NCBI GenBank assembly: GCA_005791875.1
Contig: SXTU01000312.1
Coordinates: forward strand, 1-35,135
Length of the DNA stretch: 35,135 bases
Source of the DNA: Verrucomicrobiales bacterium
GTDB lineage: Bacteria; Verrucomicrobiota; Verrucomicrobiia; Limisphaerales; SXTU01
Direction: 5' to 3'
Shown here: in pieces, positions 1 to 35,135 of the stretch
Position numbering within the stretch: the stretch's first letter is position 1
Layout: the number at the start of each line of letters is the position of its first letter
The notes under the pieces: model-generated
The model's database searches: none
Seen by the model: only the letters and a program-made list of their open reading frames with translations
What the model was told of the DNA's origin: nothing
Translations under genes and position numbers: made by a program

Positions 1-974
1 AGCCAGCGCAGTTCCGCCAGCTTGGCAGTGATGGCTTCGGCCAGGACTTTGTGACCTTCCGCCAGCAGGTGCGAACCGTCGGAGTAAACTGACTTCGCGT
101 CGCGCCCCGTAAGCGTGGCCTTCATCGAGACGAAGCCCACGCCGTCGCCGCAGAGCGCGCCGCACAACGCATCGAGGCCGTTATCATCCGGGGTTGCGCC
201 GGCGGCCTTCAAATCAGTCGTGGCCTGCGCCACGAGCAGCACGCGGACGCCGCCCTGTCGCGCCTGCGCAACACTGTCGGCGGTCTGACGGCGGACCCGC
301 TCATTCCACGCGCGCTGCGTGTCGGCGTTCAACGAGGCTTTCACCTCGGCGTCGGCGTCGCTGGCGGCGCGCTGGTTGCGGACACTGGCGGGGAGCCACT
401 CCCAATACACCCTCTCCTGCTTCATCTCGTGGAGCCGGCGGATGACGAGGCTCTTCATCAGCCAGTTTCGCGGATGCCAGCCGCGGAACTCCTCGCGCCG
501 CCGCCCCTCGCGCTCGTCCTCGTATTCGTTCGAGTCGTTGACGTGCAGGATGACGAGGCTGGGCTGATACTTGAGCGCCTGTTCGAGGACGAGTTGCTTG
601 CGCCGTGCGCCGTAGCCGGGGACGGACAGGTTGAAACTCTCGGCCTTCACCCCACGCGCGCGAAGCTGTTCGGCGAGCTGCCCTGTGTAGGAACTCGCCA
701 CACTCTTCCCGCGCGCCACGGAGTCGCCGATGACGAAGACGCGGAATGTGTCCGCCGGACGTTCGCGAGTGAACTGCTGCGGGAAGAAGCGCCGCCCGCC
801 CGCGCGCTCCAAGCGCACGGTGCCGTCCGCGTGCCCCACGAAGCCGGAGGTCGGATGATAGCCGTAGTCGAAACGCCCCGACATGCTGCGGGCGAAGAAC
901 ACGCGCACCACCAGCTCCGCGCCGACGAGCAGCGCGAGGCAGAGGAGGAAGGGTTTGGTGGCACCGGGTTTCAT
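1..974 (-). CDS. SGNH/GDSL-type hydrolase, membrane-anchored (3' end beyond window)
   Basis: Read on the minus strand from ATG at 974; the frame is open to the window edge, so about 324 residues are visible and the C-terminus is missing. The N-terminus is a hydrophobic anchor or signal (FLLCLALLVGAELVVRVFF). The SGNH serine lies in VIGDSVARG (G83-D84-S85) and the catalytic Asp/His pair in DGSH (D299, H302), both visible. Between them are NLSVPGYGARRKQ (block II-like Gly) and HVNDSNEY (block III-like Asn). SGNH hydrolases act as esterases or as O-acetyl transferases beside MBOAT proteins (AlgI/AlgJ-type). It lies 178 bp downstream of the MBOAT gene on the same strand, so O-acylation of a surface glycan is the likely job; the acyl group and acceptor are unknown. 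The gap to the MBOAT gene holds a palindromic repeat. Confidence 0.85.
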   Translation of the reverse strand, partial: MKPGATKPFLLCLALLVGAELVVRVFFARSMSGRFDYGYHPTSGFVGHADGTVRLERAGGRRFFPQQFTRERPADTFRVFVIGDSVARGKSVASSYTGQLAEQLRARGVKAESFNLSVPGYGARRKQLVLEQALKYQPSLVILHVNDSNEYEDEREGRRREEFRGWHPRNWLMKSLVIRRLHEMKQERVYWEWLPASVRNQRAASDADAEVKASLNADTQRAWNERVRRQTADSVAQARQGGVRVLLVAQATTDLKAAGATPDDNGLDALCGALCGDGVGFVSMKATLTGRDAKSVYSDGSHLLAEGHKVLAEAITAKLAELRW

Positions 975-1007
975 GCGCTGACCCGCCTCGGATTAGAGCC
1001 GGGGAAA

Positions 1008-1096
1008 GTATTCAGTATCCAGTGTTCAGTGTTCAGCGGCGCAAGGCAGCATTGCGGCTGCCGCTGGCTGTATACTGAACACTGGATACTGAATAC
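1008..1096. repeat. Palindromic heptad-repeat element, CAGTRTY family (copy 1, intergenic)
   Basis: The left arm 1008-1036 is a run of 7-nt units (cagtatc, cagtgtt, cagtgtt). The right arm 1068-1096 is the complementary run (ctgtata, ctgaaca, ctggata, ctgaata). The 29-nt arms pair at 27 of 29 positions across a 31-nt loop. The element fills the gap between the MBOAT stop codon and the SGNH start, so it would lie in the operon transcript as a strong hairpin. The same unit family recurs inside a coding region at 11602-11697. Confidence 0.9.
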
Positions 1097-1152
1097 TCGC
1101 AGCTCCGCCTCCTCACCTCGGCGGCTACAAGATTGAGTGACAGGGAGGCGCA

Positions 1153-2790
1153 TCAGAACTGGAAGTAAATGAACTCCTGCTCGCTCACCGCCGAGCTGGC
1201 GACAGCGAGGAACAGCACGGTGAACGCCAGACCGCGCGCAGGCCAGGGCCAGTCGGGCAGCTCGACTTCATCGCGGGCGTGGCGCGTGGCCCATTGCAGG
1301 AGAATGAGCGGAATCGCGTGCAGCGCGAGCCAGAGCGCGGGTTTCACCCAGGCATCGGCGACGGGTGACCAGTTGATGAAGGCGGCGAACCAGTTGCCGA
1401 GCACGGCGAGATTCGGCGCGCGGAAGATGGCCCAGCCGATGAGGGTGAAGGCGAACATGAGCGCGATGGCGCAAGTCGCCTGCCCCCTCACCCCGGCCCT
1501 CTCCCCCGTTGGGGGCGAGGGAGAAGACTTGTCGCTCGCACGCTCCTGAGAATCCGGGGCGGTCTCCAGGTTTCGCAGCCACGGGACAAGGCGGTAGAGC
1601 GTGAGCAGCGCGGCGTGATAAGCGCCCCACAGCACGAAAATCCAACTCGCGCCGTGCCAGAGGCCGGCAAGGAGCATGGCAATCCAGAGGTTGCCCAGCG
1701 TGCGTGCGGTGCCGGCGCGGTTGCCGCCGAGCGGGATGTAAACGTAGTCGCGGAACCACGCGGAGAGCGTGATGTGCCAGCGCGTCCAGAAGTCCGACGG
1801 CCCGCGCGCGGCGTAGGGGAAACGGAAGTTCGAGTTGAGATGGATGCCCAGCAGCCGCGCCGAGCCGCGCGCGAGGTCCGTGTAGCCGGAGAAGTCGCCG
1901 TAGATTTGGAATGCGAACGCGACGACACCGAGCAACGCCCACGGCGCGTTCAGTTCCGCCTGGCCGTTGAAGACGTGGTTGGCGAGCAGGGCGCAGTTGT
2001 CGGCCACGAAGATTTTCTTGAACAGGCCGATGAGCAACAGGCGCAGGCCGCGATGGATGTGCTCCCACGCGAACTCGGCAGCCTTGGTGAACTGCGGGAG
2101 CAGATCGTTGGGCCGCTCGATGGGGCCGGCGACGAGCTGCGGGAAGAAGGAGAGGTAGGCGGCGAAGGTCAGGAGATCGCGCGCGGGTTGCGCCTTGCCG
2201 CGATAGATGTCCACCGAGTAGGCGATGGACTGGAAGGTGTAGAACGAGATGGCGACGGGCAGGATGATGGTCGGGAGCATCCAGCCGGGCGCGAAGCCGA
2301 GCTGGCCCGCGAGCGACAGCAGCGAGTCCGCGAAGAAGTTGAAGTATTTGAAGAAGCCCAGGACGGCGAGGTTGGTGAGGATGCTGAGGAGGAGGAAGGC
2401 GCGGCGTTGTGCGGCCTCGGGCTTCCGCCAAAGAAACTCGTAGGTGGCGGTGAAGAGCAGAGGGAAAGCGGCGGCGGTGCCGAGGATCCAAGTTTGCACC
2501 GCGCCGGACTTGTCGGTGAAGGCGGCGCAACCCGCGAGCCACAGCAGCGGCAGCACCGCCGCGCCAAAGACCTGTTTCACCGGCGCTCGCTCGCCGACGA
2601 TGGCGCGGCCGCAGTAGTAATCAATGCACGTTGAGGTCAGCAGCAGCGCCAAGAAGCGCACATCCCAAACGCCGTAGAAGACGTAGCTCGTGATGAGCAA
2701 CAGCGTCATCCGCCCGCGCAGCGGGAGCCGCCAGTAGAGCAGCACGACGCCGAGCAGGAAGAGCGGGTATTGCCAGGAGGTGAAGGACAC
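1153..2790 (-). CDS. MBOAT family membrane-bound O-acyltransferase (AlgI-like)
   Basis: This 545-residue polytopic membrane protein starts at GTG 2790, six bases after the O-methyltransferase stop. The N-terminus (SWQYPLFLLGVVLLYWRLPL) is typical of AlgI/DltB-like MBOATs. The family signature is clear: SDFWTRWHITLSAWFRDYVYIPLGGNR, then LWHGASWIFVLWGAYHA with the conserved membrane histidine. Such proteins move an acyl group, usually acetyl, across the membrane onto extracellular polysaccharide, normally with an SGNH partner, which follows here. A short proline/glycine-rich segment (SPSPPTGERAGVRG) in the loop before the last membrane helices is encoded by a palindromic repeat and is probably an in-frame insertion. 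The acceptor glycan is unknown. Confidence 0.93.
   Translation of the reverse strand: MSFTSWQYPLFLLGVVLLYWRLPLRGRMTLLLITSYVFYGVWDVRFLALLLTSTCIDYYCGRAIVGERAPVKQVFGAAVLPLLWLAGCAAFTDKSGAVQTWILGTAAAFPLLFTATYEFLWRKPEAAQRRAFLLLSILTNLAVLGFFKYFNFFADSLLSLAGQLGFAPGWMLPTIILPVAISFYTFQSIAYSVDIYRGKAQPARDLLTFAAYLSFFPQLVAGPIERPNDLLPQFTKAAEFAWEHIHRGLRLLLIGLFKKIFVADNCALLANHVFNGQAELNAPWALLGVVAFAFQIYGDFSGYTDLARGSARLLGIHLNSNFRFPYAARGPSDFWTRWHITLSAWFRDYVYIPLGGNRAGTARTLGNLWIAMLLAGLWHGASWIFVLWGAYHAALLTLYRLVPWLRNLETAPDSQERASDKSSPSPPTGERAGVRGQATCAIALMFAFTLIGWAIFRAPNLAVLGNWFAAFINWSPVADAWVKPALWLALHAIPLILLQWATRHARDEVELPDWPWPARGLAFTVLFLAVASSAVSEQEFIYFQF
1480..1530. repeat. Palindromic element inside the MBOAT reading frame
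   Basis: The core 1497-1521 folds as ccctc(t)ccccc - gtt - ggggg(c)gaggg. On the coding (minus) strand it is read as SPSPPTGERAGVRG, a hydrophilic peptide in a loop between membrane helices and unlike the flanking MBOAT sequence. The frame continues undisturbed on both sides. From memory, similar SPSPPxGERAGVRG peptides occur in unrelated proteins of other bacteria; this was not checked. Confidence 0.7.
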
Positions 2791-2796
2791 GGCGCG

Positions 2797-3810
2797 CTAC
2801 GCTGCCTTGCGGCAGTCATAGACGAAGCGCAGGAATGACGCTTCGCCCCGAGGGAGGAAAGATTTGCCGATGATGGCCGTGACGACCTTGCGCAGCGGCT
2901 TGTTCCGCAGGCAGGCACGCGCGAGCGGGGAGATGTGCTCGGTGCTGTCCCACGCGATGCGGAAGCGCGCCGCGAGAAAGTCATGGAGGTCGGCGACGAG
3001 GCCCTTGGACTCGACGACGCCCGCGCCGTGGCTCTTGCGGTTGCAGGAGTAGAACTGCGCCGCGCACTTCTCCAGCACATCACAATACCGCTCGACCTGC
3101 GGACGCGTCATCTCCTGCATGGACTGCTGGTTCATCGCGAGGTCGAAGCGCAGCTTTTCCAGCGCGGCGACGCGCGTTTGCGGCAGGAGATAAACGTGGC
3201 CGGGCTTCAAGTTGTCCAGGTCGCCATTCTCGCCGCGCACGAGGTGCACGCGGTCAGCGCCGAGGTGCAGCGTGAGGAAGACACCTTGGAAGAAAAGCGT
3301 TTCCTCGAGGTCGCAGATGACGTAGCTGATCTCCGGGTTGAACTGCTGGCACATCAGCGCAAGACCACCGTAGCCGCCGCCGATTTCCAGCAGGCGCTTC
3401 GGACCAGTGCGCGGCAGGAAGCCGTGGGTGAAGAGGTCGCTCACCACGAGAGCGTAGCGGAGAATGCCGCTGTTGAGCCGGCCATGCGGCGTGTCCACGC
3501 CGATTCCCCCGGGAGGCTCACAGGGCTGAAGGCCGCCAAGGTGCGGCAGCAGATCCTCATATTCTGCGAGCACCGACCGGCGCAGACGGTTGGGAATGAA
3601 ATGGTAGCTGCTGTAGATGTCTCCCGTGAGATGCCACGTGTGATGGCGGATTAACTTCAACTCGTGGTCGGGCAGCGTGTGGACGTAGGAGGAGAAGCGG
3701 TTGTAGTCGAGCCAGTAGTCGGAGGGCGAGAGCACGCCGGCGGGCTGTGCCTTGCGATGCGCGAGTTCGGCGGTGATGAACTCCTTGAGGTGATCGAACG
3801 AAACGCTCAT
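2797..3810 (-). CDS. Putative sugar O-methyltransferase (class I SAM-dependent)
   Basis: 337 residues. The SAM-binding glycine loop is LLEIGGGYGGLALM near residues 138-150, followed by a motif II-like acidic stretch (SYVICDLEETLFFQGVFL). The overall pattern matches the family annotated as putative sugar O-methyltransferase found in polysaccharide clusters. Its ATG overlaps the stop of the upstream ABC transporter by four bases (ATGA), and its TAG lies six bases before the MBOAT start, so all are probably translated together. The likely role is methylating a sugar residue of the exported glycan. The exact substrate and position are not readable. Confidence 0.82.
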   Translation of the reverse strand: MSVSFDHLKEFITAELAHRKAQPAGVLSPSDYWLDYNRFSSYVHTLPDHELKLIRHHTWHLTGDIYSSYHFIPNRLRRSVLAEYEDLLPHLGGLQPCEPPGGIGVDTPHGRLNSGILRYALVVSDLFTHGFLPRTGPKRLLEIGGGYGGLALMCQQFNPEISYVICDLEETLFFQGVFLTLHLGADRVHLVRGENGDLDNLKPGHVYLLPQTRVAALEKLRFDLAMNQQSMQEMTRPQVERYCDVLEKCAAQFYSCNRKSHGAGVVESKGLVADLHDFLAARFRIAWDSTEHISPLARACLRNKPLRKVVTAIIGKSFLPRGEASFLRFVYDCRKAA

Positions 3811-5699
3811 ACGGGTGATGCTGCGGTGGTCGTGGGTTTGGTTTCCAAGCCTTGTCGGCGGGCCATGCTGGCGAACAGGCCACCGCGCGCAAGCAGTTCG
3901 TCGAAGCGGCCTTGCTGGACGATGCGCCCGTCCACAAGGACCAGAATGCGGTCCATGTTGGCGAGCGTGGAAAGCCGGTGCGCGACGCAGACGACGGTGC
4001 GGTTCTGCTCCAGCTTCTCGATGGCAGCCTGCACCTCAGCCTCGGACTGCGAGTCGAGCGCGGACGTGGCCTCGTCGAGCACGAGGATGGGCGCGTTGCG
4101 GACGAAGGCGCGGGCGATGGCGAGCCGCTGGCGCTGGCCACCGGAGAGAAGCTCGCCGCGCTCGCCGACGCGGGTCTCGTAGCCCTGCGGCTGCTGGAGG
4201 ATGAACTCGTGCGCGTTGGCGGCGCGGGCGGCGGCTTCGATCTCCTCGCGCGTCGCACCGGTCTTGCCGCGCGCGATGTTCTCGGCGATGGACTCGTCGA
4301 AGAGGACAATCTCTTGGCTCACGAGCGCCATCTGGCGGCGGAGGTCGGCGAGCGCAACCTCGCGCACGTCCACGCCATCGAGCTTGATGGCCCCGCTGGT
4401 CGGGTCGTAGAAGCGGAAGAGGAGATTGACCAACGAGCTTTTGCCGGAGCCGCTCTCGCCTGCGATGCCGAGCTTGAATCCGCGCGGGATGGTGAGGCTC
4501 ACGTCGTTGAGCACCGGCTTGTCGCCGTAGCTGAAGATGACGTTCTCCAGCGTGATGGCGGTGTTGAAGGCGGCAAGTGGTTTCGGCGCGGCGGGTTCCT
4601 TCACCGTCGGCTGCTCGGCGAGCACTTGTGCGAGGCGGTCCACGCCCACACTGGTCTCACGGAAAAGGACGTGAATCGCGCCGAGCTTCTTGATGGGGTT
4701 GAAGAGCAATACGACGCCGGTGAGGAAGCCCACGAGGTCCGGGATGCTGGTCTGGTTGTAGAAGATGAGCACGACCAGCGCGCCGAGGCCGAGCATCGAG
4801 ATGGTCTCGATCAGCGGGTTCACCAGCTCCTTGGCCTGCGTGATCTTCATGCTGTGCGTGACCTGCTGGGTGTTGAACTCGGCGTAGCGCTTGAGCTGCG
4901 CGTCCTCCATGCCGAACGCCTTCACCACGCGGATGCTGGACATGGCCTCCACCAGCAGGCTGGCCTGCGAGACGATGGCGCTGGTCACACCGACATTGGC
5001 GCGGCGGACTTTCTTGCCCAGCACGGCGAGCGGAATGATGCAGAGCGGCACGAACACAAGGATGAGCAGAGTCAGCTTCACGTTCACCAACAGCAGGCCG
5101 ATGGTGAGGAAGAGGATCGTCACCGGCTCCTTGGTGAGGTCGGCGAAGCCGAGGATCATGCAACGGTGCAGCGCGGAGGTGTCGCCGTTGATGCGCGTGA
5201 GCAAGTCGCCGGTGGTGGCGCGCTGGTGATAGGCGAGCGAGAGGTTTTGCAGCTTGGCCAGCACGTCCACGCGGAGATCGCGGATGAAGCGGTAGCTCAC
5301 CCAGCTTGTGCAGTAGGTGCTCAAGTAGCCGAGAAAACCGCGCAGTCCGACGAGCAGCGGCAGGAACAACAGGCCGCCAAAGATCTGTTGCCCGTCCAAG
5401 CCGCGGCCCGTGCGCGGAAGCCACGGGTCAATGCCCTGGTCGGTTGCCTGCTTGAGATCCTTCAGCGCGACCCGGGCGGAATCGGCGAAGGGAAGGTTAA
5501 GTCGGGAGAGCTTGTCGGTGTCCTGCGCCTCAACTTTGGGCTTGGAATCCAGCCGCTCGAACAGCGTCTGTGTCGCCCAGATGAAGCTCGCGTTAGACAG
5601 GCCGAACAGCACGCCCAGCAGGATGCCCGCAAGCATCCGCGTCCAATACCGGCGCAGGTAAGGCCAGCCGAAATGGACGATGTTGGCGATGTGCTGCAT
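3807..5699 (-). CDS. ABC exporter, fused permease/ATPase (MsbA-like)
   Basis: 630 residues from ATG 5699. A longer frame exists upstream, but it would overlap the divergent gene at 5785 and is low-complexity, so MQHIANIVHFGWPYL is preferred as the start. Residues 1-350 form the six-helix ABC membrane domain, with an unusually long loop between the first two helices. The nucleotide-binding domain is complete: Walker A GESGSGKSS, Q-loop LVSQE, signature LLSGGQRQR, Walker B ILVLDEATSALD, H-loop AHRLST. This is the lipid/glycolipid exporter type, working as a homodimer in the inner membrane. It is the first gene of a four-gene set with O-methyltransferase, MBOAT and SGNH genes, suggesting export of a lipid-linked saccharide. 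Calling it msbA itself is not justified. Confidence 0.92.
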   Translation of the reverse strand: MQHIANIVHFGWPYLRRYWTRMLAGILLGVLFGLSNASFIWATQTLFERLDSKPKVEAQDTDKLSRLNLPFADSARVALKDLKQATDQGIDPWLPRTGRGLDGQQIFGGLLFLPLLVGLRGFLGYLSTYCTSWVSYRFIRDLRVDVLAKLQNLSLAYHQRATTGDLLTRINGDTSALHRCMILGFADLTKEPVTILFLTIGLLLVNVKLTLLILVFVPLCIIPLAVLGKKVRRANVGVTSAIVSQASLLVEAMSSIRVVKAFGMEDAQLKRYAEFNTQQVTHSMKITQAKELVNPLIETISMLGLGALVVLIFYNQTSIPDLVGFLTGVVLLFNPIKKLGAIHVLFRETSVGVDRLAQVLAEQPTVKEPAAPKPLAAFNTAITLENVIFSYGDKPVLNDVSLTIPRGFKLGIAGESGSGKSSLVNLLFRFYDPTSGAIKLDGVDVREVALADLRRQMALVSQEIVLFDESIAENIARGKTGATREEIEAAARAANAHEFILQQPQGYETRVGERGELLSGGQRQRLAIARAFVRNAPILVLDEATSALDSQSEAEVQAAIEKLEQNRTVVCVAHRLSTLANMDRILVLVDGRIVQQGRFDELLARGGLFASMARRQGLETKPTTTAASPV

Positions 5700-5784
5700 G
5701 TGCGCGTCAGTGTTGGCGGAGGCGGAGCGGAGTTCAACAAGATTGGCTTTGCGCGCTGCTGTGGGATGCGCTTTCCTGCCCGGC

Positions 5785-6936
5785 ATGAAGACCTTGTCCG
5801 CCGTTGCGTTCGCCGCCGTCTTTTCGCTTTGCCTCGGCGTGTCCGCCGCCGAGGTCCGGGTCCAGCGCGCACCCGCCGGGGCGCTCCAGCCGCAGGCAAT
5901 CATGGACGCGAGCGGCGCGCTGCACCTCGTCTTTCTCAAGGGCGACCCAAAGACGAGCGATGTCTTCTACGCACGGCGTGAGCCGGGCAAGACTGAGTTC
6001 GCCGCGCCGCTGCGCGTGAACAGCCAGCCCGGCAGCGCGATCGCCGCAGGGACAATTCGCGGCGCGCAGTTTGCGCTGGGCAAGGGTGGCCGCGTCCACG
6101 TTGTCTGGAATGGTTCCGGCCAGGCCACGCCGAAACCGCCGACACAGAGCATGCCGTTGCTCTACAGCCGCATCAACGACCCCCGCACAGCATTCGAGCC
6201 GCAGCGCAACCTCATCAACTCCACACTGCATCTCGACGGCGGGGGGACAGTGGCCGCCGACAAGGACGGCAACGTCTATGCACTCTGGCACGGCTTGCCC
6301 GAGGGCAGCCCGGCGGGCGAGGTGGGCCGCGCCGTTTTCCTCGCGCGGTCGAAGGACGACGGGAAGACCTTCGAGCGTGAACGCGAGGTCAGCCCCGAGG
6401 CCAGCGGCGCCTGCGGCTGTTGTGGGATGCGGGCCTTCGTGGACGGGCAGGGAAACATCTTCGCACTCTTCCGCACCTCCTCGACGGCGCTCGATCGCGA
6501 CATGATGCTGCTCGTCTCCAGCGACCGCGGCGAGCGCTTCAAGGGCGACTACGTCCACCGCTGGCGCGTCGGCCAGTGTCCGATGAGCAGCGAGTTCTTC
6601 ACCGAGGCGGGCGGGCGTGTGTTCGGGGCGTGGGAGACGGCGGGGCCGATCCAGTTCGCGGCGCTCGACGCCAAGACCGTGAAGGCCGCGCCTGCGTCCG
6701 GCCCGATGGCGATGGCCAAGGGCAAGCACCCTGTTCTCGCCGTGAGCAAGTCCGGCGAGACGCTCGTGGTCTGGGTTGAAGGCACTGGCTGGCAGCGCGG
6801 TGGCGCAGTGGCCTGGCAGTTGTTTGGCTTGGACGGAAAGCCCGCTGGCCAGCCGCAGCGCCGCGACGGCGTCCCTGTCTGGGGCACGGCGGCGGCGGTG
6901 GCCGAGCGGGACGGCAGTTTCACCGTGCTCTACTGA
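5785..6936 (+). CDS. Exported sialidase-like (BNR/beta-propeller) protein
   Basis: 383 residues from ATG 5785, chosen because it begins a clear signal peptide (MKTLSAVAFAAVFSLCLGVSA, cleavage after AxA-like SAA). The rest looks like a sialidase-fold propeller. There are BNR/Asp-box-like repeats, for example LARSKDDGKTFERER and VSSDRGERF, and alternating GNVYALWHG / GNIFALFR blades. A CGCCGM motif sits in the middle. Hydrolase activity is uncertain because the arginine triad of true sialidases cannot be assigned. It is divergent from the ABC transporter gene with an 85-bp gap that should hold both promoters. It is unrelated in close sequence to the second sialidase at 23731-24786. Confidence 0.8.
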   Translation: MKTLSAVAFAAVFSLCLGVSAAEVRVQRAPAGALQPQAIMDASGALHLVFLKGDPKTSDVFYARREPGKTEFAAPLRVNSQPGSAIAAGTIRGAQFALGKGGRVHVVWNGSGQATPKPPTQSMPLLYSRINDPRTAFEPQRNLINSTLHLDGGGTVAADKDGNVYALWHGLPEGSPAGEVGRAVFLARSKDDGKTFEREREVSPEASGACGCCGMRAFVDGQGNIFALFRTSSTALDRDMMLLVSSDRGERFKGDYVHRWRVGQCPMSSEFFTEAGGRVFGAWETAGPIQFAALDAKTVKAAPASGPMAMAKGKHPVLAVSKSGETLVVWVEGTGWQRGGAVAWQLFGLDGKPAGQPQRRDGVPVWGTAAAVAERDGSFTVLY

Positions 6937-6948
6937 CCAAGGCGGACG

Positions 6949-6978
6949 TTGACACCCCCTCGCCGCCCCGTTAATTAT
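6949..6978 (+). promoter_or_regulatory. Candidate sigma-70 promoter for the coiled-coil gene
   Basis: A perfect -35 box ttgaca at 6949-6954 is followed after 18 bases by aattat at 6973-6978 (four of six consensus). Transcription would start about 25 bases before the ATG at 7011. It is a pattern match only. Confidence 0.45.
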
Positions 6979-7010
6979 CCTCTTCGACTTAACCGAACGA
7001 CCCAATCCCA

Positions 7011-7799
7011 ATGCTCGCACTCCGACTGATCCTCTTCTTGGTCATTGCAGCCAGCGCCGGCGTCATCACCGTTGGCGAACTCAAGCTCAAGCCGCTCCTC
7101 GACGAACTGAAGGACAAGGAGAAAAAGGTCGCGGAAGAACTGGGCAAGGAAAAGCAGGAGAGCACCAAGCAGAAGGACCGGGCAATGAAGGCCGAGCTGG
7201 ATGCCGCCGCCAAGTTGGACGCCTTGAACAACTCCCAGAAGGCCGAGGCCGACGCGAAGACGGCTGCCGATGCAGAGAAGGCCAAAGCCGCCGCCGCCGC
7301 GCAGGAGACCAACAAGGCCAAGCAGGAGACCGAGGCAGTCAAGATCCAGAGCGCCGAATACTTCGACCTTCAAAAGCTGGGCCTGACGCCTCCGATCATC
7401 CGGCGCATCAACACCGAGCTACCCCAGAAGACCAACGAGCTGAACACGCTCAAGCGGGAGCAGCAGTTGATCAACGTCCAGCTCGTCAAGACGTCCGGCG
7501 AACTTAAAGCGCTGCTAAATCCGAAAGGTGCCGTGGCGCTCCCAGCCGGACTCATCGGCAAGGTGACCGCAGTGGACCCCAAGTGGGACTTCGTCTTGCT
7601 GGACATCGGCGCCAACCACGGCTTGCTCCAGAATGGCGAATTGAGCATCAGCCGCGAAGGCAAGCTCATCGCCCGCGTCAAAGTCGCGAAGGTGGACACC
7701 GACTACGCCATCGCCAACGTGATGTCCGGTTTCAAGAAGAGCGAGATTCGTGAGGGCGACGCCGTGCTCACTCCTTCGTCCACCGTCCTGCCTCCTTAG
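7011..7799 (+). CDS. Membrane-anchored coiled-coil protein with C-terminal barrel-like domain
   Basis: 262 residues. The N-terminal helix (LALRLILFLVIAASAGVITVG) is a signal anchor. Residues about 27-115 are a long Lys/Glu/Ala-rich coiled coil (ELKDKEKKVAEELGKEK, then alanine-rich KAEADAKTAADAEKAK). A linker with a second short coil follows (NELNTLKREQQLI). The last 95 residues (GLIGKVTAVDPKWDFVLLDIGANHGLLQNGELSI...) look like the small beta-barrel of MreC/FlgT-C type proteins. It is probably periplasmic and structural or envelope-linked. I do not recognise a named family. The small lipoprotein gene follows within 7 bp, so the two are likely co-transcribed. No Shine-Dalgarno is visible. Confidence 0.8.
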   Translation: MLALRLILFLVIAASAGVITVGELKLKPLLDELKDKEKKVAEELGKEKQESTKQKDRAMKAELDAAAKLDALNNSQKAEADAKTAADAEKAKAAAAAQETNKAKQETEAVKIQSAEYFDLQKLGLTPPIIRRINTELPQKTNELNTLKREQQLINVQLVKTSGELKALLNPKGAVALPAGLIGKVTAVDPKWDFVLLDIGANHGLLQNGELSISREGKLIARVKVAKVDTDYAIANVMSGFKKSEIREGDAVLTPSSTVLPP

Positions 7800-7806
7800 A
7801 AGTGAC

Positions 7807-7983
7807 ATGAATCCGCGCCTGCTCAAACTCGGTCGCCGCCTCCTTGCCGCCTTCGCCCTCGGTGGCGCGCTGCTGGTCTCCGGCTGCGGCACGACCGAGC
7901 CGGACAACCAGTCCTCCCGTCCGTGGAACTCCCCGAAAGGCTGGGAGAGCGGCGTGCCGGGCATGCTCTACGACCGCCGGTGA
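7807..7983 (+). CDS. Small lipoprotein with RPWN motif
   Basis: 58 residues. The N-terminus has two basic segments, a hydrophobic stretch (LLAAFALGGALLVSGC) and a lipobox VSGC at about residue 27, so it should be a lipoprotein with only about 30 mature residues. The mature part contains SSRPWNSPKGWESG and ends GMLYDRR. The RPWN-P-WE-G pattern resembles very short lipoproteins I associate with Verrucomicrobia, from memory. Start ATG 7807 is seven bases after the stop of the coiled-coil gene. Function unknown; an envelope or periplasmic partner of the upstream protein is possible. Confidence 0.72.
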   Translation: MNPRLLKLGRRLLAAFALGGALLVSGCGTTEPDNQSSRPWNSPKGWESGVPGMLYDRR

Positions 7984-7989
7984 CCGTGC

Positions 7990-8008
7990 CGGCGACTTCC
8001 AGTCGCCG
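7990..8008 (+). terminator. Hairpin after the lipoprotein gene
   Basis: Perfect 8-bp stem cggcgact / agtcgccg with loop tcc, seven bases after the lipoprotein stop. There is no clear U-run, so it may be a terminator, a transcript-stabilising hairpin, or one more small palindromic repeat. Confidence 0.4.
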
Positions 8009-8084
8009 CTTCCGCTGCCGGGGCGAGCCTTCCGGTGCAACCCGAAACTTCCCTTCGACCGCAAAGGCGTGTTAAGTCGCGCCC

Positions 8085-9538
8085 ATGCGCAGTTACCAAA
8101 ACTTCATCGGAGGCGAGTGGATCGCCGCCGCTTCCGGCCAGACCTTCACCAACCTCAATCCCGCCGACACGCGCGAAGCTGTCGCGCAGTATCCGCAAGG
8201 CGGGCGCGCGGATGCCCTGACCGCCATCGCCGCCGCGCAAGCTGCCTTCTCCGGCTGGGCCGCGCAGACCTCCGTCGCGCGCGGACGTATCTTGAGCAAG
8301 GCGTCGCAGCTCATTGAGGCGTGCAAGCCTGAATTGGCCGAACTCCTCACGCGCGAGGAAGGCAAGACCCTTGCCGAGGCCACCGGCGAAGTGCAGCGCA
8401 CCGCCGATATCTTTCGCTTCTTCGGCGGCCTCAGCTACGTGCTCGGCGGCCAGACCATCCCGCACGATTTGCCGAGCCAGTTGCTCTACACCCGGCGCGA
8501 GCCGCTCGGCGTCGTCGCGCTCATCACGCCGTGGAATTTCCCCATCGCCATCCCCGCGTGGAAAATGGCCCCCGCCCTTGTCAGCGGCAACGCCGTCATC
8601 ATCAAGCCCGCCTCGCAAGCCCCCGCGATGACTTGCGAGTTGGCCAAAATCCTCGCCGAAGCCGGCCTCCCCAAAGGCGTGCTCAACGTCGTCATCGGCA
8701 GCGGCTGCGAAGTCGGCGGCGAACTCGCGACCAACCCCGCCGTCGTCGCGCTCTCCTTCACCGGCTCGCTCGGTGTCGGCTCGCAAATCTACCAGCAGCT
8801 CGCGCCGCGCATGGCCCGCGCACAGATGGAAATGGGGGGCAAGAACCCTACCATCATCCTCGCCGACGCTGACCTCGACCTCGCCGCGCGCCTCGTGGCC
8901 ATCGCGGGCTTCGGCCTCACGGGCCAAGCTTGCACCGCGACCAGCCGCGTCATCGTCGAGCGCAGTGTAGCGGAAGCCTTCGCCGCAAAGCTGATCGAGA
9001 AAGCCAAGGCCATCGTCGTGGGCAACGGCTTGAAGGCCGGCGTCACGATGGGTCCCGCCGTGAGCAAGGCGCAGCTTGAAGGCAACTTGAACTACGTGCA
9101 AATCGCCCAGCAGGAAGGCGCGACGCTCCTCTGCGGCGGCGCGCGCCTCACCGACGGCGACCTCGCGCACGGTTACTTCATGCAGCCCACCGTGCTCGGC
9201 AACGTCGCGCCCACCGCGCGCATCGCGTGCGAGGAAGTCTTCGGCCCTGTCGTCGGCATCATCCCCGTGGACAGCTTCGACGAAGCTATCACCGTGGCGA
9301 ACAGCGTGGACGTGGGCCTCAGCGCGAGCCTCGTCACACGCGACCTGAAGAAGGCGATGCTCTACACTGAGCGCATCCAAGCCGGCGTGGTGAAGGTGAA
9401 CCAAATCTCCACCGGCCTCGCGCTCCAAGCCCCGTTCGGCGGCGTGAAGAAGAGCAGCACTGATTCGTTCAAAGAGCAGGGCGCGGGTGCCGTTGACTTT
9501 TATTCCCGCGTCAAAACAGTCTACCTCGACTACTCCGC

Positions 9539-9542
<4 letters not shown>
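8085..9542 (+). CDS. NAD(P)-dependent aldehyde dehydrogenase
   Basis: 485 residues, the usual length for the ALDH superfamily. The N-terminus (NFIGGEWIAAASGQTFTNLNPAD) is typical of semialdehyde dehydrogenases. Visible motifs are the Rossmann/cofactor segment PWNFPIAIPAWKMAPALVSGNAVIIKPA, FTGSLGVG, the catalytic glutamate in EMGGKNP, the catalytic cysteine in GQACTATSR and the C-terminal EVFGPVVGI. The NPADT start and QASMT-like PASQAPAM region fit alpha-ketoglutaric semialdehyde (2,5-dioxovalerate) dehydrogenases of uronate/pentose oxidation, but succinate-semialdehyde or other aldehydes are possible. The stop overlaps the next gene's ATG by four bases (ATGA), so it is translationally coupled to the cytochrome-like DUF1549 protein. 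Confidence 0.9.
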
Positions 9543-12259
<2,717 letters not shown>

Positions 12260-12266
12260 CCCAGCC

Positions 12267-13772
12267 ATGAATCCGTCGTCGGCCAATCCAGCTTTCCCCT
12301 GCGGCCAGTTGCCCCGCCGGATGTTCCTCTCCGACCTCGGCCTGGGCTTCACCGGGCTGGCGCTGGGCGCGACGTTGTTCAACGACGGCGTGGCGAAGGC
12401 GGCGGCACCGGCCCAGCCGAAGTTTTCCACGACCGACGGCAGGCCGCACTTCACCCCCAAGGCCAAGTCGGTCATTTGGATTTTCCTCAGCGGCGGCTAC
12501 AGCCACGTCGAGACGTTTGACCCGAAGCCGGCGCTGACCAAATACGCCGGGCTGACCTTCGACAAGACGACGCTGGCGAACCCACTCACGTCCGACAAGC
12601 ACCACAAGCGCTTCCGCTCCGTGCCCGCGCAGGAGGTCAACGTGCGCGACGTGTATCCGAGCATCTACCCGATGCAGGTGGGCTTCGCGCCGCGCGGCCA
12701 GTGCGGCGTGGAGATGACCGACTGGTGGCCGCACCTCGCGTCGTGCGCGGACGACCTCGCGTTCGTGCGCAACATGTGGACGACGGACAACGACCATTTC
12801 GCCGAAAACCAAATCCACACGGGCCGCCACCGGCTCGACGAGCAGCAGCCCAGCCTCGGCGCGTGGATTCACTACGGCCTCGGCACGCTCAATGAGAACT
12901 TGCCCAAGTTCGTCGTGCTCGGCGGGCCGACGAACTCGACGACGCACTGGAGCGTCAACTCGCTTTACCTCGGCCCCGAGCACGGCGGCGTTCCGCTCGC
13001 GCTAGACCCGAAGAACCCGCTGCCCTTTGGCCAGCGCGACCCGCGGCAGTCCGCCGACGAGCAGCGTGCGGAGTATGAACTCATCGGCAAGCTGAACCGC
13101 CTCGCCGCCGTGGAGTATCCGCAGGACGACGCCTTGCGCGCGCGCATCAAGGCTTACGAGCTGGCCTTCCGCATGCAGATGGCCGTGCCCGAGGTGCTGG
13201 ACTTCGCGCCGGAGAACGAGGCCACGAAGAAGCTCTACGGCCTCGACACCGACGCGACGAAGCAGGCCGGCCAGCGACTGCTCGCAGCGCGGCGGCTCGT
13301 CGAGCGCGGCGTGCGTTTCGTGCAGGTCTATCCGGGCGGCTACAGCACTTGGGACTCGCACCAGAAGTTAAAGGAGAATCATACCAAGCTCTGCGCGAGC
13401 GTGGACAAGCCGGTGGCGGGCTTGCTTCAGGACTTGAAGCAGCACGGGATGCTGGAGGACACGGTCGTCGTCTTCTGCACGGAGTTTGGGCGCACGCCGG
13501 GTCTGGAGCTGCGCGGCGGCGGCAAGGACGGGCGCGACCATCACCCGCACGGCTTCACGATTTGGATGGCCGGTGCGGGCATCCAGCGCGGCGTGGTCCA
13601 CGGCGAGACGGACGAACTGGGCTACCACGCGCAAGGCGAAGGCCACTACGTCACCGACCTTCACGCGACCGTCAGTCACCTCCTTGGCATGGACCTACGC
13701 CGCCTCGAACTGCCGGGGCGCAAGCGGCTGGAGATAGACCACGGCCACGTCATCCGGGAGATTTTGAGCTGA
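12267..13772 (+). CDS. DUF1501 domain exported protein
   Basis: 501 residues. A twin-arginine-like export signal is visible near the N-terminus (PRRMFLSDLGLGFTGLALGATLF). The body is typical DUF1501, a sulfatase/alkaline-phosphatase-like fold: VIWIFLSGGYSHVETFDPKPAL, VEMTDWWPHLASCADDLAFVRNMW, HFAENQIHTGRHRLDEQQPSLGAW, VFCTEFGRTPGLE and GKDGRDHHPHGFTIWMAG. It follows the DUF1549/DUF1553 gene by 7 bp, the standard arrangement in planctomycetes and verrucomicrobia, so the two probably act together outside the cytoplasm. Substrate unknown. It converges with the nagA-like gene across a palindromic element that may serve as a two-way terminator. Confidence 0.92.
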   Translation: MNPSSANPAFPCGQLPRRMFLSDLGLGFTGLALGATLFNDGVAKAAAPAQPKFSTTDGRPHFTPKAKSVIWIFLSGGYSHVETFDPKPALTKYAGLTFDKTTLANPLTSDKHHKRFRSVPAQEVNVRDVYPSIYPMQVGFAPRGQCGVEMTDWWPHLASCADDLAFVRNMWTTDNDHFAENQIHTGRHRLDEQQPSLGAWIHYGLGTLNENLPKFVVLGGPTNSTTHWSVNSLYLGPEHGGVPLALDPKNPLPFGQRDPRQSADEQRAEYELIGKLNRLAAVEYPQDDALRARIKAYELAFRMQMAVPEVLDFAPENEATKKLYGLDTDATKQAGQRLLAARRLVERGVRFVQVYPGGYSTWDSHQKLKENHTKLCASVDKPVAGLLQDLKQHGMLEDTVVVFCTEFGRTPGLELRGGGKDGRDHHPHGFTIWMAGAGIQRGVVHGETDELGYHAQGEGHYVTDLHATVSHLLGMDLRRLELPGRKRLEIDHGHVIREILS

Positions 13773-13846
13773 CGTAAGGCGGACACTCTTGTCCGCTGTG
13801 CAGCAATTCTTTCTGCGGCATCCGGGACAGGAGTGTCCACTTTACG
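13773..13846. repeat. Palindromic element between DUF1501 and nagA-like genes
   Basis: Arms cgtaaggcggacactcttg... (13773-13795) and its near complement (13823-13846) pair at about 20 of 23 positions over a 27-nt loop. It begins directly after the DUF1501 stop, and its right arm contains the TAA stop of the convergent nagA-like gene (13842-13844). It could act as a bidirectional terminator, although it lacks T-runs. Confidence 0.85.
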
Positions 13847-15053
13847 CCGCTATATTTTCCCCGCGGAGGAAGACCTGTTTCACCAGCAGCTTGCGGCTCA
13901 ACACCAACACATCCGCGCGTTTCCCGCGCGCGAGGCTGCCCACTTCAGCCGCCACGCCCGCGCGTTCCGCTGGTGTGAGGCTCGCCATGCGGATGACTTC
14001 CGGCAGTGACGCCGAGGTCATCGCCTTCATGTTCCGAATCATCGTGTCGAGGCCCACGACGGAGCTGGCTAGCGCGCCGCCGCCGGGCACGAAGCCCACG
14101 CGCCCGTCGCTCTCAATCCACTCGCCGTCCGTCCCGCAGCCGAAGCGGTAACGGCCGGGTGGCATGTCCAGCGCGCGGTTCGCGTCCGTGACTAGGCACA
14201 GGCGGCGCGGACCGAGTTGGCGATAGGCGAACTCGAGAAGTTCCGCCGACAGATGGCAGCCGTCCGCGATGACCTCCGTGCTCATCGCCTCATGCGCGAG
14301 GACAAACTGCTCCATGCTCGCCTGCATCGGCGTGCCATAGCGCAGGCGCAGTGACGCGACTGAACTCATCGCGCACCAAAAATGGTCCACGTGCCGCATC
14401 CCGGCGCGCAAGGCGCGGGCCATTTCCGCCCACCTCGCGTTTGAGTGGCCGCAGGTGACAAGACAGCCGCGCCTCGTCGCCTCGCGATAAAACGCCTCTG
14501 CTCCCGGCAACTCCGCAGCGCATGTCGCGATGCGGATGATCCCGGTGTCAAAGTGCCTGCGATACTCGCGCGCCTCCGGATCACGCCGCCCCGCCTGCGA
14601 GTGACAGCCGACTTTGTCCGGCGCGAAATAGGGGCCATAGAAGTGAACACCGGCGACGCTTGCGCCGTCGGCGACCGCTCCGCTCCGCTGCACTTCAGCA
14701 CACGCTTTGAGCATCGCGAAAAGTTGCGCGGGCGAGCCGGTCGTGGTGGTTGGAAAAATGGTCGTCGTGCCATGCCGCGCGTGTGCGCGGCAGGCCGTGC
14801 GGACAGCCTCCGCAGTGCCATCCATGAAGTCCGCACCGTCGCCGCCGTGGACGTGGATGTCCACGAAACCGGGCGCTATGTAGCCGCCCTTTGCATCCAC
14901 AAGCGTCGCGCCGGGCGGCAGCTTCCGCGCGTGGCCGACACTCGTAATGCGCCCGTTTTTGCACACCACGACGGCGTCGGCCAGCAGCTTGTCCGGTAGC
15001 ACGGCAGTGCCGTTATGGAAGACGAGCAAGGGAGCGCGAGGGCTTCGTATCAT
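13842..15053 (-). CDS. nagA: NagA-like amidohydrolase (N-acetylglucosamine-6-phosphate deacetylase family)
   Basis: 403 residues from ATG 15053; a TTG 33 bases upstream lies in a repeat and is unlikely. Family features: the amidohydrolase entry GGYIAPGFVDIHVHGGDGADFMDGT, TIFPTTTTGS, the metal histidine motif VTCGHSNA, a second histidine region RHVDHFWCAMSS, and catalytic aspartate LVTDANRA. The segment that normally reads HLEGP is HFYGPYFAP here, so the glutamate that binds metal in NagA is tyrosine. Function is therefore probably deacetylation of an amino-sugar phosphate or a related hydrolysis, but the active site is non-canonical. It stands alone, convergent with DUF1501 and divergent from an Lrp-type regulator. 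Confidence 0.82.
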   Translation of the reverse strand: MIRSPRAPLLVFHNGTAVLPDKLLADAVVVCKNGRITSVGHARKLPPGATLVDAKGGYIAPGFVDIHVHGGDGADFMDGTAEAVRTACRAHARHGTTTIFPTTTTGSPAQLFAMLKACAEVQRSGAVADGASVAGVHFYGPYFAPDKVGCHSQAGRRDPEAREYRRHFDTGIIRIATCAAELPGAEAFYREATRRGCLVTCGHSNARWAEMARALRAGMRHVDHFWCAMSSVASLRLRYGTPMQASMEQFVLAHEAMSTEVIADGCHLSAELLEFAYRQLGPRRLCLVTDANRALDMPPGRYRFGCGTDGEWIESDGRVGFVPGGGALASSVVGLDTMIRNMKAMTSASLPEVIRMASLTPAERAGVAAEVGSLARGKRADVLVLSRKLLVKQVFLRGENIAA

Positions 15054-15069
15054 ACGTGGCGGAACTAAA

Positions 15070-15180
15070 CCACGAATGGACACCAATTAACATGAATGGT
15101 GGAGCATTCCGAATGCGCGCAGCCCGCGGGGCTCAGCAATGTGTCACCAGTCCAACTGCCCCATTGGTGTTCATACGTGG
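15070..15180. repeat. Palindromic element in the nagA/Lrp divergent region
   Basis: Left arm ccacgaatggacaccaat (15070-15087) and right arm attggtgttcatacgtgg (15163-15180) pair at 16 of 18 positions with a 75-nt loop. The element occupies most of the 184-bp divergent gap, so the promoters of both genes probably lie in or beside it. Confidence 0.75.
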
Positions 15181-15237
15181 CTCGTTACGGACCGGAAAAG
15201 TCTTCGCAGCCGCGCTGCTTCCGGCTACACCTTGCGT

Positions 15238-15717
15238 ATGGACACTTTGCTGAAACTGCTGCGTGATGACGCCTCGCTCAAGCCCGCGCAACTCGCCGCG
15301 ATGCTCAATCTCACCGAGGCGGAGGTTGCCGCGAAAATCAAATCTCTCGAAGCCGACGGCACCATCCTCGGCTACCGCACCGTGCTGAACGAGGAGAAGG
15401 TCGGCGGGGATGTCGTGCGGGCGGTCATCGAGGTGAAGATCACGCCTGAGCGCGGTGGCGGTTTCGACCGACTGGCTGAGCGCATCGCGAAGTATGACGA
15501 GGTGAAGACCTGTTACCTGATGAGCGGCGGCTACGATTTGCTCGTGGTGCTGGAGGGGAACAACCTGCGCGCACTTGCCACGTTTGTGGCCGAGAAGCTC
15601 GCCACCGTGCAGGGCGTCATCTCTACTTCCACTCATTTTATGCTCAAGACTTACAAGGAGCAGGGCGTGCTCATGGGGCACGCGCAGGCGGAGGAGCGGC
15701 TCGCGGTGACGCCGTAG
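15238..15717 (+). CDS. Lrp/AsnC family transcriptional regulator
   Basis: 159 residues from ATG 15238; upstream in-frame sequence overlaps the repeat and is not family-like. N-terminal winged helix-turn-helix: LLKLLRDDASLKPAQLAAMLNLTEAEVAAKIKSLEADGTILGYRTVL. The RAM/ligand domain follows: VRAVIEVKITPERGGGFDRLAERIAKYDEVKTCYLMSGGYDLLVVLEG, ending TSTHFMLKTYKEQG. Lrp/AsnC proteins are octameric regulators that sense amino acids. It is divergent from the NagA-like gene and could regulate it, which is inference only. Confidence 0.92.
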   Translation: MDTLLKLLRDDASLKPAQLAAMLNLTEAEVAAKIKSLEADGTILGYRTVLNEEKVGGDVVRAVIEVKITPERGGGFDRLAERIAKYDEVKTCYLMSGGYDLLVVLEGNNLRALATFVAEKLATVQGVISTSTHFMLKTYKEQGVLMGHAQAEERLAVTP

Positions 15718-15718
15718 C

Positions 15719-15773
15719 CGCAGGCTTCAGTCCGCGACTGGATTTCCACAGGGGGCCCATTTTGAAGCCTGCG
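15719..15773. repeat. Palindromic element after the Lrp-type gene
   Basis: Perfect 11-bp arms cgcaggcttca (15719-15729) and tgaagcctgcg (15763-15773), loop 33 nt, starting one base after the regulator's stop codon. It may end transcription or be another dispersed repeat. Confidence 0.75.
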
Positions 15774-15821
15774 ACTGCGAAGTCCGCCGGAAACTAGCTT
15801 GCCTTTTTTCACCCCACCGAA

Positions 15822-16664
15822 ATGATGCGCGCCATGCTCAAGCAATTCCTCTCCCCCAAGTTCATTGTCCCCGCCGTCATCGTCGGAGCTGCCGTCGCGC
15901 TGACCGCTGCTGACGCCGCCAAGAAGAGCCTCGGCTACGAGGCCACCTCGCCGCTCATCCCCGGCACCAAGTGGCACGTCCACGACGGCACACGCCCGCC
16001 GCCGCGCGTCGTTACGCCGGCAGCGACGTTCAGCCACCTCGCGCCGCCGCCCTCGGATGCCACGGTCCTCTTCGACGGCAAGAACCTCTCCAAGTGGTCC
16101 GGGCCGAAGGGCGAGGCTGGCTGGAAGATCGAGGCCGGCTACATGGAAGTCGCGCCCAAGAGTGGCAGCATTCGCACCAAGGACGGGTTCGCCGACTTCC
16201 AGTTGCACCTGGAGTTCGCCACGCCCGCGAAGGTGGACGGCAACAGCCAGGGCCGCGGCAACAGCGGCGTGCTCTTCAATGGCATCTACGAGGTCCAAGT
16301 GCTCGACTCGTTCGAGAACCCGACCTACCCCGACGGCCAGTGCGCCGCGCTCTACGGCCAGTCCCCGCCGCTCGCCAACGCCAGCAAGAAACCCGGTGAG
16401 TGGCAGAGCTACGACATCGTCTTCGAGTCGCCGCGCTGGGACGCCGACGGCAAGATCGCGAAGAAGGCGGCCGTGACCGTCATCCACAACGGCGTCGTGG
16501 TCCACCATCGCAAGGAATACCAGGGCAACACCCCGCACCAGAACAACGGCAACTATAACAAGCCGCACGCGCCCGAGGTCTTCATCCAACTGCAGGACCA
16601 CAGTAACCCGATGCGCTTCCGCAACATCTGGCTGCGCAAGTTAGGCGGATACGACCAGCCTTGA
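15822..16664 (+). CDS. DUF1080 (3-keto-disaccharide hydrolase domain) exported protein, copy A
   Basis: 280 residues. The N-terminus has a hydrophobic signal (FIVPAVIVGAAVALTAADA); ATG 15834 is an alternative start. The DUF1080 domain, a concanavalin-like jelly roll, begins at ATVLFDGKNLSKWSGPKGEAGWKIEAGYMEV. It continues with the typical ADFQLHLEFATP, GNSGVLFNGIYEVQVLDSFENPTY, and the end PEVFIQLQDHSNPMRFRNIWLRKL. Members are linked to glycan breakdown, and some cleave 3-keto-glycosides. A strong hairpin follows the stop. Confidence 0.9.
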   Translation: MMRAMLKQFLSPKFIVPAVIVGAAVALTAADAAKKSLGYEATSPLIPGTKWHVHDGTRPPPRVVTPAATFSHLAPPPSDATVLFDGKNLSKWSGPKGEAGWKIEAGYMEVAPKSGSIRTKDGFADFQLHLEFATPAKVDGNSQGRGNSGVLFNGIYEVQVLDSFENPTYPDGQCAALYGQSPPLANASKKPGEWQSYDIVFESPRWDADGKIAKKAAVTVIHNGVVVHHRKEYQGNTPHQNNGNYNKPHAPEVFIQLQDHSNPMRFRNIWLRKLGGYDQP

Positions 16665-16690
16665 GCTGAGCCGTTTCCCGGTCTTGCCAA

Positions 16691-16718
16691 ATTCCGCCGC
16701 AGGCAACTGCGGCGGAAT
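16691..16718 (+). terminator. Perfect 12-bp hairpin, likely terminator
   Basis: Stem attccgccgcag / ctgcggcggaat with loop gcaa, followed by a pyrimidine-rich tail (cttcatttc). It lies 27 bp after the DUF1080 gene and before purB, so intrinsic termination is likely. Confidence 0.65.
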
Positions 16719-16744
16719 CTTCATTTCAGTGCGGCGCGGATTCC

Positions 16745-16775
16745 CCTTTTGCCTTTCGCCGTTTTCCTTTCTCCT
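16745..16775. repeat. Pyrimidine heptad array just upstream of purB
   Basis: Four 7-nt units (ccttttg, cctttcg, ccgtttt, cctttct) plus cct, ending 7 bp before the purB ATG at 16783. It occupies the expected ribosome-binding region, and no Shine-Dalgarno is seen. Same copy number and unit length as the heptad arrays inside genes. Confidence 0.7.
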
Positions 16776-16782
16776 AGCCCGA

Positions 16783-18117
16783 ATGATAACGCGCTACTCC
16801 CGCCCCGAGATGCGGGCCATCTGGACCGACGAAAACAAACTCAAGCTCTGGCTCCAAATCGAGCTCCTCGCCAGCGAGGCGCTCGTCAAGGAACGCATCG
16901 TTCCCAAGCGCGACTTCGCCAAGCTCAAAGCTGGCTGCGACGCGTGGTTTGCCGATCTGCCCGGCCTCGTCGCGCGGCAGAAGGAGCTGGAGAAAACCCT
17001 CAACCACGACGTGATCGGCTTCACCACCGCCGTCGCCGAGAAGATCAACGACACGGCGAGCCGGTGGTTCCACTTCGGCCTTACCAGCAGTGACGTGGGC
17101 GACACTTGCTACGGCGTGCAGATGGTTCAGAGCGCGGACATCCTCATCGCTGACGTGAAGAAGGTGCGCGCCAGCATCGCCAAGCGCGCGAAAAAGCATC
17201 AGTTCACACCGTGCATCGGGCGCAGCCACGGCATTCACGCGGAGCCGACGACCTTCGGCCTCAAGCTCGCGCTGATGTATGACGAGTTCGGCCGCGCGTT
17301 GGAGCGCTTGGAGCGCGTTCGCGAAGTTGTCGCCGTCGGCAAAATCTCTGGTGCGGTCGGCACCAGCGCGCATCTCTCGCCGCGCGTCGAAGCTTACGTC
17401 TGCAAACAGATCGGCCTCCGCCCCGCGCCTATCGCGACGCAAGTGGTGCAGCGCGACATCCACGCCGAGTTCCAGATCACCATGGCCCTCGTTGGTGCGA
17501 GCATCGAGCGATGGGCGGTGGAGTTCCGCCACTTGCAACGCACCGAGGTCCTCGAAGCCGAGGAAGCCTTCACCGTCGGCCAGAAAGGCAGCAGCGCCAT
17601 GCCGCACAAGCGCAACCCCATCACGTGGGAGCGCCTCACCGGCCTTGCACGCGTCCTCCGCGGCAACGCCGTCGCCGCACTGGAGGACGTCGCCCTCTGG
17701 CACGAGCGCGACATCAGCCATAGCAGCGTTGAGCGCATCATCTTTCCCGACAGTTGCACGCTGCTCGACTATATGTTCGGCCTACTCACGCGGCTGATGG
17801 ACGGCCTCGTCGTCTATCCCGCGAACATGAAGAAGAACCTCGGCCTCTCGCTCGGCATGTGGAACAGCCAGACCGTCCTGCTCGCGCTCATCAAGAAAGG
17901 CCTCACCCGCGAAGCCGCCTACAAACTCTGCCAGGACGCCGCGATGAAAACCTGGGAGGTGAAGCACGCCGGCCGCGACGACGCAAACTTCGTCGAGCAA
18001 TTGAAGGCCAACCCGTCCGTGGCCAAACACTTCAAGCCCGGTGAACTCGAAGCGCTGTGCTCCCTCGACTTCCACTTCAAGGAAGTGAAGACGCGCTTCG
18101 AACAACTGGGGCTGTGA
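16783..18117 (+). CDS. purB: Adenylosuccinate lyase
   Basis: 444 residues from ATG 16783. It catalyses two fumarate-releasing steps of purine synthesis: SAICAR to AICAR and adenylosuccinate to AMP. Evidence: N-terminal YSRPEMRAIWTDENKLKLWLQIE, TSSDVGDTCYG, catalytic-histidine region GRSHGIHAEPTTFGLK, and the fumarase/aspartase signature GSSAMPHKRNP. Length is normal for the short bacterial PurB class. It stands alone, with a repeat array in its leader and a terminator-like hairpin upstream. It converges with the second DUF1549 gene with a 30-bp gap. Confidence 0.97.
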   Translation: MITRYSRPEMRAIWTDENKLKLWLQIELLASEALVKERIVPKRDFAKLKAGCDAWFADLPGLVARQKELEKTLNHDVIGFTTAVAEKINDTASRWFHFGLTSSDVGDTCYGVQMVQSADILIADVKKVRASIAKRAKKHQFTPCIGRSHGIHAEPTTFGLKLALMYDEFGRALERLERVREVVAVGKISGAVGTSAHLSPRVEAYVCKQIGLRPAPIATQVVQRDIHAEFQITMALVGASIERWAVEFRHLQRTEVLEAEEAFTVGQKGSSAMPHKRNPITWERLTGLARVLRGNAVAALEDVALWHERDISHSSVERIIFPDSCTLLDYMFGLLTRLMDGLVVYPANMKKNLGLSLGMWNSQTVLLALIKKGLTREAAYKLCQDAAMKTWEVKHAGRDDANFVEQLKANPSVAKHFKPGELEALCSLDFHFKEVKTRFEQLGL

Positions 18118-18147
18118 ACGGCCTCACGCGGCGGGCTGCGCCGCAGC

Positions 18148-21100
18148 TCAATCCACGAACGCGAGTTCGTTGGAGATGAGCAGGGTCTGGGCGAGCTTCT
18201 CCCAAGGGGTCAGCGTGGTTGCGGCGGCGTCCTTTGGCTTGCCGAAATCGGCTTTGGCATCCCACTCAGTTTGAAAGCCGGGCTGGAGCCTGGAGTTGCG
18301 TCCGGAGCTGCCGACGAACTTCAACTTGGGCGCCCAATTGAAGCTGTCGCTGTTCGAATTCGCGCGGCAGTCGGTGATGAAATCCAGCGTGTCGCCGGCC
18401 ATCACCGCGATTCTCTCGGCGCGCAACTCGGCCGTGCTGTTCTGCGCCACGGCCTCCGCCAGCACGCCAGCGCGGCTGCGCACGAGCCGGGCGCGGACGC
18501 CGTCGCCCTGCGCGTTCGCATGCGACAGCGCGCCTGACACTGTCACCGTGCCGTCGCGCGGCGCGACCCAGCGGCGGATGACGGCGCGCGCTTGGGTCTG
18601 CCCAGGATGCCCGCCCTCGGCACGGAGAAGCAGGTGGCCAAATTCCTTGTCCGGAAAATCCTTCCAGACCTGCCATTGCCCGCCGGTGAAGAACGCGAAC
18701 GGGGTGAAGCTCTTCACGCCCTTCGTCGCTTCATCGAACTCGCCGTAGCCGTAGTGCCAGCCCGCGTTCGGCGCGGACGCGGCGGTGGCTTCCGTCGGCG
18801 CGGCCAGGAAGGTTTTCGCCATCGCCAGATCGTCAGCGGCGGGGCGGCGCTGGTAAATCGCTGCGTAGAGAAACGCGACGCGTCCCTCGACGCTGGCAAA
18901 TTCCTTGAACTCCTCTCGGGCCACGAGCGCCTGCGCCTGTTGCAGCACGAACGGCGAGTTCATCAGGAAGAGCGCCTGCTGCGGCACGGTGGTGTGGAAG
19001 CGCTGCGATGCGCTCACGTCGGGACTGGCGAAGTCGAAGGTGCGGAACATCGGCGGGAGATTCTGCCGGTCAATGAAGCCGTAGGCCGTGCGGCGCGTGG
19101 CGAAGGGCTGCGCGGTCAGATCCACGGGCAGGCCGCCGGGCGTGAGGTCGAGCTTGCCGGCCGCGAGGAGGAGCGAGTCGCGGAGCTGCTCGAAGTCGAG
19201 ACGCTGGCGGTTGAACTTCCAGAGCAGCAGGTTCGACGGGTCGGCCTTCACGCACTCAGCGCGGTCGTCGCTGGCCTGCTGGTAGGTCGCGGAGAGCATG
19301 ATGACCTTGTGCAGCTTCTTGATGCTCGAGCCATCGGCGACGAAGCGCGTCGCCAGCCAGTCGAGCAACTCGGGATGCGTCGGCGGGTCCGCGCGCAAGC
19401 CGAAGTCGCTGGGCGTGCGGACCAACCCCTGGCCGAAATGCCAGCCCCAGACGCGGTTCACAAGCACGCGCGGGGTGAGTGGGTTGTCCTTGCTCGTGAT
19501 GGCGCGGGCGAGTTCGAGCCGGCCGCTGGACTTCGCCGGGAATGGCTCGGTCTTTGCAAGCGACGCGACCTGAGGGAAGCCGCGCTCGACCTCGGGACCA
19601 CGATTGCCGGGGTTGCCGCGCACAAAGACGTAGGGGCGCGTGGGCGAATCGCGGTCCACGAGCGCCATCGCGCGCGGCGGAGCACCGGGATGCGTGGCGT
19701 CCACTTCGTCGACCTTGGCTTTGAGCTGGCGCAGGCGCGGGCGCGCGTCTTCGAGCAGAGTGTCGTTCTCTGGTGCGGGCAGGTTCGGCGGTGCGTCGTC
19801 AGCGCGCAGCGCGAGGCGGAAGGCTTCCTTGTCCTTGTCCGCGTGTGGCGTGGCGGAGTCGGCGTCGGTGAGCAGCTTGCCGTAGCGATCGGCAACTTCC
19901 TTCATGGACTTGGCCGGCGTGGCGAAGGAATTGCGAATGGCGAGCGGCGATTGACGAGTGTCCAGCTTCGCAGCCTCCTCGACGAAGGTGGCGTCGGGCA
20001 ACTCCGCGTAGGCGTGCCAGAGGGACCAGACGGAGGCGGGCGAATTGGACTTGGCGTCCTTCGCGAGATAATCCTGCCAGCGCTGCACGACGGCGGGGAC
20101 GAGTTTCCGCTCCTGAAAATACTTGTCGCGGTTCTGTCGGCTGGCACCGGACGAGGCGCGGGCGACCTTCGGGTCCACCTCGTCGGCGGCAAGCAAATAG
20201 TCGGCGGTGCGTTTGCGGAGCGCGGCGAGCTGCTTGTCGAGCTGCTCGGCGCGATATTTCTCCATCTCCTCCTCGCGCTTCTTCTTCTCCGCGAGGTAAG
20301 CGGCGTGCTGGGTCGCGTCGGGCTTAATGCCCAGCAGCGGCTGCTCCGCCGGCTCCTGGCTGGAGGCGAAGACTCCGTGGAGGCTGTAATACTCTGCCGT
20401 CGAGACCGGGTCGTATTTGTGGTCGTGGCAGCGGGCGCACTGGACGGTCAGGCCCATCGTTCCGCGCGTCACCACGTCAATGCGGTCGTCAATGATGTCG
20501 TTCACGTTGTTCAGAAACCGGCGGCCCAGCGTGAGGAAGCCAAGCCCGGCGAGCGCGCGCTTGTCCTCGCCGAGTTGCAGTTGGTCGGCGGCGATCTGTT
20601 CGGTGAGAAAGCGGTCGTAAGGCGTGTCTTCGTTCAAGCTGCGGATGACGTAATCGCGGTAGGTGTAGCTGAAGGCGAAGCGCCGCTGTTCGTCGCCGGC
20701 GAGATAACCCTTCGTGTCCGCGTAACGCGCCACGTCCAGCCAGTGCCGGCCCCAACGCTCACCGTAGCGCGGTGAGGCGAGCAGCTTGTCCACCAGCTTC
20801 GCGAAGGCATCGGGTGACTTGTCCGCGACAAACGCCTCAACCTCAGCCATCGAGGGCGGCAGGCCGTGGAGGTCGAAGTAGGCGCGGCGGATGAGCGTGC
20901 GCTTGTCCGCAGGCGCAGAAGGGAGCCACTTCTTCTCCGCGAGCTTGGCAGCGACGAAGGCATCAATCGGACTTTGAACTTTGAACTTGGAACCTTGAAC
21001 TTCGGGAATCTTCGGCTCCTTCACCGGCTGGAACGCCCAATGATTCTTCACCACGTTCGGGTCGGACAGCGGCGGGCCGGAGGCCTTGCCGGTGCGCGGG

Positions 21101-21480
21101 TCGGGCGCGCCGAGGCGAACCCACTCCTCAAAGAGCGCGATTTGCTGCGCCGTGAGCTTTTTCCCCTTCGGCGGCATCTGGAGGTCTTTGTCCGTGTAGC
21201 GAAGGGCGCGGATGAGGAGCGACTTGTCCGGCTGGCCGGGGACGATTGCGGGGCCGTGCTCGCCGCCCTTGGCCCAGCCGTCGCGCGTGTTGAGAGCGAG
21301 GCCACCCTTGGGCTTTTCACTCGCCGCGCCGTCGTGGCACTTGAGGCAATGCTCGATGAGCAGCGGGCGGATCTTGTTCTCGAAAAAGTCGTGACCAGCC
21401 GGCGAGTCAGCAGCGTGTGAGCGGAGGGCGAGCAGGCTGGCGAGCAGAGCGAAGCGAACGACTGAAAGCATTTTGGTCAT
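18148..21480 (-). CDS. PSCyt1-DUF1549-DUF1553 exported protein with extra C-terminal domain (copy B)
   Basis: 1110 residues from ATG 21480, which starts a signal peptide (MLSVVRFALLASLLALRSHA). PSCyt1 has a haem motif CLKCH at residues 45-49 and ends with KPKGGLALNTRDGWAKGGEHG. DUF1549 starts at PIDAFVAAKL (about 170) and includes CARCHDHKYDP. DUF1553 starts near RLELARAITSKDNPLTPRVLVNRVWGWHF. Unlike copy A, a region of about 170 residues rich in beta-strand pattern (HYGYGEFDEAT ... WVAPRDGTVTVSG ... GDTLDFITDC) is inserted before the family's usual end, LISNELAFVD. It looks like a lectin- or carbohydrate-binding-type beta-sandwich. No DUF1501 gene is adjacent. The linker before DUF1549 is repeat-encoded. 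Confidence 0.92.
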   Translation of the reverse strand: MTKMLSVVRFALLASLLALRSHAADSPAGHDFFENKIRPLLIEHCLKCHDGAASEKPKGGLALNTRDGWAKGGEHGPAIVPGQPDKSLLIRALRYTDKDLQMPPKGKKLTAQQIALFEEWVRLGAPDPRTGKASGPPLSDPNVVKNHWAFQPVKEPKIPEVQGSKFKVQSPIDAFVAAKLAEKKWLPSAPADKRTLIRRAYFDLHGLPPSMAEVEAFVADKSPDAFAKLVDKLLASPRYGERWGRHWLDVARYADTKGYLAGDEQRRFAFSYTYRDYVIRSLNEDTPYDRFLTEQIAADQLQLGEDKRALAGLGFLTLGRRFLNNVNDIIDDRIDVVTRGTMGLTVQCARCHDHKYDPVSTAEYYSLHGVFASSQEPAEQPLLGIKPDATQHAAYLAEKKKREEEMEKYRAEQLDKQLAALRKRTADYLLAADEVDPKVARASSGASRQNRDKYFQERKLVPAVVQRWQDYLAKDAKSNSPASVWSLWHAYAELPDATFVEEAAKLDTRQSPLAIRNSFATPAKSMKEVADRYGKLLTDADSATPHADKDKEAFRLALRADDAPPNLPAPENDTLLEDARPRLRQLKAKVDEVDATHPGAPPRAMALVDRDSPTRPYVFVRGNPGNRGPEVERGFPQVASLAKTEPFPAKSSGRLELARAITSKDNPLTPRVLVNRVWGWHFGQGLVRTPSDFGLRADPPTHPELLDWLATRFVADGSSIKKLHKVIMLSATYQQASDDRAECVKADPSNLLLWKFNRQRLDFEQLRDSLLLAAGKLDLTPGGLPVDLTAQPFATRRTAYGFIDRQNLPPMFRTFDFASPDVSASQRFHTTVPQQALFLMNSPFVLQQAQALVAREEFKEFASVEGRVAFLYAAIYQRRPAADDLAMAKTFLAAPTEATAASAPNAGWHYGYGEFDEATKGVKSFTPFAFFTGGQWQVWKDFPDKEFGHLLLRAEGGHPGQTQARAVIRRWVAPRDGTVTVSGALSHANAQGDGVRARLVRSRAGVLAEAVAQNSTAELRAERIAVMAGDTLDFITDCRANSNSDSFNWAPKLKFVGSSGRNSRLQPGFQTEWDAKADFGKPKDAAATTLTPWEKLAQTLLISNELAFVD
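20974..21001. repeat. Heptad array ttgaact x4 in the PSCyt1/DUF1549 linker of copy B
   Basis: Four 7-nt units: ttgaact, ttgaact, tggaacc, ttgaact. On the coding strand they help encode EVQGSKFKVQS, lying between WAFQPVKEPKIP and PIDAF. This is the same linker and the same 11-residue length as the atcggca array in copy A. Confidence 0.88.
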
Positions 21481-21578
21481 GTGACTGGGCCAGCGTATCG
21501 GACAGCGGAGAAAAGCCAATCGCGGCGCTGGCTAGTGGGCGACGCGGCGACGTGGAGGGCTATTCGGAGGAAGGCGTC

Positions 21579-21657
21579 TGCCCGCGGATTACACGGATCG
21601 AAAACAAACGCGGGTGTCAGCGAGTTTCATCCGCGTTATCCGCGTTATCCGTGGGCA
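21579..21657. repeat. Palindromic element forming the 3' end of rsmI
   Basis: Left arm tgcccgcggattacacggat (21579-21598) and right arm atccgcgttatccgtgggca (21638-21657) pair at 17 of 20 positions. The right part has 9-nt units (ccgcgttat twice). The rsmI stop codon (21617-21619) lies in the loop, so the last 13 residues of RsmI come from the element. Confidence 0.82.
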
Positions 21658-22375
21658 CATCTTCCTCGCCGCTGACCAGCACCACGAACTCCCCCTTCAG
21701 CGAGCGCTTCGCCACGAGGGCGATCAACTCGCCGGGTGTGCCGCGCAGGAACTCTTCGAACTTCTTCGTCAATTCGCGGGCGAGAACGATGGTGCGGTCG
21801 GGGAAGACTTCGTAGAGCTCGCCGAGCAGTTTCTCGATGCGATAGGGCGACTCGTAGAGCGCGAGGGTGCCGGCAAATTCTTTCAAGGCTTCGAGCTGCT
21901 TGCGCCGCTGGCCGGACTTGTGCGGCAGGAAGCCGATGAAGTGAAACTCGCCCGTCGGCAGACCGCTCGCTGTCAGCGCCGCGACGAGCGCGCACGGGCC
22001 GGGCACGGACTCGACGCGCAGGCCCGCCGCCACCGCCGCGCGCACAACGCGCTCCCCGGGGTCACTGATACCGGGCGTGCCGGCGTCCGTGACGAGCGCG
22101 ACTTTCTCGCCGTGCTTGAGACGTTCCAAGATTTCCTCGGAACGCTTCGCCTCGTTGAACTGGAAGTAGCTCAACATCGGCTTGGAGATCTCGAAGTGCT
22201 TCAGCAATTGCCCCGTGCGCCGCGTGTCCTCCGCCGCCACCACGTCGCACTCGCGCAGCACGCGGAGCGCTCGCAGCGAAATATCCTCCAAGTTGCCGAT
22301 GGGCGTGGCGACGAGGTAGAGCGTGCCAGGCGTGAGCGGCGGCAGGGTTTTCGCGGTGGGGAGATCCGCGCTCAC
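21617..22375 (-). CDS. rsmI: 16S rRNA (cytidine1402-2'-O)-methyltransferase
   Basis: 252 residues. RsmI methylates the 2'-OH of C1402 in the 16S rRNA decoding site using SAM. Diagnostic stretches: LYLVATPIGNLEDISLRAL near the N-terminus, AAEDTRRTGQLLKHF, VALVTDAGTPGISDPGERVVR, SGLPTGEFHFIGFLP and the tetrapyrrole-methylase core ALYESPYRIEKLL. It starts at GTG 22375, whose last bases overlap the ribBA stop (GTGA), so translation is probably coupled. The C-terminal tail (DNADNADETR) is encoded by a palindromic repeat element and is unlike the family. Confidence 0.95.
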   Translation of the reverse strand: MSADLPTAKTLPPLTPGTLYLVATPIGNLEDISLRALRVLRECDVVAAEDTRRTGQLLKHFEISKPMLSYFQFNEAKRSEEILERLKHGEKVALVTDAGTPGISDPGERVVRAAVAAGLRVESVPGPCALVAALTASGLPTGEFHFIGFLPHKSGQRRKQLEALKEFAGTLALYESPYRIEKLLGELYEVFPDRTIVLARELTKKFEEFLRGTPGELIALVAKRSLKGEFVVLVSGEEDVPTDNADNADETR

Positions 22376-23574
22376 AGCAGGTGGCCGAGCTTGTCGCGCT
22401 TCGTTTTCAGGTAGCGCTCGTTGTGCGGGTTGGGCTTCACGCGGATGGGCAACTGCTCGGCGATCTTCAAACCGTAGCCTTCGAGGCCGACGATCTTCTT
22501 CGGGTTGTTCGTGAGCAGGCGAATGGTCTTCAGCCCGAGGTCGCAGAGAATTTGCGCACCGAGACCGTATTCGCGGAGGTCCATGCCGAAGCCGAGCTTC
22601 TGGTTCGCCTCAACCGTATCGAGACCTTTCTCCTGAAGCTTGTAGGCCTGGATCTTCGCGCCCAACCCGATCCCGCGCCCCTCCTGTCTCATGTAGAGAA
22701 TCACACCGTGGCCCGCATCGCTGACCTGCTTCATCGCCTGCTGGAGCTGCGGACCGCAATCGCACCGGCGCGAGCCGAAGACATCGCCGGTGAGGCATTC
22801 GCTGTGGACACGCACGAGCACGTTCTTCTGGCCGGTGATGTCGCCCTTCACAAGCGCGACGTGGTGCTGGCCGTCCGTGTGCGAGCGGTAGAGATGCAAG
22901 GCGAAGTCGCCGTAATCCGTCGGCATCTTCACGACCTCGATGCGCTCAACAAGCTTCTCGCGCGACCGCCGGTGGCTGATGAGGTCGGCGATGGAACAAA
23001 TCTTGAGCTTGTGCTTGCGGGCGAACTTCCGCAGTTGCGGCAGCCGCGCCATCGTGCCGTCGTCGGACATGATCTCGCAGATGACACCGATGGGTCGCGC
23101 ACCCGCGAGGCGCACGAGGTCCACGGCCGCCTCGGTGTGACCAGCGCGCTGGAGGACGCCGCCGGGTTTGGCGCGCAATGGGAAGACGTGGCCGGGTTGC
23201 ACGAGATCCTCAGGCAGCGCCGTCGGCTCGGCCATGATTTGAATCGTCTTCGCGCGGTCGGCGGCGCTGATGCCGGTGGTGATGCCGCGCGCGGCGTCCA
23301 CGCTGACTTGGAAATCCGTTTTGAAGGTCTCGCGGTTCTGCACAACCATGCGCTCGACCCCGAGCTGCTTGAGCCGCTCACCCGTCGTGGGAACACAGAT
23401 GAGGCCGCGACCGAAGCGCGCCATGAAGTTCACGGCCTTGGGCGTGGCGTGCTCGGCGGCCATGACGAGGTCGCCCTCGTTCTCGCGGTCGGCGTCGTCC
23501 ACGACAATGACCATGCGCCCGCGCCGCAGATCGGCCAGCGCGGCCTCGATGGAATCAAACTCCGCTTTCATCAT
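22372..23574 (-). CDS. ribBA: Bifunctional 3,4-dihydroxy-2-butanone-4-phosphate synthase / GTP cyclohydrolase II
   Basis: 400 residues from ATG 23574; the following ATG at 23571 is an alternative. RibB domain (about 1-205): VIVVDDADRENEGDLVMAAE with the acidic metal loop, GGVLQRAGHTEAAVDL with catalytic His. RibA domain (about 210-400): VRVHSECLTGDVFGSRRCDCGPQLQQA with zinc cysteines, YMRQEGRGIGL, and LLTNNPKKIVGLEGYGL near the end. Together they make both precursors of riboflavin, from ribulose-5-phosphate and from GTP. An in-frame upstream extension is encoded by a repeat and is not counted. No FMN riboswitch is recognisable upstream. It is translationally coupled to rsmI. Confidence 0.96.
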   Translation of the reverse strand: MMKAEFDSIEAALADLRRGRMVIVVDDADRENEGDLVMAAEHATPKAVNFMARFGRGLICVPTTGERLKQLGVERMVVQNRETFKTDFQVSVDAARGITTGISAADRAKTIQIMAEPTALPEDLVQPGHVFPLRAKPGGVLQRAGHTEAAVDLVRLAGARPIGVICEIMSDDGTMARLPQLRKFARKHKLKICSIADLISHRRSREKLVERIEVVKMPTDYGDFALHLYRSHTDGQHHVALVKGDITGQKNVLVRVHSECLTGDVFGSRRCDCGPQLQQAMKQVSDAGHGVILYMRQEGRGIGLGAKIQAYKLQEKGLDTVEANQKLGFGMDLREYGLGAQILCDLGLKTIRLLTNNPKKIVGLEGYGLKIAEQLPIRVKPNPHNERYLKTKRDKLGHLL

Positions 23575-23628
23575 CGCGGTGGACTCTAGGGGCGCACCGC
23601 TCCGTTGCAAATGCGGAAACAGAAGCGG

Positions 23629-23704
23629 GGCATGGAAATGGGGGCAGAGGAATGGGGGGGAATAATTTCTTTCGGGGCAGATTCCATTGCCCCATTTTTC
23701 TGCC
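23629..23704. repeat. Palindromic element upstream of ribBA
   Basis: Left arm 23629-23653 (ggcatggaaatggggg...) and right arm 23681-23704 (attccattgccccattt...) pair at about 19 of 25 positions with one gap. It lies 55 bp before the ribBA start, inside the probable leader or promoter region, and ends 27 bp from the sialidase stop. Confidence 0.65.
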
Positions 23705-23730
23705 GACAATTCGGCTGCGATCTCCTTGCC

Positions 23731-24786
23731 TCACTTCGGCCACGCGCCGTCAACCATCGCCTTCAGCTCCAGCTTCGCGGGGTCGAGGACGACGTGCCGC
23801 ACGCGCTGCCGCTTCCAAGTGTAGGTCGCGTGGACGAGGCCGTCGGCGGTCTGGATGACGGCGGGGTAGCTGTATTCGCCGGGCTCGCTCTCCAGCACGA
23901 GCGCGGCCTGCCAGTCCTTGCCGTCGCGTGACACGGCGACGTTCAACGGGCTGCGGCCTTTCGCCGTGTGGTTATAGACCAGCAAGTGCCGACCGTCCTT
24001 AAGCGTCACGGCGTCCGTGCCGGAGTTGGGATTTGGCAAGGAAGTCGCGCCGAGCTTGCCCCAGGACTTGCCGCCGTCCTCGGACCAGACTTGGAAGACC
24101 TTGCCCTGACGCGTGCGGCCCACAGCTCCAAGCCGGTCAGCGCCGTGGAACAAGATGCTCGGCTGAATCGCGCCGAACTCCTTGCCATCGTTCACCGGGG
24201 CGGTCTTCTCCCACGTCTTGCCGAGGTCGTGCGAGCGCTCGAAGTGGACGCGCCAGCCGTCGTGCTCGCTGCTCGTGGGGCTCAGGATGTCGCCGTTGGC
24301 GAGCTGCACCGGCTTGTTCTTGATGGGGCCGAGGATGCCGTCGGGCAGACGCGTCGCGCTGCTCCAGGTTTTGCCCGCGTCAGCGGAAGTGCGCAGCATT
24401 CCCCACCAAGTGCTCGGGCTGGGGCCGACCTTGTAGAAGAGCAGCAACGGCCCGGTCTTGGGCTGGAAGAGCACCGGGTTCCAGCACGGATGACGCTTAC
24501 CGTCGCCCTGCACACCGTTGGCGACTTCCACCGGTGGCGTCCACTTCCCGCCCTGACGCCGCGCGACCCAGATGCCCACGTCTGGGTCCTTCTCCTTGGT
24601 GCCGCCGAACCACGCGGCGATCAGGCTGCCCTTGCTTTCCACGATGGTCGAGGCGTGGCACTGCGGGAACGGCGCGGTCTCGTAAATGAACTCGGTGGTG
24701 ACAACTCCCGGAGAAGCGGCGAACGCGAGCATGGGCAACAGGGCGATGGCCAGCAGGCTGGCGCGATGAATGAGGCGACGTGTCAT
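23731..24786 (-). CDS. Exported sialidase family (exo-alpha-sialidase-like) protein
   Basis: 351 residues from ATG 24786, which begins a signal peptide (RASLLAIALLPMLAFAAS). The fold is the six-bladed sialidase/neuraminidase propeller: ASTIVESKGSLIAAWFGGTKEKDPDVGIWVARR at the start, and Asp-box-like repeats SADAGKTWSSATRL, SHDLGKTWEKTAPV, SEDGGKSWGKLGA and SRDGKDWQAALVL. This is the BNR family often annotated as exo-alpha-sialidase in Planctomycetes and Verrucomicrobia. Many members act on other glycans, so the substrate is open. It probably shares transcription with ribBA downstream, although a repeat lies between them. Confidence 0.88.
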   Translation of the reverse strand: MTRRLIHRASLLAIALLPMLAFAASPGVVTTEFIYETAPFPQCHASTIVESKGSLIAAWFGGTKEKDPDVGIWVARRQGGKWTPPVEVANGVQGDGKRHPCWNPVLFQPKTGPLLLFYKVGPSPSTWWGMLRTSADAGKTWSSATRLPDGILGPIKNKPVQLANGDILSPTSSEHDGWRVHFERSHDLGKTWEKTAPVNDGKEFGAIQPSILFHGADRLGAVGRTRQGKVFQVWSEDGGKSWGKLGATSLPNPNSGTDAVTLKDGRHLLVYNHTAKGRSPLNVAVSRDGKDWQAALVLESEPGEYSYPAVIQTADGLVHATYTWKRQRVRHVVLDPAKLELKAMVDGAWPK

Positions 24787-24975
24787 GTGATGATGTTGAG
24801 GCGAACGCGGACGCGGCGCAAGCGGGCAACCAGCGCTTGACTGACGGCGGGTGCGGCGTTCTGTTTCCAGCGTGAACCCGTCGGTCAAACATGCGGCGCT
24901 CGGCATCGCGCTGGGATCATCATCAGTCTGACGCCGCTGCCCTTCAACTACCCGGCGTTTGCGGCCGCGTGCGGC

Positions 24976-25395
24976 ATGGCGTTTGTCGCGTTCTTTCGCC
25001 GTCGTGATTCCCTTCTGTGGCAACGGCGGTTCGTGGTGTTCCTCGTGGCGGCTGCGGTGGTGACCGTTTCAATCTGGCTTCCGGTCAAACACCTTGACCG
25101 AAAGGTGGGGCCGATGAGATACGAGCGGATGCCTCTCGAAACTCTAGCGCGCTCTCTTCACCACGACTGGCGCGTGCCGGTGCGAGTGCGTGACGCCCAG
25201 TCGAAGAGCGTGGTCGTGTCCTTTCGGACTGCGGAGGCCATGACACGCCGGGAAGTGCTGGAGCTGCTCGCAAGGGAAAGTTCATTGGACCTGCGAATCC
25301 GGTATTGCGGCACCGGCGCGACATTTCTCTTTGGCGCGCATCCAAGCTTCACGACATTGAGCCCGAAGTCGGAGCAGCCGGTAGTCGGCAAGTAG
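24976..25395 (+). CDS. Membrane-anchored protein with secretin/TonB N-terminal (STN)-like domain, possibly 5'-frameshifted
   Basis: 139 residues as called. A transmembrane helix (RFVVFLVAAAVVTVSIWLPV) is followed by an STN-like fold: MPLETLARSLHHDWRVPVRVRDAQSKSVVVSFRTAEAMTRREVLELLARESSLDLRIRY. This matches the short beta-alpha-beta pattern of STN domains found with FecR-type and secretin proteins. Upstream sequence in another frame (GTG 24872) reads NPSVKHAALGIALG, and after a one-base shift near 24914 continues IISLTPLPFNYPAF into this gene. The real gene may therefore start at 24872 and carry a 1-bp deletion. It converges with priA (gap 31 bp). Function unknown. Confidence 0.65.
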   Translation: MAFVAFFRRRDSLLWQRRFVVFLVAAAVVTVSIWLPVKHLDRKVGPMRYERMPLETLARSLHHDWRVPVRVRDAQSKSVVVSFRTAEAMTRREVLELLARESSLDLRIRYCGTGATFLFGAHPSFTTLSPKSEQPVVGK

Positions 25396-25426
25396 GCGTG
25401 CGAGCGGCGGTGGTTGCAGACGGCTG

Positions 25427-27832
25427 CTACATCAGGCTCACCGGGTCAATGTCCACGGTCAGCGTGACATCGTCGGGCAGCTCGATCTGTTCGAGCAGCG
25501 TCGCCAGCATCTTGCTCACGCGCGGCATCTGCTTGGTGCGCAGCATGAGCTGGTAGCGGTAGAAGGTCTCGGCACGCAGCAGCGGCGCGGGCGCGGGGCC
25601 GGCGAGGACGAGGTCGCGGAGCGGTGCGCTCGGAGCGGGAGCAGGTGAGAGGGTGGGAGAGTGAGAAAGTGGGAGCAGCTCCAGCGTGTCCGTGCTCGCC
25701 GTCTCGCTTTCCCGGTTTCCCACTTTCCCACCGGCCAAAGCCTCCAGTTCGCGCGTCACGTGCTCCGCCATGAGCTTCACCTTCTCCTCGTTGCGGCCTT
25801 TGAACGTGAGCATCGCGAGGCGCGAGGCAGGCGGGTAATTGAGCTCTTCGCGGAACTCGATCTCCTGCTCGTAGAAGCCGGTGAAGTCGTGGCGTCGGGC
25901 GTATTGGATCGCCGGGTGAAACGGCGTGAAGCTCTGCACGAAGACCTCGCCCTCGACCTCGCCGCGGCCGGCGCGACCGGAGACTTGGGTGAGGAGTTGG
26001 AAGGTGCGCTCGCCCGCGCGGAAGTCCGGGATGTGCAGGCTGAGGTCCGCGTGGATGACGCCGACGAGCGTGACGTTCTCGAAGTGCAGGCCCTTTGCGA
26101 TCATCTGCGTGCCGACGAGGATATCGGTCTTGCCGGCTTTGAAATCGCCGAGCACGCGGCGGTAGTCCTCCTTGCGCTTCATCAGGTCGCTGTCCATCCG
26201 CGCGATGCGGGCGTGGGGGAAGAGTTTCGTCAGCGTCTCCTCGACGCGCTCGGTGCCGAGGCCGGCGTAGCGGATGGCGGCGCTGCGACACTTCGGCTCG
26301 GGGCAAGCGGTGGGCGCGGGGGCTTCGTGGCCGCAGATGTGGCAGCAAATCTTCTGCGCCTTGCGATGGTAGGTGAGGGCGACGCTGCAATTCGGGCACT
26401 CGGCCACGAAGCCGCACTGCGGGCACTGGAGCGAGCTGGAGTAGCCACGCCGGTTGAGGAAAAGCATCGTCTGCTCCTTGCGCTCCAGGCGCTTGGTGAT
26501 GGCCTCCTTGAGTTCCTCCGAAAAGATGGGCGTGCCCTTGTCCTTGCGCGCCGCCTGCCTCATGTCCACGACACGGACGATGGGCATCTTCTTGTCGTCG
26601 GCGCGCGTGGGGAGTTCGAGCAGGGCGTATTTGCCGCGCTGGACGTTGTAGAAGCTCTCCATCGAGGGCGTCGCCGAACCGAGGACGACGACAGCGTTAT
26701 CCATCTGGCCGCGCACGACGGCGACATCGCGCGCGTGGTAGCGCGGGGCTTCTTCTTGCTTGTAGGAATGCTCGTGCTCCTCGTCCACGATGATGAGCCC
26801 GAGTGGTTCGACGGGCGCGAAGATGGCGGAGCGTGCGCCGATAACGATCCGAGCACGGCCCTGCCGAATCTTGTGCCACTCGTCGTGCCGCTCGCCCGCG
26901 CTCAGGTGCGAGTGCAGCACTGCGACTTGCGTCTGGAGCGGCCCGTGGCTGAAGCGGGCCTTGAAGCGCTCGACGGTCTGCGGCGTGAGCGCGATCTCCG
27001 GCACCAGGACGATGGCGCCCCTGCCCTGTGTGAGCGCGTGGGCGATGGCCTGCAAGTAAACTTCCGTCTTGCCCGATCCGGTGACGCCGTGAAGAAGGAA
27101 GGTTGCAGGTGAGAAAGTGGGAGAGTGGGAAAGTGAGCTGGTGCGCTCGGACGCCATCTCACTTTCTCGCATTCCCACTTTCTCACCCGCCCCGCCCCCC
27201 TCGTCCATTCGCTTGCAAATCACCGCCAGCGCCTTCGCCTGCTCCGCGTTCATCGTCAGCGACTCGGTGCGGCTGATGACATCCTTCGCATACGGGTCGC
27301 GCTCGGAGACTTGGTTGGTGATGAGGACGAGGTGCTTGTCTTCGAGGCGGCGGACGGTCTCGGAGGTGGTCTCGGCGAGTTCGAGGAGTTCCTGCAAAGG
27401 CATTTCCCGACGCTCTTCAAGGAGGTTGAGAATTTCCTGCTGTCGCTTGGTGAGCTTGGGCGTTTCGCTGGTGGCAGGCAGCAGACGAACGATGAGGCGT
27501 TCACGCCAGCCGTCCTTTTCGCGGCGCACGACCTCGGGCAGCACGCTCTTCAAGGCGAGCTCTGGCGCGCAGCAGTAGTAGTCAGCAATCCACCGCGCGA
27601 GCTGGAGCACGCGGGCGGTGACGAGGGATTGTTTGCCGACGACGCCGGTGAGGTGACGGAGGTTCGTGTGCGTGGACTGCTCGGTGAGTGCAGTGACGCA
27701 GCCCATGACCTGCCGGTGGCCGAAGGGGACCTTGACGCGCGTGCCGACCTCCACCCGCCCGGCCAGTTCCGGCGGGATGGCGTAATCGAACTCCCGGCGA
27801 AGTGCGATCTCAAGGGTGACGCGGGCGATCAT
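25427..27832 (-). CDS. priA: Primosomal replication-restart helicase PriA
   Basis: 801 residues from ATG 27832; a TTG two codons upstream is less likely. PriA reloads the replisome at stalled forks. The N-terminal DNA-binding domain (IALRREFDYAIPPELAGRVEVGTRVKVPFG) is typical. Helicase motifs: Walker A LLHGVTGSGKTEVYL, DEEH box (IIVDEEHEHSYKQEEAPRYHARD), GSATPSMES and the zinc-binding region CPQCGFVAECPNC ... CCHICG ... CPEPKC. The C-terminal part has QVSGRAGRG and VLAGPAPAPLLRAETFYRYQ. Two related palindromic segments are read in frame: about residues 216-241, immediately before Walker A, and about 700-730, in the C-terminal domain. Both encode KVGxRESExAS ... LSHSPTxSPA. The protein is otherwise complete and presumably functional. 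Confidence 0.97.
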   Translation of the reverse strand: MIARVTLEIALRREFDYAIPPELAGRVEVGTRVKVPFGHRQVMGCVTALTEQSTHTNLRHLTGVVGKQSLVTARVLQLARWIADYYCCAPELALKSVLPEVVRREKDGWRERLIVRLLPATSETPKLTKRQQEILNLLEERREMPLQELLELAETTSETVRRLEDKHLVLITNQVSERDPYAKDVISRTESLTMNAEQAKALAVICKRMDEGGGAGEKVGMRESEMASERTSSLSHSPTFSPATFLLHGVTGSGKTEVYLQAIAHALTQGRGAIVLVPEIALTPQTVERFKARFSHGPLQTQVAVLHSHLSAGERHDEWHKIRQGRARIVIGARSAIFAPVEPLGLIIVDEEHEHSYKQEEAPRYHARDVAVVRGQMDNAVVVLGSATPSMESFYNVQRGKYALLELPTRADDKKMPIVRVVDMRQAARKDKGTPIFSEELKEAITKRLERKEQTMLFLNRRGYSSSLQCPQCGFVAECPNCSVALTYHRKAQKICCHICGHEAPAPTACPEPKCRSAAIRYAGLGTERVEETLTKLFPHARIARMDSDLMKRKEDYRRVLGDFKAGKTDILVGTQMIAKGLHFENVTLVGVIHADLSLHIPDFRAGERTFQLLTQVSGRAGRGEVEGEVFVQSFTPFHPAIQYARRHDFTGFYEQEIEFREELNYPPASRLAMLTFKGRNEEKVKLMAEHVTRELEALAGGKVGNRESETASTDTLELLPLSHSPTLSPAPAPSAPLRDLVLAGPAPAPLLRAETFYRYQLMLRTKQMPRVSKMLATLLEQIELPDDVTLTVDIDPVSLM
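25645..25732. repeat. Palindromic octad element inside priA (C-terminal copy)
   Basis: Left array of 8-nt units gtgagagg, gtgggaga, gtgagaaa, gtgggag (25645-25675). Right array tctcgctt, tcccggtt, tcccactt, tcccacc (25702-25732). The arms pair at about two thirds of positions. On the coding strand it reads GGKVGNRESETAS ... LSHSPTLSPA with no stop. It is the same family and frame as the copy at 27109-27186. Confidence 0.88.
27109..27186. repeat. Palindromic octad element inside priA (copy before Walker A)
   Basis: The left arm 27109-27137 (gtgagaaa, gtgggaga, gtgggaaa, gtgag) and right arm 27158-27186 pair at about 25 of 29 positions around a 20-nt loop. Coding-strand product GEKVGMRESEMAS ... 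LSHSPTFSPA ends four residues before LLHGVTGSGKT. The element sits in the junction between the N-terminal region and the helicase core. Confidence 0.9.
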
Positions 27833-27838
27833 GAACAA

Positions 27839-27910
27839 GTTGAGAGTTGGGGAGTTGAGAGTTGAGAGTCAAGGGAGGGAGAGTTAGGAGTTGGAGGTTG
27901 AAAGTTGAAA
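27839..27910. repeat. Two heptad arrays upstream of priA
   Basis: First array: gttgaga, gttgggga, gttgaga, gttgaga (27839-27867). Second array: gttagga, gttggag, gttgaaa, gttgaaa (27883-27910). Each has four units, and they start seven bases before the priA ATG, so they form the leader of priA and cover its ribosome-binding region. A GC-rich imperfect palindrome (about 27927-27985) lies next to them. Confidence 0.78.
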
Positions 27911-27995
27911 GCGAAGGCAACCAAACCCCTCCCCTGCCACCCGAAGGAGCGGGATTAGGATCAGGATGCGAGCAGGAGGGGAAACCGGCCGGGGC

Positions 27996-29210
27996 CTACT
28001 TGCCGGGCGGGTTGATGATGTCGCTCAACTTGAAGATCGGAAGGAACATCGCGATCACGATGCCGCCGACGACAACGCCGAGGAATACGATGAGCAACGG
28101 CTCGATCAGGGAGGTGAGGCCGTTGAGGATGGTCTCGATCTCGTCGTCGAGGAAGTTCGCCACGCGCTCGAGCATGGCGTCAATCTTGCCCGTCTGCTCG
28201 CCAGCCGAGAGCATGCGGATGATCATCACCGGGAAGACCGGGTGCCGGCCCAGCGCGGCCGAGATGCCGTCGCCCTTCTCGATGTCGGCGGCGGCGGCGC
28301 GGATGGCCTTCTCCATGACGACGTTGCCGACGCAATTGGCAGTGATGTTCAGCACCTCGAGGATCGGCACGCCGGAGCGGATGAGCGAGGACAGCGTGCG
28401 GGCGAAACGCGCGAGGCAGATCTTGTGTGCGATGTGGCCGAAGACCGGCAGGCGGATGCGGTTGCGATCCCAGAACTCCAGGCCGACGCCGGTCTTGATG
28501 AATGACAACCAGCCGTAAATGATCGCGCCCGACGCGCCGCCGACCGCCCACCACCACTTTTGCATCCACGCGGAAAGGTCTATCAGGAACTGCGTGGGCG
28601 CTGGCAGCTTGGAGCCGAAACCGGAGAAGATCTCACCAAATGTGGGCACGACCTTGATCAGGAGGAAGCAGGTGATCGTGATGGCGACGAGCGTCACGAT
28701 GGTGGGATACATCATCGCGGACTTCACCTTCTTGTGCAGACGGAGGGTGTTCTCCAGATAGGTCGCGAGGCGGGCGAGAATCTCCGCGAGCAAGCCGCCC
28801 TTCTCGCCGGCGTCCACCATGCAGCAGTAGAGGCGCTCAAAGGTCTTGGGATGCTTCATCAGCGCCGCAGAGAAGTTGTCGCCGCTCTCGACCCTCGCGC
28901 AGATGTCGCGAATGACATCGCGCATGATCTTGTTGTCAGTCTGCTCGGCGAGTGCCTGGAGTGCCCCAACGATGGCGATGCCCGCGTCAATGAGCGTGGC
29001 GAGCTGCCGGGTGAACATGACCAAGTCCTGCAACGGGACGGCACCGCTGGTGGCCTTGCCCTTCTTGCCGCTGGCCTCCTGGATGGAGACAACGAGCATG
29101 TTGCGTCCGAGCAGATTGGCGATGGCCTCCTGCTCGGTGTTCGCATCCATGACGTTGCGGATTTCCCGACCGGAGGCGGCTTCACGGGCGACGTAAGTGA
29201 AGGACGGCAT
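27996..29210 (-). CDS. Type II secretion / type IV pilus platform protein (GspF/PilC family)
   Basis: 404 residues. Two T2SSF domains are visible. The first is FTRQLATLIDAGIAIVGALQALAEQ ... LYCCMVDAGEKGGLLAEILARLATYLE; the second is ARFARTLSSLIRSGVPILEVLNITANCVG ... MIRMLSAGEQTGKIDAMLERVANFLDDEIE. Three membrane segments (VTLVAITITCFLLIKV, WWWAVGGASGAIIYGW, LLIVFLGVVVGGIVIAMFLPI) are in the expected places. The N-terminus PSFTYVAREAASGREIRNVMDANTEQEAIANLLGRNM is the standard start. It is the inner-membrane platform for pseudopilin or pilin assembly. It stands without other pilus genes here, so secretion and pilus roles cannot be told apart. About 160 bp separate it from priA. Confidence 0.94.
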   Translation of the reverse strand: MPSFTYVAREAASGREIRNVMDANTEQEAIANLLGRNMLVVSIQEASGKKGKATSGAVPLQDLVMFTRQLATLIDAGIAIVGALQALAEQTDNKIMRDVIRDICARVESGDNFSAALMKHPKTFERLYCCMVDAGEKGGLLAEILARLATYLENTLRLHKKVKSAMMYPTIVTLVAITITCFLLIKVVPTFGEIFSGFGSKLPAPTQFLIDLSAWMQKWWWAVGGASGAIIYGWLSFIKTGVGLEFWDRNRIRLPVFGHIAHKICLARFARTLSSLIRSGVPILEVLNITANCVGNVVMEKAIRAAAADIEKGDGISAALGRHPVFPVMIIRMLSAGEQTGKIDAMLERVANFLDDEIETILNGLTSLIEPLLIVFLGVVVGGIVIAMFLPIFKLSDIINPPGK

Positions 29211-29222
29211 AACGTTGGAGTT

Positions 29223-29250
29223 TTAATAACCGGTGGGCTGGGGGTTTCAA
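29223..29250 (-). promoter_or_regulatory. Candidate sigma-70 promoter for the gspF/pilC-type gene
   Basis: On the minus strand, TTGAAA (29245-29250) and TATTAA (29223-29228) are separated by 16 bases, ending 12 bp before the ATG at 29210. The very short leader makes this tentative. Confidence 0.35.
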
Positions 29251-29383
29251 GCCAAAGGTTGCCGTGCGCGATGCTGCCGTTGGGACGGAACGCCAGCGAA
29301 TCCCCGCGTCGCTCGGTTGCGTCAGCTTGTCCGCGCGCGCCAAGAAACAGTCATCGGGCGGGTTCGCGCAGTGCGGTGCAAAC

Positions 29384-30124
29384 TCACTTCGCCCCCGGCA
29401 GGACGCGGATCTTGATGTTGCGGAACTCAGCGCGGTCGGAGTGGTCTTGGAGACAGATGGGGCCGCGCTTGATGGTGCCGAACTTGGGTTTGTCCTTGAA
29501 CTTGCTCTTCGCGACGCGCACGTTCCAATCCTCGCTCCACAGTTCGTAGGTGACGATCTTCTCGCCATTGAGCCAATGCTCGACGTGCGCGCCGTTGACG
29601 AGGATGCGGAAGTGGTTCCACTCGCCGACGGGTTTGGTCACGTCCTTCGTGGGCGCGTAGAGGTCGTAGCAGGCGCCCGCGAGCTGGCGCTTGTCGCGAG
29701 TCGGGTGAGTGGTGTTGTCGAGAATCTGAACCTCGGGCGAGAAATGCCACGAGGTCGTCGGCTCCTCGGAGACGTGGTAGAGCACGCCCGCGTTGCCGTT
29801 GCGGACAGTTTTCCACTCAAGGGTCAGCTCGAAGCTCTCGAACTCCTCAGTGGTCACGATGTCGTCACCACCGCCAGCGCCCTTGCCGCCAGCGCCGCCC
29901 TTGACCTTGACGAGCGTGCCGTCAATGACCGACCAGCCGGGCGGCATTTCCTTCTTCTGATAGCCGCGCCAGCCAGTGGTGGTCTTGCCATCGAAGAGGA
30001 GTTTCCAGCCGGCGGTTTTCTCGGCGGCGGTCAGGCTGTTCTCCGCCGCGCGCGCGTCGAGGGGCAGGAGGATGGCGGCCATGAGGCTGAGAGTGAACAG
30101 CGCGACGAGGGACAGTTGTTTCAT
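29384..30124 (-). CDS. DUF1080 (3-keto-disaccharide hydrolase domain) exported protein, copy B
   Basis: 246 residues with a signal peptide (SLVALFTLSLMAAILLPLDARA). The domain begins WKLLFDGKTTTGWRGYQKKEMPPGWSVIDGTLVKV. It continues with FELTLEWKTVRNGNAGVLYHVSEE, FSPEVQILDNTTHP and KPVGEWNHFRILVNGAHVEHWLNGEKIV, and ends with ICLQDHSDRAEFRNIKIRVLPG. All are typical DUF1080. A glycine-rich stretch (KGGAGGKGAGGG, about residues 75-87) sits in a loop where the family is usually shorter. It is distinct from copy A, which has a different signal and length. Likely acts in extracytoplasmic saccharide breakdown; substrate unknown. Confidence 0.9.
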   Translation of the reverse strand: MKQLSLVALFTLSLMAAILLPLDARAAENSLTAAEKTAGWKLLFDGKTTTGWRGYQKKEMPPGWSVIDGTLVKVKGGAGGKGAGGGDDIVTTEEFESFELTLEWKTVRNGNAGVLYHVSEEPTTSWHFSPEVQILDNTTHPTRDKRQLAGACYDLYAPTKDVTKPVGEWNHFRILVNGAHVEHWLNGEKIVTYELWSEDWNVRVAKSKFKDKPKFGTIKRGPICLQDHSDRAEFRNIKIRVLPGAK

Positions 30125-30206
30125 GGCAGCATTGAAGTCGAAGAGAGCTGAAATGCCAGCGGAAACTCTCGGCCCAGCCAGGGGGTGCGAGCCTCACAGG
30201 GAGGTC

Positions 30207-30279
30207 GCAAAGGACGCAAAGGCTAGGCAGGACGGCACCTTCTCGTCAGGCATCCCATTGCGCCCTTCGCGGCCTTTGC
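30207..30279. repeat. Palindromic element in the DUF1080/smc divergent region
   Basis: Left arm gcaaaggacgcaaaggct (30207-30224, 9-nt units) and right arm gcccttcgcggcctttgc (30262-30279) pair at about 15 of 18 positions. The rest of the 254-bp divergent gap (30125-30378) contains an AT-rich stretch ccctatatatgg near 30316-30330 that could belong to the smc promoter; nothing else is recognised. Confidence 0.7.
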
Positions 30280-30378
30280 TTGAGGAAGCGGTCTTCGCGC
30301 CTGTGAATAACTTACCCCTATATATGGTGGCTTTCCGCTTTACACCCCACCGGATATTGGGCTTACACTCCGCCCATC

Positions 30379-33300
30379 ATGTATCTGAAGAACCTCACCG
30401 TTCTCGGTTTCAAGTCCTTCGCGGACAAGACCTCGCTCAACTTCCAGCCCGGCATCACTGCCGTCGTCGGACCCCACGGCTGCGGCAAGTCCAACGTCGC
30501 CGACGCCATCCGCTGGGTGCTCGGCGAGCAGTCGGCCCGGGCGCTGCGCGGCGGCGAGATGGCGGACGTGATTTTTAACGGCACGGATGGTCGCCGGCCC
30601 CTCGGCATGGCGGAGGTTTCCCTCACCATCGGCGACGTGGACGCGGAGCAGCTCAAGGCAGCGGGCGTCGAGATGGCCTTCAACGAAATCACCATCACGC
30701 GGCGCATCTTCCGCGACGGCGGCTCGGAGTATTACATCAACAAGGTGCCGTGTCGGCTGCGGGACATTCAGCAGTTCTTCATGGGCACGGGGATGGGGAA
30801 GACGAGCTACTCCATCATGGCGCAGGGCCACATCACGCAAATCATCCAGAGCAAACCCGAAGACCGGCGCATGGTCTTCGAGGAGGCGGCGGGCATCACC
30901 AAGTTCAAGGCGCAGAAGAAGGAGTCGCTCCGCAAGCTCGAGCACACGGACCAAAACCTCCTGCGGGTCGAAGACCTCATCCGCGAGGTGAAGCGGCAGA
31001 TCGGCTCGCTGCAGCGCCAGGCCGGCAAGGCGCGTCGCTACAAGCAGGTCGCGATGGAGTTGCAGCACCTCGACACGCAGCTCTCGCGGCATCAGTTTGA
31101 CACGCTGCAAGGCGAGATTTCCCAGCGCACGCACGAGGGCGAGCAGCTTCGCGCGGCGATGGAAGACCTTTCGCAGAGTGTCCTGACGAGCGAGGACGAG
31201 CTTCAGCAACTCCGCCATCGCCTCTCCGACCTCGATGCGGAAATCAACGCGTCACGCCAGCAGGGCCTCGAGCTCAAGGGCCAGAGTGAGCACCACGAGC
31301 ATCGCATCCAGTTCAACGACGAGCGCCTGCGCGAACTCGAAGCGCAGAACACGAAAGCCTTCCGTGACATCAACGAGTCCGAGGAGCGCATCGGCTACGC
31401 GCGGCAGGAACACGTCGCCGTCACGCAGCGCCTCGCCGAGTCGCAGTCGAAGCTCGAAGCCTTGCGCGGCGAGCTCAGTGCGAAGCAACAGGCCGTCCAG
31501 ACGGTCGAGCGCGAACTCATCACCCGGCAGGAGGAACTTCGCCGTGCGCAGACGGAGGCCTTCAACTCCTCCCAGCAACTCAGCCGTGTCCGCAACGAGA
31601 TCAACGCGCTCGACCTGCAGAAACAGGGCAATGTCGTGCGACTCGAGAAGCTTTCCTCGGAGAAAATCCAGCTCGAAGAGGAGCGCGGTCGTCTCGACTC
31701 GCGGCTCTCAGAGTTCGCCGCCAACGTCGAGTCGGAGAAACTCAGCGTCGTCGCGCAGCGCGGCACGGTCGAGGAGCGCCAGCAGCGGCTTCGCGACATT
31801 CAGGGCGAGATCAACGCCGTCAGCCACGAGCTGGACACGGTTCTCCGCACGCAAGCCGGCGTGAAGTCGCGCCTCAACGTGCTCGAGCAGTTGCAGGGCA
31901 GCCACGAGGGCTTCAGCGCGGGCGCGCAGGCCGCACTCAAGCAGTCCAAGCTCGCGCTCGGCACGCTTGCCGACCGCATCCGCGTGCCCGACCAGTATGT
32001 CGTCGCCGTCGAGACCGCGCTCGGCCACCACCTCCAGCTCGTCCTCACGGAGCAGCCCGAGGCCGCGCAGCAAATCTTCGCGGACTTGATCGCGAACAAG
32101 AAAGGCCGTGCCAACATCGGCTGCCTCGACTTGAAGAATCCCGACTTCAAACCGGCCGAAGCCACGGCAGACGCCCCCGGCGAGCCGGCCTTGAAGGTCA
32201 TCGAGGCGGATGAATCCATCGCCTACCTCATCAACGGCCTGCTCGGCAACACCCGCATCGTCGCGGACCTGGCTGCGGCCACCGCCGCGTGGCAGCAGAC
32301 CAACGGCGCTTACAACTTCGCCACGCTCACGGGCGATTTGCTTAATCGCCAGGGCATTTTCACCGGCGGCTACTTGAACGGCGCGGCCAACGGCAAGGCT
32401 CCTTCCTCCATCCTCGGCCGCAAGAATCAGATCACCGGCCTCAAGGCCGAGATTGACGCAGCCCAAACGCAGAGCGACGAGATCAGCCGCAAGAAGGGCG
32501 CGCTCCAAAGCGAGCAGACCGCCCTGCAAGCCAGCCTCCAGCAGGCCCAGACCGACCTGCGCGCGCAGGAGGTCGCCATCGCCACGCGCGAGGGCGAGTT
32601 CAAGGCGCTCAGGCTCTCGCTCCAAAATCTCCACCTCCGAATCGACACGGTCGTTTACGAAATCCAGTCGCTCGCATCGCAGGAGCAGGCGGGCAACGCC
32701 AAGCGTGAGCGGCTTGCGACGCAGATGGCCGAGCTGGAGACCCGCGAGAAGTCCCTCACTGACCGCGTTGCGGAACTCGGCTCGAGCATTGACTCGCTCC
32801 GGCAGCAACGTGACTCCGCCTTGTGCGCGCTGAACGACACCAAAGTTGCCACCGCCACGGAAGAGCAACTCGTCCGCTCGTTCGCCGGCCAGAAGGCCCC
32901 GCTCGAAGCCCGCATCCGCGAGCTGGAGCAGTTGATCCAGATGCGCCAGAACGAGATCGGCGCGTTTGCGCAGCGCAAGACGCAGGCCGAGGGCGAGATC
33001 GCCGACTCCCGCCACCAGATCGAGCGGCTCCGCCACGAGCGCGAGCAGGTGGGCCAGCGCGTCACCGAGTTGGGCACGCAAAAGACCGCGCAAGAAGGCG
33101 ACATCGAGCTGCGCGAGCAAGGCTTGCGCGAGCGTCGCAAGCAACTCGGCGAACTTCAGGGCCGGCGCGGTTCGATTGACATCGAGCTGACGCAGAAAAC
33201 GATGCAGGTCCAGAACCTCCGCCAGCGCATCCACGAGAAATACCAGGTCAACCTCGACGACATCCGCAGCGAGTGCATCACCATCACCTACGCCGACGAG

Positions 33301-34140
33301 GGTGCGCCGAAGGTCGAGACAGTTTCCCCCGATGAGATGGCGACCCGCGGCATGGCCACGGACTGGGACAAAGTCGGCGAGCAAGTCGCCGCGCTCCAGC
33401 AGAAGCTCGACGACCTCGGGCCCGTCAACCACGCCTCCATCGAGGAATACGAGGAGGCCGAGACCCGCCACGCGTTCCTCACGCAGCAGCACGGCGATCT
33501 CGTCGCGGCGAAGGCGCAGCTCCTGGAGATCATCAACAAGATCAACAACCAGACCAAGGTCATGTTCGCCGAGACCTTCGCCAAGATCCGCGACAACTTC
33601 CGCGTGCTCTTCACGGAAATCTTTGGCGGCGGCAAGGCTGACCTCGTGCTCGTGGACGAAAACGACCTGCTGGAGTCAGGCGTCGAGATCGTCGCGAAGC
33701 CGCCCGGCAAGCAGCTTCAGAGCATCTCCCTCCTCTCCGGCGGCGAGCAGACCATGACGGCCGTCGCGCTGCTCTTCTCGATCTACCAGGTGAAGCCCGC
33801 GCCGTTCTGCGTGCTCGACGAGCTGGACGCGCCGCTCGACGAGTCGAACATCAACCGCTTCATCCGGGTCTTGCAGCGCTTCCTCGTTCACTCGCAGTTC
33901 GTCATCATCACGCACAACAAGCGCACCATCGGCATCGCGGACATCCTCTACGGCGTGACGATGCAGGAGCACGGCGTGAGCAAGATCGTGAGCGTGAAGT
34001 TCCACAAGCAGGACGAACCCGCTGCCGAACGGACCTCTGGGACACCGCTCGTCCCGCCCGCGTCCATGCCCGATGTGGAAGTGGAGGAAGACGCGCCGCA
34101 CAAGCGCGAGGAGACGCTGGAGATCGTGATGGCCAAGTAG
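30379..34140 (+). CDS. smc: Chromosome segregation protein SMC
   Basis: 1253 residues, the normal size. The ATPase head is split: N-terminal Walker A GPHGCGKSN (residues 31-39), and C-terminal signature LLSGGEQTMTAVALLFSIYQVKPAPFCVLDELDAPLDESN (from about residue 1117) with Walker B and D-loop. Two long coiled coils (about 165-510 and 680-1010) flank a hinge (about 520-680) with ALGHHLQLVLTEQPEAAQQIF and FTGGYLNG. It is a dimeric ring that organises DNA and aids segregation with ScpA/ScpB, not seen in this window. The Walker A usually reads GPNGCGKS; here the Asn is His33 (codon CAC). The C-terminal tail after about residue 1213 is polar and low in conservation. Confidence 0.97.
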   Translation: MYLKNLTVLGFKSFADKTSLNFQPGITAVVGPHGCGKSNVADAIRWVLGEQSARALRGGEMADVIFNGTDGRRPLGMAEVSLTIGDVDAEQLKAAGVEMAFNEITITRRIFRDGGSEYYINKVPCRLRDIQQFFMGTGMGKTSYSIMAQGHITQIIQSKPEDRRMVFEEAAGITKFKAQKKESLRKLEHTDQNLLRVEDLIREVKRQIGSLQRQAGKARRYKQVAMELQHLDTQLSRHQFDTLQGEISQRTHEGEQLRAAMEDLSQSVLTSEDELQQLRHRLSDLDAEINASRQQGLELKGQSEHHEHRIQFNDERLRELEAQNTKAFRDINESEERIGYARQEHVAVTQRLAESQSKLEALRGELSAKQQAVQTVERELITRQEELRRAQTEAFNSSQQLSRVRNEINALDLQKQGNVVRLEKLSSEKIQLEEERGRLDSRLSEFAANVESEKLSVVAQRGTVEERQQRLRDIQGEINAVSHELDTVLRTQAGVKSRLNVLEQLQGSHEGFSAGAQAALKQSKLALGTLADRIRVPDQYVVAVETALGHHLQLVLTEQPEAAQQIFADLIANKKGRANIGCLDLKNPDFKPAEATADAPGEPALKVIEADESIAYLINGLLGNTRIVADLAAATAAWQQTNGAYNFATLTGDLLNRQGIFTGGYLNGAANGKAPSSILGRKNQITGLKAEIDAAQTQSDEISRKKGALQSEQTALQASLQQAQTDLRAQEVAIATREGEFKALRLSLQNLHLRIDTVVYEIQSLASQEQAGNAKRERLATQMAELETREKSLTDRVAELGSSIDSLRQQRDSALCALNDTKVATATEEQLVRSFAGQKAPLEARIRELEQLIQMRQNEIGAFAQRKTQAEGEIADSRHQIERLRHEREQVGQRVTELGTQKTAQEGDIELREQGLRERRKQLGELQGRRGSIDIELTQKTMQVQNLRQRIHEKYQVNLDDIRSECITITYADEGAPKVETVSPDEMATRGMATDWDKVGEQVAALQQKLDDLGPVNHASIEEYEEAETRHAFLTQQHGDLVAAKAQLLEIINKINNQTKVMFAETFAKIRDNFRVLFTEIFGGGKADLVLVDENDLLESGVEIVAKPPGKQLQSISLLSGGEQTMTAVALLFSIYQVKPAPFCVLDELDAPLDESNINRFIRVLQRFLVHSQFVIITHNKRTIGIADILYGVTMQEHGVSKIVSVKFHKQDEPAAERTSGTPLVPPASMPDVEVEEDAPHKREETLEIVMAK

Positions 34141-34160
34141 GCCTGCGAAGGCTCGCGTCT

Positions 34161-35135
34161 CTACACCCGCACCCAGCGCTTCGTCCGACTGCTCTTCAGC
34201 ACGGCTTCGCACAGCCTCACCTCGTGGTGTCCATCCGCCGCTGTGGCGAAGAGCACAGGCGTCTTGCGGCCGCTGGCGATGTGTTCATAGACGGCGCGGT
34301 AGTGCATCTTGTGGCTGTCGGGAAAGCCCTCGGGATGGCCGCCTGGATAATCCGTGAAACCCGCGACATCCTCGTTAAAGCCGGCGGTGGCGCGCTGGAG
34401 AATCTGGTTCGGCTCGTCGCGGCGGCCTACGAGAATTTCGTTAGGCTGCTGGAGGTCCCAACGCACGCTGCCCTTCGTGCCGTAGATACCGAGCGCTAGG
34501 CTGCATTTCCAGCCGGCGGCGACCTGTGAGATGGAGGCGTTCGCGTGTGTGCTGTTCACGAAGCCGTGCACGCCCTTGCCGAACTTGAGCAGCACCGTGC
34601 CAAAGTCCTCGGTGTCGCACTTGTAGGGGATCCCGGTAGGGACGCGCTGCTGCGCTTCCGTCGCATCGAAGCCGCGCGGCGGCCCGGCCCTACCAGATTT
34701 TGGTGCCACCTTGGCGAAGGTCTGCACCTCACTCGTGGGCCGATAGCGCGTCTTGTGAAACGTCTCCAAGTGCGCGAACACCGTCTCGGCCTTCGCGCCC
34801 AAGATGAAGCTCACCGCGTCAATCCAGTGCGTGCCGATGTCGCCAACGGCGCGGAGCTTGCCGCCCTCGCTGGCTAGAAGACGCCAATTGTAGTCAGTCG
34901 CGTGCAGCAGCCAGTCCTGAAAGAAGTGACCTTGGACGTGGATGATCTGCCCGAGGTCGCCGCGCTGGACCATCGCGCGCATCTGAAGCAGGGCGGGGAA
35001 GAAGCGGCACATGTAGTTCACCGCGAAGACGGGCGCGCCTTTCCGCTTCACGGCGGCAACGACCTTCGCCGTTTCCTTCGCCGTCATTCCCAGCGGCTTT
35101 TCGCAGACGACGTGCTTGCCCGCTGCGAGCGCGGC
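34161..35135 (-). CDS. Gfo/Idh/MocA family oxidoreductase (N-terminus beyond window)
   Basis: The last 324 residues are visible; the N-terminal Rossmann GxGxxG part lies outside. The first visible residues AALAAGKHVVCEKPLG are the family hallmark with the catalytic lysine (EKP). They are followed by VFAVNYMCRFFPALLQMRAMVQRGDLGQIIHVQGHFFQDW and, in the C-terminal domain, AVGDIGTHWIDAVSFILGA with the GxHxxD-type motif. Such enzymes oxidise or reduce sugars and inositols with NAD(P). An insertion of about 20 residues (KSGRAGPPRG ... QQRVPTG) is encoded by a palindromic repeat, between TFAKVAP and CDTEDFGTVLLKF. It is convergent with smc. Substrate unknown. Confidence 0.92.
   Translation of the reverse strand, partial: AALAAGKHVVCEKPLGMTAKETAKVVAAVKRKGAPVFAVNYMCRFFPALLQMRAMVQRGDLGQIIHVQGHFFQDWLLHATDYNWRLLASEGGKLRAVGDIGTHWIDAVSFILGAKAETVFAHLETFHKTRYRPTSEVQTFAKVAPKSGRAGPPRGFDATEAQQRVPTGIPYKCDTEDFGTVLLKFGKGVHGFVNSTHANASISQVAAGWKCSLALGIYGTKGSVRWDLQQPNEILVGRRDEPNQILQRATAGFNEDVAGFTDYPGGHPEGFPDSHKMHYRAVYEHIASGRKTPVLFATAADGHHEVRLCEAVLKSSRTKRWVRV
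34635..34694. repeat. Palindromic element inside the Gfo/Idh/MocA gene
   Basis: Arms 34635-34655 (ggtagggacgcgctgctgcgc) broken as ggtaggg + acgcgctgctgcgc, and 34674-34694 ending ccctacc, pair at 17 of 21 positions with an 18-nt loop. The minus-strand frame stays open through it. The residues it encodes have no counterpart in the usual family alignment as I know it. Confidence 0.85.

Follow-up and report, generated by a model that had tools for sequence, protein, structure and literature searches.

A GTAG-type REP dimer lies in frame within an oxidoreductase gene of a verrucomicrobial bacterium and belongs to a dispersed family with many copies inside genes

The stretch of DNA analysed here, 35,135 nt in length and referred to throughout as the window, ends within a gene on the minus strand whose ORF (34161–35135) is open up to the window end. 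The predicted protein matches Pfam families PF22725, PF02894 and PF01408, identifying a Gfo/Idh/MocA oxidoreductase whose N-terminal part is missing, and the ORF runs uninterrupted across a 60 nt palindromic element. The features of the locus are as follows.

34161..35135, minus strand: host gene, Gfo/Idh/MocA oxidoreductase, N-terminal part missing (from ORF and Pfam)
34635..34694, minus strand: GTAG-type REP dimer (REPIN-like), 60 nt, read in frame as GRAGPPRGFDATEAQQRVPT
34635..34659, plus strand: REP unit 1, GGTAG tag and imperfect hairpin (model match 34635–34662, 30.2 bits)
34660..34669, no strand: spacer between the REP units, 10 nt (from sequence and unit length)
34670..34694, minus strand: REP unit 2, inverted, GGTAG tag and imperfect hairpin (model match 34667–34694, 28.7 bits)

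The palindrome reported in the initial annotation was reproduced at exactly the same coordinates, 34635–34694, with arms of 21 nt each (34635–34655 and 34674–34694) that are complementary at 17 of 21 positions (81 %) and have 18 nt between them. Likewise, the roughly 20 residues said to be added ahead of a conserved strand were found as GRAGPPRGFDATEAQQRVPT, with DTEDFGTVLLKF starting six residues downstream. When 80 nt around the element were folded, 8 of 200 dinucleotide shuffles were as stable (z-score −1.90), and thus the fold by itself is only moderately unusual. What places the palindrome beyond chance is its dispersal, as exact matches to GGTAGGGNNGNNCTG number 29 in the genome vs 3 for the reversed control, and both halves of the element match a REP unit; a chance palindrome was therefore rejected. 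A known structured RNA was also rejected as the identity of the element, as Rfam returned a single sub-threshold match (18.7 bits against a gathering score of 38), which was taken as chance. The two unit matches form an inverted, facing pair 10 nt apart that is able to form one hairpin. In each, the GTAG tag is terminal, lies outside the stem and is followed by a short stem–loop. As REPINs are described as extragenic and this copy is not, we class the element as a GTAG REP dimer that is REPIN-like in architecture only. The reading as a palindromic in-frame insertion is supported, with the unit now refined to a dimer of two hairpins.

The case for an insertion comes from homologous loci. In an alignment of 110 loci, which combines overlapping sets, includes the window's own gene (L043) and contains six homologues at only 49–54 % identity, the 20 inserted residues were present in none of the other 109; one of these loci (L134) has a stop or frame change. 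Of 58 genomes searched (the window's own and those of relatives), 31 had matches; in many of these the match breaks off at residue 146 or 147 of the query and restarts at 167–169. Scanning named genome contigs contributed 80 further loci, the nearest including Limisphaerales and Pedosphaera. The titles of these are nearly all Verrucomicrobia or verrucomicrobial genera, the exceptions being two 'Proteobacteria', one 'Klebsiella pneumoniae' and one given only as 'bacterium', which may be mislabelled bins. Closer to the window, the insert is missing from the oxidoreductase gene of nine further genomes of the genus, whilst the homologue search found no match to the gene in the remaining one, G009. 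At the DNA level, twelve loci (some representing one genome twice) have ACG, once ACC, in place of TCT plus 60 nt in the window, a net gain of exactly 60 nt. The codons beside the insert are TCT and GGG in the window and ACG or ACC followed by ATG in relatives, and because these neighbouring codons differ the exact junction is ambiguous.

In more distant homologues the loop also varies in length, by two or three residues. Three other loci are likewise long homologues, but their extra stretches (9 and 13 residues in L104; 10 residues in L119 and L069) lie elsewhere, near query residues 30–33, and the DNA viewed for them lacks the GGTAGGG end, so that they were rejected. Inheritance of the loop from relatives was rejected as well, given its absence from all 109 other loci, and among the aligned loci the window copy is present in one genome only. 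The comparison with homologues thus bore out the insertion proposed by the initial annotation, and no orthologue with these residues as ordinary sequence turned up, over a set of loci that is nearly all Verrucomicrobia by title.

An AlphaFold2 model, built from the window protein (without its missing N-terminal part) and 41 homologues, was poor overall (mean pLDDT 62.4), although its top Foldseek matches were Gfo/Idh/MocA-type enzymes such as 3v5n and 4h3v. Residues 137–166 had pLDDT < 50 and lie between strands at 129–132 and 169–172. The model is consistent with the insert occupying a flexible loop between two strands, and the open frame suggests that the oxidoreductase may still be functional.

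Using the element as a blastn query, we obtained 27 further partial matches in its own genome (G000; E ≤ 1). The family unit consists of GGTAG followed by a GC-rich stem of ∼8–9 bp and a TGC-type loop, frequently in inverted pairs, with consensus GGTAGGGCCGCGCTGCnGCGCGGCC (24 units). A covariance model of the unit (R1, with a 9 bp stem) matched 48 places in this genome at E ≤ 0.1, and matches were found in all 11 genomes of the genus searched, its own included, and in 52 of 116 genomes of the order, likewise including its own. Counts within the genus ranged unevenly from 1 to 99, with 99 in G005 and 1 to 4 in G002, G004 and G006. Dimers are common, as single inverted pairs with tags facing outward make up 13 of 38 clusters in the own genome and 33 of 44 in G005. 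Many copies score > 40 bits against R1, compared with 30.2 and 28.7 bits for the two halves of the diverged window copy.

According to the initial annotation, the element belongs to a family distinct from the repeats in the priA and DUF1553 genes of the window. Within the window this stands, in that the REP model has no match beyond 34635–34694 and the PriA palindrome 27105–27190, used as a query, returned 28 genome matches including itself, from another dispersed family. The REP family also occurs in DUF1553 genes elsewhere in the genome (L007 and L012). The PriA gene (ORF 25427–27838, minus strand; Pfam) contains two palindromic stretches of that other family, at 27105–27190 and 25641–25736, with its frame open. 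An inverted repeat of CAGTATTCAGTGTTCAG type lies at 11603–11699, within the DUF1553 domain of ORF 9539–12259, and a similar inverted repeat is found at 1007–1097.

The surroundings of family members were assessed in eight genomes of the genus, in which stretches around matches were fetched and the matches clustered into 122 elements; for relatives, the loci were the best-scoring among the matches listed and hence a non-random sample. Flanks were classed with a codon model for which the fetched loci served as the training set. By this (uncorrected) measure, 43 of the 122 elements lie in frame inside genes, in 29 host-gene clusters. Of the remainder, 35 are bordered by non-coding sequence on both sides and 29 by coding sequence on one side. 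Another 7 are situated between opposite genes; in 6 the coding flanks share a strand but not a frame, and 2 contain a stop. The same model scored random positions as in frame in a gene in only 588 of 1000 cases in the window and 523 of 1000 in the loci, and therefore probably under-calls genes; it scored both flanks as non-coding in 29 and 95 of 1000, respectively. Compared with these rates, the elements are depleted in genes yet far from excluded from them. Pfam scanning covered 26 host ORFs of the first 27 in-gene elements, with 16 later elements outside the scan, and gave at least one match for every ORF. Hosts include UvrA, DNA ligase, MutS (two inserts), RecG, a UvrD-type helicase and the DnaX clamp loader, together with a class I tRNA synthetase, FtsK, a protein kinase, an M16 peptidase, DUF1553 proteins and exosortases. 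One MutS gene of G005 (L187) carries two separate REP dimers, at 2028–2115 and 2773–2829. In the G005 kinase (L199:1989–2048) the dimer lies within the kinase domain and a single domain match spans it; a related protein (L253) also contains a dimer.

Seventy elements were paired, of which 34 were intragenic, 29 formed a non-genic pool and 7 were dropped (four with another frame, two with a stop and one of > 150 nt). The reading frame of the in-gene pairs is strongly skewed: 29 of 34 read GGT AGG, giving peptides like GRADLPVG...AAQQRGPT, whilst the other five (L172, L181, L186, the first of L187, and L197) start in the other open frame and none is in the TAG frame. In L181 and L187 the right half does use the main frame, and L186 is a reversed pair. 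With shared sites collapsed, and the kinase pair L199/L253 of one genome counted as two insertions, 26 independent insertions remained, of which 21 used the main frame. An explanation by stop codons alone was rejected, as they predict a main-frame share of 0.40 (P = 2.6 × 10⁻⁵); in the non-genic pool (29 elements, 58 orientations) the main frame is open in 64 % and the other in 84 %. A pyrimidine stands just outside the element at 97 % of 68 in-gene ends and 83 % of 58 non-genic ends, and when a six-base flank preference, together with openness, served to weight coding sequence, the expected share rose to 0.545, leaving P = 0.005. Stop codons and flank preference thus account for part of the bias, and the six preferred bases may themselves be part of the element. 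Main-frame in-gene peptides contain no cysteine, and open non-genic elements average 1.14 cysteines in the other frame and 0.35 in the main frame. Lengths were a multiple of three in 29 of 34 in-gene vs 18 of 29 non-genic pairs (P = 0.045, a weak test).

Eleven host-gene clusters contain more than one element, and ten of these include a site that is occupied in two or three species. An exosortase insertion is common to G000, G005 and G007 (L003, L204 and L233), and further shared sites occur in a DUF1553 gene and a DEAD helicase (both G000 and G005) and in UvrA (G001 and G005). In the G000 exosortase the left REP has decayed, with the right half still in frame. Seven species pairs from the 11 clusters were used for dN/dS, leaving out L007/L223, L171/L229 and L224/L231 (partial elements) as well as L003 and L227. 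Inserts had dN 0.12 and dS 0.14 (ratio 0.87) vs dN 0.08 and dS 0.42 (ratio 0.19) for flanks; in 2000 flank resamples none had a ratio as high or a dS as low. One pair, L218/L226, went the opposite way (0.38 in the insert, 0.44 in flanks). Compared with its flanks, the insert peptide is accordingly nearly unconstrained. The 25 nt REP ends of shared inserts were nevertheless identical at 334 of 350 positions (95 %), compared with 182 of 230 in the spacers, and a purely neutral passenger may therefore be too simple a description. Either DNA-level constraint or copying between family members would explain the slow change of the ends.

With respect to mobility, Y1_Tnp matches were found in 8 of 11 genomes of the genus and in all six genomes of the order picked for many REPs. 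A mobilising transposase of the REP family was looked for beside 24 Y1_Tnp loci (of 55 matches, in fragmented assemblies) and not found, the scan giving one weak unit (L216, 16.9 bits, E = 0.068). Four Y1 transposase loci (L041, L207, L257 and L259) have long inverted repeats whose spacing would suit repeats that flank the gene. These are unlike the REP family of the window, and several REP or TIR systems may hence coexist.

Taken together, the window segment is very probably a non-autonomous copy of a GTAG-type REP dimer that was inserted after the lineage split and has survived as a translated loop. A dimer copy would have entered the oxidoreductase gene once its lineage had separated from the sequenced relatives in the genus. 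It would have survived owing to a length divisible by three, a frame free of stops and a position in a loop between strands, and it would be translated as a flexible addition of 20 residues. Dispersal, dimer architecture, the open frame and absence from homologues were all observed, as were the many other in-gene copies and the nearly unconstrained evolution of shared peptides. The peptide is presumably translated and tolerated, probably without benefit to the host, and mobilisation may have been by a single-strand (RAYT-type) transposase working on hairpins. An ordinary variable protein loop, in which GC-rich codons happen to be palindromic, would be in keeping with the modest fold z-score and with the variation of two or three residues in distant homologues; set against the dispersal of family members that share their ends (29 matches vs 3) and none of 109 loci with the insert, it is extremely improbable.

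The remaining alternatives concern what, if anything, the element does. Selection might act on the peptide, with the main frame supplying a cysteine-free linker that is useful, or at any rate does no harm, and being kept for that reason. Such a role would accommodate the 21 of 26 independent insertions in a frame that is open less often than the other in non-genic copies (0.64 vs 0.84), the missing cysteines and the ten clusters with shared sites, but a dN/dS of 0.87 points to near absence of constraint, flank preference lifts the expected share to 0.545 (P = 0.005 left) and the window copy was seen in a single genome among the aligned loci; we regard it as quite unlikely. Alternatively, the palindrome might work as DNA or RNA (in protein binding, supercoiling or mRNA processing), the peptide being incidental. 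The well-conserved REP ends (334/350 vs 182/230 in spacers) and the low dS of inserts (0.14 vs 0.42, 0 of 2000 resamples as low) speak for this, although copying or gene conversion among family members would leave the same pattern, the window copy is diverged (28.7 and 30.2 bits vs > 40 for many) and family members reside in numerous unrelated genes, making such a function unlikely too. Beyond the REP dimer insertion itself, one may tentatively imagine a family adapted to genes, whose ends, length classes and flank preference favour one stop-poor, cysteine-free frame: a tolerated, translated parasite spreading through repair and replication genes, with REP ends maintained as DNA past speciation. 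We consider this possible, if rather doubtful.

Most accounts of REP elements place them outside genes, and the best-known examples of palindromic DNA inserted in frame come from Rickettsia. In the verrucomicrobial genus studied here, roughly one in three of the copies examined lies in frame within a gene, with UvrA, MutS, DNA ligase and DnaX among the hosts. As sites are empty, filled or shared across species, the tolerance of repetitive DNA in proteins would become measurable, and the family could separate insertion preference from selection as the factor that sets the frame. Titles and abstracts of open-licence literature, searched without the name Limisphaerales, yielded no report of the present family or of its frame bias.

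As described, the Rickettsia palindromic elements (PMC2229807, PMC10969869) are in-frame inserts in many unrelated conserved genes, and one enzyme bearing such an element is reported to be translated and active. The resemblance is in in-frame behaviour only; they belong to another phylum and are longer (105–146 and about 150 bp). REPINs comprise two inverted REPs and a spacer forming one long hairpin (Bertels and Rainey 2011; PMC3116915). The window element shares the inverted doublet, the spacer and the possible single hairpin, but REPINs are described as extragenic, whereas the window copy lies in a gene, as do 43 of the 122 elements examined. RAYT transposases have been hypothesised as movers of GTAG REPs (PMC2817692, PMC3733652). 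Closest by description are the GTAG REPs that Di Nocera et al. 2013 (PMC3733652) report inside genes, more than half of the inserts being dimers or groups that code for 20–30 residues. The hosts include uvrA, DNA ligase and helicase genes, and intragenic GTAG repeats are most numerous in Opitutus terrae, itself a member of the Verrucomicrobia. No predominant frame, sharing between species or insert dN/dS was found in passages of that article. Both sets have an unpaired GTAG tag, a short stem–loop, dimers and in-gene inserts of 20–30 residues with many repair and replication hosts; the present family differs in coming from another verrucomicrobial lineage (Limisphaerales/Pedosphaera-type by titles). 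Intragenic GTAG REP dimers are thus already known, and it is the frame bias and the shared inserts that are worth following.
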